Source: Caldifarciminota bacterium
Lineage (GTDB): Bacteria > Hydrothermota > UBA3072
Direction of reading: 5' to 3'
DNA length: 64,000 nucleotides
Assembly: GCA_016930175.1 (NCBI GenBank)
Contig: JAFGHJ010000004.1
Location: 116,129 to 180,128 of the forward strand
Part shown: positions 1 to 64,000 of the stretch, one piece after another
How positions within the stretch are numbered: the first letter of the stretch is position 1
How the letters are laid out: the number at the start of each line of letters is the position of its first letter
Program-made: the position numbers and the translations under genes
Notes under the pieces: model-generated
Told to the model about the DNA's origin: nothing
Database searches by the model: none
What the model saw: the letters and a program-made list of their open reading frames with translations, nothing else

Positions 1-140
1 TGAGTTAAAAAAACTATCATTACTACATGTTCTGCATGTGAATAACTGGGGGGTTGGGGCTTTTAACAACACAAACTTTTCTCTCTGTGTTCTCTGTGTG
101 TTTTTTGTCTTTTCTCTGTGTGCTCTGTGGTTCAATTGTG

Positions 141-1160
141 TTACAGTATCAGCATTGCGTCGCCGTAGGAATAGAATCTGTATTTTTCTTTGATTGCTTC
201 CCGGTAACTTTCTAAAATCATCTCGCGCGACGCGAAAGCAGAAACAAGCATGATTAAGGTCGAGCCAGGAAGATGAAAATTGGTGAGTAGATGATCGATA
301 ATTTTAAATTCGTAGGGCGGATGTATAAAGAGCTCGGTTCTTCCTTCTTTTCCGGTTAACTCTCCTTTTTCTCCTGCTACCGATTCGAGGACTCTCGCGG
401 TTGTCGTTCCCACCGCGAATACTTTTCCGCCGTTTCTCTTTGTCTTATTTATAATGGAAGCTGCATCTCCCGTTATTGTAAAGATTTCGCTTTCCATTTT
501 GTGCTCTTCTATTTTTTCCGTACGAACAGGACGAAATGTTCCCGGACCGACATGTAGAGTAATTTCTGCAATATTGACGCATTTTCGCTCTAAACTTTTT
601 AGTATTTTTTTGCTGAAATGTAAACCCGCGGTGGGAGCGGCAACAGAACCTTCCTTCTTGGCGTAAATTGTCTGGTAACCTTCTATATCAATGTCCTCAG
701 GGGCGCGTGTTATGTAAGGCGGAAGAGGTGTTTTTCCGTAATTAAGTAGGTTTCCGTTTATTCCTTCAAATTTTAATATTCTTTCCCCTGTATCCTGAGT
801 GATACTTTCTACTCTGCACGTGACTTTATCGTCGAGGGTGATTACATCTCCAACTCTGGCTCTTTTCCCGGGAAACACAAGCGCTTTCCATAAAACATCG
901 GATTTTTTTTCGACAAGGAAAATTTCAACTTTAGAACCGGTAGAGGCTTTAAAAGCGTTGATTCTTGCAGGAATGACTCTGGAATTATTTAACGCAAAAC
1001 AATCTTGAGGCTTTACGTAATCAAGAATATCTGGAAAACTCCTGTGTTCAATCTTGCCCGAATCTCTACTTAGTACCATAAGGCGAGATTTGCCCTTTTC
1101 TCTCGGATACTGAGCTATAAGTTCACCTGGAAAGTCAAATAGGAAATCGGATGTTTTCAT
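141..1160 (-). CDS. queA: S-adenosylmethionine:tRNA ribosyltransferase-isomerase
   Basis: MKTSDFLFDFPGELIAQYP... start, GTPSGTLI-like NFHLPGSTLIMLVSAF and AGLHFS motifs typical of QueA. Confidence 0.96.
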   Translation of the reverse strand: MKTSDFLFDFPGELIAQYPREKGKSRLMVLSRDSGKIEHRSFPDILDYVKPQDCFALNNSRVIPARINAFKASTGSKVEIFLVEKKSDVLWKALVFPGKRARVGDVITLDDKVTCRVESITQDTGERILKFEGINGNLLNYGKTPLPPYITRAPEDIDIEGYQTIYAKKEGSVAAPTAGLHFSKKILKSLERKCVNIAEITLHVGPGTFRPVRTEKIEEHKMESEIFTITGDAASIINKTKRNGGKVFAVGTTTARVLESVAGEKGELTGKEGRTELFIHPPYEFKIIDHLLTNFHLPGSTLIMLVSAFASREMILESYREAIKEKYRFYSYGDAMLIL

Positions 1161-2527
1161 TTTCCTATGCAGAAATTAGAGAATATTTTATCGAGAATAT
1201 CTTCCGAAGTGATTTCGCCTGTAAGTTCTTTTAAGGAATTTATCGCTTCATCTATTTCGAAAGCCAGAAGTTCTAAATCTTTGCCCTCTTTTATAATTTC
1301 GAGTCCGCCGGAAAGAGAATCTATCGCATTGGTTATTTTTTCTTTTTGCCGCTCGGTCGTACACGTTATGCTTTCTTCAGTATAGTCCGGAATTGTTTCT
1401 TCAATCATTTTGATAATAACTTTGTTTAGCTTGTCTATCCCGGAATGTTTTTTTGCGGAAACCCAGATGACTTCGCCGGTAAAGGGTATCTTTTTTATTT
1501 TCTTTTTCAGATCGGATTTGTTTGCTACTAATATAAATGGTTTTTTGCTGATGATTTTAAATATTTCTTTATCCGCTTTATCTATTTTTTCCGATGCGTC
1601 GATAACAAATAGAATTCCGTCCGAATTTCGAGCCATATTAAGGGCTCTGTCGATGCCTATTTTTTCTACTTTGGATCCGGATGGTCTTATTCCCGCCATA
1701 TCATGAAGAATAACAGGATAACCCTGGATATCTACCGTTCCTTCTAAGAGGTCCCTTGTCGTACCGGGTATTTCGGTTACAATCGCTCTGTCTTCTTTTA
1801 GTATTGTATTAAACAGACTCGATTTGCCAACGTTCGGTTTGCCTATTATTGCCAGACGGAATCCGTCGACTAAAATTTTTCCTCTTTTGTAGGAATTTGA
1901 GATATTTTTTAATTTAACTTTAAGGTTTTTAATTTTTCTGATTAATTCCCGGGTATCGAAGGATAAGATATCACTTTCTCCGAAATCCAGATCAGCCTCA
2001 ATAAGAGTTTTTATTTCCAGGAAATCCTTCTTTACTTTTTCGATTTGTTTGTGCAGCTTACCTTTTAAATTTTCTTCTGCTATAAGCAGACTTTTCTCGG
2101 TCTTAGCTTCTATTACATCCAGCAGAGCCTCTGCTTCCAGGAGGCTCATTTTGCCGTTTAGAAATCTTCTTCTTGTGAATTCGCCTTTTTCAGCTATTCT
2201 TGCGCCGTTGTCTACTAATAATTGCAGTACTTTTTTAGGTATGTAAGTTCCTCCGTGGGTGGAAATTTCTACCATATCTTCTCCGGTGTAGGAGGAAGGG
2301 CTTTTGAAAACAAAAAGAAGTACTTCATCTAAGTTTTTTTTCTTTAAAGAACTCTGGAGCCATCCGTGTATTATTGAATCACCTTTAGCTTTTTTTAACT
2401 TCTCAAAGGGTGTGAATATTTTTCCGACTATAGAAATAGCATCCTTACCGCTGACTCTTATAATAGAAAGGGCGCCTCTACCGATTGGAGTACTTATACC
2501 GCATATAGTTTCGGAGAATTCACTCAT
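1157..2527 (-). CDS. mnmE: tRNA modification GTPase MnmE (TrmE)
   Basis: GKPNVGKSSLFN P-loop, DMAGIR, NKSD, C-terminal FCIGK cysteine motif. Confidence 0.97.
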   Translation of the reverse strand: MSEFSETICGISTPIGRGALSIIRVSGKDAISIVGKIFTPFEKLKKAKGDSIIHGWLQSSLKKKNLDEVLLFVFKSPSSYTGEDMVEISTHGGTYIPKKVLQLLVDNGARIAEKGEFTRRRFLNGKMSLLEAEALLDVIEAKTEKSLLIAEENLKGKLHKQIEKVKKDFLEIKTLIEADLDFGESDILSFDTRELIRKIKNLKVKLKNISNSYKRGKILVDGFRLAIIGKPNVGKSSLFNTILKEDRAIVTEIPGTTRDLLEGTVDIQGYPVILHDMAGIRPSGSKVEKIGIDRALNMARNSDGILFVIDASEKIDKADKEIFKIISKKPFILVANKSDLKKKIKKIPFTGEVIWVSAKKHSGIDKLNKVIIKMIEETIPDYTEESITCTTERQKEKITNAIDSLSGGLEIIKEGKDLELLAFEIDEAINSLKELTGEITSEDILDKIFSNFCIGK

Positions 2528-2589
2528 TTATTTATGATAAAAAGTTTAAAAATAAGTGCAGATGCTAATCTTACGTGTACCTGTTTACT

Positions 2590-3276
2590 TTAGTGTTCTC
2601 TTGAAGGAGCTATAACCACTTTCTTGAGTTCCGTATCACCTATTGTATAAGTTCTTACCCCTTGTATGTCTGAAACTGCAAGGTGAATCGATCTGCGCAG
2701 GGAAGGCGGAAGCGGCTGAAAAATGTACTCTCTTTTGGATCTTTTTACTTCGTATGCGAAAGCTCTTGCTCTTGTAGAAAGAGTTCGTTCCTTTTTCCTT
2801 CTGTAACCTGCAATATCAATAACAAGCTCTATCGAATTGTCTTTTGAATGAATAATTCTTGATAAAATGTGCTGGAAGGATTCTAAATTCTTACCGGATT
2901 TTCCTATCAACATTCCGTCCATATCTTTAGTTCTGATATCCACGTAAAGCCTGTCTTCTTCTTTTTCTATTCTTATTTTCCCGGTTGTGCCGAGTTTCTC
3001 AAGCAGAGTATTTACTTCTTTCCTTACTAATTCTTCCTTAGGGGAACTCTTTGGGGCTTCTTCGGGGGGTTTTTCCTCAGAAACTTCTTCTTCCGGGATT
3101 TCTTCTTTCGGAGTTTCTTCTTTTTTCTTTACTTTTAACCTTACAGCACCTCCTTCTTCGGTTGCCAGAACCTCCCAATCCATCTGTTCTTTCTCCTTAA
3201 GGGAGAGTTCTTCCAACCCTTTTTTTATTGCTTCTTCAAGATTTTCAGCTTCGACTTCTATTACATGGTTAACCAT
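2590..3276 (-). CDS. khpB: Jag/KhpB-type RNA-binding protein (Jag_N, KH, R3H) with acidic P/E-rich linker
   Basis: N-terminal Jag domain, GKSGKNLESFQHILS KH-like motif, LRRSIHLAV R3H motif, located next to yidC. Confidence 0.9.
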   Translation of the reverse strand: MVNHVIEVEAENLEEAIKKGLEELSLKEKEQMDWEVLATEEGGAVRLKVKKKEETPKEEIPEEEVSEEKPPEEAPKSSPKEELVRKEVNTLLEKLGTTGKIRIEKEEDRLYVDIRTKDMDGMLIGKSGKNLESFQHILSRIIHSKDNSIELVIDIAGYRRKKERTLSTRARAFAYEVKRSKREYIFQPLPPSLRRSIHLAVSDIQGVRTYTIGDTELKKVVIAPSREH

Positions 3277-3278
3277 GA

Positions 3279-4799
3279 TTAGACCTCCTTAGTCCTTTTT
3301 TGGATAATTGTCTGGACACCTAACATTAAAATATTGTAAATGAAGAAATAAAGAGTCAAACCCGAAGGAAGCGTTAAGAAAATAAATGTGATAAAGACCG
3401 GCATCATGTAGGACATAATCTTTTGTTGGTCGTCCTGTTGTGCCGGGCTCATGACCTTCTGCTGAAAGAACATGGATATTCCTGTAAGTACAGGAAGAAT
3501 GTAATAGGGATCTTTAACAGAGAGGTCCTTTATCCAGAAAATAAATGGTGCACCTTTTAGTTCTATCGAGCCATTTAGCACCTGAAATAAAGCAAAGAAA
3601 ACAGGCATTTGCAGGAACATCGGCAGGCAGCTTGAAAATGGGTTGAAGCCTGTTTCTCTATACAATTTCATCGTTTCCTGATTCATACGCTGCGGGTCAT
3701 TTTTGTACTTTTTTCTGATTTCCTGCATTTTCGGCTGCAGTTCCTTCATCTTGCCCATCGATTTAGTCTGGTGCAGGGTGAGAGGTGAAAGAATAAGAAC
3801 GAGGCAGACTACAAAAATAATTATTACCATGCCGTAATTATTTATATATTTATGAAGAAGTAACATAAAACTGTAGATGAATTTTGCTATCGGTCGTATA
3901 ATCGGCCACCCGAAATATATCGCGTTTTCCAATCCTTCCTTTACAGAGTTAAGAGCGGAAAATTTGAGAGGACCAAAGTACAATTGAACCTCAGTTTCAC
4001 TCCTGACAGAAATAAGAGGTAAATCAGGCGACTTTTTCAGAGTAAAGTCATCCAGATAATCCTCGGGTACTACTGCGCTCAGAAAATATTTGGTTTTATA
4101 ACCGATCCATTCGATTGCTCCCGATACATCCTCGTCCGAACCTTTGAATAAATCTCCCTTTTTTACAGTGTATGATTTTCCGCCAGCGTAGTAAACCGCG
4201 CCGCTGTAATATGATTCACGCGAGAATTCTTCACCCGTGTCGAAAACGCCTATTTCGTAAAGATATTCAGCCCTCGGGGAACATTTCAAATGTATAAGAT
4301 AAGAAGAGTCCGGGAAGATATAAGTTTTATTTACTGCGATTGTATCCAGCATATAAGAAAAAATAACCTTCTTATCCGGATTTTCGTCTTCGACCTTTAC
4401 ATTAAAGTTAATAGGTTGTGTTGAAACGGTTTTTCTCGGTGTAACTATTGAAGTCGATAATAACGGCTCACTTCTGTTAAGGGCGAAAAACATTACTTTG
4501 TAGTCCTTTAAGTAAAGCGAGTCGATGACTCCTCCTTTTGCAGAGAGATAAACGTCCATAAGTTTAGTGCTGACTTTGATGGCTTCTGAGCTGTCTTCTT
4601 CTTCGGCTTTATCTTTTTCTGACAGGAGTTCAGTTAAATTATCTTCTTCCTCCTCTATGACGGTGTCTTTTGCTTCAACTGTTTCCGTCGGCACTTCTCC
4701 TTCTGTTCTTTTCTTGTTCGAGGCTGTGTAAAACTGAAACAGCAGCATAAAAAGAAATATAAGAATAAAACCTAATATCATTCTTCTTGAATCATTCAT
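3279..4799 (-). CDS. yidC: membrane protein insertase YidC
   Basis: C-terminal 60KD_IMP region (NNYGMVIIIFVVCLVLILSPLT..., NPFSSCLPMFLQMPVFFALFQVL) plus periplasmic N-domain. Confidence 0.96.
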   Translation of the reverse strand: MNDSRRMILGFILIFLFMLLFQFYTASNKKRTEGEVPTETVEAKDTVIEEEEDNLTELLSEKDKAEEEDSSEAIKVSTKLMDVYLSAKGGVIDSLYLKDYKVMFFALNRSEPLLSTSIVTPRKTVSTQPINFNVKVEDENPDKKVIFSYMLDTIAVNKTYIFPDSSYLIHLKCSPRAEYLYEIGVFDTGEEFSRESYYSGAVYYAGGKSYTVKKGDLFKGSDEDVSGAIEWIGYKTKYFLSAVVPEDYLDDFTLKKSPDLPLISVRSETEVQLYFGPLKFSALNSVKEGLENAIYFGWPIIRPIAKFIYSFMLLLHKYINNYGMVIIIFVVCLVLILSPLTLHQTKSMGKMKELQPKMQEIRKKYKNDPQRMNQETMKLYRETGFNPFSSCLPMFLQMPVFFALFQVLNGSIELKGAPFIFWIKDLSVKDPYYILPVLTGISMFFQQKVMSPAQQDDQQKIMSYMMPVFITFIFLTLPSGLTLYFFIYNILMLGVQTIIQKRTKEV

Positions 4800-5035
4800 T
4801 ATTCGCTACCTCCAACGGGGTCAAATCCACCTTTGCTGAAAGGATTACAGCGCAAAAGTCTCCATACGCTGAGTAAAAAGCCTTTAAGGAGCCCTTTCTT
4901 CTTGAAAGCCTCAATTGCGTAAGCGGAACAGGTTGGATAATATTTGCATCGTCTCGGAAAAAAGACAGATATGTTTTTCGAATAGAATTGTAGTAATGCT
5001 ATTATCGCTTTAACCATAAATTTTCCTTTAAACAT
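4799..5035 (-). CDS. yidD: membrane protein insertion efficiency factor YidD (likely start at internal Met, about 5017)
   Basis: FFPRRCKYYPTCSAYAIEAFKKKG...RLLRCNPFSKGGFDPV. Confidence 0.95.
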   Translation of the reverse strand: MFKGKFMVKAIIALLQFYSKNISVFFPRRCKYYPTCSAYAIEAFKKKGLLKGFLLSVWRLLRCNPFSKGGFDPVGGSE

Positions 5036-5352
5036 AATCTGTCGAAATCTTCCTTTATTTTATTGTAATCTTCCATTAGGGCTTCCTTTCTCCCTGTAAT
5101 TATATATAAACCATTCTTCAATGAAGGATTTGCATTTCTGATAATTTCTCTTAAGAGACGTCTCACTTTGTTGCGTTTTAATCCTCCTTTTATTCCTCTT
5201 TCCATTCGAATGGAAAATTTCCTTTCTTCTTCGGACAAATAATGTATGTTGATAAATTCCCCCCGGTAAAAGTTCCCATTATTGTAAACCCTTTTAATCG
5301 CTTCCCTCTCTTTTATTCTCCACTTTTTGCCGAATCCGAATTTCATTCTCAT
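5002..5352 (-). CDS. rnpA: ribonuclease P protein component
   Basis: RNase P protein pattern (KRNKVRRLLREIIR), between yidD and a strong promoter. Confidence 0.9.
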   Translation of the reverse strand: MRMKFGFGKKWRIKEREAIKRVYNNGNFYRGEFINIHYLSEEERKFSIRMERGIKGGLKRNKVRRLLREIIRNANPSLKNGLYIITGRKEALMEDYNKIKEDFDRLCLKENLWLKR

Positions 5353-5385
5353 CCAAATTTAGAACTCCAAACAAGAATTCAACCT

Positions 5386-5414
5386 ATACTAATAAAAAGT
5401 CCCGCCGTTGTCAA
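5386..5414 (-). promoter_or_regulatory. sigma70-type promoter for rnpA operon (TTGACA-17-TAGTAT)
   Basis: Minus strand reads TTGACA ACGGCGGGACTTTTTAT TAGTAT. Confidence 0.7.
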
Positions 5415-5415
5415 G

Positions 5416-5493
5416 CGTGGAGCTAAAAAATTCACCGCAGAGACGCGGAGGACGCAGAGAAAAAAAGTTTAACCACGAAACACACTAAAGACA
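5416..5493. repeat. 78-bp inverted repeat, copy 1 (partner 15957-16034)
   Basis: Base-by-base reverse-complement comparison with 15957-16034 shows no mismatch over 78 bp. Confidence 0.95.
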
Positions 5494-5550
5494 TGAAACC
5501 CACCACCCCCATTTCTCTTTGCTTTTTAAGAAACACACGAAAAAATTAAT

Positions 5551-5580
5551 TATCACGCAAAGACACGGAGAACACGAAGT
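5551..5580. repeat. 9-bp-register repeat
   Basis: cacgcaaag|acacggaga|acacgaag. Confidence 0.7.
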
Positions 5581-5594
5581 TAAAAATATGATTT

Positions 5595-5621
5595 TACACA
5601 CCAACTCACCAACGCACTAAC
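5595..5621. repeat. 8-bp-register repeat (GTTRGTGN family)
   Basis: Reverse strand gttagtgc|gttggtga|gttggtgt. Confidence 0.75.
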
Positions 5622-5627
5622 AAGAAT

Positions 5628-5656
5628 AAAAAGGGGAGATTTTTCTCCCCTTTTTT
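5628..5656 (-). terminator. Rho-independent (bidirectional-looking) terminator downstream of galM
   Basis: aaaaaggggaga-tttt-tctcccctttttt stem with A/T tracts. Confidence 0.85.
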
Positions 5657-5678
5657 ATTCATAGCCTACGGCTATTGT

Positions 5679-6812
5679 TTATTCTTCCACGGAGAATTTG
5701 TAAAGTATGGTTTCTTTTCTTTCTTCACCTGCGTTTATGATGCAGGACGGGAAGTTTGGTTTGTTCGGTGAGTCTGGATAGTACTGAGGTTCGATACAGA
5801 ATGCGTAGTGCTGATTATATGCTTTGCCGCCTTTGCCTTTAAATCCGTCGAGAAAGTTTCCTGAATAGAATTGAGTTCCCGGCATTGTTGCGTATATTTC
5901 CATAACCCTGCCGCTTTCAGGCTCTACGACTTTACATACCATGGAAAGCGGTTCATCTGATTCTGTTAATACGAAGTTATGGTCGTAACCTCCGTGGAAC
6001 TTCTTGTCGAGTTGATCTATACGCGAGCCGATTGCTGTAAGCTCTGTAAAATCTAAAGGAGTTCCTTCTACGCTCACGATTTCTCCTGTCGGAATCAATC
6101 CATCATCTACCGGGGTGTATTCCTCAGCGTTTAATTGTAACTTATGTTCCAGTATGGTACCGTTGCCTTCCCCTTTTAGATTGAAGTATGCATGGTTTGT
6201 AAGATTTACAGGTGTTGCTTTATCGGTCTTCGATTTTAAAACTATCTTTAATTCGTTTTTATCGTTAAGAATATATTTAACCGTGTTCTCGAGGTTTCCC
6301 GGATATCCTTCTTCTCCGTCTTTGCTCGTGTATGTGAGTTTTACGCCTGCTCCTTCGTCCGTTTTCAGCTCTTCGCCTTTCCATACTTTTTTACCGAAAC
6401 CTTCGACTCCGCCGTGAAGATGGTTTTCTCCGTCGTTTGTCGCCAGAGTATATTCCTGTCCGTCTAAAGTAAATTTACCTTTTGCGATTCGGTTCGCATA
6501 TCTTCCCGCTATTACTCCCTGAAACGTGTTATCATTGATGTATCCTTCGAGGTTGTCATATCCTAAGATAATATCTTCGAAGTTTCCGTCTCTGTCCGGA
6601 ACTTTAAGAGAAACCAGGGTGGCTCCGAATTCACTGACTTTCAACTCTACACCGTTTGCGTTCTTGATTGTATACAGATTAACTGTTTGTCCGTCCGCGG
6701 TCTTACCGAATTCCTCTGTTTGGATCGTTAAAGAGGATTTTCCTTCCGTACAGCTGAAACAAAAGATTAGAGATGTGAACGGTACGAGTTTTTTGCATAA
6801 GTTTAATTCCAT
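5679..6812 (-). CDS. galM: aldose 1-epimerase (galactose mutarotase), exported or lipoprotein-like N-terminus
   Basis: NRIAKGKFTLDGQEYTLATNDGENHLHGG, TNHAYFNL, GFCIEPQ-like motifs; N-terminal hydrophobic stretch with FSCTE. Confidence 0.92.
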   Translation of the reverse strand: MELNLCKKLVPFTSLIFCFSCTEGKSSLTIQTEEFGKTADGQTVNLYTIKNANGVELKVSEFGATLVSLKVPDRDGNFEDIILGYDNLEGYINDNTFQGVIAGRYANRIAKGKFTLDGQEYTLATNDGENHLHGGVEGFGKKVWKGEELKTDEGAGVKLTYTSKDGEEGYPGNLENTVKYILNDKNELKIVLKSKTDKATPVNLTNHAYFNLKGEGNGTILEHKLQLNAEEYTPVDDGLIPTGEIVSVEGTPLDFTELTAIGSRIDQLDKKFHGGYDHNFVLTESDEPLSMVCKVVEPESGRVMEIYATMPGTQFYSGNFLDGFKGKGGKAYNQHYAFCIEPQYYPDSPNKPNFPSCIINAGEERKETILYKFSVEE

Positions 6813-6916
6813 TGTTACCTCCTTTTTGTCTCCTTATGGTTAAACTTAAGAATAGTTTATTGAAAAATTTAAAAAAGTCAACCGATTTTTTTACCCCAAC
6901 CTTCCTACACCACCAG

Positions 6917-7060
6917 GCTATTAGCCGTTGGCTTTTTGCTTTTGGCTAGAAAACCGCGCTCGGCTTACCGCTTACGGCTAACCGCTTTATACCCCCACAC
7001 CCTTCCCTTTTTAAAAGAATTTTTGGCGGAAAGCGGAAGGCTGTCAGCGGGCAGCGTAGC
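6917..7060. repeat. 7-bp-register repeats (GCNNNNN), two blocks
   Basis: gctatta|gccgttg|gcttttt|gcttttg|gcta; gcgctcg|gcttacc|gcttacg|gctaacc|gctttat; 7026 gcggaaa|gcggaag|gctgtca|gcgggca|gcgtagc. Confidence 0.8.
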
Positions 7061-7184
7061 ATATCTTTGTGTTCTTTGTATCCTTTACGATTATGTTAGG
7101 GTATAGTATTTAAGGTATAGTAAATACGACAAATCATATAAATCTGCGTTTATCTGCGTCCAATTAAGGGGTTGGGAGTAGTAT

Positions 7185-8222
7185 TCAATCAAAGCTTATC
7201 ATTGCTTTGATTACACCGTCCCGATAATTTTCCACGAATTCGAATGCTAATGGTGCGTCTTTGAGTTTAAAATTGTGCGTTGACATGAAATCTGCGTTTA
7301 TTTTCTTTCTTGCGATTAAATCGATTGCTTTCTGCGTGCAGTCGTTTTGTCTTCGGACGTTCTGAATCGATATTTCTTTTCTGCGGATTTTGTTGATATT
7401 AAATGAAATCTCGTTCGGCTCGGGTATTCCTACAATTATTAGCTTGCCTCCGGGTTTTAATAAATCGATCGCCTGATCCAGCGCTTCCTGCTTACCGCAG
7501 CATTCGAATACCGCGTCTAATTGTTCGGGTTCTATGTCTTTTATTTTTTCTACGATGTCTATCAGGTCCGGATTTCCAATCCAGTCCGCTCCGGCTCTTT
7601 TCGCAGCAATAAGTCGTTCTTCTATTTTATCAGTCATAAGAATTTCTTTTACGCCGCTTAACCGGGACGCAAGGAGGACAGACAACCCGATAGGGCCCGA
7701 GCCGAGTATGCCGATTGTTTTTCCTTTCGCGTTTTCAAGGAAAGAGGCGGAATAAATGCCGATGGATAAAGGTTCTACCAGAGCACCCTGAATAAAACTC
7801 ATAGAAGAGCCTATCTTATAACAATTTTCTTCCGGCATGACTATATATTCCGAGAGGCAGCCTTCGATTTGACCCGGACAGCCGAGAAATTTTAAATCCC
7901 GGCAGGTATGACGTCTTCCGCTTAGACACTGGTCGCATTTTCCGCAGGATACAGCGGGCTCAATCGCCACGCGGTCGTTCGGTTTTACTCTTGTAACTCT
8001 GCCGCCTGCGGATTCGACTATTGCAGAGCCTTCATGTCCTATTGTAAAAGGGAATTCGATAATCTGATCGCCTATTCGCCCCGTCGAGTAGTAATGAATG
8101 TCGGAGCCGCATATCCCGACATTGCGCATTTTTAACAAAACATCAGTGGTTTTTTTTATATTGGGTTTAGGTGTTTCTCTAAGTTCAAATTTACGAATGC
8201 CGGTTAAAACAAGCGAGTTCAT
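7185..8222 (-). CDS. zinc-dependent medium-chain alcohol/polyol dehydrogenase (sorbitol/L-iditol dehydrogenase-like)
   Basis: GICGSDIHYY, GHEGSAIVES, CGKCDQCLSGRRHTC structural zinc motif, GSGPIGLS. Confidence 0.88.
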   Translation of the reverse strand: MNSLVLTGIRKFELRETPKPNIKKTTDVLLKMRNVGICGSDIHYYSTGRIGDQIIEFPFTIGHEGSAIVESAGGRVTRVKPNDRVAIEPAVSCGKCDQCLSGRRHTCRDLKFLGCPGQIEGCLSEYIVMPEENCYKIGSSMSFIQGALVEPLSIGIYSASFLENAKGKTIGILGSGPIGLSVLLASRLSGVKEILMTDKIEERLIAAKRAGADWIGNPDLIDIVEKIKDIEPEQLDAVFECCGKQEALDQAIDLLKPGGKLIIVGIPEPNEISFNINKIRRKEISIQNVRRQNDCTQKAIDLIARKKINADFMSTHNFKLKDAPLAFEFVENYRDGVIKAMISFD

Positions 8223-8241
8223 GGGTTATTAACCCAATTCA

Positions 8242-9723
8242 TCAAAATGGATTTTCATCAGGATAAAGCATGCTCTCCGGTTGGTTGAAAGAAACATCTG
8301 CGATTCCCAGTATCTTCATAGCGGCAAACAATGTTTTGCCGGCGTGCCTGAAGGCAACACCGGTATGGTGAGGGAATTTTTTACCTATAAGAACATGACG
8401 ATAGAATCTTCCCATTTCTTTTACAGCGAATACGCCGATACTGCCGAAGGATTTTGGGTCTATATCGAGTACTTCTCCCTCCGCTACATACGAACGAAGG
8501 ATTGTGTCGGCTGTCGACTGCAGTCGGAAAAGGGTGATATTACCAGGCTTAATCTGACCTTCAAGAGTACCTCTTGTAATATCCGGTTCTTTTTTGTCCG
8601 GTTCCATTAAACGGTTCATGATTAGCTGAAATTTAATCGCTCCGTTTAACAGGCAGCAAGAAGATACATTTCCGCAGTGGAATCCCATGAAGAGATCTGT
8701 ATGTTTATATTTTCCGATTTTGCTCTTTTCTTTTTTATAAATATCCGGGGGAACTGTGTTGTTGATATCGAGAATTGCAGGAGGAAGTTCAGTGGCACAT
8801 GCCGCTATGAATTCACTTAATGTTCCGTATATATCGGTTTCGCAGGATACGGGGATTCCTCGTGCTGCGAGACGTGAATTTACATAACAGGGCACAAATC
8901 CGAAATATTTTTCAAAAGAAGGCCAGCATTTATTTGCGAATATTCCATACTCCGAAGCTCCCAGATTATCTTCCATAAATTTTGTTAACGCGACCTCGTA
9001 CTGAGCGAGTTTATTAAGAATATCCGGATAGGTGTTTCCTCTGCCAAGTTCTTTTGCCATATCGGATGCGACTTTTTTTATGTTAGGATTGCCTTCGGCG
9101 GATTTATAGATGTCGTATAAGTCGAGCTCACTGTTTTCCATAACTTCCACGCCGATATCATAGAGAGGTTTTATAGGCGCGTTGCATGTGACAAAATCAA
9201 AAGGTCGCGGACCAAAGGCGAAGATTTTAAGTTTTTTTAGGGCGATTAAGATTCTCGCGACGGGAATAAAATCCTTTATCATATTGGTAATTTCGCTTGC
9301 CGTACCAACGGGATATTCCGGTATGTATGGTTTTAACTGACGTAGCCCTGCGTTATAAGACGTACTCAATAAACCGCAATATGCGTCGCCTCTTCCCTGA
9401 ATAAGGTCTTTTCCTGTTTCTTCCGCGGCGGCGGCAAACATGACAGGGTGAGTAAATTTCTGAGCGAGCATAGTCGTCGGACCTTCAGGTCCGAAATTTC
9501 CCAGATATATAACAAGGGCGTTAATATTTTTCTTATTTATTTCTTTAAGTGCCTTCAGCACATCTTTTTCGTTTTCTATTATCGTTTCAATCTCGATTAT
9601 TGGGAGGTTCTTCGATTTACATTCCGCTACGACCGCTTTTCTTCTTTTTCGGGACAGCTCGATAGGGAAGCAGTCTCTGCTTACCGCAATAATACCGGGA
9701 TTAATCTTCGGAATATTTTCCAT
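8242..9723 (-). CDS. L-fucose/L-arabinose isomerase-family sugar isomerase (start corrected to MENIPK at 9723)
   Basis: FucI/AraA-like fold signatures (GDAYCGLLST, GFHCGN, FRHAGKTLFAAMKILG); position within araB-araD operon; AGGAG precedes MENIPK. Confidence 0.75.
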   Translation of the reverse strand: MENIPKINPGIIAVSRDCFPIELSRKRRKAVVAECKSKNLPIIEIETIIENEKDVLKALKEINKKNINALVIYLGNFGPEGPTTMLAQKFTHPVMFAAAAEETGKDLIQGRGDAYCGLLSTSYNAGLRQLKPYIPEYPVGTASEITNMIKDFIPVARILIALKKLKIFAFGPRPFDFVTCNAPIKPLYDIGVEVMENSELDLYDIYKSAEGNPNIKKVASDMAKELGRGNTYPDILNKLAQYEVALTKFMEDNLGASEYGIFANKCWPSFEKYFGFVPCYVNSRLAARGIPVSCETDIYGTLSEFIAACATELPPAILDINNTVPPDIYKKEKSKIGKYKHTDLFMGFHCGNVSSCCLLNGAIKFQLIMNRLMEPDKKEPDITRGTLEGQIKPGNITLFRLQSTADTILRSYVAEGEVLDIDPKSFGSIGVFAVKEMGRFYRHVLIGKKFPHHTGVAFRHAGKTLFAAMKILGIADVSFNQPESMLYPDENPF

Positions 9724-9724
9724 T

Positions 9725-10426
9725 TTATTTCTCCTTTTTATTTTGTCCGTAGTAGGCATCCGGACCGTGCTTTCTATTATAGTGTTTTTTTAAAATGTAT
9801 TCAGGTAAATCTTTGCACTCCGAATCAAGCTGGTAAGTTCCGAAAGCCATCTCTGACACGATTTCGAGAATATGACTGTTTTCCGCCGCATCTTGAGGTG
9901 TTTTTCCGAATGTGAAAGGTCCGTGTCCTCTAACTAAAACCGCGGGCATCTCAATAGGATTTATATTGGCAAAGCGTTCGATTATTACCGTGGCTGTATT
10001 TTTCTCGTATCCCTCTTCCACTTCTTCTTCTGATATAAATCTTGTAATCGGTATAGCTCCGTTAAAACTATCCGCGTGTGTCGTGCCGAGGCAGGGAATT
10101 TCTTTCCCTGCCTGCGCGAACATTGTGGCATATTTGCTGTGCGTATGTGCTATTCCGCCGATTTCGGGAAATGCTTTATACAGTTTTAGATGGGTTGGGG
10201 TATCCGAAGAAGGATTATGCATACCCTCGACAACATTACCTTCCAGGTCGACTATAACCATGTCGGAAGGGTGCATTCCGTCGTAAGATAAACCACTTGG
10301 CTTAATTACCACTAATCCCTCTTCCCGATCGATTCCGCTGACATTACCCCATGTTGATGTAACAAGTTTATACCTTACTAAATCAAGATTTGCAATGAAT
10401 ACTTTTTCTTTTAAATCGCTCAGCAT
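9725..10426 (-). CDS. araD: L-ribulose-5-phosphate 4-epimerase
   Basis: TWGNVSGID, IKPSGLSYDGMHPSDMVIVDLEGNVVEG, HTHSKYAT, VRGHGPFTFG. Confidence 0.95.
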   Translation of the reverse strand: MLSDLKEKVFIANLDLVRYKLVTSTWGNVSGIDREEGLVVIKPSGLSYDGMHPSDMVIVDLEGNVVEGMHNPSSDTPTHLKLYKAFPEIGGIAHTHSKYATMFAQAGKEIPCLGTTHADSFNGAIPITRFISEEEVEEGYEKNTATVIIERFANINPIEMPAVLVRGHGPFTFGKTPQDAAENSHILEIVSEMAFGTYQLDSECKDLPEYILKKHYNRKHGPDAYYGQNKKEK

Positions 10427-12126
10427 TATTCTTTCTTCCTTTGCTGGTCCCTTATTATGAGTAAATTTTTCATAACATTATGCATTTTTCCGGACCATTG
10501 TTCTGTTCCGAACGCATCGTGTAATTGTTTGTATAACGCGTATAGTTTTTTATAGACTGAATTATTGGCTAAATCTGGTTCGAAGCGCTTTTTTATTCCG
10601 GTTAATTTGTCTTGAGCTTCCTCAATATTTGAAAAACCGCTTATCTCTTTTCCCGCGGCTACGGCGCCGAAGATTGCCGCTCCGAGCGCAGGGGTTTGTT
10701 CGCTCCCGGATATCTCCATCGGGCGTCCTGTGATGTCCGCGTAAACTTGCATTAAGAAAGGGTTTTTAGAAGCCAATCCGCCGCAGTTTACTATTTCTTT
10801 GACGGGGACACCGTATTCTTCTATTCTGTTTATGATTGTTAAAGCTCCGAATGCGGTCGCTTCAATTAAAGCTCTATATATTTCATGAGGTTCGGTATGA
10901 AGAGTTTGCCCCAGGAGCAGTCCCGTGAGGCGTACGTCCACAAGAATAGTACGGTTACCGTTATTCCAATCGAGTGCGAGGAGTCCGTGCTCGCCCGGCT
11001 TTTGCTTTTCTGCTTCGCGTGAGAGATTTTCGAATTTTTCATCTATCGTTTTTCCGTATTTTTCCGGAACCAGATTGCTTAAAAACCATAAGAATATGTC
11101 GCCGACAGCAGATTGTCCCGCTTCGATCCCAAAATAACCCGGCATTACAGAACCGTCCACTATTCCGCATACGCCGGGTATATCGGAAATTTTTTTATTA
11201 TGCGGGGAGACCATTATGTCACAGGTGCTGGTGCCTAGAATTTTTACCAGCGTGCCGGGTTTGACGCCGGCTCCCACAGCGCCCATGTGCGCGTCGAAAG
11301 CTCCGACCGCGATTGCGATTCCTTCCCTTAAACCTAATTCGTTCGCCCACTCTTTTGATAGTTTTCCTGCCAGCTTATCGGATGGGAAGGCTTTTTTATA
11401 TAGTTTGTCCCTTAGGGGAGCGAGAACGGGCGACAGGGCGGACAGGAATTCTTTGTCAGGTAAACCGCCCCAGCTATCATTGTACATAGCCTTATGACCT
11501 GCGGCGCAGATGCTTCTTTTTATTTTTTCCGGTTTTGTTTCACCTGTCAGCACCGCGGGTATCCAGTCGCAGATTTCCACGAAACTTTCTGCCGCATTGA
11601 AAACATCCGGGTCTGTATTATAGCAATGCAACACTTTACTCCAGAACCACTCGGATGAATAAGTGCCGCCGATTTTACTTAAGTATTCCGGACAGATTTT
11701 TTTTGCGAGTTCCGTGATTTGAACGGCTTCCGAGTGTCCCGTATGGTCTTTCCATAGCCATACCATCGAGTTTAAATTGTTTTTAAATTCCGGTAACAAG
11801 CATAAAGGAGTTCCCTCTCCATTAACAGGCATGGGACTGCTTCCTGTTGTGTCTATTCCGATACCAATAATGTTTAAAGGGTCAAACTCAGAATTTTCTT
11901 TTTGTGCTCCGGAAATAGCCTCTGTAATTGTTTCTTTTGTTCCGTCTAAATAATCCTGCGGGTTCTGCCTTGCGAGGTTGGGTTCTTTCGGGTCGAGCAG
12001 GATTCCGTCTCTTCCCGAAGGATAGGGGAAAACGTGACTCGCGAGTTCGGTCCCGTCGTCTAAATCTACAATTAAACTGCGGCAGGAATTGGTTCCGAAA
12101 TCGAGACCTATCGCGAATTTTTTCAT
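10426..12126 (-). CDS. araB: ribulokinase (FGGY kinase)
   Basis: AIGLDFGTNSCRSLIVD, AARQNP, CGGLASKNPFLMQVYADITGRPM FGGY signature. Confidence 0.93.
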   Translation of the reverse strand: MKKFAIGLDFGTNSCRSLIVDLDDGTELASHVFPYPSGRDGILLDPKEPNLARQNPQDYLDGTKETITEAISGAQKENSEFDPLNIIGIGIDTTGSSPMPVNGEGTPLCLLPEFKNNLNSMVWLWKDHTGHSEAVQITELAKKICPEYLSKIGGTYSSEWFWSKVLHCYNTDPDVFNAAESFVEICDWIPAVLTGETKPEKIKRSICAAGHKAMYNDSWGGLPDKEFLSALSPVLAPLRDKLYKKAFPSDKLAGKLSKEWANELGLREGIAIAVGAFDAHMGAVGAGVKPGTLVKILGTSTCDIMVSPHNKKISDIPGVCGIVDGSVMPGYFGIEAGQSAVGDIFLWFLSNLVPEKYGKTIDEKFENLSREAEKQKPGEHGLLALDWNNGNRTILVDVRLTGLLLGQTLHTEPHEIYRALIEATAFGALTIINRIEEYGVPVKEIVNCGGLASKNPFLMQVYADITGRPMEISGSEQTPALGAAIFGAVAAGKEISGFSNIEEAQDKLTGIKKRFEPDLANNSVYKKLYALYKQLHDAFGTEQWSGKMHNVMKNLLIIRDQQRKKE

Positions 12127-13079
12127 TTTTCGCCCTTCATGAATAATTTTCTTCGCATACTTCCTCCGGCTACGGCGACAATTATAACCACTCCCAGAAT
12201 TACCTGCTGCCAGAATGCTGAAACTCCTAAGAGTACCAGCCCATTGTCGAGAACACCCATGATTAGTGCGCCAATCAGAGAACCAAGAACGGAACCTTTA
12301 CCTCCCATAAGGTCAGTTCCTCCGATTACGACGGCTCCTATAACACTTAGTTCATAACCGGTGCCTGTTATGGGTGAGCCCTGAGACAGGCGCGATGCGA
12401 GCATTATTCCAGCCAGACCGCTCAAAAATCCCGTTATGGTATAAACCAGAATTTTTATTTTATTTACGTTTACACCCGACAGCCAGGTTGCCTTTTCGTT
12501 ACCTCCGGAAGCGTAGATATATCTTCCCCAGATGGTCCGGGAGAGGAATAAATATCCCAGTATGTATATTATTATCATTATTATAACAGGAACGGGAATC
12601 CCTATTAGTCGTCCTTCGGCGAGGCAGCCAAAGCATTCAGGGATTCCTGTAATCGGCCAGCCTTTTGTGATTACAAGAGCCAGACCCCTTGCGATGTTCA
12701 TCATTCCGAGAGTTACAATGAAGGGCGGTAAATCCCATTTAACTATAATTATTCCGTTAACAAAACCGAGAAAGGCACCGCAGAGTAAAGCAGTGCCAAT
12801 TCCGGGAGCTAAACCGAATTTATTGATAAATAATGCCGCAAGGACATTTACCAATCCAAGAACAGCTCCGACCGAGAGGTCTATTCCTGCTGTAAGAATA
12901 ACCATGGTCATTCCCACGCTCATGATCGCTATAAAGGAAACCTGTTTCATCACGGTGGATATATTATATATAGATAGAAAGTTGGGAGTGGCAAAAGAAA
13001 GAATTGCACATAATGCCAGGAATGCTACGAATATTCCGAATTCGGTACTTTTTAGAACATCTTTAAAATCCATTTCCAA
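12123..13079 (-). CDS. sugar ABC transporter permease (RbsC family)
   Basis: GMTMVILTAGIDLSVGAVLGLV, GGTDLMGGKGSVLGSLIGALIMGVLDNGL. Confidence 0.93.
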   Translation of the reverse strand: MEMDFKDVLKSTEFGIFVAFLALCAILSFATPNFLSIYNISTVMKQVSFIAIMSVGMTMVILTAGIDLSVGAVLGLVNVLAALFINKFGLAPGIGTALLCGAFLGFVNGIIIVKWDLPPFIVTLGMMNIARGLALVITKGWPITGIPECFGCLAEGRLIGIPVPVIIMIIIYILGYLFLSRTIWGRYIYASGGNEKATWLSGVNVNKIKILVYTITGFLSGLAGIMLASRLSQGSPITGTGYELSVIGAVVIGGTDLMGGKGSVLGSLIGALIMGVLDNGLVLLGVSAFWQQVILGVVIIVAVAGGSMRRKLFMKGEK

Positions 13080-13084
13080 ATCTC

Positions 13085-14590
13085 CTAATTTCTTAGAGCA
13101 GCGAGCCGCATAATTTTTTCCTGGGTCGCGTCTTTTCTTAAAAATTCTCCGGTTATTTTTCCTTCTCTCATTACCAGTATTCTATCGCTTATGTTTATAA
13201 TCTCCGGCAGTTCCGATGAGATTAAAATAATTCCTATTTTTTCTTTTGCCAGGTTGTTTATAAGCGAATATATTTCGTTTTTTGCTCCCACGTCTATTCC
13301 TCGTGTCGGGTCATCTAAAATAAGTATTTTCGGGTTTATAGCGAGCCATTTGGCTATCACTATCTTCTGCTGGTTTCCGCCGCTTAAATTCTGAACTATC
13401 TGTTTGCTGTCGGGTGTTCTTATCTTAAGACGCTTGCAGTATTCATTTGCTATTCTTTGTTCGTCTTTTTGTTTTACCAATCCGTGAGAATTTATATGGG
13501 GTAATTTTGTTATGTTTATATTATCCTTTACCGAGCGGCTCAAAATAAGCCCTTCTGCTCTTCTATCTTCCGGTACGAACCCCATTTTCATTTTTATTGT
13601 TTCGAAAAGAGAATTCACTTTTACTTTATTCCCTTTTATGTAAATTTCACCGCTGTCCGGAGCTTCTATACCGAAAATACCCCTCATCACTTCCGCTCTT
13701 CCCGCGCCGACGAGTCCCGCAAAACCCAATACTTCTCCTTCGTGAAGTTGGAAGTTTATATTTTCATATTTTGATTTTTTTGTCAGGTTCTTTACTTCCA
13801 GAACGATCTTTCCTCTTTTTGCTTCTTTTTTAGGGTAAAAGTCTTTTAGTTCTCTTCCGACCATCATCTGTACTATTTTTCGGGGATTTGTATCCTTTGC
13901 ATTAACGGTATCCACATAATTCCCGTCCCGCAGAACGGTTATCCTATCGGATATCTCGAGAACTTCTTCTATTATATGAGAGATGAAAATTATAGAGACT
14001 TTTTTTTCTTTTAGTTCTCTTATTATCTTAAAAAGAGTTTCTTTTTCCGACTCCGTTAAAGCCGATGTCGGCTCGTCCATAACAATTATTTTGGCGGAAA
14101 AAGAGAGGGATTTTGCTATTTCGACCATCTGCTGTTCCGCTACGCTTAGTTCACTCACAAGAGTTTTCGCACTCTTTTTCATTCCGATTTTTTTTAGAAA
14201 AAGTTCGGATTCTTTGTACAATTTCGGAAAATCTATAAATGCCGAATTTTTACGGGGTGCTCTTCCCATGAAAATATTCTCCGCTATGCTGAGATTCGGT
14301 ATAAGATTGAATTCCTGGTATATTACGCTGATGCCCATATCGAGGGCTTGTTTTGGTTCAGTCATTTCCACTTTTGTGCCGTCCAGTTTTATCGTACCTG
14401 CGTCTTTTTTATAGGCACCTGCAAGAATTTTTAACAGTGTGGATTTACCCGCGCCGTTTTCACCTACAAGAGAGTGAACTTCCCCTTTTTTTAAATTGAA
14501 ATATATATTGTTTAGAGCCTTTACCCCGGGAAAGGTTTTGGATACATTTTCCATCTCTAAAATGTATTTATCTGCGGTTTTCTTTTTCAT
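13085..14590 (-). CDS. sugar ABC transporter ATPase (RbsA/AraG/XylG family, duplicated ATPase)
   Basis: GENGAGKSTLLKILAG, LSVAEQQMVEIAKSLS, LSGGNQQKIVIAKWL, DDPTRGIDVGAK. Confidence 0.95.
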   Translation of the reverse strand: MKKKTADKYILEMENVSKTFPGVKALNNIYFNLKKGEVHSLVGENGAGKSTLLKILAGAYKKDAGTIKLDGTKVEMTEPKQALDMGISVIYQEFNLIPNLSIAENIFMGRAPRKNSAFIDFPKLYKESELFLKKIGMKKSAKTLVSELSVAEQQMVEIAKSLSFSAKIIVMDEPTSALTESEKETLFKIIRELKEKKVSIIFISHIIEEVLEISDRITVLRDGNYVDTVNAKDTNPRKIVQMMVGRELKDFYPKKEAKRGKIVLEVKNLTKKSKYENINFQLHEGEVLGFAGLVGAGRAEVMRGIFGIEAPDSGEIYIKGNKVKVNSLFETIKMKMGFVPEDRRAEGLILSRSVKDNINITKLPHINSHGLVKQKDEQRIANEYCKRLKIRTPDSKQIVQNLSGGNQQKIVIAKWLAINPKILILDDPTRGIDVGAKNEIYSLINNLAKEKIGIILISSELPEIINISDRILVMREGKITGEFLRKDATQEKIMRLAALRN

Positions 14591-14614
14591 CCGGGGTACT
14601 TTTATATATACTTG

Positions 14615-15574
14615 TTATTTCGGAAAGTGTTCGTCTATATTCTCGGGCGTTATGAAAAGTATTCCGGTATCAATGATTTTATCGGCGGCTTCGAACCCTT
14701 CCGGTAGTTGGATTTCTTTGCTATTGTGAATATCATAAAGGACTTTAAGGCTTACATATCCCATCATATAAGGTCTTTGTGCTACTGTTCCCTGAATGTA
14801 TCCCTGTCTTATAAAGTCTAAAGTGATAGGGACTGTATCAAAACCTAATATTTTGACTTCGCCTTTCTTGTCCAGTGCCTTCACCGCCCGGGCAGCTCCG
14901 GGAGCCGCTGGCGCGTTAACCCCTACGAAAGCCAGAAGGTCGGGATGAGACTGAAGGATTGCTTCTGCCTGAGAAAGAGCCAGTGCTTCGTCGTCGTTGT
15001 TAGCCTGCATAGATACTGTCATTAAAGCGGGATACTCGGCAATTGCGTCTTTAAAGCCTTTAATGCGTTCATTGAGATTCATTGCACCCAGTCCTCCAGT
15101 TAGAATTGCTATTTTTCCTTTTGTACCGGCTATCTCTATAAAACGTTCTCCTAATGTTTTTCCCGCCTGGTAATTATCCGTTCCTATATAATAGCTTCGC
15201 AAGCTATTCGGAGAATCCGAATCAAAGGTTATTACCGGGATTTCTTTTTCGGTAGCGCTTTTAATTATAGCCTCAACAGCTTCGGGTTCGTTGGGTGAAA
15301 TTCCTATTCCCGCCACTTTGCTCGAAATAGCTCCTTCTATTATGGATATCTGTAGAGCGCTGCTTCCTGTTGGGGGACCATTGAATATAGCTTTTACTCC
15401 AAGTTCTTTTGCCATAGCATTCATACCTCTTTCTACTTCAACCCAGTAAGGATGTCCGACTGATTTCGGGACGAGTATGAATGTAGGGACTTCTTTCTTT
15501 TCACCGCAGCCTGTATTCATTAACCCTGAAAATATAACAAGCAAACCAAGAAGATATATTAGTAATCTCTTCAT
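14615..15574 (-). CDS. sugar ABC transporter substrate-binding lipoprotein (periplasmic binding protein type 1)
   Basis: LMNTGCGEKKE lipobox; EGAISSKVAGIGISPNEPEAVEAIIK, GVNAPAAPGAARAV. Confidence 0.92.
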   Translation of the reverse strand: MKRLLIYLLGLLVIFSGLMNTGCGEKKEVPTFILVPKSVGHPYWVEVERGMNAMAKELGVKAIFNGPPTGSSALQISIIEGAISSKVAGIGISPNEPEAVEAIIKSATEKEIPVITFDSDSPNSLRSYYIGTDNYQAGKTLGERFIEIAGTKGKIAILTGGLGAMNLNERIKGFKDAIAEYPALMTVSMQANNDDEALALSQAEAILQSHPDLLAFVGVNAPAAPGAARAVKALDKKGEVKILGFDTVPITLDFIRQGYIQGTVAQRPYMMGYVSLKVLYDIHNSKEIQLPEGFEAADKIIDTGILFITPENIDEHFPK

Positions 15575-15628
15575 TTTAGAAACCTCCTTTTTTCTTCAAT
15601 TCTTACACTTTAATGATAATTTCATAGA

Positions 15629-15658
15629 TGTCAATACCGAATTTCCCGTAGGGAAATT
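15629..15658 (-). promoter_or_regulatory. putative -35 (TTGACA, 15629-15634) with adjacent perfect palindrome AATTTCCC-gta-GGGAAATT (15640-15658)
   Basis: 8-bp perfect arms immediately upstream of -35 of the substrate-binding-protein gene. Confidence 0.5.
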
Positions 15659-15744
15659 TAGCTATTACGAGTATAGCATTGTTAGTCTTAAGTGACAATA
15701 AGATTGTGTAAAAAGTTAGTATTGATACGCGACTATATCTGGGG

Positions 15745-15769
15745 TTAGGATTTTGAATTTAGGATTTAG
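15745..15769. repeat. 7-bp-register repeat (TTAGGAT type)
   Basis: ttaggat|tttgaat|ttaggat|ttag. Confidence 0.65.
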
Positions 15770-15795
15770 TAAAAAAATAAAAAATCTCTGTGTTT

Positions 15796-15902
15796 CTCTG
15801 TGTTCTCTGTGGCTAACTTAGTTATCAGTCACTAGTCGCCAGTCATTAGTCAAAAAAATGAAAACATTAAAATTATTTGTGATATTCGTGTAATTTGTTG
15901 TT
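15796..15902. repeat. composite repeat, copy 1 (partner 26279-26384, inverted)
   Basis: Contains 9-bp and 7-bp blocks in the same order as the partner; roughly 90% identical by eye. Confidence 0.85.
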
Positions 15903-15956
15903 GATAAGTTTGTTAGGAGGGTGGGATGTTAGGAGGTTAAAACAAAAAATATTTCG

Positions 15957-16034
15957 TGTCTTTAGTGTGTTTCGTGGTTAAACTTTTTTTCTCTGCGTCC
16001 TCCGCGTCTCTGCGGTGAATTTTTTAGCTCCACG
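15957..16034. repeat. 78-bp inverted repeat, copy 2 (overlaps the 3' end of the HAD gene)
   Basis: Reverse complement of 5416-5493. Confidence 0.95.
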
Positions 16035-16929
16035 GCGGATTCTCGGGAAGAGATGCATCAAATTCATCTATAAGCTCCTGTTCAAAGTCGCCTTTATATT
16101 CTTCATTTAAGAACTTATCGATTCCTTCGTTATAAAATCTTTCCCATGCTTTTTCTTCATCTCCGGGTATTATGGGGTAAAAGAGGGCATTGTTGGCTTT
16201 GGCTGCTTTCATGTCTCCGGGCGCATCGCCAATCATTAATATATGGTCTTCTTCGTATTTGCCGCTTGCCGCCATCTGGAGATGTTCCTTCTTTTTTCCC
16301 ATTTCCTGGCCTGCGATAACGCTCATGCAGCTTGCGATATTATGTTCTTCCCCTTCCCTCTGCAGCGCTTCTGTTGGTGTGGAGGATACAACGATCATAT
16401 CGGCTTTTCCGGTGAGTTTTTCAAGGCATTCCCGTACAAATGGGAAAGGAGGTATGTTTTTTACTATTTCCTTTATACTCCAGTTGACTCTCTCGCTCCA
16501 GGCTAAAGCATGTTCTAATTCTTTTTTCTCTTCGTCGCTTTTTGCCGCGTCAATCGCCATTTTTAGACCTTCGTTGCTCAGAAGACTATTCGGGTTTTCG
16601 ACCCATTTAAAATAGTGGGGATACTGTGGTACTTTGAAATTTCGAGTTTTTACCATAGGATGGCTTGGCAAAAGTTCGCTTATAATGCGTTTAGCTGTAA
16701 TGTGTCTATTCGCTCCTCTCGTCTTCGAGAAAAGGTCCGCAAACTCTTTACACTCTCGTGCTGCGAGTGCTACTCCCTGAAGACCGAAGTAACCGATAAG
16801 CCATGGGCCGAAACATTCCCTCTGTTTAATTCCCATTGTATCGAATACGCAGCCATCGGAATCTATACCTACAAAAAATTTAGTTTTAGGTTTAAATTCA
16901 ATTAATTCTCTTTGAGATTCGCTAATCAT
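16024..16929 (-). CDS. HAD-family hydrolase/phosphatase
   Basis: FVGIDSDGCVFDTMG motif I (DxD), VVSSTP, ILMIGDAPGDMKAA motif IV. Confidence 0.85.
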   Translation of the reverse strand: MISESQRELIEFKPKTKFFVGIDSDGCVFDTMGIKQRECFGPWLIGYFGLQGVALAARECKEFADLFSKTRGANRHITAKRIISELLPSHPMVKTRNFKVPQYPHYFKWVENPNSLLSNEGLKMAIDAAKSDEEKKELEHALAWSERVNWSIKEIVKNIPPFPFVRECLEKLTGKADMIVVSSTPTEALQREGEEHNIASCMSVIAGQEMGKKKEHLQMAASGKYEEDHILMIGDAPGDMKAAKANNALFYPIIPGDEEKAWERFYNEGIDKFLNEEYKGDFEQELIDEFDASLPENPPWS

Positions 16930-16970
16930 ATACTCTCCTTATATTTACATTGTCAATAAGTATGACGAAG

Positions 16971-17040
16971 TTAGGATTTAGGGTTTGGGATTTAGGATTT
17001 AGAGAAAAGGCTGACAGCTGACAGCCGACAGCTGACGGCG
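16971..17040. repeat. 7-bp-register repeats (TTAGGAT block then GCTGACA block)
   Basis: ttaggat|ttagggt|ttgggat|ttaggat|ttag; gctgaca|gctgaca|gccgaca|gctgacg|gcg. Confidence 0.8.
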
Positions 17041-17089
17041 AAAAAAACATTCTTCTGGATTTTCTTTTATATTTTTGCATCTGTCGATA

Positions 17090-18391
17090 TCACCTATATG
17101 CTTCCGGTGTGTATTCGGTGAGTTTCTTATCCGCGAATATCGGTTTGAATCTCGCAAATCTCATGATTCCGTTTTCGAGCGGAATATCTGCCCAATCTCT
17201 ACCGATTAGAGGACGCGCGTAAGATATGAAATCATCAGTTACGTCAATTCGGCTGTCCGAGATCCAGTTTTTCGGAAAAGATCTTTCCGAGTTTGCAACT
17301 TTTTCTAAAGGTACCTTGTCATAATAAACTTCATAGTTACTGCTAACTTTTCTTAATATTGTTGCCATGTAACCCGATTCGCCTTCTGCGGCGATTAAAG
17401 CCGCTTTTTCGCCTACTTTATAGGCTTCTTCGAGGTCAGTATTGGAAGCGTAAACAATCGCGTTTCTCTGGTCGGTTCCGGGCACCTGTCCTCTTGCAAG
17501 ACCGTTGACTGTAAGGCCCACTTTGTTCAAGAAATTCGTTACTATTTGACCCACTGTAATTTCGCTTGATGAATATTCTGTATGGCCGAAAAGGTCTTTT
17601 TTCTCTCCCAGGTTGCCTACAGGGAAACCTTCGCTTACTACAACTATTACTCTTCCATCTTTTTTTAACTGGTCGTTGACATTATCTGCAAGTTCGGAGA
17701 GATTTAGTCCGCTTTCTGTCATATATATTTGGAGAGGGATTTTTCTCTCGGGGTCCGCAAGACGGGCGGCTGCGGGTATAAACCCGATTTTCCTTCCCAT
17801 CGCCTGAACCACGATTACGGGGTCACTTGGAGAAGAACCCATATTTTCCTCGTTTGCATTCTGGATGTAAAGAGCCCAGTATCTTGCCACACTTCCGTAT
17901 CCGGGTGTGTGATCTATTAATTTGAATTCGGAGTCACCTACATCGTTGTCTATTGTCTTAGGTATTCCGGTTGCGACTAAGTCAAGACCTTTTTCTTTTG
18001 AGAGAATACCTACTTTATTAGCCGTATCCATAGAATCGTTGCCGCCTATATAGAAAAAGTATCCGATTTCATGGGCTTTAAAAACTTCTACGATTCGGTC
18101 GAAGTCTTCCTGCTGTCCGGCTTTAAGTTTGTAACGGCAGGTTCCTATTGAACCGGCTGCCGGTGTGTTTTGAAGTAAGTCTATTTCTTTTTGTTTCTGG
18201 GCGCTTAAGTCAAGAAGTTCTTCTTTTAATACTCCTTCTATTCCGTGAAATCCGGCATAAATTTTTCCGAATTTATCCGGCATTTTTTTGCAGGTTTCGA
18301 TAACTCCTCTAAGAGAATTATTTATAACCGGCGTAGGCCCGCCGGACTGTGCTACGACTACATTTTTATTTTCGCTCACTTTCAACCTCAC
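17090..18391 (-). CDS. pfp: 6-phosphofructokinase, PPi-dependent type
   Basis: AQSGGPTPVINNSLRGV; GGNDSMDT (Asp) and IPKTIDNDV (Lys) as expected for PPi-PFK. Confidence 0.87.
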   Translation of the reverse strand: MRLKVSENKNVVVAQSGGPTPVINNSLRGVIETCKKMPDKFGKIYAGFHGIEGVLKEELLDLSAQKQKEIDLLQNTPAAGSIGTCRYKLKAGQQEDFDRIVEVFKAHEIGYFFYIGGNDSMDTANKVGILSKEKGLDLVATGIPKTIDNDVGDSEFKLIDHTPGYGSVARYWALYIQNANEENMGSSPSDPVIVVQAMGRKIGFIPAAARLADPERKIPLQIYMTESGLNLSELADNVNDQLKKDGRVIVVVSEGFPVGNLGEKKDLFGHTEYSSSEITVGQIVTNFLNKVGLTVNGLARGQVPGTDQRNAIVYASNTDLEEAYKVGEKAALIAAEGESGYMATILRKVSSNYEVYYDKVPLEKVANSERSFPKNWISDSRIDVTDDFISYARPLIGRDWADIPLENGIMRFARFKPIFADKKLTEYTPEAYR

Positions 18392-19649
18392 TCATCTTTT
18401 TATTTTTTAAACGAAACAGGGTTTCTCCTGCGTTCGGCACAAGTAGAATTCCTTTATCTTCCTTGTTCTCCCAGTCTGACAAGTTAATCGATTTATAATC
18501 TTTATATTCCAGGTTGATTTTCTTACATCTTTCTTCAGGTATCTTTGTTGCAAGAAAAACGTTTATTCTGGGTTTTTCTATTCCGTTTTCGTAAGTCCCA
18601 ATCCCTTTAACGTGCGTAGAATGTGCTTTTATACCTCCCGGAACCCAGGAAAATTTATTCGCCTGTTTTAGAAAATAATCTCTTACGTGGTATCCGACTT
18701 TATCGATAATTTTGCCGTGTGTATAAGAAACTTCCGTGATGTGGGGGGCGTATATAATCAGTTCTCCTCCGTCTTCCACGATATTTTCGAGCTTATACAT
18801 TACTTTACCCGCAGTCCACAGATCGTCGTACATTTTTGGAGCGATGCCGAGTACTTTTTTAAATGATTTTTCTTTATAGATTATGTTGAGTTTGCTCGAC
18901 AGATCTGCCGCTTTCGCCCACGCTTCTTCGGGCTTTCCGATAAATAATCCGCTTAATTTTTTGTCTTTTATGACAAAACTGAAACAAAGTTTAGGGGTTT
19001 CTATAAGTGAAGAAGCAATATTTATAACTTCTCGAACCGGTGTATCTTTTGTCCCGTTAATTTCAGGATTTGTTATAAGCGCACCGAGCCAGTGAAAGAA
19101 ATGTAAGACTTCCGGACCCGCAATCCCCGGGAAAAAGTATTTGTTTCCTCCTGAAAAGCCTACAACCTCATGTGGAAAGACTGGACCTACGATAATAAGA
19201 AAGTCGTAGCCCAGAATCATTTTGTTGATTTGTACTTCTACGCTTTCTTTTAATAGTCCTTTAGTTATTTCTTCGATTTTGTTCTCGGGTATTACTCCAA
19301 TAGATGTAAGAGAATTTGGATTATCCCATTCGTGATTAAAAAAACCGACAGATTTATATTTCTTTTCTTTCTCTTTCTCTGAAATTCCAACGAGTTTTAG
19401 AATTTGTTCTTTTTTCATAGGAGGATGTGTGCCGAGGGCAACCAGAAAATCCAGTTTTTTGACTTTTTTTCCGAGATTATCGAATATTATCTTAAAAAAA
19501 AGATTTACCGGAGCGGTACGCGTATGGTCCGGGATTACTACGAGTACTCTTTTATCTTTAAAGTCGATATCCGATAGAGCCTGTGTAGAAAGATTGATAA
19601 CTTCCCTGTTAGAAAGAGACCCTTTGTCTAAGCTTTTCCCTATTACCAT
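18366..19649 (-). CDS. LarA-like (DUF2088/nickel-pincer lactate racemase family) protein
   Basis: VVIPDHTRTAP, ALGTHPPM, PHEVVGFSGGNKYFFPG, LHFFHWLGA. Confidence 0.82.
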   Translation of the reverse strand: MVIGKSLDKGSLSNREVINLSTQALSDIDFKDKRVLVVIPDHTRTAPVNLFFKIIFDNLGKKVKKLDFLVALGTHPPMKKEQILKLVGISEKEKEKKYKSVGFFNHEWDNPNSLTSIGVIPENKIEEITKGLLKESVEVQINKMILGYDFLIIVGPVFPHEVVGFSGGNKYFFPGIAGPEVLHFFHWLGALITNPEINGTKDTPVREVINIASSLIETPKLCFSFVIKDKKLSGLFIGKPEEAWAKAADLSSKLNIIYKEKSFKKVLGIAPKMYDDLWTAGKVMYKLENIVEDGGELIIYAPHITEVSYTHGKIIDKVGYHVRDYFLKQANKFSWVPGGIKAHSTHVKGIGTYENGIEKPRINVFLATKIPEERCKKINLEYKDYKSINLSDWENKEDKGILLVPNAGETLFRLKNKKMSEVESERK

Positions 19650-21049
19650 TCTGTGTGAAAGATACCTTCTTTATCTATCCTTTTATAAGTGTGGGCTCCG
19701 AAGTAGTCTCTCTGTCCCTGTATAAGGTTTGCGGGCAGGCGTTCTTTTCTGTAGCTGTCATAATACGCCAGAGAGGTACCTGTCACCATAAACGGTATTC
19801 CGCATTTATTTGCCATCTGTACTACTTTACGAAGAGCGTCCTGCCTGGTATTAAGAATGCCGCTGAAATGTTCGTCGAAGAGTAAGTTAGGCAGTTCGGG
19901 ATTGTTCTCATAGGCTTCCGTTATACTTCCCAGTAGCTTCGATCGGATAATACAGCCTCCTCTCCATATTTTCGCGATATTGCCGATGTTCAAGTTAAAT
20001 TTGTATTGCTTTGAAGCTTCGGTTAAGAGCGAAAGACCCTGAGCATATGCGAGAATTTCTGAGGCGTACAGAGCATCATGTACCATTTCGACGAATTTGT
20101 CCTTATCACCTGCGAATTCAATTTCGGGACCGGAAAGAATTTTAGAGGCTTTTACCCTTTCGGTTTTATAAGCCGAAATGAATCTTGCCTGCACAGCCGC
20201 ATCGATGGATGGAATAGGTACACCTAAATCCATCGCGTTCTGAGACGTCCACTTTCCTGTTCCTTTTTGCGATGCTTCATCGAGTATTAAATCAACAATA
20301 GCTTTGCCTGTTTCTTTGTCTACTTTAGCCAAGATTTTTCCCGTAATTTCGATCAGATATGAGCCGAGGACGTCATCATTCCATTTTGAGAAAAGTCTTG
20401 CTTGTTCTTTTGCGCTTAGATTTAAAACATCTTTCATAAAATCATATGCTTCCACAATAGTCTGCATGATGGAATATTCGATGCCATTATGAACCATCTT
20501 GACATAATGACCCGCGCCTCCCGGACCCATATAATCACAGCATGGTTCTCCTTTTACCTGAGCCGCGATCTTTGTCAATATAGGAGCCAGTTCTTCGTAA
20601 GCTTCTTTATGTCCACCTGGCATAATTGAGGGTCCTTTAAGAGCTCCCTCTTCACCTCCGCTTACACCCGTTCCTATATACATAAGTCCCTTTTCTTCGA
20701 CTTTTTTTAATCTTCGTTCGGTATCTTTGAAATAAGTATTTCCTCCGTCTATCAGAATGTCCCCTTTTGACAGGTGGGGTATAATCTCGTCAATTACTGC
20801 GTCTACTGGTTTGCCGGCTTTAACCATTAGTATGATTTTTCTGGGTTGTTTAATTGATTTGATGAATTCTTCCATCGAGTGAGTTCCGATGAAATTTTTT
20901 CCTTTGGCTCTACCTTCGATTAATTTATCAACTTTTGAAATTGTTCTGTTATAAACGGAAACCGTAAAACCTTTGCTTTCTATATTTAAAGCAAGATTTT
21001 CACCCATTACCGCTAATCCAATCAAACCTATATCAGATTTTTTATCCAC
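19643..21049 (-). CDS. gnd: 6-phosphogluconate dehydrogenase, decarboxylating
   Basis: IGLIGLAVMGENLALNIESKGF, IDGGNTYFKDTERR, GTGVSGGEEGA, GGCIIRS. Confidence 0.97.
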   Translation of the reverse strand: MDKKSDIGLIGLAVMGENLALNIESKGFTVSVYNRTISKVDKLIEGRAKGKNFIGTHSMEEFIKSIKQPRKIILMVKAGKPVDAVIDEIIPHLSKGDILIDGGNTYFKDTERRLKKVEEKGLMYIGTGVSGGEEGALKGPSIMPGGHKEAYEELAPILTKIAAQVKGEPCCDYMGPGGAGHYVKMVHNGIEYSIMQTIVEAYDFMKDVLNLSAKEQARLFSKWNDDVLGSYLIEITGKILAKVDKETGKAIVDLILDEASQKGTGKWTSQNAMDLGVPIPSIDAAVQARFISAYKTERVKASKILSGPEIEFAGDKDKFVEMVHDALYASEILAYAQGLSLLTEASKQYKFNLNIGNIAKIWRGGCIIRSKLLGSITEAYENNPELPNLLFDEHFSGILNTRQDALRKVVQMANKCGIPFMVTGTSLAYYDSYRKERLPANLIQGQRDYFGAHTYKRIDKEGIFHTEW

Positions 21050-21125
21050 TATTAAACCTCCTGATGATTACTTTGTTTTAATCTGTATTTCTTATCGTGT
21101 TGTTCCATATTAAATTACTTTCCCT

Positions 21126-21222
21126 CTTTCGCTGTGCTCTCTGTGTTTTTTCTTTTTTAATACAAAAATTTCTCTGTGTCCTCTGTGGTTAATGTTTTTT
21201 TCTCTGCGTTCTCTGTGGTTGA
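21126..21222. repeat. 9-bp-register repeat cluster (CTCTGTGNN)
   Basis: gctctctgtgtt; ctctgtgtc|ctctgtggtta; ctctgcgtt|ctctgtggtt separated by T-rich spacers. Confidence 0.75.
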
Positions 21223-21231
21223 TTTCTTTCT

Positions 21232-22056
21232 TCAAACCCCGCTGAATGCCGAAAATCCTCCGTCTACCGGTATAACTACTCCGTGAACAAATTCCGCACC
21301 GGGTGAAATTAACCACAGTATGGTGGATATGAGATCGGCAGGCTTTCCGAATCTTTTCATAGGTGTATGTTCTAGGATGGTTTTTCCCCTTTCGGTCAGC
21401 ATTTTATTATCTTTTTTCATTAGCAAGTACTGGTTTTGTCCCGTAAGAAAAAATCCGGGCGCTATGGCGTTGACTCTTATTTTATCCGAGTAATTCTGCG
21501 AAATGTGTACAGCTAGCCACCGGGTAAAGTTGCTGATTGCCGCTTTAGCCGCAGAATATGCGGGGATGTTGGTTAAAGGAGTAAAAGCGTTCATTGAAGA
21601 TATATTTATAATAGTTCCTTCGCCTTTATCCGCAATATATTTTCCGAAGACCTGTGAAGTTAAAAACGTTCCAAGAAAATTCAAATTAAATACGAATTTT
21701 ACGGCTTCTTCCGGTAGATCGAAAAAAGACCGGTCAGGTCCTGTGGTGGCTTCGTCTTTGTTTCCGCCCGCGCCGTTTATCAATATGTCGACCTTACCGA
21801 ATTTCTCTATGGTCTTCTTCGCGGCTTCCTTCAGACTTTCTTTATCCAGTGTATTTGTTTTGATGGCGAGGTTTTCTATACCTTTTTTGTTTAGCTCATT
21901 GCTCAGTTCTTCCATTGCTTCTTCAGAAATATCGAGAATAACAACTTTTCCTCCATGTTTACCTATTGCTTTTGTGATTTCAGAACATAGGGTTCCAGCG
22001 CCGCCTGTAATTACAGCTACCTTTCCTTTAAGATTGAAATATTTTGATAAATCCAT
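21232..22056 (-). CDS. SDR-family oxidoreductase, probable D-mannonate/fructuronate oxidoreductase (UxuB-like SDR)
   Basis: VAVITGGAGTLCSEIT, NGAGG, YSAAKAAI; adjacent to uxaC. Confidence 0.8.
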   Translation of the reverse strand: MDLSKYFNLKGKVAVITGGAGTLCSEITKAIGKHGGKVVILDISEEAMEELSNELNKKGIENLAIKTNTLDKESLKEAAKKTIEKFGKVDILINGAGGNKDEATTGPDRSFFDLPEEAVKFVFNLNFLGTFLTSQVFGKYIADKGEGTIINISSMNAFTPLTNIPAYSAAKAAISNFTRWLAVHISQNYSDKIRVNAIAPGFFLTGQNQYLLMKKDNKMLTERGKTILEHTPMKRFGKPADLISTILWLISPGAEFVHGVVIPVDGGFSAFSGV

Positions 22057-22138
22057 ATTATCATCTCCTTAGCCGGTTAATTTGATTCCCGACTGACCAT
22101 CCGGAAATGTTTCCGTAATATTCTTTATTGCTGAATTT

Positions 22139-23512
22139 TTATTTACTTTTTGAGTCGACAAGATTTTTAACTCTGTGATAGGATACATTTTCAACCAGAT
22201 CCTGTGCTACTATTCTTGGAATTTGACCCTTTTGAACCATTCCGCCCACAACATTGCACAAAACTCTCCTGAACACCTCTGTTCTGGATCCGTAGGATAA
22301 CAGTTTTCGAGAATCGCTTACCATGGTTCCGCAGTTGGAAATCAGGTCGACCGAAGAGACATATTTTAAGTGCGTTTCCATCCCGTATGGACTGTCATTA
22401 AACCACCAGGGTGCGCCGATAATTACCTTGGGGTATGCCCTGGCGATTGTTGTTATAGTAGGTAAGTGAGTTGGATCCAGACAGTATATTACAATATCCA
22501 AATCTTCGCCAAACTCGTTCAGGAAGTATTTAAAACCCACCGCAAAATCGACATTTTGAGTGGATATATCTCCTCCTGAATCGACACCGAGGGTTCCCAG
22601 TAATTTGTTTCTGTAATCTCTTACAGCGCCTATATGAAGTTGGGTAAGCCAGTTTTTCTTCTTATTCAATTTGCCTAATTCATGGAACATAAAAGCCTTA
22701 TAGGCAATTATTTCTTTCTTTTTTAATTTTCCACCTTTGAATGCTCTCCTGTGTATATCGGCAGCGATTTTACCGGATACCGGAAAAGAATAGACGTTTT
22801 CCATACCGTGATCGCTTGAAATACAACCCTGTTCAGCAAAATATTTATGTCTTTTTTCTAAGGCGGACAAAAGACCTGCTAATTGACTTGTATCTTCACC
22901 CGTTTTCTTACCTAATTCTTCCAGAAAATCCTTCCAGATAAAATTTTCGATATTCATTGCTTTATCAGGACGCCAGGTAGGGAGTATTATTGGTTTTTCC
23001 AATTCTTTTTTTGCCTGTTTGTGGTACTGTAAACTGGAAGTCGGCTCATCGGTTGTACACATTAATTCTATTCTCATGTATTTGAGCAAATTTTGAGGAG
23101 TCATGGATTCATCTTCTAAGAGTGCCGCGGTTTTTTCCCAGATGGCATCAGCTGTTTGTTTAGATATGAGTTCGGGTATGCCGAATCTTCTTCTTAGGTC
23201 GAGGTGTATCCACTCGTAAGTGGGATTCCCTCCGAGTTCGGGGAAAATCCCGGCGAGAGCGGTCCATTTTTCTCTGTTTGTTGCTTTTCCCGTAATTTTC
23301 TCTTCATCCACACCCCTTCTTCTCATTAATTCCCAGACGTAATGATCTGTTGCTCCTTCGGCTTCCCATATATCTTTTGCAGGTTTGTTGCGAAGTATTT
23401 CTGCAAGGTCGATATGACTGTGGAGGTCTATTATAGGTAAATCTTTTACCCTCGCGTAGAGCTCCTTCGCATCTGTATTTTCTAAAAGATAATCATCATC
23501 TAAAAAACCCAT
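22139..23512 (-). CDS. uxaC: glucuronate (uronate) isomerase
   Basis: DLPIIDLHSHIDLAEI, RIELMCTTDEPTSSLQYH, IGAPWWFNDSPYGME. Confidence 0.94.
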   Translation of the reverse strand: MGFLDDDYLLENTDAKELYARVKDLPIIDLHSHIDLAEILRNKPAKDIWEAEGATDHYVWELMRRRGVDEEKITGKATNREKWTALAGIFPELGGNPTYEWIHLDLRRRFGIPELISKQTADAIWEKTAALLEDESMTPQNLLKYMRIELMCTTDEPTSSLQYHKQAKKELEKPIILPTWRPDKAMNIENFIWKDFLEELGKKTGEDTSQLAGLLSALEKRHKYFAEQGCISSDHGMENVYSFPVSGKIAADIHRRAFKGGKLKKKEIIAYKAFMFHELGKLNKKKNWLTQLHIGAVRDYRNKLLGTLGVDSGGDISTQNVDFAVGFKYFLNEFGEDLDIVIYCLDPTHLPTITTIARAYPKVIIGAPWWFNDSPYGMETHLKYVSSVDLISNCGTMVSDSRKLLSYGSRTEVFRRVLCNVVGGMVQKGQIPRIVAQDLVENVSYHRVKNLVDSKSK

Positions 23513-23572
23513 ATATAAACTCCATATTTAAAAATTATATTCACGTTTTATTTGCGGTGCTGATTTTTTAAC

Positions 23573-23601
23573 AAGGTAATGTAAATTCCTTGTTCTGTCA
23601 A
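23573..23601 (-). promoter_or_regulatory. promoter for uxaC (TTGACA-17-TACCTT)
   Basis: Minus strand TTGACA GAACAAGGAATTTACAT TACCTT. Confidence 0.6.
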
Positions 23602-23632
23602 GTGTGTTATGCCACACCCACCCCAAATTTTA

Positions 23633-23695
23633 ACCACGAGATTACACTGATTATCACAAGATTTTCACCGCAGAGACGCAGAGAACGCAGAGGAA
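23633..23695. repeat. seven contiguous 9-bp-register units
   Basis: accacgaga|ttacactga|ttatcacaa|gattttcac|cgcagagac|gcagagaac|gcagaggaa. Confidence 0.8.
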
Positions 23696-23718
23696 AATAT
23701 GAAGTAGAGTTTATTGCA

Positions 23719-25977
23719 TTATCTCGCCAGGAGCGCTTTTTTGGTAATCGAATTATCTCCGACTGTTATTTTCAGAAAATAAATGCCTGAAGATATATTT
23801 CTGGCGTCCCATTCTACGCTGTGAGAACCCGCGCTCATTTTTCCGTTTATAAGTTCCGCAACTTCCTGCCCCAGCATGTTATATGCGGATAATCTAACAT
23901 GAGCTGGCTCTGAGAGTTTATAGCTGATATTCGTAATTGAGTTGAACGGGTTGGGATGGTTTTGATTCAAGCTGAATTCAAGCGGAAAGTTCTCCTTTTC
24001 GGGGTATTCTACTATACTTATGTTTCCCGGATGGCGTCCCGGATGAGAATAACTGATTCCGTCGTACCAGGTTCGGCAAATATTGCCAACTTCTACGCCT
24101 GCTGTACCTACCATAATCGCTTCATCGTCGATGAAAACGTTCAGAGTATCATCAGCTTCAATCACAACCCTTCCGATATAAGCTTGATAAAGGAATGTGT
24201 TGCCTTCACCGGTCAATACTAATTCGCTATCATGATCTTCACTCATCACCTGCTTACAGGCCATCTGTCTGAATATTTGCATGTTATCGGGATTCAGTCC
24301 TGCTTTTATTCTCCAGTCGCCGGCGGGGTTTGCCCAGAAGTTTGCCCAGACGTCGTAAGTCCCTTCTTCTATATCGGTTATCTGCGTTTTAATAATAGGT
24401 GCATCTTCAAATCCTATTTCCGCTGATGTCAGTACAGAGTTACCGTTTCCGTAAGAAGTCCTTATGTGCCACTGGTTATCCGCCGCTCCATCATTATCAT
24501 CCGGACCGGTTGTTGTGAGAGTCGAACCATCTGATAGAAATGTATTCTCCGTCGAAGCATCCACATAAGTCATCAGTACGATAGAATCCGATGAATGTTC
24601 GATTAATCCTACAATAGCGGCGTCATATTCTTGAGCTCTGAAATAAGTTCCTCTGAACCACAGTAATGCCATATTGTTTTCGTCCCATTTCGGTATTATA
24701 GGTCGGAAATTGTCACGTTCGGAATTTACAGTAATATCGGTCCAGTCCCAGGTTGCTCCATCATCAGAGCTTACTCCTTTAAATATCTCGCGGACTCCCA
24801 AAAATGTTGCATCGTTGCTTGGATTATAAGGCGTCGAAACATAAATAATGTTGGGGTCGCTCGGATGTATTGCTGCAAGACCCACGTAATCCTCTTCCGA
24901 GAAATACATTTTCTTACCTGCTTTGCACAGATATGTGGATGTCCAGCTCGAGCCGTCAAAACGGCAGTATATGAAGGCATGGTCGGGGTCACTCGAGTTG
25001 CCGCCTGTTCTTGCCGATATTATTGTTGCGATTATTCCGTCCTCGTATGTTTGAACGTCCATATTCCAGCAATGTGTCATCGTGTAACTATTCAAAACCG
25101 TATTGGCTGCAAAGACGGTTGTGAATGTATCAGTCGTTGGAATAAAAGATTTATCATATATGTTGGAGTCGACCTCGGCGCCGAAAGAATTATATACTTT
25201 ACCGTCTTGTATATAAGCGTGATATATGCTGGTATTGTAGTTGCGAGGATGGGTTTCCGTACAGATAAAATCTATTCGGTTGACGCCGTTTCCCCAGTAT
25301 TTGTAGTAACCTTTAGTATATCCTCCCACTCCGATTCCTGCTGTTAATTGGCCACCATATGCCCATCTGTCTCCGCCGTTATCGGAATACATGAAATTGG
25401 GACTCCCTCCGTCGTTGCCGCGTGAAAAGTTGAACATTCTGCCCTCATCTGAGAGATAATATAAGTTAGAGTAAGTGGTCTGGTAATCCGAGCCGCCGGG
25501 TATAGAGTCATCCCAGCTGAATTCGTATTCCGTTCCCCATACGCCTGAATCATATATTCTAAAGAAGGAACTCTCGAGCCCGAAATGAGCGGCGTAAAAA
25601 GCGGTATATTTGCCGTCCGGGCGTACTAAAAGTCCGGGAGCGTGATGGTCGTCGCAATAAAATAGACCACCGCCTTCTCTTAGGGTGTGTCTCTGTGAGG
25701 TCATCGATTCAAGGTCGAAGACAACCGCTTCTACGTCTCCGAAACGCTCAAAATTCCCGCAGCCTGAGTCCGAGGCAATGGAACCGACAACCAACTTTCC
25801 TCCGAGGGTATCGATTACAGCCCGTTCGTCTTGATACCAGCACCAGGCGCCGTTGTCGTTGAACTGAATTAAGTTGCCGTTTACGATGTCCTGGGTCTGA
25901 CCAAGAGCGGTTACACGCAGTAGCATGACTAAAGTTACTGTATGTAAAAATCTATTGTTGATAAATTTGTTGCTCAT
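23719..25977 (-). CDS. secreted BNR_4-repeat protein (possible polysaccharide lyase/hydrolase) with Por/T9SS-type C-terminal tail
   Basis: GAWCWYQDERAVID, DDHHAPGLLVRPDGKYTAFYAAH; tail NHPNPFN...SSGIYFLKITVGDNSITKKALL. Confidence 0.75.
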   Translation of the reverse strand: MSNKFINNRFLHTVTLVMLLRVTALGQTQDIVNGNLIQFNDNGAWCWYQDERAVIDTLGGKLVVGSIASDSGCGNFERFGDVEAVVFDLESMTSQRHTLREGGGLFYCDDHHAPGLLVRPDGKYTAFYAAHFGLESSFFRIYDSGVWGTEYEFSWDDSIPGGSDYQTTYSNLYYLSDEGRMFNFSRGNDGGSPNFMYSDNGGDRWAYGGQLTAGIGVGGYTKGYYKYWGNGVNRIDFICTETHPRNYNTSIYHAYIQDGKVYNSFGAEVDSNIYDKSFIPTTDTFTTVFAANTVLNSYTMTHCWNMDVQTYEDGIIATIISARTGGNSSDPDHAFIYCRFDGSSWTSTYLCKAGKKMYFSEEDYVGLAAIHPSDPNIIYVSTPYNPSNDATFLGVREIFKGVSSDDGATWDWTDITVNSERDNFRPIIPKWDENNMALLWFRGTYFRAQEYDAAIVGLIEHSSDSIVLMTYVDASTENTFLSDGSTLTTTGPDDNDGAADNQWHIRTSYGNGNSVLTSAEIGFEDAPIIKTQITDIEEGTYDVWANFWANPAGDWRIKAGLNPDNMQIFRQMACKQVMSEDHDSELVLTGEGNTFLYQAYIGRVVIEADDTLNVFIDDEAIMVGTAGVEVGNICRTWYDGISYSHPGRHPGNISIVEYPEKENFPLEFSLNQNHPNPFNSITNISYKLSEPAHVRLSAYNMLGQEVAELINGKMSAGSHSVEWDARNISSGIYFLKITVGDNSITKKALLAR

Positions 25978-26041
25978 TTGAAAAGCCTCCTTTAATTTTT
26001 TTATCGACAGAATTTAAAAGAGTAGTTAAGTCATTCGCTAT

Positions 26042-26084
26042 ATTAACCGACGGTTAATACTACTAAAATCTATTTCTCTGTCAA
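26042..26084 (-). promoter_or_regulatory. promoter TTGACA-16-TAGTAT with perfect palindrome ATTAACC-gac-GGTTAAT overlapping -10/start (candidate operator)
   Basis: -35 at 26079-26084, -10 at 26057-26062, palindrome 26042-26058. Confidence 0.6.
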
Positions 26085-26115
26085 GCCTGAAGCCCATCCC
26101 GACCCAATTTCTTAA

Positions 26116-26160
26116 CACAGAGGACACAGAGAGAAGACAAAACACAGAGAACACAGAGAT
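26116..26160. repeat. five contiguous 9-bp-register units
   Basis: cacagagga|cacagagag|aagacaaaa|cacagagaa|cacagagat. Confidence 0.8.
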
Positions 26161-26278
26161 TTTTTGTTGTTTGAAACCCAACCCCCAAATTAATCTCACA
26201 CAAAGCCACAAAGGACACAAAGAAAAACAACAAAATTAATATTAATTATTAAAACCCTCATCCCTTCCCAAAAACAGG

Positions 26279-26384
26279 AACAACAAATTACACGAATATC
26301 ACAAATGATTTTAATGTTTTTGTTTTTTGACTAATGACTGGCGACTGGTGATTGATGACTAAGTTAGACACAAAGAACACAGAG
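26279..26384. repeat. composite repeat, copy 2
   Basis: aacaacaaa|ttacacgaa|tatcacaaa ... gactaat|gactggc|gactggt|gattgat|gact ... acacaaagaacacagag. Confidence 0.85.
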
Positions 26385-26492
26385 TTTATAACTGTTGATC
26401 TGTGGGTCCGTTAGAATGTATTTTGCCCGCCTTCCGCTTGACTAAAAGAAAAGAGTATATAATATATAATAATAAAAAAATTTTCTTAAATA

Positions 26493-27401
26493 TTGGGAGG
26501 TTTTATGGAATCTTTAAAAAACAAAATAAAATACTACTTTCGATCATTTCTCTTTATTTTTATAGCTCTGGCTTTTCTTTTTTCTTGTAAAACGACCAGC
26601 ACCGGACCTACTACCACCACTACAACTATTTATATTCCTCCTGCTCCGCAGGTGGAAGAAAAAGATACTTTAAATGGGGCATCGATAGAACTAAGCGGTG
26701 GAAATTTTGAACTTTCAAATAACGCCTGGGGATATTCCTGTAATTTGGATAGTTGTTATCAGGCAATTATATTGTATACAGATGATAGTTACGGCTGGGA
26801 ATGGAACAGGGATTTAACGGGAGACAATGACCCCAATTATCCTGAAGTTATATGCGGTACTAAACCCTGGGGTACACAAACGGAAGCCGAAATTTTTCCT
26901 ATACAAATTAAAGATATAAATTCGTTTAACGCTGAAATGGATATAGTGTATGGCGCGAGTGGAAATAACTGGAATCTTGCTTTTGAGTTCTGGTTGACAG
27001 AGCAGGAGCCGGGAGGAACTAATGTTGAAGGTTCCATAACAGATGAGGTTATGATATGGTTAGGTTGGGGGACTACACATGATGCAATCACTATAAAAGA
27101 AGATAGTGCCGTTATTGATGGGGAAAACATTTATGATTATGCGCAGTATTATCCTCCATATGAAGAACGTATATGGGATTACCATCAATTCAGAATTTCA
27201 GGTGAACAAAAGATTCCGTCCGAAATAGATTTCAAACTGTTTGTAGATTACATTAAAGATGAATACAATAGGAGTGATACGCTCTGGGTCTCGGGTATGG
27301 AATTGGGCAACGAATACTGGGATTTCACAGAAGGAGCATGTACCGTAAAAGCGCTGACTTATACTGTAAACGGAGAAACCGCTACTAGCGGAGCAGATTA
27401 G
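26493..27401 (+). CDS. GH12-family endo-beta-glucanase/xyloglucanase lipoprotein
   Basis: LFSCKTT lipobox; DEVMIWLGWG (nucleophile region) and WVSGMELGNEYWDFTEG (acid/base region) typical of GH12. Confidence 0.78.
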   Translation: MGGFMESLKNKIKYYFRSFLFIFIALAFLFSCKTTSTGPTTTTTTIYIPPAPQVEEKDTLNGASIELSGGNFELSNNAWGYSCNLDSCYQAIILYTDDSYGWEWNRDLTGDNDPNYPEVICGTKPWGTQTEAEIFPIQIKDINSFNAEMDIVYGASGNNWNLAFEFWLTEQEPGGTNVEGSITDEVMIWLGWGTTHDAITIKEDSAVIDGENIYDYAQYYPPYEERIWDYHQFRISGEQKIPSEIDFKLFVDYIKDEYNRSDTLWVSGMELGNEYWDFTEGACTVKALTYTVNGETATSGAD

Positions 27402-27419
27402 AAACATAGACTAAAAATA

Positions 27420-27446
27420 AAAAAGGGAGAGAAATCTCCCTTTTTT
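27420..27446 (+). terminator. Rho-independent terminator after GH12 gene
   Basis: aaaaagggaga-gaaa-tctcccttttt. Confidence 0.85.
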
Positions 27447-27452
27447 ATCTTT

Positions 27453-27484
27453 GTTGGTGCGTTAGTGCGTTGGTGTGTTGATGA
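27453..27484. repeat. 8-bp-register repeat
   Basis: gttggtgc|gttagtgc|gttggtgt|gttgatga. Confidence 0.8.
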
Positions 27485-27549
27485 GTAAAAAAACAGTAAC
27501 AATAAATCTTTGTGTTCTTTGTGTCTCTGTGTGATATTGATTTTTGGTA

Positions 27550-30057
27550 TCAATCTTCGGATGGATTCAACAAATCATTCACTGCGTTTACGAGAAATAT
27601 ATACGATGCTCCTCCGCTGATGACATATTCATTCTCTCCCCATAGAAAAGGCCAGTCTTCTTTGTTTTCAGGGAAGTCGGGTTTGAGGATGATAACTCCC
27701 GGAACTACGCCGCCTGCGATGAATGAAAAATCCGCTCTGTTATTTCCGTAAGCAATCATTTTTGAATCGGTACCCACGCCTGAAACAAAAGAAATATCGG
27801 AACCCGGGTGACATCCGTAAATAAAGTTTAATCCTTTTAAAACATATTCCCGGTCGATTAAGTCGGGAAAAGCTTTGTGCGAAAAATAATTGGTGATAGA
27901 AAATAACATAGCCCATCCGCTGCCTCCCCAGCCGGCGGTCGGAATAGGAACTCCGTAAGGATTTCGTTTCTCTAGTTCTTCTGTAAACTTTATATTCGAC
28001 TGCACAAGTTTTTTCATTTCTTTTTCGTAGGCCTTATCCATGTACGGTATAGCGCGGATGAGAGGAGTAACAGAAAAGATTAACCATTTCTCGTCTATTT
28101 CGCCTAATAATTCCTTTATTCTGTTTTTATATTTATCATTTTTTGTAGTTATTAAAAGTTCGACCGCGCACTTTAACTCTTCCGCCGGGAGCAGCCCTCC
28201 TGTGGTATTGCCTACCTTAAATGTATCAGGTTTGTGGCTGTGTTCCTCGTCCCAAACTTTTTTAGCTGTCGTAAGGCATTCTTCTGCCAGTTTGTCGTTG
28301 TATCCCGAAAGGGCTCTGGAAGCTGCCGATAGAGCCGCAGCTGAACCGTAATTTAAGGCACTTGATTTACTTGTGAAAGCCCACCTGTCGTCGAAAGTGC
28401 CGCTCTGGTATCCGTTCGATTCGAGACTGTCCAGTTCGGGGTTGTATATAAGGTTATCCGTTTTGGTTACCGCGTCTCCGAGATGTGTATATTGTGATAA
28501 ATCGGATGAAATTATTCCGGGAATCGCGTGCCCGACCGCCCTGTACTGTGCTATAAGAGCCAGTGTACCGTGTTCTATTTGCTGAAGTATATCCGGTATT
28601 CCGTCCGGATGGTGAATGTCTACGTACCGTTTTTTCTGGTCGATAGTGGTCTCGTCTCTCTTTGGGTGGAAGTTTTCCCAGATTAGAACTAAATTTGTTA
28701 CCGTGGAGTAATGCGTCTGTGTCCTGATATCGTAATCGCCGGCGTCGAACCAGCCGCCGATATTTAAACCCGGAATATGTTCTCCCCCTTTATAAGGAGT
28801 ATCTGTTGTTGGTCCCTGCGCGTAAAGGTCAAAATGTTTATGATTTACAGGTGCCTGCAGTGCGTCGTCGAGGTGGGCGGCTCCGTGCCAGACTCGATAC
28901 GCTTCATTTACAAACATGTGATCCATCTGTATGGGGAAGAAAATATCGAGTGTCGGATGCCACGCGTCTTTGTAAATGTCCGGCGCGATTCTAAATGGTT
29001 TTGTACGGACCTGTCCGTATTCTATTAAATACAAACCCGGTTCTTTTACGTTTGTGAAATCGAAGGTAAAATAATTATATCTAAAAAATTTACCCCATTT
29101 CTTTATTTCGGATTTATGTTTCTCTGTAAATTTTCCTTCTTCCGTTATTTTAAGCAGCTTCGCTGTTTTCAGCGGTTTATCATTTTTGTCAAGTTCAATA
29201 ACCGCTGTCTTTTTTTGCTCAGGATGATATCCGAGCTGTGAATGACCGATTACGGGTTCACGTATCCAGCCGGTAATCGTGTTAGCTTCTAAGAACCATT
29301 CTATTACTTTGCCGGATTTACCTTTTGGAATAAGACTGCGCAGAACATACCAACCGTTTTGAGCTTTATTCCGACCGTCGTATAAGAGAAGTTCGTTATC
29401 CTTGGATTTTATAGTTATACGTCGCTCGGGGTCTTCCGGCGCAAGAGTGAGTTGTTTTCCTCTGGCTAAGGGTTTAGGTTCTGTTTCCCCAGATTTTATT
29501 ATCTTCATCGGCCCGGTGGGGTAGAGGGGAAAATTGCCTGCTTTTCCGTCTATGATATATGCTTTTTTGAAATATGCGGATGGTAAGAATTCAAGATTTA
29601 ATCCTGCATGTCCTTCAAGTTCTTTTGGAAGAGGTTTTTCAAGATTTACGCTTAAAAATATCCCTCCCTCTTTTGCAATTGCTTTTATCATAAAGTCGAA
29701 TTCATAATCGGGGTATTCCAATAATACTTCGATACTGTTGTCCTCTTTGTTTATTTTTCTCTCTATTAGATTGGGGAATGGGTCCCACTGTTCGGGAGTC
29801 GGTTCCAATCTGACATCGCCATTTGTGGCTGTCCTTACCCCATGATGAATTATTTCGACTCCGCTAATCTTTGAGTCGTCGAAATTTTCATTGTACCAAT
29901 TGCTGTAAATGAGCACATTAAGACCCGGGGTTTCGAAGTATTCGAAGTCATTTAGTTTAAGATTATTATCGGAAGCGTTTAAGGAAAAACTTATTTGCAA
30001 ACTTAAAAGAACTACTATTGACAACTTAATTTTTATATGAAAATTATATTTCTTCAT
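27550..30057 (-). CDS. GH9-family endoglucanase with N-terminal Ig-like domain
   Basis: GGWFDAGDYDIRTQTHYSTV, NAYGxP-like NPYGVPIPTAGWGGSGW, GENEYVISGGASYIFLVNAV catalytic Glu region. Confidence 0.85.
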   Translation of the reverse strand: MKKYNFHIKIKLSIVVLLSLQISFSLNASDNNLKLNDFEYFETPGLNVLIYSNWYNENFDDSKISGVEIIHHGVRTATNGDVRLEPTPEQWDPFPNLIERKINKEDNSIEVLLEYPDYEFDFMIKAIAKEGGIFLSVNLEKPLPKELEGHAGLNLEFLPSAYFKKAYIIDGKAGNFPLYPTGPMKIIKSGETEPKPLARGKQLTLAPEDPERRITIKSKDNELLLYDGRNKAQNGWYVLRSLIPKGKSGKVIEWFLEANTITGWIREPVIGHSQLGYHPEQKKTAVIELDKNDKPLKTAKLLKITEEGKFTEKHKSEIKKWGKFFRYNYFTFDFTNVKEPGLYLIEYGQVRTKPFRIAPDIYKDAWHPTLDIFFPIQMDHMFVNEAYRVWHGAAHLDDALQAPVNHKHFDLYAQGPTTDTPYKGGEHIPGLNIGGWFDAGDYDIRTQTHYSTVTNLVLIWENFHPKRDETTIDQKKRYVDIHHPDGIPDILQQIEHGTLALIAQYRAVGHAIPGIISSDLSQYTHLGDAVTKTDNLIYNPELDSLESNGYQSGTFDDRWAFTSKSSALNYGSAAALSAASRALSGYNDKLAEECLTTAKKVWDEEHSHKPDTFKVGNTTGGLLPAEELKCAVELLITTKNDKYKNRIKELLGEIDEKWLIFSVTPLIRAIPYMDKAYEKEMKKLVQSNIKFTEELEKRNPYGVPIPTAGWGGSGWAMLFSITNYFSHKAFPDLIDREYVLKGLNFIYGCHPGSDISFVSGVGTDSKMIAYGNNRADFSFIAGGVVPGVIILKPDFPENKEDWPFLWGENEYVISGGASYIFLVNAVNDLLNPSED

Positions 30058-30069
30058 TTTATCTGTTTT

Positions 30070-30098
30070 TAAGTTATTCTTTTTGCTTATTCTGTCAA
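30070..30098 (-). promoter_or_regulatory. promoter TTGACA-17-AACTTA for GH9 gene
   Basis: Consensus -35 with 17-bp spacing. Confidence 0.5.
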
Positions 30099-30202
30099 GC
30101 GAGTTATTATTTATAGGATAAAGAGTATTTAAAAAAAATAAAATTCTTATGTATTGAGGATGTGGAGTTGTGTGGTCTACGTGATATCTGTGGCATAACT
30201 AA

Positions 30203-30262
30203 GCCGTTGGCTGTTGGCTTAAAAAACAGTATAAAAAACTTCGTGTCTTTGTGCCTTCGTGG
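30203..30262. repeat. 7-bp block then 8-bp block abutting a CDS 3' end
   Basis: gccgttg|gctgttg|gcttaaa; cttcgtgt|ctttgtgc|cttcgtgg. Confidence 0.65.
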
Positions 30263-33109
30263 CTATTTCAAAAATATCATTTTCTTCGAACTCGCATTCC
30301 CATTTTCCCATCTTATCTGATAAAAATACGTGCCGCTTGAAACCCTGTTACCGTTGTTGTCGGTTCCGTCCCAATCTACCTCATGTTCGCCCGCTTGTAT
30401 AATTTCGTTTACCAGGATATTTATTTCCCTGCCGAGAAGGTCATAAACGCAAATTGATACATGACCGGTGACCGGTAGCTGATAGCGGATTTTAGTGGTT
30501 GTATTGAATGGATTGGGATAGTTCGGGAATAATAAATAAGAAATAGGAACATCTATATAGTGAGTGGTGTCATCGCTGTACAAAGCATATATATCGCTGC
30601 TTGATAGACAACTTGCGTAAATCCGAACATCGTCGATAATGCCGTTGAATGATTTCATCTCTCCGTCGTCCGAACCTCGTCCGATTAAAAGCTCGTTGAA
30701 CAGCCACGGTCCTGTTACACCGTTAACCCGGTCGACGACAACCTGCTGTCCGTTAAGGTACATTCTAACCACTCTGTTAGTAGGGTCGTAGGTCGCCGCG
30801 ATATGTGAAAATACATTTTTCTGTACTACCGGATATTCTACACTCGATAGAGAATATCGTGAGTTCTCACTCGTTACCCATTTTATCGACACCCTGTCAT
30901 TTATAATGCCGAAATTGAAATTTGCCCATTCGGAATCATCACTTATTATCCAATTATCCACGGATACAGTAAAAGGATTGACCCAGGCGGTAAGAGTGAA
31001 AGCCTGGTCGTCGCCGTGAAGAGAACTATCTGTCCAGGTCGGTACAGTTATAACGTCATCCTCTCCGTCAAAAAGATATGCGGTGCCTACTTTTACGTCG
31101 GTTAGAGTCGCTCCCTCTGCTACTCCGTGATAACCGTTTCCGCTGGAGTCGGTGGCATCGCCTTCGAATTTATATACCGCTACAGGTTCATCCGGAATCT
31201 CATCTTGAGTTGTTACTATGGCAACGTTTGAATATGTTGATTGACCGGATATATCCGAAAAAGCGCACACGCGAAAATGATACTCTGAATAAGGAGATAA
31301 ATTGATAATTGTATATTCGGCGGAATCTAAAAGTACCGATTCTACCCGATAAAAGTTTGTTCCGTCAGTGCTCTGTTCTATTTTGAATCCCAGTTCGTCG
31401 TCGGAATTATCGTTCCATGTTAAACGAACCGTGTTATCTAAAACCTCCGCGGATAAATTACCGGGAGCTGCGGGAGGAGTAATTCCATTTAAGTCACAGA
31501 AGCGCTGCTGGGCTGGAATAATTTCAGCATACGGCAGGTCGGGCCCGATGAGGGGCCATGGTGTATCGCCCCAGGGAGCACTGGTGAAAAAGTCTGGTTT
31601 TTCTGTTAAATAGTAAGAGTTAGGTATAGTGTGATTCGAAATATCCGGGTCCCAGAAAGTGTTTTCGCTTATATAATCAAAATTTCCGTGACGGATCAAT
31701 GTATTCATAGTTAGATTTGTATCACTCCAGTCGTCGGGTTCTTTCAATATAAACCAGACGGTTCGATTGTTAATCGAATTATCATGGTGCAATATATTTC
31801 CGACGAAGCTCATATAGGGATTATTTTTTTCGATAAAAACAGGTCTGCTGGTGTATGAATTTGAGTATCCGTCGGGACAGACCATTTTGTTGCGCAGGAA
31901 AACGTAAGAGGAGTTGCTTCCCCAGTATCTGTCGACTGATGCCTTGTTAGTGGAATTTCCTTCGAAGAGATTTAAATAGGCGTGATGTCCGTGTGCAGAC
32001 ATATCGGCGTGCATTTCGGTCCATTCGCCCTGCTCATCCATTGATATTCGGCAATAGTTGTACGCGTACACGTTGCCGCAGACTCCAACGGCGGTCATTA
32101 GTTTTCCCTGCAGGTAATCGAAGATGCTGTTTTCGATAAGGTTGTCTGTGGTACGGTCGGCAAGATTTACCCCGTAACCAGTTCCGCCGACATACTGGTG
32201 CCCGTATTCAAAGTAGCTATCCCTTATAACGTTACCCACGCCTCCCCATATTCCGATATGCGACCTGGAACATTTATAACTGCGGACATTCTTAACCCAG
32301 CAATATGCCGTGTGATCCATTTGAATATTCCCATAGTAAGCGTTGCAGTCTACAACAAGCTCAAAATGTAAGTCTTCAACACCTGCGTATCTTGTTGGGT
32401 CAACACATCTGCTCACAGCGGGATTCATGTCGAGATTATAATCGTAATACAGAGGTTTGTGAAAAGTAATGGTATTACTAGTTTCGTTTATATCCGTAAT
32501 TATTAAGAATTGTCCGACCGCCCTGTATCCCCAATGCCCTTCCGCCCAGCTGTCATTTTCACTTGGAGGCACTATGGGACGGGCCATGACTTCCGGATCG
32601 TTATCCTGTCTTATTTCGATTAAGTCATCTACAGAAAATCCGGATACATCATCCACTATTATTTCGTTAGAACCTTTATTGCAGTTACCTAAAACATTTG
32701 CGGTAGAATCCTGGGTGGAAGTGCCTATCCAAATGTTCGTTCTATGATATTCTCCCGCGCCTTCAAGTTTTTCGAATTTTAGGAATGTCGCCTCCGGACC
32801 GGCACCGCGGAGAACTATGGGTTTTCTGATATCTATCCGGTCGGTAATCAGATATGTCCCCGCAGGAATAAATACAGCGGTGCTTTCCTCGCATGCTGAA
32901 ATCGCGTCTTTGAGAGCTTTCGTATCGTCGGTTATTCCGTCTCCCACAGCACCGTAATCTTCTAAGTTTACACCTACTGGATAGTACGGTATTCCACCGG
33001 GAATACCCGGTTGCCAGTCTATTCTTCTACTCAGAGGAACGATATCCTGAGATATTACTTTTAGAGATATAAAGACGACTAGTATGGATAAAAGGTATTT
33101 TAAACGCAT
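30263..33109 (-). CDS. secreted right-handed beta-helix (pectate-lyase-superfamily-like) protein with FN3, LamG-like and Por/T9SS tail
   Basis: NLEDYGAVGDGITDDTKALKDAI...FIPAGTYLI; FN3 PAAPGNLSAEV; LamG-like VAVYKFEGDATDSSGNGYHG; tail NYPNPFNTTTKIRY. Confidence 0.8.
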   Translation of the reverse strand: MRLKYLLSILVVFISLKVISQDIVPLSRRIDWQPGIPGGIPYYPVGVNLEDYGAVGDGITDDTKALKDAISACEESTAVFIPAGTYLITDRIDIRKPIVLRGAGPEATFLKFEKLEGAGEYHRTNIWIGTSTQDSTANVLGNCNKGSNEIIVDDVSGFSVDDLIEIRQDNDPEVMARPIVPPSENDSWAEGHWGYRAVGQFLIITDINETSNTITFHKPLYYDYNLDMNPAVSRCVDPTRYAGVEDLHFELVVDCNAYYGNIQMDHTAYCWVKNVRSYKCSRSHIGIWGGVGNVIRDSYFEYGHQYVGGTGYGVNLADRTTDNLIENSIFDYLQGKLMTAVGVCGNVYAYNYCRISMDEQGEWTEMHADMSAHGHHAYLNLFEGNSTNKASVDRYWGSNSSYVFLRNKMVCPDGYSNSYTSRPVFIEKNNPYMSFVGNILHHDNSINNRTVWFILKEPDDWSDTNLTMNTLIRHGNFDYISENTFWDPDISNHTIPNSYYLTEKPDFFTSAPWGDTPWPLIGPDLPYAEIIPAQQRFCDLNGITPPAAPGNLSAEVLDNTVRLTWNDNSDDELGFKIEQSTDGTNFYRVESVLLDSAEYTIINLSPYSEYHFRVCAFSDISGQSTYSNVAIVTTQDEIPDEPVAVYKFEGDATDSSGNGYHGVAEGATLTDVKVGTAYLFDGEDDVITVPTWTDSSLHGDDQAFTLTAWVNPFTVSVDNWIISDDSEWANFNFGIINDRVSIKWVTSENSRYSLSSVEYPVVQKNVFSHIAATYDPTNRVVRMYLNGQQVVVDRVNGVTGPWLFNELLIGRGSDDGEMKSFNGIIDDVRIYASCLSSSDIYALYSDDTTHYIDVPISYLLFPNYPNPFNTTTKIRYQLPVTGHVSICVYDLLGREINILVNEIIQAGEHEVDWDGTDNNGNRVSSGTYFYQIRWENGNASSKKMIFLK

Positions 33110-33126
33110 ATTTTATACTCCTTTCT

Positions 33127-35703
33127 TTATTTCAAAAATATCATCTTTTTCGAACTTGCCTCACCGTTTTCCCCTCTTATTTGGCAAAAATACGTTCCGC
33201 TTGGGACTTTTTTACCATTAGAGTCCATTCCGTCCCATTCTACGCTTTTTGCTCCTGCAGTTTGATATTCGTCGACAAGCTTTTTTATTTCCCTGCCGAG
33301 CATATCGTAGATAATAAGTGTTACATTGTCTGCTTGCAGGATAGAGTAGTTAATAGTTGTAGTTTTGTTAAAGGGGTTGGGATAATTGGGTTGTAATAAA
33401 AACTTATTTTCATCCAAACTCCCGCCGTTTTTTGGAATACGGTATATTCTAACTGCGTTTCTTGGAAGGACGTCTGTAAATATACCACCACTTCCTGAAA
33501 TTGCTCTTGCTTCTCTGTTTTGTGGGGCATAAGCTACCTGAACAAAACCACCGCCTGCCGGTATTCCTTCATCATAGTTTAAGTAAACCTCCCCTGTTTC
33601 ATAGTTGACAGTACCGGTTAGTCCTTCCCAGGAATAAAGTGCTATTACATTGCCTGTGCTGTCGTCGTATCCGTATTTTAAGTTTCCCTGCATATCTAAG
33701 GCTGTTGGATATCCATTCCCTGTCCACCTGTCATAAAGGGAATCAGGATCGCTGCCAGGTGCAGGATTAATCACGGCACTGACTATAAAATTGCCTGGTT
33801 CTATACTTCCTTCCGGTACAGTAAAAGTAAATTCCGTTTGTCCTTCTGAAGCTTTAATTAACATGTGATTCCAGCGGTATTTTTCCAACTCATCATAAGC
33901 AATCGAAGAGCTTAAAGTTGTGTTTAATTGGAAATTTATTGTTTCAGGTTCATAAACTTCGTTCCATTCGCTTTCCGGTTCCGTGATGCGTACTGCAAAC
34001 ACATAAACATCTGAATCATTCTCTCGAACCATAATATCAACATGGTTACCGCGACTCGTGGCATTGTGATTAACAGTTCTCGATGAGGGTTCGGATAGTA
34101 TTACGGGAGTCAGGGCTGTAACTGCCTCTTTAAATTCTGCCATTGCACTCATATTATCGGCAGGCGTTGGAGCAAAGAATTCGAAGTAGCCAATGAATTT
34201 CATCCCGTGAGCAACGGCTCCCCACATTTGGGTACGTATATCGCCGGGTGTCGGACCCGCATCCCAATCGGTCAGATAGCTTGTTCCCGACATACGCTGG
34301 TAAGAGGTAACGTTTTGAGTTTCAACAAACGTACCTAAGGGTATTAGGCTGCCGGAATTCCAGGTAAAGTTATCTAAGTTCTCGAGCCACAAGTCGATTA
34401 CGCCTCGGTCAGAGTAATCTAAAGATACGTGTTCTTTATATTCGATAGGATAGGCATCGTGTGTTATGAAATCAGCCAAGAACTGCTTTTTTCCTCCGAA
34501 TGAATTGGCACTCCTTATGTAATCATAACCGTTATCGCCTGTTAGCGGATTGTAACGGGGAAAATAATCGAAGCCGTAATACTGTTGGTTTGTTGGGTGC
34601 TGCTGATCTGTTTGTTGTGTACGATAATTCCATCCAGCCAGTACATGTTCCGGAACACGGAGATACCTTCCGCCCATGTTCGGCTCATCGTCCCAATTCC
34701 AACCCAGTAACCCGGGTGAATCTTTTGCTTGTTCAACATAAACAACCAAATCGTTGGGGTTCGAATTGCGCGTATAAGGAGAGGATAAGAATCCTTCCCA
34801 TCTCGAAGGACCAACTGACATCATACCGTATGCGTTTCCCTGGCTGATGTAGTCAGTCCAGGTATCTGAGTTATGAGTTTCGTACCAGCCTTCTGTATGA
34901 AGGGTATTGCTCACATGTTTCCATAGAGGTATGTTTGGAACATTTAACATGTAGGGTGCTATCGGAAAGAGAAGAGTGTTTCCGTCCAGGATGAAAGCAT
35001 TGTTTTCGTTAATACCGACTGTGGGTGCGCCGTCGTACGGTTTGGAAAATTTTTCGCGTATGGTACTTACAGTTGTTTCCCCATCCATTAATTCTGCTGT
35101 TAAAACATAATCTCCCGAAGGTAAATCGGCGTTTACGAGTAAGAATTTTTGTAGACTGTCTTCTGTGACACCGGAAAGCTCCTCTGAATATCCTCCTCCG
35201 GTTCTTTCGATTCTCATTGTAATCTGAGAGAGATTGTAACTTTCAGGCACATGAGCATAAATATACTGCGCTGTGTGTGCGTGGAACGGGGCGTGCAGGA
35301 GCTCAAAACCTGCAGCAGGTGATGTACCGGTAACTGTTATTGTTATTGAATCTTCTGTGAGTAAAATTTCTCTTGTGGGCGGGCTTGTGGACATATCAAA
35401 CAAAGAAACAGTTAGATTTACTTTGAAATCTCCCGGGCTCATAAAATAATGAATTGCACATAATCCCGTATTAAAGGGATTTCCATCCTCATCGGCATAT
35501 AAAGAGTAGCCATCCCCGAAGTCCCACTCACATTGAATGCTGTCTCCGTAAATACTTAAATAATGAACTGCATCAAAATAGACTTCTTCTCCGACTTCGA
35601 CGGTATCATCTGGAAATAAAGTTATATTTGTTTGTGAAAATCCTTTTTCTATTATTCCTGCTGAGATAAGAAATAGTATTAAAAGTAACGTAGGTTTTCC
35701 CAT
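33127..35703 (-). CDS. large secreted protein: PKD-like N-domain, glycosidase-like central region, Por/T9SS tail
   Basis: WDFGDGYSLY PKD motif; central LLGWNWDDEPNMGG...; tail NYPNPFNKTTTINY. Confidence 0.6.
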   Translation of the reverse strand: MGKPTLLLILFLISAGIIEKGFSQTNITLFPDDTVEVGEEVYFDAVHYLSIYGDSIQCEWDFGDGYSLYADEDGNPFNTGLCAIHYFMSPGDFKVNLTVSLFDMSTSPPTREILLTEDSITITVTGTSPAAGFELLHAPFHAHTAQYIYAHVPESYNLSQITMRIERTGGGYSEELSGVTEDSLQKFLLVNADLPSGDYVLTAELMDGETTVSTIREKFSKPYDGAPTVGINENNAFILDGNTLLFPIAPYMLNVPNIPLWKHVSNTLHTEGWYETHNSDTWTDYISQGNAYGMMSVGPSRWEGFLSSPYTRNSNPNDLVVYVEQAKDSPGLLGWNWDDEPNMGGRYLRVPEHVLAGWNYRTQQTDQQHPTNQQYYGFDYFPRYNPLTGDNGYDYIRSANSFGGKKQFLADFITHDAYPIEYKEHVSLDYSDRGVIDLWLENLDNFTWNSGSLIPLGTFVETQNVTSYQRMSGTSYLTDWDAGPTPGDIRTQMWGAVAHGMKFIGYFEFFAPTPADNMSAMAEFKEAVTALTPVILSEPSSRTVNHNATSRGNHVDIMVRENDSDVYVFAVRITEPESEWNEVYEPETINFQLNTTLSSSIAYDELEKYRWNHMLIKASEGQTEFTFTVPEGSIEPGNFIVSAVINPAPGSDPDSLYDRWTGNGYPTALDMQGNLKYGYDDSTGNVIALYSWEGLTGTVNYETGEVYLNYDEGIPAGGGFVQVAYAPQNREARAISGSGGIFTDVLPRNAVRIYRIPKNGGSLDENKFLLQPNYPNPFNKTTTINYSILQADNVTLIIYDMLGREIKKLVDEYQTAGAKSVEWDGMDSNGKKVPSGTYFCQIRGENGEASSKKMIFLK

Positions 35704-35738
35704 CGTATTTTTGTCTCCTTGTTCTTTAATTATTTATA

Positions 35739-38276
35739 TCACTTCAGGAATATAATTTTCCTGGAATCGGAGTTACCTGATCCCCCACGGATTTGACAGA
35801 AGTATACACCGCTTTCTACTTTGTTTCCCTGTGAGTCCGTCGCGTCCCAATCTATCCTGCCGTAAGTGTTTCCAGTAACTACTCCTTCGAATAAAACTTT
35901 TATTTCTCTTCCTATTAGATCATATAGGGCAAGTTTAATTTCTGCTCCTTCTTCCACGAAATACTCTATAGTAGTAGTTATATTAAAAGGATTAGGAGAA
36001 TTAGGGAAGAGTACAATGCCTGACGATGAACCGGCATCCTGTTCGACAATTAAAGTTTGACCTGCAAGCATTATCTCGCTACTTCGCTCCGAACCCATGT
36101 TTCGAGAGACCGTATAGTTAACTGTTCCGTTTCCTGCCCCATAACTTCCGTTGGTTATTGTAATCCAGTTTGCGTTACTTGTGGCTATCCATGTGCAACC
36201 GCTACCTGAGGCTGTAACATCTATCGACCCGATTCCTCCATCTTCGTCGAAGTGTTCGGAAGTAGGGTTGATACTGTAGGAGCAGGTACCTTCAGATGGG
36301 ATTAGAGTAATACTGTTAATTATCCATCCTTCTGTATCTGTGCTTACCCGGATTGTATTTAATCCGGGAGTTAAATAAATGATTATGGGTCCTGCATCAC
36401 CTGTTGTGTCGACAAAACCGGTGAGGGGTGTCGTCGCAATGGGTCTTCCGAGCATCCACCAGTTTACCTGGTGAAGTGTGTCGTATGTCGATAAATTGAC
36501 AGTGGCTTCGTAGAAACCCTCTGACGGTATGTTGTAAATGTAACTGACCCATTCTTCACTATGTCTCCATACTGAGCCTGTTCTTGCGGTATCGTGCCAG
36601 TCGCCCCGACCGAGTTGGAATGCGTTTCCGTCCAGGGTTCCCACGGGATTTCCTATTGTTACAGGCGGGGGCGTCGTAGCTGCGAGGTCCAAAATTCCCA
36701 GATATTTGGGATGAGTTGTATCATATACATCGGACATAAATGCCCAGCTGTAACTTTGAGTCAATACGTAATACATCGAGAGTTCTCCGCCCCAGTTAAT
36801 CCATGCATTATGATGTTCTATTATTTCATCTCGCATCCGCGGGTCACTCCACGCTTGTTCCATAACCGAGTCGTTATTTCCCGGTTGGCCCGGGTCGAAA
36901 CTTGGGCCCCCTTCATAAGCGAGTCGCTTTATAGCGTATAAATTACAGATGTGACTATTGTACATCATGGAGCCTTTTCCCATTCCATCCGGCCAAGTGT
37001 CGCGCCACCAGTCGGTATTCATCGTCCTGCTTTCCCAGAATTCATCAAGTGTTAGTCCGGATGTTTCCATTTCCGGTGAATAATAAGTGGTTCCGCCGCC
37101 GCCGTAGATATAATAGTTGACGGGATTTACTTGAGTCATTTCGATGTACTCAAGAGGAGCTCTTGAAGTAACATGACGTACTCCCTGCCAGCAGAGAACG
37201 GGTCTAATATGCGTTATCATAGCATCGTCTCCGAATTCCTCTCTGAATATATTGCTTATTTGAACGGCTCTGGCTCCGGGACGCCGCCAAGCCCATATCC
37301 AGCCCTGGCCTGCATCTTCAAGAGAAAGATTGTCAAAGTTGAGGTTTTCGGGATCGCCCCGTTCTAAAACCATTACGACCGCAGTATCTTTGTATTCATT
37401 CTGCTCGTAGTTCCATATTTCGTTGCTGTATTCTACATACAGATAAAGATTGTCATCCAGGCCCTGATAGTCTGTAAATTCGTTTCCGTCACGGAAAAGT
37501 ATTGCAAGCTGACGAACATAGTTGTCATCCACCCAGCGCGGTACGTTTATCCATATATTTTTTTGGAGTTCGTTAGCCATGTTGATAACACACTCCCAGG
37601 ATGCTAAATCACCTCCGTCTATATCTTCATCGTTGAAAGTATAATAGTCGTGCCTTCTTCTATCGTCCCAGGTTTTTTGACGGCTGAAATTGGTACCGGT
37701 AAATTGCATAACCCGGATTGTGGAAAATGGTTCAACCGCATATTTGAACGCGTTCGTAAAAGTTATACTGTCCGGATAACTTTCGGATGCGCCGGGGAAG
37801 AGCGGTCTCATTAATTTTACATTCCGTACGCCCCCGTTGATATTGGCGAAGTTTATCCAGAAATTCTCTTCATCTTGTGAAGTAATATTTATTATTCCTG
37901 TGGTTTGATTTGTCTCAGAGTTGTAGGTTATATTTTGTATGCTTGCACCGGCACCACCGCCGCCAATGGTTACTGTCGCTTCTCCGGTAAAAGACAATCT
38001 GTAAGTACCATGCATTTCCCGATTTGCCCATAAAAAGAGAGAGGCATCAACAAGAGGCCAGCCCTGTGCATCTTTTTCACTTTCGGAAAGAGGGTCCCAT
38101 GTCCCCAAATGTTGCCAGTTTCTTGATGTTTTTATTATATCTGCGAAAACATGGTCCTGACTCCAGTCCGTCGGCCAAGTTATGTTTATTCCGAGATCAC
38201 TCCGTTCTGATAATAAAGATAAAGGAAAATATAAAAAAAGAATAAACTTTACACCCAGATTTTTAAAGCCTTTCAT
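35739..38276 (-). CDS. large secreted protein with glycosidase-like region, BACON-like domain and Por/T9SS tail
   Basis: LYLYVEYSNEIWNYEQNEY, RLAYEGGPSFDPG; IDVTASGSGCTWIATSNANWITIT (BACON-like); tail NSPNPFNITTTIEY. Confidence 0.6.
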   Translation of the reverse strand: MKGFKNLGVKFILFLYFPLSLLSERSDLGINITWPTDWSQDHVFADIIKTSRNWQHLGTWDPLSESEKDAQGWPLVDASLFLWANREMHGTYRLSFTGEATVTIGGGGAGASIQNITYNSETNQTTGIINITSQDEENFWINFANINGGVRNVKLMRPLFPGASESYPDSITFTNAFKYAVEPFSTIRVMQFTGTNFSRQKTWDDRRRHDYYTFNDEDIDGGDLASWECVINMANELQKNIWINVPRWVDDNYVRQLAILFRDGNEFTDYQGLDDNLYLYVEYSNEIWNYEQNEYKDTAVVMVLERGDPENLNFDNLSLEDAGQGWIWAWRRPGARAVQISNIFREEFGDDAMITHIRPVLCWQGVRHVTSRAPLEYIEMTQVNPVNYYIYGGGGTTYYSPEMETSGLTLDEFWESRTMNTDWWRDTWPDGMGKGSMMYNSHICNLYAIKRLAYEGGPSFDPGQPGNNDSVMEQAWSDPRMRDEIIEHHNAWINWGGELSMYYVLTQSYSWAFMSDVYDTTHPKYLGILDLAATTPPPVTIGNPVGTLDGNAFQLGRGDWHDTARTGSVWRHSEEWVSYIYNIPSEGFYEATVNLSTYDTLHQVNWWMLGRPIATTPLTGFVDTTGDAGPIIIYLTPGLNTIRVSTDTEGWIINSITLIPSEGTCSYSINPTSEHFDEDGGIGSIDVTASGSGCTWIATSNANWITITNGSYGAGNGTVNYTVSRNMGSERSSEIMLAGQTLIVEQDAGSSSGIVLFPNSPNPFNITTTIEYFVEEGAEIKLALYDLIGREIKVLFEGVVTGNTYGRIDWDATDSQGNKVESGVYFCQIRGGSGNSDSRKIIFLK

Positions 38277-38312
38277 TTGAATCCTCCTGAATTGTATTTA
38301 TTTATACTCATT

Positions 38313-38341
38313 AGTATAAAAGAAAAAAACAGTTATGTCAA
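38313..38341 (-). promoter_or_regulatory. promoter TTGACA-17-TATACT
   Basis: Minus strand TTGACA TAACTGTTTTTTTCTTT TATACT. Confidence 0.7.
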
Positions 38342-38352
38342 GGTAACAACTC

Positions 38353-38549
38353 GCTCTCGGCTTACCGCTTACCGCAGAGAAAGCAAAAAATTTTGCACAT
38401 GATATCGGTAAATTCGTAGATTATAAGATTGGTTAATGAGTAAAAAAAAGTAAAAAACTACAGGCACTACATGTTCTACATGTTAAAAATTTTAGGGTAT
38501 GGGTCGGGTCTAATGCGGAAAGCGTATGGCGTTTAGCGGATAGCTTAAT
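38353..38549. repeat. 7-bp-register blocks at both ends of a spacer element
   Basis: gctctcg|gcttacc|gcttacc|gcag and gcggaaa|gcgtatg|gcgttta|gcggata|gctt; internal actacatgt|tctacatgt. Confidence 0.75.
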
Positions 38550-38556
38550 ATTAGCC

Positions 38557-38584
38557 TTGACTTTTGATTTCTTTTCGATATAAA
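38557..38584 (+). promoter_or_regulatory. promoter TTGACT-16-TATAAA for purD
   Basis: ATG lies only 10 nt after the -10 element. Confidence 0.65.
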
Positions 38585-38594
38585 TGGAAATACT

Positions 38595-39851
38595 ATGAAA
38601 GTATTGGTTATTGGCGGAGGAGGAAGAGAACATACTGTTGGATGGAGACTGTCCAAAAGCGATAAAATATCGAAACTTTATTTCGCGCCCGGTAACGGAG
38701 GGACTTCTGTTTTAGGCGAGAATGTTAATTTGTCCGCGCTTGATGATATGCTTGCTTTTGCGAAAAGAGAAAATATTGATTTTACTGTAGTAGGACCTGA
38801 ACAGCCACTGGTCGATGGTGTTGTGGATTTATTCGAAGATGAGGGTTTGAAAATATTCGGTCCCTCAAAAGCCGCAGCACTGCTTGAAGGGAGCAAAGCT
38901 TTTTCGAAAGAGGTTATGGCATCGGCAAATGTCCCAACCGCTTCGTTCGAAATATTAGATGATTTTAGAGCCGCGAGGAGATACGTTGAAAGCCACGGAG
39001 AACATCTGGTCGTAAAAGCGAGCGGTCTTGCGGCAGGTAAGGGAGTTATCGTGTGTCAAAGCAGAAAGGAAGCTCTTAATGCACTCGAGTCTATAATGGG
39101 AAAGAAAAGATTCGGGGAAGCGGGGAATACTGTTGTCATAGAGGAACTTTTAGTGGGTGAAGAAGTTTCCGTTCTGGCTCTCGTTTCGGGTGAGAAAATT
39201 CTTCCTTTTTTACCTTCCCAGGACCATAAAAGGGCGTATGATAATGATGAAGGACCCAATACCGGAGGCATGGGCGCCTATGCCCCTACACCTTTCTTAA
39301 CAGAAAGTGAAATGCCGAAAATTATAGAAAGGGTATTCAAGCCAACGATAAAAGAATTGATGAGAAAAGGTATAGAATACAAAGGTGTTCTATACGGTGG
39401 TATAATAATGACAAAGGATGGGCCAAAGGTTCTTGAATTTAACGTCAGATTCGGTGATCCTGAGACTCAGGTTATTCTTCCCCTTTTAGAAGATGATTTG
39501 TTGGAAGTCTTGATTAAAGCAAACGATTACACTTTAGGGGATAAGCTTAATTGTAGTCAAAATTCTGCTCTGGCAGTTGTTATGGCTTCGAAGGGCTATC
39601 CAGGAAGTTACGAGAAAGGTTTTGAAATAAATATACCGGATTTGGATTGTAATGTTTTCCATGCTGGAACAAAAGCCGAAGAGGGACGGTTTTATACAAG
39701 TGGCGGGAGAGTTCTGGCATGTGTTGGCGTTTCGAATGATTTAATAAGTGCGAAAGAAAAAACGTATCGTTGTGTCGAAAGAATCGAGTGTTCAAATCTG
39801 TTTTACAGAAAAGATATAGGAGATAAGGGAATCAAATATCTGTCGCGGTGA
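38595..39851 (+). CDS. purD: phosphoribosylamine-glycine ligase
   Basis: MKVLVIGGGGREHTVGWRL, NVRFGDPETQV, GGMGAYAP. Confidence 0.97.
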   Translation: MKVLVIGGGGREHTVGWRLSKSDKISKLYFAPGNGGTSVLGENVNLSALDDMLAFAKRENIDFTVVGPEQPLVDGVVDLFEDEGLKIFGPSKAAALLEGSKAFSKEVMASANVPTASFEILDDFRAARRYVESHGEHLVVKASGLAAGKGVIVCQSRKEALNALESIMGKKRFGEAGNTVVIEELLVGEEVSVLALVSGEKILPFLPSQDHKRAYDNDEGPNTGGMGAYAPTPFLTESEMPKIIERVFKPTIKELMRKGIEYKGVLYGGIIMTKDGPKVLEFNVRFGDPETQVILPLLEDDLLEVLIKANDYTLGDKLNCSQNSALAVVMASKGYPGSYEKGFEINIPDLDCNVFHAGTKAEEGRFYTSGGRVLACVGVSNDLISAKEKTYRCVERIECSNLFYRKDIGDKGIKYLSR

Positions 39852-39912
39852 AGCCGCTAAGAATGCAAAAGTCAAGTACTAAAAGAGAGTTTAAAAAAAA
39901 TAACACAGAGAA

Positions 39913-40147
39913 GCTGTTGCCCCGTCAATCGCTTACAGCATTCAAAATCCAAGCTGAAGCGAAGGCTAACCATTCATCAGGAACGCGGTCAATTTCCCCA
40001 CCGAGGTTTTGTTCAGGGATGCCACTCCGAAAAACCGCAGTCAGTTTTCCCTGCGAGGAAACTGCTGCTTGGCTCTCGACCTCGCTCCTTTTGACTTTGT
40101 CAAAAGTCCGTGCCCGCTCGGTCTCCGAGACATTTTTCTTGAGCAGC
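39913..40147. ncRNA. candidate structured RNA or hairpin-rich element between purD and rarA (strand unknown)
   Basis: Several clean hairpins: 40088-40106 CTTTTGAC-ttt-GTCAAAAG; 40117-40129 CTCGG-tct-CCGAG; 40042-40064 CAGTTT(T)CC/GGAAACTG; 40064-40069 pairs with 40142-40147; no convincing CDS. Confidence 0.4.
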
Positions 40148-40199
40148 ACCCCTTCACTTATGAATCATTTTTCAAAATGGGGGGGAGAAGGGGATAGTT

Positions 40200-41498
40200 T
40201 TGGCTAATTTATTTGAAAGAGGAAAAGGTAATCCTCCTTTATCATATCGCGTTAGACCCAAAACATTGGATGATTTTATAGGACAGGAAGAGGTGGTGGG
40301 GAAGGGATCCGTTCTTCGCAACCTTATAGAAACAGAAAATCTTCCTTCTTTAATATTGTGGGGTCCTCCTGGTTCGGGTAAGACAACTTTGGCTTATATA
40401 ATTTCTAACCATACGAATTCAAATTTTGAGCGTCTTAGTGCTACCGAAAGTGGCGTAAAAGATGTAAGAGAAGTTATACAAAAAGCAAAATATCTCTTGC
40501 AGAATAAGAATAAAAAAACAATTCTTTTTATTGATGAGATTCACAGATTTAATAAAGCTCAGCAGGATGTTTTACTACCATGTGTCGAAGATGGAACTAT
40601 TGTCCTTATCGGAGCAACTACCGAGAATCCTTCTTTTGAAGTCGTTTCCCCCTTACTTTCAAGATCAAGGACTTATATATTAAAACCTTTTTCTCCGGAG
40701 GATATCAAGAAAATTATTGATAGAGCGCGAGCGATTGATGGAGAAATAAAAAAAATAAAGTTCAAAATGGATGAAGAAGCCATGAATTATCTGATAAAAG
40801 TTTCTTCCGGTGATGCGCGGGTTGCGCTGGATGTTTTTGAAGCCGGCGTCAAAGTTGCCCAAATCGAAAAACGTAAAATCGATAAAGATATGATTGCCAG
40901 TGTTCTTCAGAGACAGGTTATATATGATAAGTCGGGAGAAGAGCATTATAATCTTATCTCGGCTTTTATAAAATCTATTCGCGGTAGTGACCCCGATGCC
41001 GCACTTTACTGGATGGTTAGAATGTTGGAAGGCGGGGAAGACCCTCTTTTTATTGTAAGAAGAATGGTGATTCTTGCTTCAGAAGATATCGGTAATGCGG
41101 ATCCCCGCGCGTTGGAGTTGGCGGTGGCTGCTATGGAGGCTGTAAAATTTGTAGGAATGCCCGAGGCAGGAATAATACTTTCACATGCTGTGACCTATCT
41201 TGCTTCTGCTCCTAAGAGCAACGCTTCTTATATGGCTTACAATAAGGCAAGAAAATTCTTAAAAGAGCATCCAAATGGAGGAGTGCCTTTACATCTTAGA
41301 AACGCGCCCACCGAGCTTATGAAAGAAGCTGGTTATGCCGAAAATTATAAGTACCCGCACGATTTTCCGGGTCATTATGTGGAGGAGTCTTATTTTCCCG
41401 ACGGTGTAAAGAAGAAGATCTTTTACGAACCTACCGAGCAGGGATGGGAAAAAAATATAAAAGAAAGACTGAAGAAACTGCGGGAAAATGGATTTTAA
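40200..41498 (+). CDS. rarA: replication-associated recombination protein A (MgsA/RarA AAA ATPase), TTG start
   Basis: PPGSGKTTLAYIIS, FIDEIHRFNKAQQDVLLPCVEDGTIVLIGATTENPSF. Confidence 0.96.
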   Translation: MANLFERGKGNPPLSYRVRPKTLDDFIGQEEVVGKGSVLRNLIETENLPSLILWGPPGSGKTTLAYIISNHTNSNFERLSATESGVKDVREVIQKAKYLLQNKNKKTILFIDEIHRFNKAQQDVLLPCVEDGTIVLIGATTENPSFEVVSPLLSRSRTYILKPFSPEDIKKIIDRARAIDGEIKKIKFKMDEEAMNYLIKVSSGDARVALDVFEAGVKVAQIEKRKIDKDMIASVLQRQVIYDKSGEEHYNLISAFIKSIRGSDPDAALYWMVRMLEGGEDPLFIVRRMVILASEDIGNADPRALELAVAAMEAVKFVGMPEAGIILSHAVTYLASAPKSNASYMAYNKARKFLKEHPNGGVPLHLRNAPTELMKEAGYAENYKYPHDFPGHYVEESYFPDGVKKKIFYEPTEQGWEKNIKERLKKLRENGF

Positions 41499-41641
41499 CA
41501 ACAAATAGCACAAATAATTTCATTGTTAGTGAGTTAGTGTGTGGGTGTGTTGGCGAGTCAAAAAAAACAGACCAACAGACTAACTGACTCACAGACCAAA
41601 AGTTTAAAAATTTATGTTATTCGTGTGATTCGTTGTTCCTC
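41498..41641. repeat. nested quasi-palindromic element: 9-bp shell, 8-bp shell, A-rich centre
   Basis: aacaacaaa|tagcacaaa...gttagtga|gttagtgt|gtgggtgt|gttggcga-tcaaaaaaaac-agaccaac|agactaac|tgactcac|agaccaaa...ttattcgtgtgattcgttgttcc. Confidence 0.8.
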
Positions 41642-41698
41642 TTAGTTTTGGTGTGGTTGAGGGGTTTTAAGTAAAAAATATAAATTTTGTTGTTTTAC

Positions 41699-41803
41699 TT
41701 TGTCTCTTGGTGCCTTTGTGGCAAATTTGGGCGTTGGGAGTTGGGTTTTTAAACAAAGAGAATTTTTTATAATCTGTGTTAATCTTGTGGAATCTGTGGC
41801 TTA
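41699..41803. repeat. 8-bp and 9-bp register repeats abutting the HtrA-like stop codon
   Basis: ctttgtct|cttggtgc|ctttgtgg; aatctgtgt|taatcttgt|ggaatctgt|gg. Confidence 0.65.
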
Positions 41804-42844
41804 CTTTAACTTTTCGAATTCTTCCTTCAACTCTTCCAGTTCTTCGGAAAGGTGAAGTATTTTTTCGGCTAAGAATTCTTTTAGTTGTTCTTTGTTTTCT
41901 ATAAATTTTTTAGGTGTAATTTTTTCGATTTTGAAATCCGGTAAACTTTTGGGTTCGGCATCTTTCATTTCTGCTAACTTAACAGGGATTTCCATTTTGT
42001 TGTTATCTCTTATAATCTTAAGTGTTACAGTTTTCCCGGGTTCCTCGATCAGAATCATTTCCTTGAGTCTTTCGAGATGAGGTATATTGTTATTGTTGAG
42101 CGCTATAATTATATCGCCTTTTTTTATTCCTGCCAACTCGGCGGGTGAATCTTTCATCACTTCCTTTACGATCACTCCCATATTTAGTGGTGTGTTGTTT
42201 TCGATTATAACACCGAGCCAGGCTCTTTTTACGACACCTATCTTTTTTATCTGTTCCACAGTATTCAAGATGTAGTTAACTTTAACAACCTCTGCAAAGT
42301 TGTTGGTATTTCTGAAAAGATTTTCAGGTAAAACAGAACGATTGACACAGCCTGCCACAATTCCTAAAAGATTTCCTTCAGAGTCGAAAACCCCTGCGCC
42401 ATTATTGCCCGGAGATAAAGGGGCGGAAAGATTAAAAGATATGCCTTCGGGACTTTGAATGAATCCCATGCCGATCAGCCCCATGGAACCGAAAGAATTA
42501 CCGTAAATGTAACAGATTTGCGCCTGTTTAATTTCCCCACCGGGGGATGGAATTTTAAATTCTTTTTGCGCTTTTATTAGATGAATTCCCGTAGATGGGT
42601 CACGTCCTATAACTGATCCTGCGGTAAGGTTCCCGAATCTGTCTTCTATATGTACCGTTTGACCTATTTCTATAAAACCTACAGTTGCAATATGGTTCTT
42701 TTCTACAATGGTACCGGTCATTATTAAATTACCTTCATCGGTACGAAGGGAAACAACATAAGGCGAAATATTTTTTTCAAGTTCTAATACCTCTTGTTCT
42801 ACTTTTGAGAGATAGGTGGCGAGTAAAATTAATATAAGACTCAT
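41801..42844 (-). CDS. HtrA/DegS-like trypsin-fold + PDZ protein, predicted catalytically inactive
   Basis: HtrA-like blocks; His region IATVGFI, Asp region DPSTGIHLIKA, Ser region SPGNNGAG; PDZ GVIVKEVMKDSPAELAGIKKGDIIIALNN. Confidence 0.78.
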   Translation of the reverse strand: MSLILILLATYLSKVEQEVLELEKNISPYVVSLRTDEGNLIMTGTIVEKNHIATVGFIEIGQTVHIEDRFGNLTAGSVIGRDPSTGIHLIKAQKEFKIPSPGGEIKQAQICYIYGNSFGSMGLIGMGFIQSPEGISFNLSAPLSPGNNGAGVFDSEGNLLGIVAGCVNRSVLPENLFRNTNNFAEVVKVNYILNTVEQIKKIGVVKRAWLGVIIENNTPLNMGVIVKEVMKDSPAELAGIKKGDIIIALNNNNIPHLERLKEMILIEEPGKTVTLKIIRDNNKMEIPVKLAEMKDAEPKSLPDFKIEKITPKKFIENKEQLKEFLAEKILHLSEELEELKEEFEKLK

Positions 42845-42865
42845 GATAAGGCTGGAAACCCCTGC

Positions 42866-43297
42866 TTAGAAGCTGCCTCCGGAATAGCTCGTCAAAACAA
42901 AATTTCCTTCTCTTTCATAATAAACTTCTGAATATGGAGTTTTTTCTTCTTTTACGATATAGTATTCTTTTGGGGTTTCCTGTGCGATTGTTTCTTCACT
43001 TCTAAAAAAGGGTGCAATGAGTATTCCCAATATTACCAAAAGGGAAGCGCTAACAGCAAGACGCCTCAGTCGATAAATTTTTCTTCTTGGGAAAATAATA
43101 ATTCGTTCAAATACTTTTTTGGAAGGCTTTGGAATTTCTATTGAGCAGATGCGGGAACTGATATTCTGATAACTTTTGAGAATATTATTGCAATATTCGC
43201 ATTTTTTAATATGTTCTTCAACTTTGAGTATATCAGCTCTTTCTAATTCGGCATCGATATAAGCCGATATTAATTCCTTAATTGATTCGCAACTCAT
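42866..43297 (-). CDS. zinc-finger anti-sigma factor (zf-HC2/ZAS type), single TM
   Basis: AYIDAELE...VEEHIKKCEYC (HxxxCxxC); TM LAVSASLLVILGILIAPFF. Confidence 0.88.
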   Translation of the reverse strand: MSCESIKELISAYIDAELERADILKVEEHIKKCEYCNNILKSYQNISSRICSIEIPKPSKKVFERIIIFPRRKIYRLRRLAVSASLLVILGILIAPFFRSEETIAQETPKEYYIVKEEKTPYSEVYYEREGNFVLTSYSGGSF

Positions 43298-43749
43298 TTA
43301 CTTCCCTCCAAAAAATTTTTTAATTCCTCCCTGGCTCTGCTAAGTCTGGATTTTACGGTACCTTTTTCAATTCCAAGTACTTCTGCTATTTCCTGATATT
43401 CCAACTTATTTATTTCTCTTAAAATTATTACCTCTTTTAATTTCGGCGACAATTTTTTTATCCCTTTTTCAATGTCAAGTTTTAATTCAATATTCTTCTC
43501 TTTTGTTTTTAATTTTAATAAATCCAAGCTAAATTTATTCTTTCTCTTTCTCCAGTGATCATATACCGTGTTTCTTGCTATTGTGAGCAGATAACCCTTC
43601 CAGTTCTGAATATCCTTGTTTGCGGCTCTCATTACTTTAATAAATGTGTCTTGTAAAAGATCTTCCGCTTCTGCTCTATTCTGAACCATCCCATATATAT
43701 ATTTGTATATATAATCGTGATAATCCAGAAATATCTGCTCAATATTCAT
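43294..43749 (-). CDS. ECF-subfamily RNA polymerase sigma factor
   Basis: AEDLLQDTFIKVMRA (region 2), YQEIAEVLGIEKGTVKSRLSRAREELK (region 4). Confidence 0.94.
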   Translation of the reverse strand: MNIEQIFLDYHDYIYKYIYGMVQNRAEAEDLLQDTFIKVMRAANKDIQNWKGYLLTIARNTVYDHWRKRKNKFSLDLLKLKTKEKNIELKLDIEKGIKKLSPKLKEVIILREINKLEYQEIAEVLGIEKGTVKSRLSRAREELKNFLEGSK

Positions 43750-43756
43750 AGGTAAA

Positions 43757-43781
43757 GACGCAATAACTCCCCTATATGTTC
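43757..43781 (-). promoter_or_regulatory. ECF-type promoter GGAAC-N16-CGTC upstream of the sigma gene
   Basis: Minus strand GGAAC ATATAGGGGAGTTATTG CGTC region, 7 nt before ATG. Confidence 0.5.
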
Positions 43782-43855
43782 CATAATATATAGTATTGAT
43801 GAATGTTTTTTATTTTTTTGTAAAGAATGTTTCATTGGAATTCACTGCCTTTTTC

Positions 43856-44092
43856 TGTAAATAAAATATCGAAAATCAAAAAGCAAAATGAACAAAACCA
43901 CACAGAGCCCACCTCTCTCAACCCCAATTTTTTTAACCACTGAGAGCACAGAGGTTTTATTTCTTTTTTTTCTCTGTGTACTCTGCGTTTTTTCTTTTTT
44001 AACAAAATCATTTCTCTGTGTCCTCTGTGGTTAGTCTTTTTTCTTTTTTTTAATCCATTTTCCATTTTTATATTTAAATTTTACATTTTATA
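43856..44092. repeat. nested element: outer TIR-like flanks, inner 9-bp-register inverted pair
   Basis: Left taaataaaatatcgaaaatcaaaaagcaaaatga; right catttttatatttaaattttacatttta; inner AACCACTGAGAGCACAGAG (43936) vs CTCTGTGTCCTCTGTGGTT (44016). Confidence 0.75.
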
Positions 44093-44136
44093 GGTTTTAC
44101 ATTACAACTTTTTATTTAAACAGTTGCTTAAAAGTT

Positions 44137-45342
44137 TCACGTGGTCAAATCGTGTTGTAGAACTCTCCTTAGTAATTCAGAGTATTTCCTGCCTAAGTTT
44201 TTCCATGAATAGTCGGAATAATTTGAAATGCCTTTAAATAAATGAGGTTTCCGGATAGCCTTAAGGACGGAATATGCGAAGGATTTTGGTTCCGCATCAC
44301 AAATTATTCCGGAGGAACCAATTAATTTTTTTATCTCTGTATTTTTAGTTATTGCAATAATTGGTAATCCCGTGTATAGATACTGATAAAGTTTCCCCGG
44401 GATGAGCCAACTATCTTCCTTTCCACTTACGCCCATAAGTATTAGTAAATCCGATGCCATAAGTTCGGATAGGGCTTCTTTATGTGGTAAATATCCGGTG
44501 GTTATGAAATTTTTCAGTCCGATATTTCTTGCCTTTTCTTTTAATTCTTTCAGCATAGATGGTCCTATGTATTTAAAGACAAAGTTTTCTTGAAGTCCCG
44601 GATTTAAAGAAAAGAGCTTTTCGATTCCCTCAAAAAGTAAATCTGGTTTAATCAGGTTGCTGAATGTTCCCATATAGGTAACCGTGTATTTTTTTAGTTT
44701 TTCTGTTTTGCTTGAAAGCGGAAATGCTTTTTCGTCGAAGCCATTTCTTATTAGGTGAATTTTGTCTTTATTTTTGGGATATTGAGTTTTTAAGTAATCT
44801 CCTATTCCCTCCGTAACCGTAACGATAGCAGAAGCTTTATTAATAAACATTTTTTCTGCTTTTCCAGCAAGATGTTCTTCGGCTTTTAAAAAATATTTCC
44901 CCAGATAACTTCCGGTCCACTGATCTCTGTAATCTATTATACAGGGTATATTTCTACTTAGGAATAATGTAAGCGCGGTAGAAAAGGGAGGGCAGGAAAC
45001 AATTATTATATCTGTGCTTTTTATTTTGCTCCATAAGAAAGGAAGCCAAAAGATTTTATTGTCCGGAAAAGAAAAGTAATCATGTTTGCTTGGTCCGGGA
45101 GTCGAAACTCTACCTGGTAGTAAATGAAGAGGATCCGGGCAAAAAGACCTTTCAATTTTTAAATCATCTATCTGGAAAGAGATATTATCCTTAGGGTAAC
45201 TGTAAGGAGGGTAAGTAGTATAAACTTCAACATCCCATCCCAGTTCTTTTAAAACTTTTGGGATGTTGTATAACCTCTGTACGCCACCCATTCCCATAGG
45301 GGGAAAGTAGTATGTAATCCAGCAAACTTTTCGTTTTACTGT
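44137..45342 (-). CDS. glycosyltransferase family 4-like; reading frame extends upstream of the called ATG
   Basis: In-frame upstream extension encodes KVCWITYYFPPMGMGGVQRL; DYRDQWTG, TYMGTFS. 5' boundary is approximate; no canonical start found. Confidence 0.78.
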   Translation of the reverse strand, partial: TVKRKVCWITYYFPPMGMGGVQRLYNIPKVLKELGWDVEVYTTYPPYSYPKDNISFQIDDLKIERSFCPDPLHLLPGRVSTPGPSKHDYFSFPDNKIFWLPFLWSKIKSTDIIIVSCPPFSTALTLFLSRNIPCIIDYRDQWTGSYLGKYFLKAEEHLAGKAEKMFINKASAIVTVTEGIGDYLKTQYPKNKDKIHLIRNGFDEKAFPLSSKTEKLKKYTVTYMGTFSNLIKPDLLFEGIEKLFSLNPGLQENFVFKYIGPSMLKELKEKARNIGLKNFITTGYLPHKEALSELMASDLLILMGVSGKEDSWLIPGKLYQYLYTGLPIIAITKNTEIKKLIGSSGIICDAEPKSFAYSVLKAIRKPHLFKGISNYSDYSWKNLGRKYSELLRRVLQHDLTT

Positions 45343-45359
45343 TCGGTCTCCTGTTTCCT

Positions 45360-46166
45360 TTATTTTGTATCTTTTTCTATAAAGTCCTCTGGAGATACTT
45401 TATTTTTACCGCTTTTACCCTTCATCAAATTCATGAAAGGTTTAAAAAGGTCTATGGGTATAGGGAATACTGTGGTTGAGTTGTTTTCTGCTGCGATTTC
45501 GTTTAAGGTCTGCAGATATCGAAGTTGAATCGTAACAGGGGATTGTTCCATAAGTTTTGCAGCCGCAACCAATTTTTCCGCAGCCTGGTATTCACCCATA
45601 GCGTTGATTATCTTTGCTCTTCTGTCTCTTTCGGATTCAGCCTGACGCGCCATTGCTCTTTGCATATCCTGAGGCAGGTCAACGTGTTTTATCTCCACAG
45701 TACTTACCTTTATTCCCCAGGGGTCTGTTTCTTTATCGATAACGGTTTGAAGTTCTTTGTTGAGTTTTTCCCTTTCGGATAAGAGTTCATCCAGTTCCGC
45801 ACTGCCTACAACACTTCTGAGAGTTGTCTGTGAAATCTGCGAAGTGGCAAATTTGTAATTTTCGATTTCAATTATTGCCTTTTCCGGATCCATAACTCTG
45901 AAGTAAACAACGGCATTGACTTTCACGGAGACGTTGTCTCTCGTTATTACGTCTTGAGGCGGGACATCATGGGTAACTACCCGCAAACTAACCCTTACAA
46001 TTTTTTCGAAAAACGGAATGATAAGAACAAAACCCGGTCCTCTGACTCCCGCAAATCTTCCGAGACGGAAAACGACAGCCCGTTCATATTCCTGGAGTAT
46101 ATGTATGGCGTTAGCTAAGATTATTAAGCCGATAACTCCAATTACAATTAATACACCACCAGTCAA
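45360..46166 (-). CDS. slipin/stomatin-like SPFH-domain membrane protein
   Basis: [27 protein letters not shown]...[24 protein letters not shown]. Confidence 0.94.
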
Positions 46167-46167
46167 T

Positions 46168-47436
46168 TTATACCTCCTTTTTTTTGACTTTGACAGTTAA
46201 ACCATTCACTTCTACAACTTCTACCTCGGTGTCTATTTTTATTTTTTTATTCGCAACGGCGTTCCAGTATTCGCCTCTTACGAATACTTTTCCGCCTTTT
46301 GAATTTATGTCACTGACGGCTTTCCCGATTGCTCCCGTTAACCCTTCTTTTCCTGTTGTGGGTTTATTTTTCATGGCTTTTATAACGGCACCTAAAGCGA
46401 ATATAAAGAAGGCAGCAGTCGTTCCGACAGCGGCAAATATTAGAGGTTTCGAGATTTGAAGGAAAGTCGCGTCAGTATTTATTAGCATAATTGAACCTAT
46501 GGACATCGATACAATACCTCCTATAGTTAAAGGTCCGTATGTTGGAGTTAATACCTCCATAACGAACATAGCAATACCAAGTATTATCAAAGCGACGCCT
46601 GCATAATTTATCGGAAGTACCGAAAAAGAGTAAAAGGCGAGAATAATACATAAGGCGCCTAAAACACCGGGAATTATTGCTCCCGGGCTTCTTATTTCGA
46701 ATATTAGGCCGTATATACCAACAATGAACAAAATATAAGCTATATTTGGATTCGAAATCAATTTGAGAAATTCTTCTCTGAAGTTCATTGGTAAATTTTC
46801 TCTTTCTGCATTTTTTGTATCTAATTTTTTTACACCCCCGGGGAGTTCTACTTTCCTGCCATGAATTTTTTCCAGCAGTTCATCAACAGATGAAACAACC
46901 AAATCGATTATTCCCAATTCCAGAGCTTCTTCTGCTGTTGCGGAAACGGATTCCCTAACTGCTTTTTCCGCCCATTCTATGTTTCTGTTCCTTTTTTTAG
47001 CTATTCCACGCAGGTAAGCAGCTGCATCTTCCGTTGCTTTTTCCATCATTGTATCATCCGCTTTTTTCTCTTCTCCTCCTCCGATGCCTTGAGGTGAAAT
47101 TGCTACGGGATGTGCTGCACCTAAGTTTGTTCCGGGTGTCATTGCTGCGATATGAGCTGCATAAGTCAGGAAAACTCCTGCAGAGGCGTCGCTCGCCCCT
47201 GAAGGATAAACGTAAATGATGATTGTAATATTAGAATTTAATTCATCTTTAACTATTTCTCGCATTGCGTCCATGAGTCCGCCGGGTGTATCAAGTAAGA
47301 AAACTATTGCTTCTGCTTCTTTCTCTTCAGCTTTATCTATTACTCTTTGGACGTAGTTAGCTGTAATAGGGCTTATTACCCCTTCAATATTACCTATAAC
47401 AACGGTACTACTGAGAAGCCATAAGATTAAATTCAT
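46168..47436 (-). CDS. NfeD-family protein with ClpP-class serine protease domain
   Basis: [51 protein letters not shown]-terminal NfeD OB fold; paired with slipin. Confidence 0.92.
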
Positions 47437-47442
47437 AGACCT

Positions 47443-47471
47443 ATAATACTAAAATAGAATAACTAAGTCAA
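47443..47471 (-). promoter_or_regulatory. promoter TTGACT-17-TATTAT for NfeD-slipin operon
   Basis: Minus strand TATTAT AGGTCT ATG, so the ATG is at the predicted start site. Confidence 0.7.
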
Positions 47472-47504
47472 CCCTGTTTTATTGCCCTACACACCGCCCA
47501 CAAA

Positions 47505-47625
47505 GCTATTAGCTATTTGCCATTAGCGTTTTGCATTAAACTGATACCAACACTTTAAATTTTATAAAGGATAAAATTTTCTGTTTTTTAGCTAACAGCT
47601 AAAGGCCAAAAGCTAAGAGCTGCGT
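47505..47625. repeat. 7-bp-register quasi-palindrome with perfect AT-rich core hairpin
   Basis: GC at 47505/512/519/526/533 and 47591/598/605/612/619; core AAATTTTAT-aaagg-ATAAAATTT (47557-47579). Confidence 0.85.
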
Positions 47626-47633
47626 TGTTGCAC

Positions 47634-47661
47634 TTGACTTATGAAAATAGTTTCCTATTAT
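47634..47661 (+). promoter_or_regulatory. promoter TTGACT-16-TATTAT for UROD-family gene
   Basis: TTGACT TATGAAAATAGTTTCC TATTAT AAATTCC ATG. Confidence 0.7.
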
Positions 47662-47668
47662 AAATTCC

Positions 47669-48703
47669 ATGACTGACAAACAATGGGATATTTTAATTAA
47701 TGTTATAAACGGAGAGAAAATAGAGCCTCTGCCTGTCGGATTTATTATAGATAGTCCCTGGCTGCCTAACTGGTTTGGTATTCCCATCCTGGACTACTTT
47801 TCGAACGATAATTTATGGTTTGATGCCAACATCAAAGCCATAAACGAGTTTCCCGAAGTGATTTTTTTGCCGGGATTCTGGTCCGAGTATGGTATGTGTA
47901 CGGAACCGTCCGCTTTTGGGGCAAAATGTTCTTTTCCTGTGAATGCATTTCCCAATGCCGAAAAAGTGATCGACTCAGCAGGAGAAATAGTGTATTTAGA
48001 GATTCCTGATCCTTCTAAGGACGGGCTTCTTCCGTTTATGCTAAATCGCCTGAAACACGCTAAAGCTAAAATCGAAGATGCGGGACATAAAATAAGATTT
48101 TCCGTTTCCAGGGGTCCTTTGAACATAGCATGTTTTTTGATGGGGATGACCGAGTTCCTTATTTCTATAAAAACAGAGCCGGAGAAAGCGCACTATTTAT
48201 TAAAGAAAATTACCACATTCTTAAAAAAATGGCACCAGATTCAAAAGGATGCCTTTCCTTCAATTGACGGAATTCTCCTTCTGGATGATATAATTGGCTT
48301 TATAGGTGAAGAAGATTTCAAAACTTTCGGCTTGCCTTATTTTAAAGAACTATACGAGACCGATATGACGGTTAAGTTTCTTCACAATGATGCCTCCTGT
48401 AAAGAGTCTATTAAATATCTGCCTCTTATGGGTGTCAATCTCTTCAATATGGCCTTTGATACTGATTTGAATGAATTAAAAAGAGCGACAAATAACAAAG
48501 TAACGATGCTTGGTAATATTCCACCCCGGGATGTCCTTGCGAGGGGTGGTCCGGATGAAGTAAAAGAGTCGGTTGAGAAATTAATGAATTCTCTTGAAGA
48601 TAAAACAAGGGTAATTCTTTCCTGCGGTGGCGGAATGCCGCCGGATGTATCATCGGAAAATATTAAAGCATTTATCGAAACAGTTAAAGCTCATAAACTG
48701 TAA
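47669..48703 (+). CDS. uroporphyrinogen decarboxylase-family protein (MtaA/MtbA-like methyltransferase)
   Basis: UROD/CMT fold motifs: FLHNDASCKESIKYLPLMGVNLFNMA, MLGNIPPRDVLARG, ILSCGGGMPPDV. Confidence 0.8.
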   Translation: MTDKQWDILINVINGEKIEPLPVGFIIDSPWLPNWFGIPILDYFSNDNLWFDANIKAINEFPEVIFLPGFWSEYGMCTEPSAFGAKCSFPVNAFPNAEKVIDSAGEIVYLEIPDPSKDGLLPFMLNRLKHAKAKIEDAGHKIRFSVSRGPLNIACFLMGMTEFLISIKTEPEKAHYLLKKITTFLKKWHQIQKDAFPSIDGILLLDDIIGFIGEEDFKTFGLPYFKELYETDMTVKFLHNDASCKESIKYLPLMGVNLFNMAFDTDLNELKRATNNKVTMLGNIPPRDVLARGGPDEVKESVEKLMNSLEDKTRVILSCGGGMPPDVSSENIKAFIETVKAHKL

Positions 48704-48870
48704 ATAAAATATCAGAAATCAAAAAGCAAAATGACAAATAAATCTGTTGGTTTGTGGGTCGGTTAGTCCGTTGGTCAGTTAAAAAAATACACCAACACAC
48801 CCACGCACCAGCACACTAAAAATTCTTAATATTTAATCTTACATTTTTATATTTGATTTTTACATTTTAG
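48698..48870. repeat. nested element: same outer flanks as 43856-44092 but an 8-bp-register core
   Basis: Left ctgtaaataaaatatcagaaatcaaaaagcaaaatga; core gttggttt|gtgggtcg|gttagtcc|gttggtca-gttaaaaaaat-acaccaac|acacccac|gcaccagc|acactaaa; right catttttatatttgatttttacatttta. Confidence 0.78.
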
Positions 48871-49057
48871 CGATTCTGTCGCGCTAAGAGCATTGAAGTA
48901 TTCAAGTTCGTGTATTAAAGCTATTTAAATAAAAAGCAGATAGGGATATTACAACGGTCATTGACAAAACATAGAAAAGTAATAGTTTTATTTTGATTAC
49001 GAAAAGCTGATAAGAAGAAAAGATTTTTAATTATATTTAATGCTAAGAGGAGGAATA

Positions 49058-49693
49058 GTGTCTGTTCTGGAAAATCTAAAAGAAAATGTAATTGCCGGTA
49101 ACGAAAGTAAAGTATTGGAATATACCCAGAAAGCTTTAGATGAAGGTATCGATCTGGAAAAGATATTGAATGATGGATTCATACCCGGAATGGATGTAGT
49201 AGGCAGTAAATTTCAAGCTAATGAAATTTATGTTCCCGAGATGTTAATTTCTGCGAAAGCAATGAAAGCAGGAATGAAGATACTCGAGCCTCTGTTAACC
49301 GAAGCAGGAATTGAACCTATAGGTAAGGTTGTTATTGGGACTGTAAAAGGAGATTTGCATGACATCGGTAAAAATTTAGTGGCTATGATGTTGGAGGGAG
49401 GCGGATTTGAAGTGATTGATGCGGGAGTCGATATTACAGCTCAAAAGTTTATGGATCTTGTTAAAGAAAATAAGCCTGATATTTTGGGCCTTTCTGCTCT
49501 CTTGACCACTACAATGGTGGAAATAAAGAATGTGATAGATGCTTTTAAAGAAGAAGGTTTACGAGATGATGTTAAGATAATTGTTGGTGGGGCTCCGGTG
49601 AGTGAAGATTATGCGAAAGATATAGGTGCGGACGGATATTCTCCGGATGCCGCATCTGCCGTTAATCTGGCAAAGAAGTTGTTGGGTAAATAA
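49058..49693 (+). CDS. corrinoid (B12-binding) methyltransferase protein, MtaC/MtbC-like; start corrected to GTG
   Basis: GTVKGDLHDIGKNLVAMMLEGGGFEVIDAG (DxHxxG); AGAGGAGG at about 49046-49053 lies inside the called ORF, favouring GTG at 49058. Confidence 0.88.
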   Translation: MSVLENLKENVIAGNESKVLEYTQKALDEGIDLEKILNDGFIPGMDVVGSKFQANEIYVPEMLISAKAMKAGMKILEPLLTEAGIEPIGKVVIGTVKGDLHDIGKNLVAMMLEGGGFEVIDAGVDITAQKFMDLVKENKPDILGLSALLTTTMVEIKNVIDAFKEEGLRDDVKIIVGGAPVSEDYAKDIGADGYSPDAASAVNLAKKLLGK

Positions 49694-49732
49694 AAAAATG
49701 AGAAAGTTTAGCGTTACGGAATATTAAGTATT

Positions 49733-50758
49733 ATGGGAAGACTCTTGGATTTGGTGAAATCCTCTTATTCTGAAAAAAGACGCATTGTTGCTCCTTTAGT
49801 TGGTTTTCCGGGAGTTAAAATTGCTCAATCGAGTATAAAACTTGCCCAGCAAAATCATGAAGAGCATTTTAAGGTGGTTAGTTCACTGGTTGATAAATTT
49901 AAACCGGATATACAGTTTGTTCTTATGGACCTTTCGGTAGAAGCAAATGCGCTCGGACTAAATACTCTTTTTCCTCCGGATGATTCAGCTACCGTTATGA
50001 AAAAACATGGCAAGTTTGGTACGGATGAATTGGCTTTGCTTGAGAAGATTAAGTTTGATAGCGATAGCAGATTACTTAGTTATGTTAAGACCGTGGAGTT
50101 GATGAAACGCAGATTCCCTGCCGGTGTTAAGGTCGGAGCTTATGTCACAGGTCCTTATACTCTAGCAGGTCTTATTATCGGTGCGGAAGAAGCGGGGCTT
50201 ATGGCTGCCAGGCATCCTGAAAAACTCGAAGAAATTTGTGTTTTTACAAACGATTGTATAATGCGATATGCTGAATTACTGCTATCGGCAGGAGCGGATG
50301 CGGTTTGTGTACTTGAACCAAGCGGAGTGATGCTTGGCCCTTCACATTTTGAAAAGTTCTCGGTTGCGAACGTGAAAGATATCGTTAAACTCTGCCATAC
50401 GGCGGATTCAGATTGTATCTACCATGTTTGCGGTAACAGTACTCATCTCATTGAAAAAATGGTTGAGTCAGGAGTAGATGGGTTGAGTCTTGATTCTAAA
50501 GATGGCGGGATATATCTTTCCGAAATCGCTAAAAATATACAGAAAAATATAGTGTTAATCGGAAATATTAGTCCAAGTAGAACAATCGTTTATGGCAGTC
50601 CTAAAGAAGTGAAAGAAGAGGTTAAAGCTTTACTTGAATCGATGGATTCTTTTCCGAATTATGTTTTGAGCACAGGATGCGATCTACCTCTGGAAACTCC
50701 TGTTGATAATATATCAGCTTTTATGGAGACCGGGCGGAATTATACTATCTCTGTTTGA
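49733..50758 (+). CDS. uroporphyrinogen decarboxylase-family protein (MtaA/MtbA-like)
   Basis: VGAYVTGPYTLAGLIIG, ADAVCVLEPSGVMLGPSHFEKF, YHVCGNSTHLIEKM, VLSTGCDLPLETP. Confidence 0.85.
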   Translation: MGRLLDLVKSSYSEKRRIVAPLVGFPGVKIAQSSIKLAQQNHEEHFKVVSSLVDKFKPDIQFVLMDLSVEANALGLNTLFPPDDSATVMKKHGKFGTDELALLEKIKFDSDSRLLSYVKTVELMKRRFPAGVKVGAYVTGPYTLAGLIIGAEEAGLMAARHPEKLEEICVFTNDCIMRYAELLLSAGADAVCVLEPSGVMLGPSHFEKFSVANVKDIVKLCHTADSDCIYHVCGNSTHLIEKMVESGVDGLSLDSKDGGIYLSEIAKNIQKNIVLIGNISPSRTIVYGSPKEVKEEVKALLESMDSFPNYVLSTGCDLPLETPVDNISAFMETGRNYTISV

Positions 50759-50886
50759 ACTTGTTCAATTCTGTTAATTTGTGTTCTCTTAGTTTAGGAT
50801 TTATTGGTCGGCGGTTGGTAGTCAAAACAAAGAAATTTAATTTTTTTATCTTTGTATTCATGTTTCCGTGTCTATCCAACTGAATT

Positions 50887-53157
50887 TCACTTCAAAAATG
50901 TCATCTTTTTTGTACTCGTATACCCGTTTTTCCCTGTTATCTGATAGAAATACGTCCCGCTTGGGACTTTTGCGCCTTTAGAGTCTGTTCCATCCCATTC
51001 TACACTTTTAGATCCGGCTGTTTGATATTCATCTACCAATTTTTTTGTTTCTCTTCCGAGTTTATCAAAGATTTTTAGTGTAACTTTACCGTTAGCCAGT
51101 GTCTGATAGCTTATAGTTGTTGTTTGCTTAAAGGGATTCGGATAGTTTTGCTCTAAAACATAGTTTTTCGGAATTTGGGAAGAGGTTGGTTCCTCAACAT
51201 AAGAAAGAGAATCGCCTTCAATTAAAAACTTAAGCCATTTAAGTTGAAAAAGTTCGCCCTCGCCGCCAGTAAATTTCAAATACACATCGTGCCTGCCTGA
51301 TACCGAGTCCACCTCCGATGTAAATACTTCGAAAGTTTCCCAGTCGCCGGTACTTTCGATATTACATTCTGCAATTTTATTACCTGTATCTATGGAATCA
51401 AGCCATACTTCGACGATTCCACCGGAAGTGGCACTTGAAGCTACGACTCCAAATGAAACAGGACTTTTCGGATAGTCATCGTTGCCGCCAAATTCGATTC
51501 CTGCAAACAGCGCCCAGTCATTATTATGTATGCTGTCCAATACTGATGATGTTCGATATGCTCCAAATTGGTTGACCGGACATGCAGCCATGATAGGGGT
51601 ATATGCATCACGATAAATGTAGAGATCAAAAAATGCGCTGCTATCTCCCTCGACATATAATCCCTGCCTCGTTCCGGTGAAAGTAGACAAATCGGAATAT
51701 GAATCGATTTCAGATATGTCAAAGTTTTGCCCGACCTGCACCCAATCGATGCCGTTACTGCTGAAATAACCTCTGATTATATGGTTCTCCCTGATAATCC
51801 TGAGCCACAAGGTGTCCCCCGCCGTATTCTCGATCGTGTATCTTGTGTCTTCAAAGGTGAATTCTATTCTTCTGAGCCCGCCCCTACTTACTGAACTGTA
51901 TAATTTTAAAAACATTGTTTCATCTCCTCTCATAATTCTAAGCCCGGCTTCGTCATCCGGCGACTGCGGATTGAACTCGAGATGTGTTATGAGAGAATAA
52001 TTATGTTCTCCGTCATTCTTTATAACCGTATTTGCTTTTGTACTGCTTTTGGGCGATAAACGCAGCCATCCCGGCCGGTCGGTAAGGGAATGTGTGGCAT
52101 CAGATGTATAGCCTAAAAATGACCATTCCACGTTCAAACCTGTAGAATCAAAAAAATCGGATTTTGGCACCATCCAGGGAATGCCGCTGCTTGGTAGTTC
52201 CGGTGCGGTGAAAGGTCGATTGACAGGGTAGTCGGCAACAGGTTTTAAAGTAGAATCATAATAAACCTGGTTTAAAAGACCCTGTCGTCCCTGTCCTATC
52301 CATTCATCTTTTGCATACAAAGGGTGGACAATCCAATGGGTACTATCATCCAGCATCACGACGGGTGAGGCATGATTCGGTTCTGTAAAAAGAGCACCAG
52401 ATTTAAGAGGATCATCCTGATCGAAAAAATTACCCAGCATCTCCCATGCCTCCTCACTGTCGGTAAGTGTTTCGCTTCTCATAACATATTGTGGCCCGCC
52501 TAAATTCCTGGCAAAGGAGTAAAAGTAATAACCTTTATATTTCCACATTACAGGTCCTTCTGCCCAGCTATAAGGGTATGGTGACGGATTCAACCAGTCT
52601 AGATTATAAACTACACCTGTAGGTTGTCCGTCTTCTCCCAATTCTACAATACCATTATTGGATTGACCGTTTTTGACAACAAGATACCATTTGTTATCAT
52701 CATCTTTGAATATGGAATTGTCATATCCTAATGTATAAGGAAGTTCCGGAGGATTGTTTACTGCTGCCGGGTCGCTCCAGGGTCCACTGGGATCTTCTGC
52801 CGTAACAAAATACATCGTACCTGCTCGTGAAAAGAAATCCCAGTATTGACCATTATAATAAACCATGTGCCCCCCCCAGCATCCGCCTCCGGGTGAATCA
52901 CCATAGCCTGCCCACGAGGCTTTTACAGGTTGGGCAATTGCTTCCCAATGAACCAAATCCGTTGAATGAAAAATAACCGGTGTTACATTGAAGGATGAGC
53001 CTGTTGTATAAAAATCGTCGCCTACTTTTGTTAAAGTACAGTCAGGGTGATCTCCGGGAATAACCGGATTCATATGAGTTTGAAACGATGGAGATTGCCC
53101 GTAACTATAATTCCCTATTATGAAATAACAGCTTAAGAAAATTAATAATCTTCCCAG
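50887..53157 (-). CDS. secreted GH43-family glycosidase with CBM6-like module and Por/T9SS tail; probable CTG start
   Basis: MNPVIPGDHPDCTLTKVGDDFYTTGSS GH43 blade motif; upstream in-frame LGRLLIFLSCYFIIGNYSYGQSPSFQTH aligns with paralogue signal peptide. Confidence 0.82.
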   Translation of the reverse strand: MGRLLIFLSCYFIIGNYSYGQSPSFQTHMNPVIPGDHPDCTLTKVGDDFYTTGSSFNVTPVIFHSTDLVHWEAIAQPVKASWAGYGDSPGGGCWGGHMVYYNGQYWDFFSRAGTMYFVTAEDPSGPWSDPAAVNNPPELPYTLGYDNSIFKDDDNKWYLVVKNGQSNNGIVELGEDGQPTGVVYNLDWLNPSPYPYSWAEGPVMWKYKGYYFYSFARNLGGPQYVMRSETLTDSEEAWEMLGNFFDQDDPLKSGALFTEPNHASPVVMLDDSTHWIVHPLYAKDEWIGQGRQGLLNQVYYDSTLKPVADYPVNRPFTAPELPSSGIPWMVPKSDFFDSTGLNVEWSFLGYTSDATHSLTDRPGWLRLSPKSSTKANTVIKNDGEHNYSLITHLEFNPQSPDDEAGLRIMRGDETMFLKLYSSVSRGGLRRIEFTFEDTRYTIENTAGDTLWLRIIRENHIIRGYFSSNGIDWVQVGQNFDISEIDSYSDLSTFTGTRQGLYVEGDSSAFFDLYIYRDAYTPIMAACPVNQFGAYRTSSVLDSIHNNDWALFAGIEFGGNDDYPKSPVSFGVVASSATSGGIVEVWLDSIDTGNKIAECNIESTGDWETFEVFTSEVDSVSGRHDVYLKFTGGEGELFQLKWLKFLIEGDSLSYVEEPTSSQIPKNYVLEQNYPNPFKQTTTISYQTLANGKVTLKIFDKLGRETKKLVDEYQTAGSKSVEWDGTDSKGAKVPSGTYFYQITGKNGYTSTKKMTFLK

Positions 53158-53185
53158 TTCTTCCTTCCTATATTTTTATAATATA

Positions 53186-55441
53186 TCATTTAACGAATAA
53201 CAATTTTTTTGTATCAGTAAAAGAGCCGGCTGTTAATCTGTAGAAATACATTCCAGCAGCTAAATGAGATGCATCAAACATTACGGAATGCCTACCGGCA
53301 GAGAACTCTCTTTCTGCAATTACGGCTACTTCTTGACCGAGAAGATTGTAGACTTTTAAAGAAACAAAAGAATTTTCGGGGACTCCGAATCTAATATTTG
53401 TAGAAAGGGCGAAGGGGTTTGGATAGTTTTGCTCTAAAATAAAGTTTTTTGGTATTTGTGAAGGAGCAGTTTCCTCAATAAATGCAAGAGAATCGCCTTC
53501 AATTAAAAACTTCAACCATTGAATAAGAAAGAGTTCTCCTGTCCCTTCTCCCGTAAATTTCAAATATACATCGTGTCTGCCTGATACTGAATCCACCTCC
53601 GATGTAAATACCTCGAAATTCTCCCAGTCGCCGGTACTTTCGATGTTACATTCGGCAACTTTATTGCCTGTATCTATGGAATCAAGCCATACTTCAACTA
53701 TTCCGCCGGAAGTGGCACTTGAAGCGATGACTGCGAATGAATCCGGGGCTTTCGGATAATCAGCGTTGCCGCCAAATTCGACTCCTGCATACATCGCCCA
53801 ATCGTCCGCGTGGATATTGCTCAGTACATATCCCTGACTGGTGTTTTTCCGGGAGGTGCCGTATTGATTGGCAGGACATTCCGCCAATATTTCCGTGTAA
53901 GCATCGCGGTATATATAAAGGTCGAAAAAGGCTGGCTTCCCTTCAACGTAAAGTCCCTGTTGGCTTCCGGTAAAATCATTAAACGAGGTTTGTTCTATAT
54001 CCAGGTCTCCGGCATTTATACCTTTGCCAATCCGGGTCCAGGTGAATCCATCGGAACTGTAATACCCGTATATCGTATGATTGTTTCGAAGTAACTTAAG
54101 CCAAACTGTGGAACCAATCGTATTTTCTACTTCGTATGAAATATCCTCAAAACTAAATACCAGCACGTTTTCACTTTCGCTATTTACGGTACTGAACACT
54201 TTGACATAATGTGTTTCAGGACCGTTAATTATCCATAAACCGGCTTCATCCGAGGCGGATTCAGGCTCGAAATCCACTTTTGTAATCAGAGAATAATTGT
54301 GCTCGCCGTCATTTTGAATTACGGTATTTTCTCCATTATAGGGTTCCAGATATAACCAGCCTTCCCGTTCCGTTAGCGAATAATAACCATCGGGTTTATA
54401 TCCAAGAAACGACCATCTGGGATGTAGCTCCGATTCATCGAACATGTCGGATTTAGGTACCATCCAGGGAATCCCGCTGCCGGGAAGAGCTGGAGATGTA
54501 ACAGCATAACTCGGTGGATACTGTATGACGGGGAAATCTTCTTCATTGTACGTTACCTGACAGAGTAAACCCTGACGTCCATGCGCATACCACCGACTGT
54601 CGTTATGGTAACTATGCACAATGGTCCAGCTTGTACTGTCATCGAGCATGACTACCGGCGAAATATGGTTAGGTCTGCCGAAGGTACCCTGGGAACCGGT
54701 AAATATATTATTTCCCACAATCGTCCAATCCGATTCATCGTCGGTTAAGGTATCGCTGCGCATTACGTATTGTTTCCCATACAGGTGTTCAGCAAAACTG
54801 TAATAGTAGAAGTCTTTGTGCTTCCACATAACCGGACCTTCTGCCCAGCCGTACGTGGTATCTGCGTTAAGCCAGGTTAAGTCAAGTACTACGCCGGTAG
54901 GCTGACCATCCTCGCCCAATTCCACCATATGATTATTTACATGACCGTTTTTGGTTAGTAAATACCATTTGTCGGTTTCGTCGTCTATAAAAATAGAATT
55001 ATCGATTCCTAATCCACTCATGCCAGCTGGAATGTTTACCACGGTGGGTTCACTCCAGGGGCCTTCCGGTTGAGTCGCTGTAACGAAATACATCCTACCT
55101 GTATCATGACCTCCAAAATAATGCCAGTATGTTCCGTTGTATAAAACCATATGCCCGCCCCAGATGCCGTCACCAGGACCGTCTCCATATTGTGACCAGG
55201 AAGCCTTTACCGGTTGGGCGATCACTTCCCAATGAACCAGATCGGTAGAGCGATAAATCTTTGGCGTGGGGTTGAACGAAGACCCGGATGTATAAAAATT
55301 TTCGCCGATTTTCGTTAAGGTAGGGTCAGGATGGTCTCCGGGAATAATCGGGTTCATATAAGTTTGAAACGATGGAGATTGCCCGTAACCATAATTAACC
55401 ATTATGAAATAAAAACTTAGTAATATTAATAATCTTTTCAT
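53186..55441 (-). CDS. secreted GH43-family glycosidase, tandem paralogue of the preceding gene, different tail
   Basis: MKRLLILLSFYFIMVNYGYGQ signal peptide; MNPIIPGDHPDPTLTKIG; tail NYPNPFALSTNIRF. Confidence 0.88.
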   Translation of the reverse strand: MKRLLILLSFYFIMVNYGYGQSPSFQTYMNPIIPGDHPDPTLTKIGENFYTSGSSFNPTPKIYRSTDLVHWEVIAQPVKASWSQYGDGPGDGIWGGHMVLYNGTYWHYFGGHDTGRMYFVTATQPEGPWSEPTVVNIPAGMSGLGIDNSIFIDDETDKWYLLTKNGHVNNHMVELGEDGQPTGVVLDLTWLNADTTYGWAEGPVMWKHKDFYYYSFAEHLYGKQYVMRSDTLTDDESDWTIVGNNIFTGSQGTFGRPNHISPVVMLDDSTSWTIVHSYHNDSRWYAHGRQGLLCQVTYNEEDFPVIQYPPSYAVTSPALPGSGIPWMVPKSDMFDESELHPRWSFLGYKPDGYYSLTEREGWLYLEPYNGENTVIQNDGEHNYSLITKVDFEPESASDEAGLWIINGPETHYVKVFSTVNSESENVLVFSFEDISYEVENTIGSTVWLKLLRNNHTIYGYYSSDGFTWTRIGKGINAGDLDIEQTSFNDFTGSQQGLYVEGKPAFFDLYIYRDAYTEILAECPANQYGTSRKNTSQGYVLSNIHADDWAMYAGVEFGGNADYPKAPDSFAVIASSATSGGIVEVWLDSIDTGNKVAECNIESTGDWENFEVFTSEVDSVSGRHDVYLKFTGEGTGELFLIQWLKFLIEGDSLAFIEETAPSQIPKNFILEQNYPNPFALSTNIRFGVPENSFVSLKVYNLLGQEVAVIAEREFSAGRHSVMFDASHLAAGMYFYRLTAGSFTDTKKLLFVK

Positions 55442-55467
55442 TTCTTCCTCCTTGTATTATTTTGATG

Positions 55468-58400
55468 TCATTTAACGAATAATAATTTCTTTGTATCAGT
55501 GAAAGAGTCGGCTTTTAGTCTGTAGAAATATAGTCCCGCTGGCAAATTCGACGCCTTCCACTCTACTTTATAACAACCTGCTTCCTTTTTACCCCTCTCC
55601 AATACTGCAATCTCTTGCCCAAGTAAATTATAAATAACTAACTCTACCTCCGAACTCCTTGGCAGCTCATAGCCTATCACTGTCACTTGGTTAAATGGAT
55701 TAGGATAATTCTGCATCAGACGATAACTTCTCGGCTTCTCTTCTATTCCCGTCCACACCGAATCCTTAAATCTTCCTACCACAAACGCAAACATCCCACC
55801 TAATTCACTAATTCCTCCACGCTTCACCCAATAAGGCTTTGTCGTGAAATTAAATTCGTAATCTCCGCTGCCTGCCTCAAGTGTATCGGTTTCTCCTATC
55901 AAAAATATCCTCGCATTATCCTCTCTGTTTGCCCTGAATAAATTGTTCTCATGCGTTGAAGACGGATTCCATCCGAACCTCAATTCGTAATCTCCGCCGT
56001 CTACCCCACTTTCTACAATGTCCCATCTCAATTTAACCCTCGGCTTTGTAGTTGAATACACCGTGTCCATGACTGCTCCTAACGTTATCGTATCACTGTC
56101 TCCATTATTGGTTATCCACACGGGACAATATGAAACCGTGCTTCCTCCGCTCGCTCCTATAGGATATAATACCTCTGTAGAGTTTTCCACCGGCAAACTC
56201 AGTTTCCCTCCTCCGTCTGTGTTTACAAACATTGTAGTCACTGACTCCGTTGTTGCTGAACCCGCTGTCAACGTATTTGCTCCTAGCGCCAGCTTACCTT
56301 CTAAATTCAAATTACCTGTTATCCGTCTTGTGGAGTGCAAGTTTACTCCGGAAGTATTCGAAATTATTAAATCCTTCGGAATCCCTACAGCAGGAAATTC
56401 TACATCTCCCGTTGTCTGGGCACTACTACCCGAGTATTTCAACGCTCCATCCTCACCGTAGCTCAATATTTCACTTCCTGATTGCAGCAATCCATCCTTT
56501 ATCTCCATTATCCCATTTACAACTACATCCCCTGAAAGAGTCAATCCCATGTTGTTATCCAATGTCAGGTTGTTCACCGTATCCGGTAGCAAGCTGCCGG
56601 TTACCTGTGCAATATTCCCATTATATGTATAATTTGCTGACTTACTCAGTATTCTTGTGCCTTCTGTCTGTATATTACCATCTATGCCATCAGAATGAGC
56701 CGTCTCTAATGTGGCACCTGAATCCAGCATAAAATGACCATTGCCCGTCAATTCGCTTGTTCCAATGTTTAACGTAGTCCCACTACTTACCTCTATCGGT
56801 AATTCCTCTATCGTATTACCCGACCCTATATTCAAAGTTTGAGTTCCTGCTTTACTAAATACAAAGCCTGCTCCTCCCGGCGTTGTCGAGCTGTTTTCTA
56901 TTTCTGCATTTGAAGCCGAAAAATCACCATCGGTTAGATTCCATGCCGTAGTACCTGTGCCTCCTTGTGTTCCGCCACTTATACTGAACTGACCTCCTGT
57001 TATGTTTATACTGCCGCCTTGATTTATAGTAACTGATGTTTCTCCTTCATTCGACATGTGCGTAGCAACTGTCCCCGATGTCTGATTTAAATCGCCATTA
57101 ATATTTATAACTACTGGTGTGCCGGAAGTCGGAGTGCATAATTGCCATACGCCTGTTCCTGTATTACTTATGTTTATATTTCCTCCTATCGTATCTCCAT
57201 CCCATCCCATACTTGCATCCAGAGCCTGCTCTGAACAATCCCACGTGAAGTGGTAAAAATTCTGTTCTAAACCTGATGGTGAGTTACTCGTAACACTGCT
57301 GATCTCACAAGTAGAGCCCTTTCCCCATTTGGACACCGGGATTGAGCCGCCGTTCTGCTCATGCACATATCTGCTGCTGTCCAAGAAACTTATTGTAGCA
57401 GACATATCCTGTGTGATAGAGCCGGAATTTATTAGAGTTCCATTAACTGCCAAATCCGTTCCAATTCCATCTTTAATCAACAATGTAGTACCAGTATTAA
57501 TAACCAAATATCCGCCAGACGAAATAATTACCTGGTCTATCGAATCCGCTGCCGTTAAAGTCACCGTATCTCCACTAAGAATAGTAATTATTCCATCGGA
57601 TAGAGTCGGAATACCAGGTGCAGGATTAATCCATGCCGAACCGTCGTATTGCTCCCAGGTATTAACATCGTTCCAATCCCCTGATTCAAAAGATCGAAAT
57701 TCACCGACAGAGTAATAATAATCTGTACCACCGTCAAACGCCTCGACACTAAAATAATATTCTACTCCTACATTTAAGCTATGGATTGCGATGCTATCCA
57801 CGTCGTAAACCATATAATTGTTATACAGTTTATCTGGTGCAATACCATAGCGAATGACATAACCATCAGCATCCGGGACTGGATCCCAGCTTACTTTTGC
57901 ATTACGCTCATCAGCATCACGCTCCACAGTAAAATCAGTAACTTCTGTGAAGACAGCTTCACTTGAATTTCCGAACACTCGGAGATCGCGGACTGCAAAA
58001 TTTCCTTCTCCGGGAGTAAATATATTTATAATCTTGATATAACGTGCCTGGGCAGTTTCATCCAGTGGGGTAAAATCGTGAGGAACGTCCTGCATATTTA
58101 AGCTTTTATCAACAAGTGTATCCCAACTCATGCCATCGTTGGAATTTTCGATTATATATCTTTCATACAATATCACATCACGACCACGAACAAGGCTGGG
58201 AATAGTATTGTGCTCCGCAAAATTTACCTGAATAGCTTCAATATCACATTCCTCACCCAAATCAATCAAAATCCATTCTCCTGGCTCGCCAGTCTGAGCA
58301 GACCAATAAGTACGAGCATCTTCATCAACCGCATTCTCAACACCATACCCATCTACAGAGGAGGAAGCTGTGGCAAATTTTTTGTGAGACAGTAAGAGCA

Positions 58401-59490
58401 TACCGGCAAAGTTTTCATTTGTCGGATCGCTCATTATCCCGGGAAGATATTGGGGGTAGTCACCAAAGACCGTATTACAGCGGATGTTGCTATCAGCATC
58501 AACAGCAACCGGAAAAAGACCTAAACGTCGTTCGAACATATGGTTGACCGATATAGTCATCGTTGCAATATGCCAATAATTACTATCCTTATCCATAAAA
58601 GTGCAGCCATGTCCCGCCCCTGAGATAAAACCGGTCGGTTTAAATGAAAAAGGACTGTACGTTGCATATTCAAAGGGACCTTTTGCCGAATCAGATGATA
58701 CGTAGATACCATCTGCATACGTTTTCCACTCCGTCCCTGGGGCAGCATAGTGAAGGTAGTATTTATTATTTATCTTGTTCATCCATGATCCTTCAATCCA
58801 GGGATATTCATCCAACAAATTATCGTCTCCTCGTCTTTCCCACCCATGTGATGAAGCCATTGAAAAAACCAAGTCGACCTGACTGCCTTTTTCCTCAAAT
58901 GTTATAGGTTCGAGTTCGACCATACGAATATTCGCGCTGGCTGTAGTATTGGTTAATCCATGGTACATATATAACCTTTCATCATCATCGAGAAAAAGAG
59001 CCGGGTCGTAATACGCTCCAATACTCGGTCCTTCCGTCCAGACACCTGATTTTGGGTCGGCAGTCTTGTAGATTTGACCAGATCCGGAAGCAGTATAATA
59101 TACAGTATCGCCCATAACTAATGCAGCAGGCGCATAAATTTCGATGTCGTCGAGACCAGTCGGAACAATAAACGTCCAATCATGGAGGTTTTCGGAAGTC
59201 CAATAACCGCCTGAGCGAGAAGCAAAAAGATAATAGTCATCTTTGAATAAAATTATAACTGGGTCAGCAGCTTCACGGGCATCAACGGCATCAGACATAA
59301 ATCTATAATTTAGATTTAAAGGATTACAGAAAGTCTGTTGTGACTTGGCAGGCAGTGCTGTCAGAAGAAAAAAACATAACAATATGTGAGAGTATACAAT
59401 CCTGGTTACAGGTACTCGGACATTGTCTTTAATAAAATACAGAAAAGATATCGAGATACTGAAAGCGATTGTTAAAATAAATACTATCAT
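55468..59490 (-). CDS. 1340-aa multidomain secreted protein: GH43-like, F5/8 type C (discoidin), FN3, beta-helical repeats, Por/T9SS tail
   Basis: DPVIILFKDDYYLFASRSGGYWTSENLHDW; ATASSSVDGYGVENAVDEDARTYWSAQTGEPGEWILIDLG; tail NYPNPFNQVTVIGY. Confidence 0.82.
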   Translation of the reverse strand: MIVFILTIAFSISISFLYFIKDNVRVPVTRIVYSHILLCFFLLTALPAKSQQTFCNPLNLNYRFMSDAVDAREAADPVIILFKDDYYLFASRSGGYWTSENLHDWTFIVPTGLDDIEIYAPAALVMGDTVYYTASGSGQIYKTADPKSGVWTEGPSIGAYYDPALFLDDDERLYMYHGLTNTTASANIRMVELEPITFEEKGSQVDLVFSMASSHGWERRGDDNLLDEYPWIEGSWMNKINNKYYLHYAAPGTEWKTYADGIYVSSDSAKGPFEYATYSPFSFKPTGFISGAGHGCTFMDKDSNYWHIATMTISVNHMFERRLGLFPVAVDADSNIRCNTVFGDYPQYLPGIMSDPTNENFAGMLLLSHKKFATASSSVDGYGVENAVDEDARTYWSAQTGEPGEWILIDLGEECDIEAIQVNFAEHNTIPSLVRGRDVILYERYIIENSNDGMSWDTLVDKSLNMQDVPHDFTPLDETAQARYIKIINIFTPGEGNFAVRDLRVFGNSSEAVFTEVTDFTVERDADERNAKVSWDPVPDADGYVIRYGIAPDKLYNNYMVYDVDSIAIHSLNVGVEYYFSVEAFDGGTDYYYSVGEFRSFESGDWNDVNTWEQYDGSAWINPAPGIPTLSDGIITILSGDTVTLTAADSIDQVIISSGGYLVINTGTTLLIKDGIGTDLAVNGTLINSGSITQDMSATISFLDSSRYVHEQNGGSIPVSKWGKGSTCEISSVTSNSPSGLEQNFYHFTWDCSEQALDASMGWDGDTIGGNINISNTGTGVWQLCTPTSGTPVVININGDLNQTSGTVATHMSNEGETSVTINQGGSINITGGQFSISGGTQGGTGTTAWNLTDGDFSASNAEIENSSTTPGGAGFVFSKAGTQTLNIGSGNTIEELPIEVSSGTTLNIGTSELTGNGHFMLDSGATLETAHSDGIDGNIQTEGTRILSKSANYTYNGNIAQVTGSLLPDTVNNLTLDNNMGLTLSGDVVVNGIMEIKDGLLQSGSEILSYGEDGALKYSGSSAQTTGDVEFPAVGIPKDLIISNTSGVNLHSTRRITGNLNLEGKLALGANTLTAGSATTESVTTMFVNTDGGGKLSLPVENSTEVLYPIGASGGSTVSYCPVWITNNGDSDTITLGAVMDTVYSTTKPRVKLRWDIVESGVDGGDYELRFGWNPSSTHENNLFRANREDNARIFLIGETDTLEAGSGDYEFNFTTKPYWVKRGGISELGGMFAFVVGRFKDSVWTGIEEKPRSYRLMQNYPNPFNQVTVIGYELPRSSEVELVIYNLLGQEIAVLERGKKEAGCYKVEWKASNLPAGLYFYRLKADSFTDTKKLLFVK

Positions 59491-59621
59491 AAAGATTCCT
59501 CCTTTTTAATTAATTGAAAAATAAAAAAGTTAAGATAAAAGATATTCATTATTTACCCCCTTACTGCCATCGAATTACATAGCTATGAATTAAGATATTT
59601 ATTATATATTATAATAATTCT

Positions 59622-59650
59622 ATTCTATTAAATTTTATAAATTTTGTCAA
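59622..59650 (-). promoter_or_regulatory. proximal promoter TTGACA-17-TAGAAT for the 1340-aa gene
   Basis: Minus strand TTGACA AAATTTATAAAATTTAA TAGAAT. Confidence 0.65.
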
Positions 59651-59718
59651 GTAATTATTTTTGTACCCTGATTTCCCATTAAGGAATAAAAACTCGGAAA
59701 TCTGATTAATCTTTTCAT
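59647..59718 (-). pseudogene. 23-codon remnant of a GH43-paralogue signal-peptide start (or leader peptide)
   Basis: ggaggcaaaaATGAAAAGATTAATCAGATTTCCGAGTTTTTATTCCTTAATGGGAAAT... = MKRLIRFPSFYSLMGNQGTKIIT*. Confidence 0.55.
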
Positions 59719-59976
59719 TTTTGCCTCCAGTTTCATTTTTTTAGATTCACGAAAAACTCATAAGCAATGCCATAAAAATTAGATTTTTATATAACTAGAG
59801 GTACTTTAATAAATCTGCTCCTACCTACTCTTTCTAATATACAAAACATACACAGCTTTATCCACGCTTTTGTTCTCTAGCTATATATAGCTTTATCTCC
59901 TATTATTTTGTGGAAACCGATCCTTGATGCAACTGCCGACTTTGTCTTCCCGTACGGACTCCACACTTTACATTTA

Positions 59977-60005
59977 ATTATAGTATAATTTTAAAGTATC
60001 GTCAA
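59977..60005 (-). promoter_or_regulatory. distal promoter TTGACG-17-TATAAT
   Basis: Minus strand TTGACG ATACTTTAAAATTATAC TATAAT. Confidence 0.65.
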
Positions 60006-60043
60006 GAATGCCATTTTCACATTTTTTGGTATACCAATAGATA

Positions 60044-60084
60044 ATTTCGACTGCGTATTTGGTATAGAAATACGCGGTCGAAAT
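60044..60084. repeat. long hairpin, 17-bp arms, one G-T mismatch, 7-nt loop
   Basis: ATTTCGACTGCGTATTT-ggtatag-AAATACGCGGTCGAAAT. Confidence 0.8.
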
Positions 60085-60305
60085 CAAATGAAATCTTTGA
60101 ATAATGAAATTAAAATAGATTTAAAAAAAATGGTAGAAAGTAAGGTACCAGGATATCTTTATACCATTCTTTTATCTCTAATTTCTTCATAACCTTTAGA
60201 AAAAGTTATTATGTAAGAAAATGTATTTATTTCAAAGGGAATATATTTGTATAAGACATTTTTTCTCTTTTTCGTTCGGTTGCCTTCTGGTATTGTTATG
60301 ATATC

Positions 60306-61916
60306 TCATTTCTTTACAATGGGAGTCACTCTAAACCAATCAAAATCAACATAGCCGCCGAGTTCTTTCGTGGCGTAATTAAAAAGACAGAATTTATTCC
60401 CCGTAAAAACAGTAAGTTTGAATTGCATTTGCATCTCATTTCCAATCTCTGTAAATGATTTATTATCCAGACTATAAGAAAACGTGGCAGTGCCGGTGCC
60501 GGGAACCGTTTCGCCACCGTAGTACATGGCAGCGCCGGAACCGTAAAAAGGATCAGCCCGAAGATAGATTTCTTTTGCGTCTATTGCTACCGAATCAATG
60601 GTTTTACCATTGTTAACCATAATAACGTAATTCTGTCCGTTTATTTTCTTTATCCCAATGTATGCATAGGGATCCTGAAAAATAGCCAGACCGGCAATAT
60701 CGCCTTCTTTCATATTGTCAAAATCCATTTTAACAGTACCCACCGTAGCTGTTGAATCCGAATAGTAAGCAAACATTCTCTGGGTGAGTGTATTACGGGC
60801 TTCGGATAAATTTTTGACGATTTTGACTGTTTCTAATCGTAAATATCCCGGATTTTTCGACAGTGACCATTTTGTAGAGTCCGCGTTATGGTTCCATCCC
60901 CATTGCATTCCTAATTTTGCGGTTTCAAATTCATCGGAAGTCGGTAAAATCTTACTCGGGTATTCTTTTCGTACATCAGGTTTTTTGTAAGTCACAACCG
61001 CTTTTCCGTCCACTCCAACCATTGGCCAGCCGTCCTGCCAGGTTACAGGTTGCAGTGAAGGGAATCGTCCAAACGGTCCGCTGTCAACAAAAAGCATGGT
61101 CCACCACTCTCCGGTTTGCGTTTGTATAAGAGCTCCCTGATGTATTCCATAATTCGGACCATGTGTTGTATCCCTGATTACGACCTTTTGTTCATAAGGT
61201 CCGTATATGTTTTTTGAACGGAGGGCTACCTGGAATCCGTCCAGACCTCCATAAGTACAATATAGATAATAATAACCATTGATTTTATATACATGAGCGC
61301 CCTCGAGACCTTTCCGAATATCACCGTTATAAACCAGAACGTCTTCACCCTTTGCTACAAGATTGGAGTCAACTTCAGTAATGCTGATTTCGCAATAACC
61401 ATGGGCGACATATATTTTCCCATCATCATCAAAAAATAAGCCGGGATCATAGAAACCTCTCGGTAAATGTGTAATTTTCCATGGACCTTCAGCTTTATTT
61501 GCTGTACAGTAAAAACCGCCTTCATCGAGTGTAATAAATAATAAATGAAATTTACCGTTATTATATTTTAAACTTGTTGCCCATTGGCCATGACTGTATC
61601 TGTTACAGCCCTCAAGGTTGTAACAGGGACTGAAGTCAAACCTCTCCACGACGTTACAACAATACTCCCAGTTGACCAGGTCGTAGGATTTCAGTATGGT
61701 GACTCCGGGAAAAACGAACATAGTCGTAGACACGAAGTAGTAGACATCGTCTACAAGGATGACATCCGGGTCTGGGAAATCTGCGGCTACGACGGGATTT
61801 GTATATGTGCCATCACCATTATCGCTCTGCATTTTTACAATATTCTGCTGTTGACTCCTGCAGGAAAGAAGTAAAAACACAGTCAAGACAGAAATTAATG
61901 TTTGTGTTATCTTCAT
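60306..61916 (-). CDS. GH43-family beta-xylosidase/arabinofuranosidase lipoprotein
   Basis: LLSCRSQQ lipobox; NPVVAADFPDPDVILVDDVYYFVSTTM; GLEGAHVYKINGYYYL. Confidence 0.88.
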   Translation of the reverse strand: MKITQTLISVLTVFLLLSCRSQQQNIVKMQSDNGDGTYTNPVVAADFPDPDVILVDDVYYFVSTTMFVFPGVTILKSYDLVNWEYCCNVVERFDFSPCYNLEGCNRYSHGQWATSLKYNNGKFHLLFITLDEGGFYCTANKAEGPWKITHLPRGFYDPGLFFDDDGKIYVAHGYCEISITEVDSNLVAKGEDVLVYNGDIRKGLEGAHVYKINGYYYLYCTYGGLDGFQVALRSKNIYGPYEQKVVIRDTTHGPNYGIHQGALIQTQTGEWWTMLFVDSGPFGRFPSLQPVTWQDGWPMVGVDGKAVVTYKKPDVRKEYPSKILPTSDEFETAKLGMQWGWNHNADSTKWSLSKNPGYLRLETVKIVKNLSEARNTLTQRMFAYYSDSTATVGTVKMDFDNMKEGDIAGLAIFQDPYAYIGIKKINGQNYVIMVNNGKTIDSVAIDAKEIYLRADPFYGSGAAMYYGGETVPGTGTATFSYSLDNKSFTEIGNEMQMQFKLTVFTGNKFCLFNYATKELGGYVDFDWFRVTPIVKK

Positions 61917-61928
61917 AATGCTTCCCTT

Positions 61929-63464
61929 CTATTTTTTTATTTTCACTTTTATTTGCACAAATGAATGTGCCGGGAAAGAGTAGGTTATCTTTTTTTCCTT
62001 AACCGATAATTCATTTGTTTTTGGAACATATTCTTCCTTTTTATCAAAAGAAAAATCTTCGTAAATGTCTTGTCTATTAACTATACTTACCACTGCTTTG
62101 CCGAAGAATGTTCCGGAAGTGCTGAGAATCTCGGTTTCAATTGCTTTATCTTTATGTCTATTCACTACATTAATGAATAGTGTGTAAGTTTCATCATTAA
62201 AAACTGATGTTACATCGAGGTATGGAATATTCTTACCTTCATCTGTGTCGTAGTTATCGCATTCCACGAAGACATCAACCGAACTGCCATGACAATTGTT
62301 TGAAAATAACTTGAATGTGTGGAACAACGGAGTTTTAAACAAACCCTTATCTTTGTCAAAACTCAGTAAGGATGTAAACAAGGTATAGTTGGTCATTTTA
62401 ACCACATCCGCATGACGGATAAATGAATTGAAACATTGCGCTATCGGAAGAACGGATAAAAAGTTTCTCCCAAAAACCCCCCATTCATCAACCGAAATAT
62501 AGATGGGATTCTGAAAATCCTTCATTGTTTTTACCGCATCGATTTCATCAGCAGTTACTCTTATCTTTTCTTCAAATTCCAGAGCTCTCTGTCCCATATA
62601 TGTGTAATAGTCAGGCATTTCACCCCAGTTCCAATAAGCGTGAATGGAAATATAATCGATCATATCTCTGAGCCCAGTAAGTATTTTCCGGTTCCATTCC
62701 ACCCACTGACCGGTGCTCTCGTAGTACGATGATCCGGAAGCGACGAATTTGATCGTATGATCTACCGATCTCATGGCTTTGGCAGCTTCCCTGGCCATCT
62801 TGACATAATCTTCGGCACATTTATAACCCAGTTCCCAGGGCGCGCCGTCGACTTCATTACCGAGACCCCAGATTTTTACATTGTGTGGCTTTTCATACCC
62901 GTTTTTAGCGCGTAAATCTGAATAGGTTGTTCCTTTCTTATAATTGCAGTATTCAACCCAGTAGCATGCATCTTGTATCGTAGCCAGACCCAGATTAACA
63001 CAGATGATATTTTCACTCCCTATGGCTTTATTCAATGCAATCCATTCATCCGTACCCACATGATTGTTATCGATTCCGCCCCATGCCAGGTTAACGCGGG
63101 CAGGGCGCTGGTCCTTTGGTCCGATGCCATCCTGCCAGTTATAACCCATAACAAAATTTCCGCCCGGCCAGCGCATATTTGTGATTTTCAGTTCTCTGCC
63201 TGCCTTGATATATTCTTTATTGAAACCGTTTTTATCAGCTAAGCGAGAATCAGGATTGTACAATGGACCGTAAAGAGTATTCCCGGTGACTATTTCTTCC
63301 TGACCCGGCATTGGGCGGGAAAAATGGATGGGTTCCATAAATACCCCGTAGATTTTCGGATCGATTTCTCCGATTATTCTATCGACATCAATTTTAATTT
63401 TTGCTGTTTCGGAAGACAGGGAAAAAGAAAGAGCAAAAAGTAAAGTAACGAGTAATTTTTTCAT
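61929..63464 (-). CDS. GH51-family alpha-L-arabinofuranosidase, secreted
   Basis: IYGVFMEPIHFSRPMPG, NMRWPGGNFVMGYNWQDGIGP, WGLGNEVDGAPWELGY, ISVDEWGVF. Confidence 0.92.
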   Translation of the reverse strand: MKKLLVTLLFALSFSLSSETAKIKIDVDRIIGEIDPKIYGVFMEPIHFSRPMPGQEEIVTGNTLYGPLYNPDSRLADKNGFNKEYIKAGRELKITNMRWPGGNFVMGYNWQDGIGPKDQRPARVNLAWGGIDNNHVGTDEWIALNKAIGSENIICVNLGLATIQDACYWVEYCNYKKGTTYSDLRAKNGYEKPHNVKIWGLGNEVDGAPWELGYKCAEDYVKMAREAAKAMRSVDHTIKFVASGSSYYESTGQWVEWNRKILTGLRDMIDYISIHAYWNWGEMPDYYTYMGQRALEFEEKIRVTADEIDAVKTMKDFQNPIYISVDEWGVFGRNFLSVLPIAQCFNSFIRHADVVKMTNYTLFTSLLSFDKDKGLFKTPLFHTFKLFSNNCHGSSVDVFVECDNYDTDEGKNIPYLDVTSVFNDETYTLFINVVNRHKDKAIETEILSTSGTFFGKAVVSIVNRQDIYEDFSFDKKEEYVPKTNELSVKEKKITYSFPAHSFVQIKVKIKK

Positions 63465-63496
63465 GATAGTCTCCTATTTTGTTAGCAAATAATTCA

Positions 63497-64000
63497 TCAT
63501 TTTATTTCTTCAAAAACCATTTTATCAAGGTTAAGATAGTCGCCGTCAACAACCAGTTTCAGCAAATGCTGGCCGGCATCAAGTTCTACTTTTCTTTTTA
63601 CGACTTCCCAGTTTTGAAATCCTGTAGTATTTGGGATTGAAATAATTCCCGTTTTGTCTGTGCCATCACATTCGAGATGCAGCTTTCCGCTATCGAAAGA
63701 GGAGGCAATATAGAATGAAATCTGGTATATTGCAGATTTACCGACAGTAACTGTATATGCCATCCAATCTCCGGTATGGGTCCAACCTACATTGTAACCA
63801 CCTGCAGCACAATTTTCGATATCCACACCTTCTTTGAGCCGATATTGCCCGCCTTCATTAATATCGTCTCTATCATAGTAAGCATCGCCCGGGCAGCCAA
63901 TATCGAAGTCTTCGGCTTCAATAATTCCGGGAATAACATGTGGCTTGAAAGCTTCTTGCTTCATTTCGCAAATTTCCATGAGTTTCCAACCAAAAGAACC
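63497..64000 (-). CDS. CBM6-like carbohydrate-binding module, C-terminal part of a protein running off the window
   Basis: PGIIEAEDFDIGCPGDAYYDRDDINEGGQYR...GGYNVGWTHTGDWMAYTVTV; frame remains open to 64000 (GSFGWKL-MEICEMK). Confidence 0.85.
   Translation of the reverse strand, partial: GSFGWKLMEICEMKQEAFKPHVIPGIIEAEDFDIGCPGDAYYDRDDINEGGQYRLKEGVDIENCAAGGYNVGWTHTGDWMAYTVTVGKSAIYQISFYIASSFDSGKLHLECDGTDKTGIISIPNTTGFQNWEVVKRKVELDAGQHLLKLVVDGDYLNLDKMVFEEIK

Follow-up and report, generated by a model that had tools for sequence, protein, structure and literature searches.

A triad-less HtrA-like protein in an ECF sigma/anti-sigma operon of WOR-3 and KSB1-type bacteria: a possible sigmaE-like envelope-stress switch

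RpoE-type systems are understood via a live sensor protease. What, then, would an HtrA-like protein with a dead catalytic site do in an operon that also encodes a sigma factor and an anti-sigma factor? This question is raised by positions 41801-43749 (minus strand) of the window, the whole stretch of 64,000 nucleotides that was analysed, where a compact operon encodes an ECF sigma factor, a zf-HC2 anti-sigma factor and a protein of HtrA fold. The original prediction was that the latter is a PDZ sensor or scaffold controlling sigma release without cleavage. The three genes are:

43294..43749, minus strand: ECF sigma factor, 151 aa (Pfam Sigma70_r2 2.4e-16, Sigma70_r4_2 4.7e-16)
42866..43297, minus strand: ZAS-type (zf-HC2) anti-sigma factor, 143 aa (Pfam zf-HC2 3.6e-8)
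41801..42844, minus strand: pseudo-HtrA, 347 aa (Trypsin_2 plus PDZ, fold; triad absent)

The coordinates and reading frames first given for these genes are correct, and Pfam bears out the proposed combination of sigma factor, ZAS-type anti-sigma factor and HtrA-like PDZ protein. The sigma factor has regions 2 and 4 only and a TIGR02937 score exceeding the cut-off, which makes it an ECF sigma factor. Its gene overlaps the anti-sigma gene by 4 nt, and a gap of 21 nt separates the latter from the pseudo-HtrA gene. When compared with Pfam, the anti-sigma factor matches zf-HC2 only and the third gene HtrA, matches to RseA and RseB being absent. Neighbouring genes were considered as members of the system and rejected, as the KSB1 upstream gene is holA-like and the downstream genes vary. 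Three features of the anti-sigma factor matter here:

43190..43213, minus strand: zinc motif H29-x3-C33-x2-C36 (from sequence; retained by nearly all family members)
43004..43060, minus strand: predicted membrane helix, aa 80-98 (Kyte-Doolittle mean 2.54 over 19 residues)
42869..42886, minus strand: OMP-like C-terminus YSGGSF, proposed PDZ ligand (terminal Phe/Tyr conservation)

The H-x3-C-x2-C motif and the adjacent ECF sigma gene predict a ZAS-type protein, and since its single strong membrane helix spans aa 80-98, the last 45 residues should be periplasmic.

The pseudo-HtrA begins with a short hydrophobic N-terminus, followed by a trypsin-like domain, a PDZ domain and a C-terminal helix:

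42242..42760, minus strand: protease-like domain, about aa 29-201 (AlphaFold2 and Foldseek)
42668..42694, minus strand: degenerate His motif HIATVGFIE (alignment)
42575..42601, minus strand: degenerate Asp motif DPSTGIHLI (alignment)
42392..42415, minus strand: degenerate Ser motif SPGNNGAG (alignment)
41975..42235, minus strand: PDZ domain, aa 204-290, with the carboxylate-loop sequence WLGV (PDZ_2 2.1e-16)
41807..41911, minus strand: C-terminal charged helix, aa 312-346, coiled-coil-like (AlphaFold2 model)

Alongside the PDZ_2 match, Pfam finds Trypsin_2 at 1.8e-6, barely over the curated cut-off, and the sequence matches in the PDB are DegP, DegQ, MucD, AlgW and DegS. An AlphaFold2 model, made from a 16-row alignment with Met1 left out, has a mean pLDDT of 82; Foldseek matches it to DegQ, DegP, MucD and DegS (best E 1.7e-21), and it carries one C-terminal helix in place of the PDZ2 of DegP/DegQ. 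Judged by sequence and predicted model, a trypsin-like fold followed by PDZ, the window protein belongs to the HtrA/Deg family by descent. The PDZ domain is intact, as had been claimed, with W-L-G invariant across a close alignment of pseudo-HtrAs, and the charged, coiled-coil-like tail that had been read from the sequence is modelled as a helix. In WOR-3, stand-alone secreted proteins (L032-L040; ~160-210 aa) that combine a single PDZ with a charged helical tail are also widespread; they resemble the C-terminal half of the pseudo-HtrA and are encoded outside sigma operons.

When aligned with E. coli DegS, E. coli DegQ and canonical HtrAs, the protein has lost all three catalytic residues, as originally proposed: the His slot is occupied by Gly56 or Phe57, hinging on a one-residue gap, the Asp slot by Gly86 and the Ser slot by Asn148. 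No alignment restores the triad. His51 and His88 were considered as a substitute catalytic His and rejected, as neither is conserved even inside the family. The survey of the HtrA-like protein covered 88 genomes with one homologue each (22 WOR-3, 60 from the KSB1-type phylum and 6 other relatives), and among these 88 homologues an intact triad occurs in 0/88, in the same operon or otherwise, and the catalytic His in 0/88. Asp is gone in 82/88; the six that keep it all lack His, and one of them has Ser. A minority retains Ser, for example WOR-3 f7, f9 and f18, and the replacement residues at the triad positions differ between lineages. Read from these alignments, the description "triple-dead" holds for the window's family, several other lineages keeping Ser without His/Asp, and neither the window protein nor the 88 homologues would qualify by sequence as HtrA/Deg serine proteases in the enzymatic sense. 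Apart from L085, where an in-frame stop breaks it, the homologous frame is open throughout the genomes examined, and comparison of the pseudo-HtrA with that of a sister species gives an NG86 dN of 0.23 with dS saturated and a ratio of about 0.05. The intact frames and this ratio led us to reject a decaying gene.

The same lineages also encode canonical HtrAs, and in 24 of these His and Ser are always kept, together with Asp or, in four, Glu. Glu replaces the catalytic Asp, with His and Ser intact, in the canonical HtrA of the window genome (L002:1081-2562, G000:C30), and likewise in L020, L279 and L282. In a maximum-likelihood tree of sampled sequences, from which the catalytic columns were taken out and whose root was not fixed, one branch with support 100/100 parts 40 pseudo-HtrAs from 26 canonical ones. 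This unrooted tree fits a single origin of the dead form.

The sigma/anti-sigma/pseudo-HtrA trio is conserved among relatives, both in WOR-3 and in KSB1-type genomes. It is present in 6/6 genomes of the window's family, also in the order and class to which that family belongs, and in other families of WOR-3, across which its occurrence is patchy; the trio-bearing MAG records are labelled candidate division WOR-3, TA06, Stahlbacteria and Cloacimonadota. KSB1 bacterium L062 pointed to a second phylum, where the operon is very common: 60 KSB1-type loci were read, with the sigma gene identified in 58 and the anti-sigma gene in 59. The trio also occurs in six further relatives outside this phylum, and overall an anti-sigma gene adjoins the HtrA-like gene in 84/88 genomes.

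Some loci depart from this arrangement. L046:1125-3825 (G017) was excluded as a trio, since its protease-like domain is absent and its anti-sigma factor ends in Gln; this sigma/zf-HC2 operon, which encodes a beta-rich secreted protein and a double-PDZ protein, is possibly a parallel PDZ-only version. In L207:5215-9460 (G023), a gene for an 804-aa outer-membrane protein of the TonB-receptor type lies between the anti-sigma-like and pseudo-HtrA genes, while in L208:2040-2483 (G065) the anti-sigma position is held by a membrane protein without H-x3-C-x2-C that ends in Met.

The C-terminus of the anti-sigma factor is the feature that connects it to the PDZ domain. A terminal Phe or Tyr is found in 76/84 trio anti-sigmas (Phe 59, Tyr 17, other 8), that is, in 59/59 from KSB1 and in only 13/19 from WOR-3. 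In the window's family and order the protein ends in LTxYxGG[ST]F, the last residue being L in one case; outside them the tail is strongly divergent, yet its last residue is still aromatic, and 70% have V, I, T or an aromatic residue at the third-last position. In contrast, zf-HC2 proteins outside the trio, from the same KSB1-type genomes, end in Phe/Tyr in 1/23 cases (Fisher 3e-15 against 76/84, a value that ignores relatedness). Further controls gave 1/81 for the trio sigma factors and 5/88 for the pseudo-HtrAs, and inside the anti-sigma tail Phe/Tyr stand at about 7%. Among complete Omp85 proteins from these groups, 29/29 have a C-terminal Phe/Tyr, and that of the window genome ends in HFQIGTTF. 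Thus, the tail resembles an OMP C-terminus, which is the classic ligand of HtrA PDZ domains. The PDZ domains of DegS and AlgW bind YQF and WVF C-termini, including the OMP-like tail of MucE (PMC8545111). From the presence of such a tail beside the gene of a PDZ protein we infer that the two make contact, and its conservation makes PDZ-based control, one half of the original prediction, much more likely.

A predicted promoter upstream of the sigma gene links the trio to other loci:

43756..43782, minus strand: predicted ECF promoter GGAACATATAGGGGAGTTATTGCGTCT, -35 GGAAC, -10 CGTCT (conserved in 6/6 family genomes)

This GGAAC-N17-CGTCT site is the only one within the window. Its last base lies 7 nt ahead of the sigma start codon, and as the predicted -10 element ends at this distance from the ATG in several relatives too, the operon mRNA may be leaderless (window 43750-43782). 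GGAAC-N16/17-CGTCT also precedes the active htrA in all 6/6 family genomes, and in five of the six an hsp20 gene separates the two; the chance expectation is about 0.0004 per region (mononucleotide shuffling). The predicted regulon comes from two pattern searches, of which only sites recurring across genomes are claimed, the looser pattern being near control level in two genomes (G003, G005). Such repeated sites precede genes for a second hsp20, a PPIC-type peptidyl-prolyl isomerase and a bacterial sugar transferase. Among all trio loci with enough upstream DNA (n=69), 53/69 have GGAAC in the interval from -60 to +45 relative to the annotated sigma start, and 6/69 have the reversed word there. 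The KSB1 form is mostly GGAACTTT, which resembles the -35 element of E. coli sigmaE. Since the trio, htrA and the repeated sites share this motif, the trio sigma factor probably drives transcription of its own operon and of genes for quality control. As a separate observation, the window contains the words CTCTGTG/CACAGAG 25 times where about 6 would be expected; they form a short degenerate intergenic repeat with clusters at 43901-44030, 83-130, 15786-15812, 21139-21217 and 26116-26158.

Could sigma release proceed without cleavage, as the other half of the prediction held? Peptidase_M50 of the RseP type is present in 9/9 genomes searched (1.8e-57 for the 421-aa protein of the window genome), so that the site-2 protease of the DegS/RseA pathway has its counterpart here, and an active HtrA is encoded outside the trio operon, in an operon with the same promoter motif. 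With both proteases at hand, final release of the sigma factor probably still needs cutting. This leaves the "without cleavage" part unsupported; a gate on cleavage by other proteases is a likelier role for the pseudo-HtrA than a substitute for cleavage.

We tentatively propose, as the best reading of these data and one that may well be correct, that the trio works as a sigmaE-like switch for envelope stress: the PDZ of the pseudo-HtrA would hold the anti-sigma tail until unfolded OMPs displace it. In this scenario, the ECF sigma factor would be held by a membrane-anchored zinc anti-sigma factor with an OMP-like periplasmic tail, and the exported dead HtrA would bind this tail through its PDZ and shield the anti-sigma factor. 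As unfolded OMPs accumulate, their Phe-ended C-termini would compete for the PDZ; the uncapped anti-sigma factor would then be open to cutting by a site-1 protease, for which the active HtrA is a candidate, and by RseP, and the freed sigma factor would transcribe its own operon, hsp20-htrA and the PPIase and sugar transferase genes. It is also possible, although we hold this broader idea with more reserve, that such sensing by a pseudoprotease extends over several phyla, with an OMP-mimicking anti-sigma tail in the PDZ groove and control by displacement rather than by allosteric activation of a protease. Against the switch count the 8/84 anti-sigmas without a terminal Phe/Tyr, as well as the fact that the tail could serve another PDZ protein, such as the active HtrA or RseP.

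This last point leads to an alternative that we find unlikely but worth keeping in sight: the PDZ that reads the tail would belong to the active HtrA or to RseP, and the pseudo-HtrA would be only their competitor or, as an OMP holdase, an output of the regulon rather than a member of the switch. Phe/Tyr ends would be fitting ligands for any HtrA-type PDZ, periplasmic chaperones are usual members of sigmaE regulons, and the trio operon is probably self-transcribed. However, such ends are confined to anti-sigmas beside a pseudo-HtrA, and the 23 control zf-HC2 proteins, of which one has such an end, come from genomes that also encode this active HtrA and RseP. Rather doubtful, too, is the idea of the pseudo-HtrA as an activating scaffold that binds OMP tails and the anti-sigma factor and hands the latter to the active HtrA or RseP, promoting release. 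It fits the same trio, PDZ and tail evidence, and these genomes encode both proteases, but one PDZ per chain and one tail per anti-sigma suit competition more simply, even if oligomers could hold both ligands. Finally, it is very improbable that the pseudo-HtrA has kept protease activity through unconventional catalysis, or that it is the product of a decaying gene: the Ser kept in some lineages could be taken as a residue of activity, but it is set against the universal loss of His, the near-universal loss of Asp and the lineage-variable replacements, while the open frame and purifying selection speak against decay.

The component parts of the displacement switch are of known kinds. We found no description in the open-access literature of a triad-less HtrA in a sigma/anti-sigma operon; as far as checked, what is new is the dead enzyme in this position, its multi-phylum spread and the OMP-like anti-sigma tail. 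If the switch is true, an HtrA pseudoprotease that is widespread and uncharacterised would gain a role, WOR-3 would have its first predicted envelope-stress regulon, and there would be a clean way to test whether a sigma factor can be controlled through competition between PDZ ligands.

Several known systems share parts of this arrangement. As in E. coli RpoE-RseA-RseB, an ECF sigma factor, a membrane anti-sigma factor and a third periplasmic regulator are encoded in one operon, and the GGAAC promoter, an htrA gene in the predicted regulon and the themes of HtrA PDZ domains and OMP C-termini recur. In contrast, the third gene here, in the operon position of RseB, is a dead HtrA, the anti-sigma factor is a zf-HC2 protein with an OMP-like C-terminus rather than RseA, and the live DegS of the DegS/RseP pathway is absent from the trio operon. 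The H-x3-C-x2-C motif and a gene directly 3' of the ECF sigma gene are as in ZAS proteins of the RsrA/ChrR type (zf-HC2), from which the trio anti-sigma differs by its membrane helix and conserved OMP-like periplasmic C-terminus. Similarly, Pseudomonas AlgU-MucA-MucB-MucD has an HtrA-type gene, MucD, inside the sigma operon, although MucD and AlgW are active proteases. In Pseudomonas, an OMP-like tail that is carried by the periplasmic protein MucE, and not by the anti-sigma factor, activates the AlgW PDZ (PMC8545111). MamO of magnetotactic bacteria is likewise an HtrA-like protein repurposed away from proteolysis (PMC4794232), although it acts in magnetite formation by metal binding, without a sigma factor link. 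In the trio, evolution appears to have kept the sensor domain, lost the catalytic site and placed an OMP-like signal on the anti-sigma factor, in an operon retained by two or more phyla whose members are mostly uncultured.
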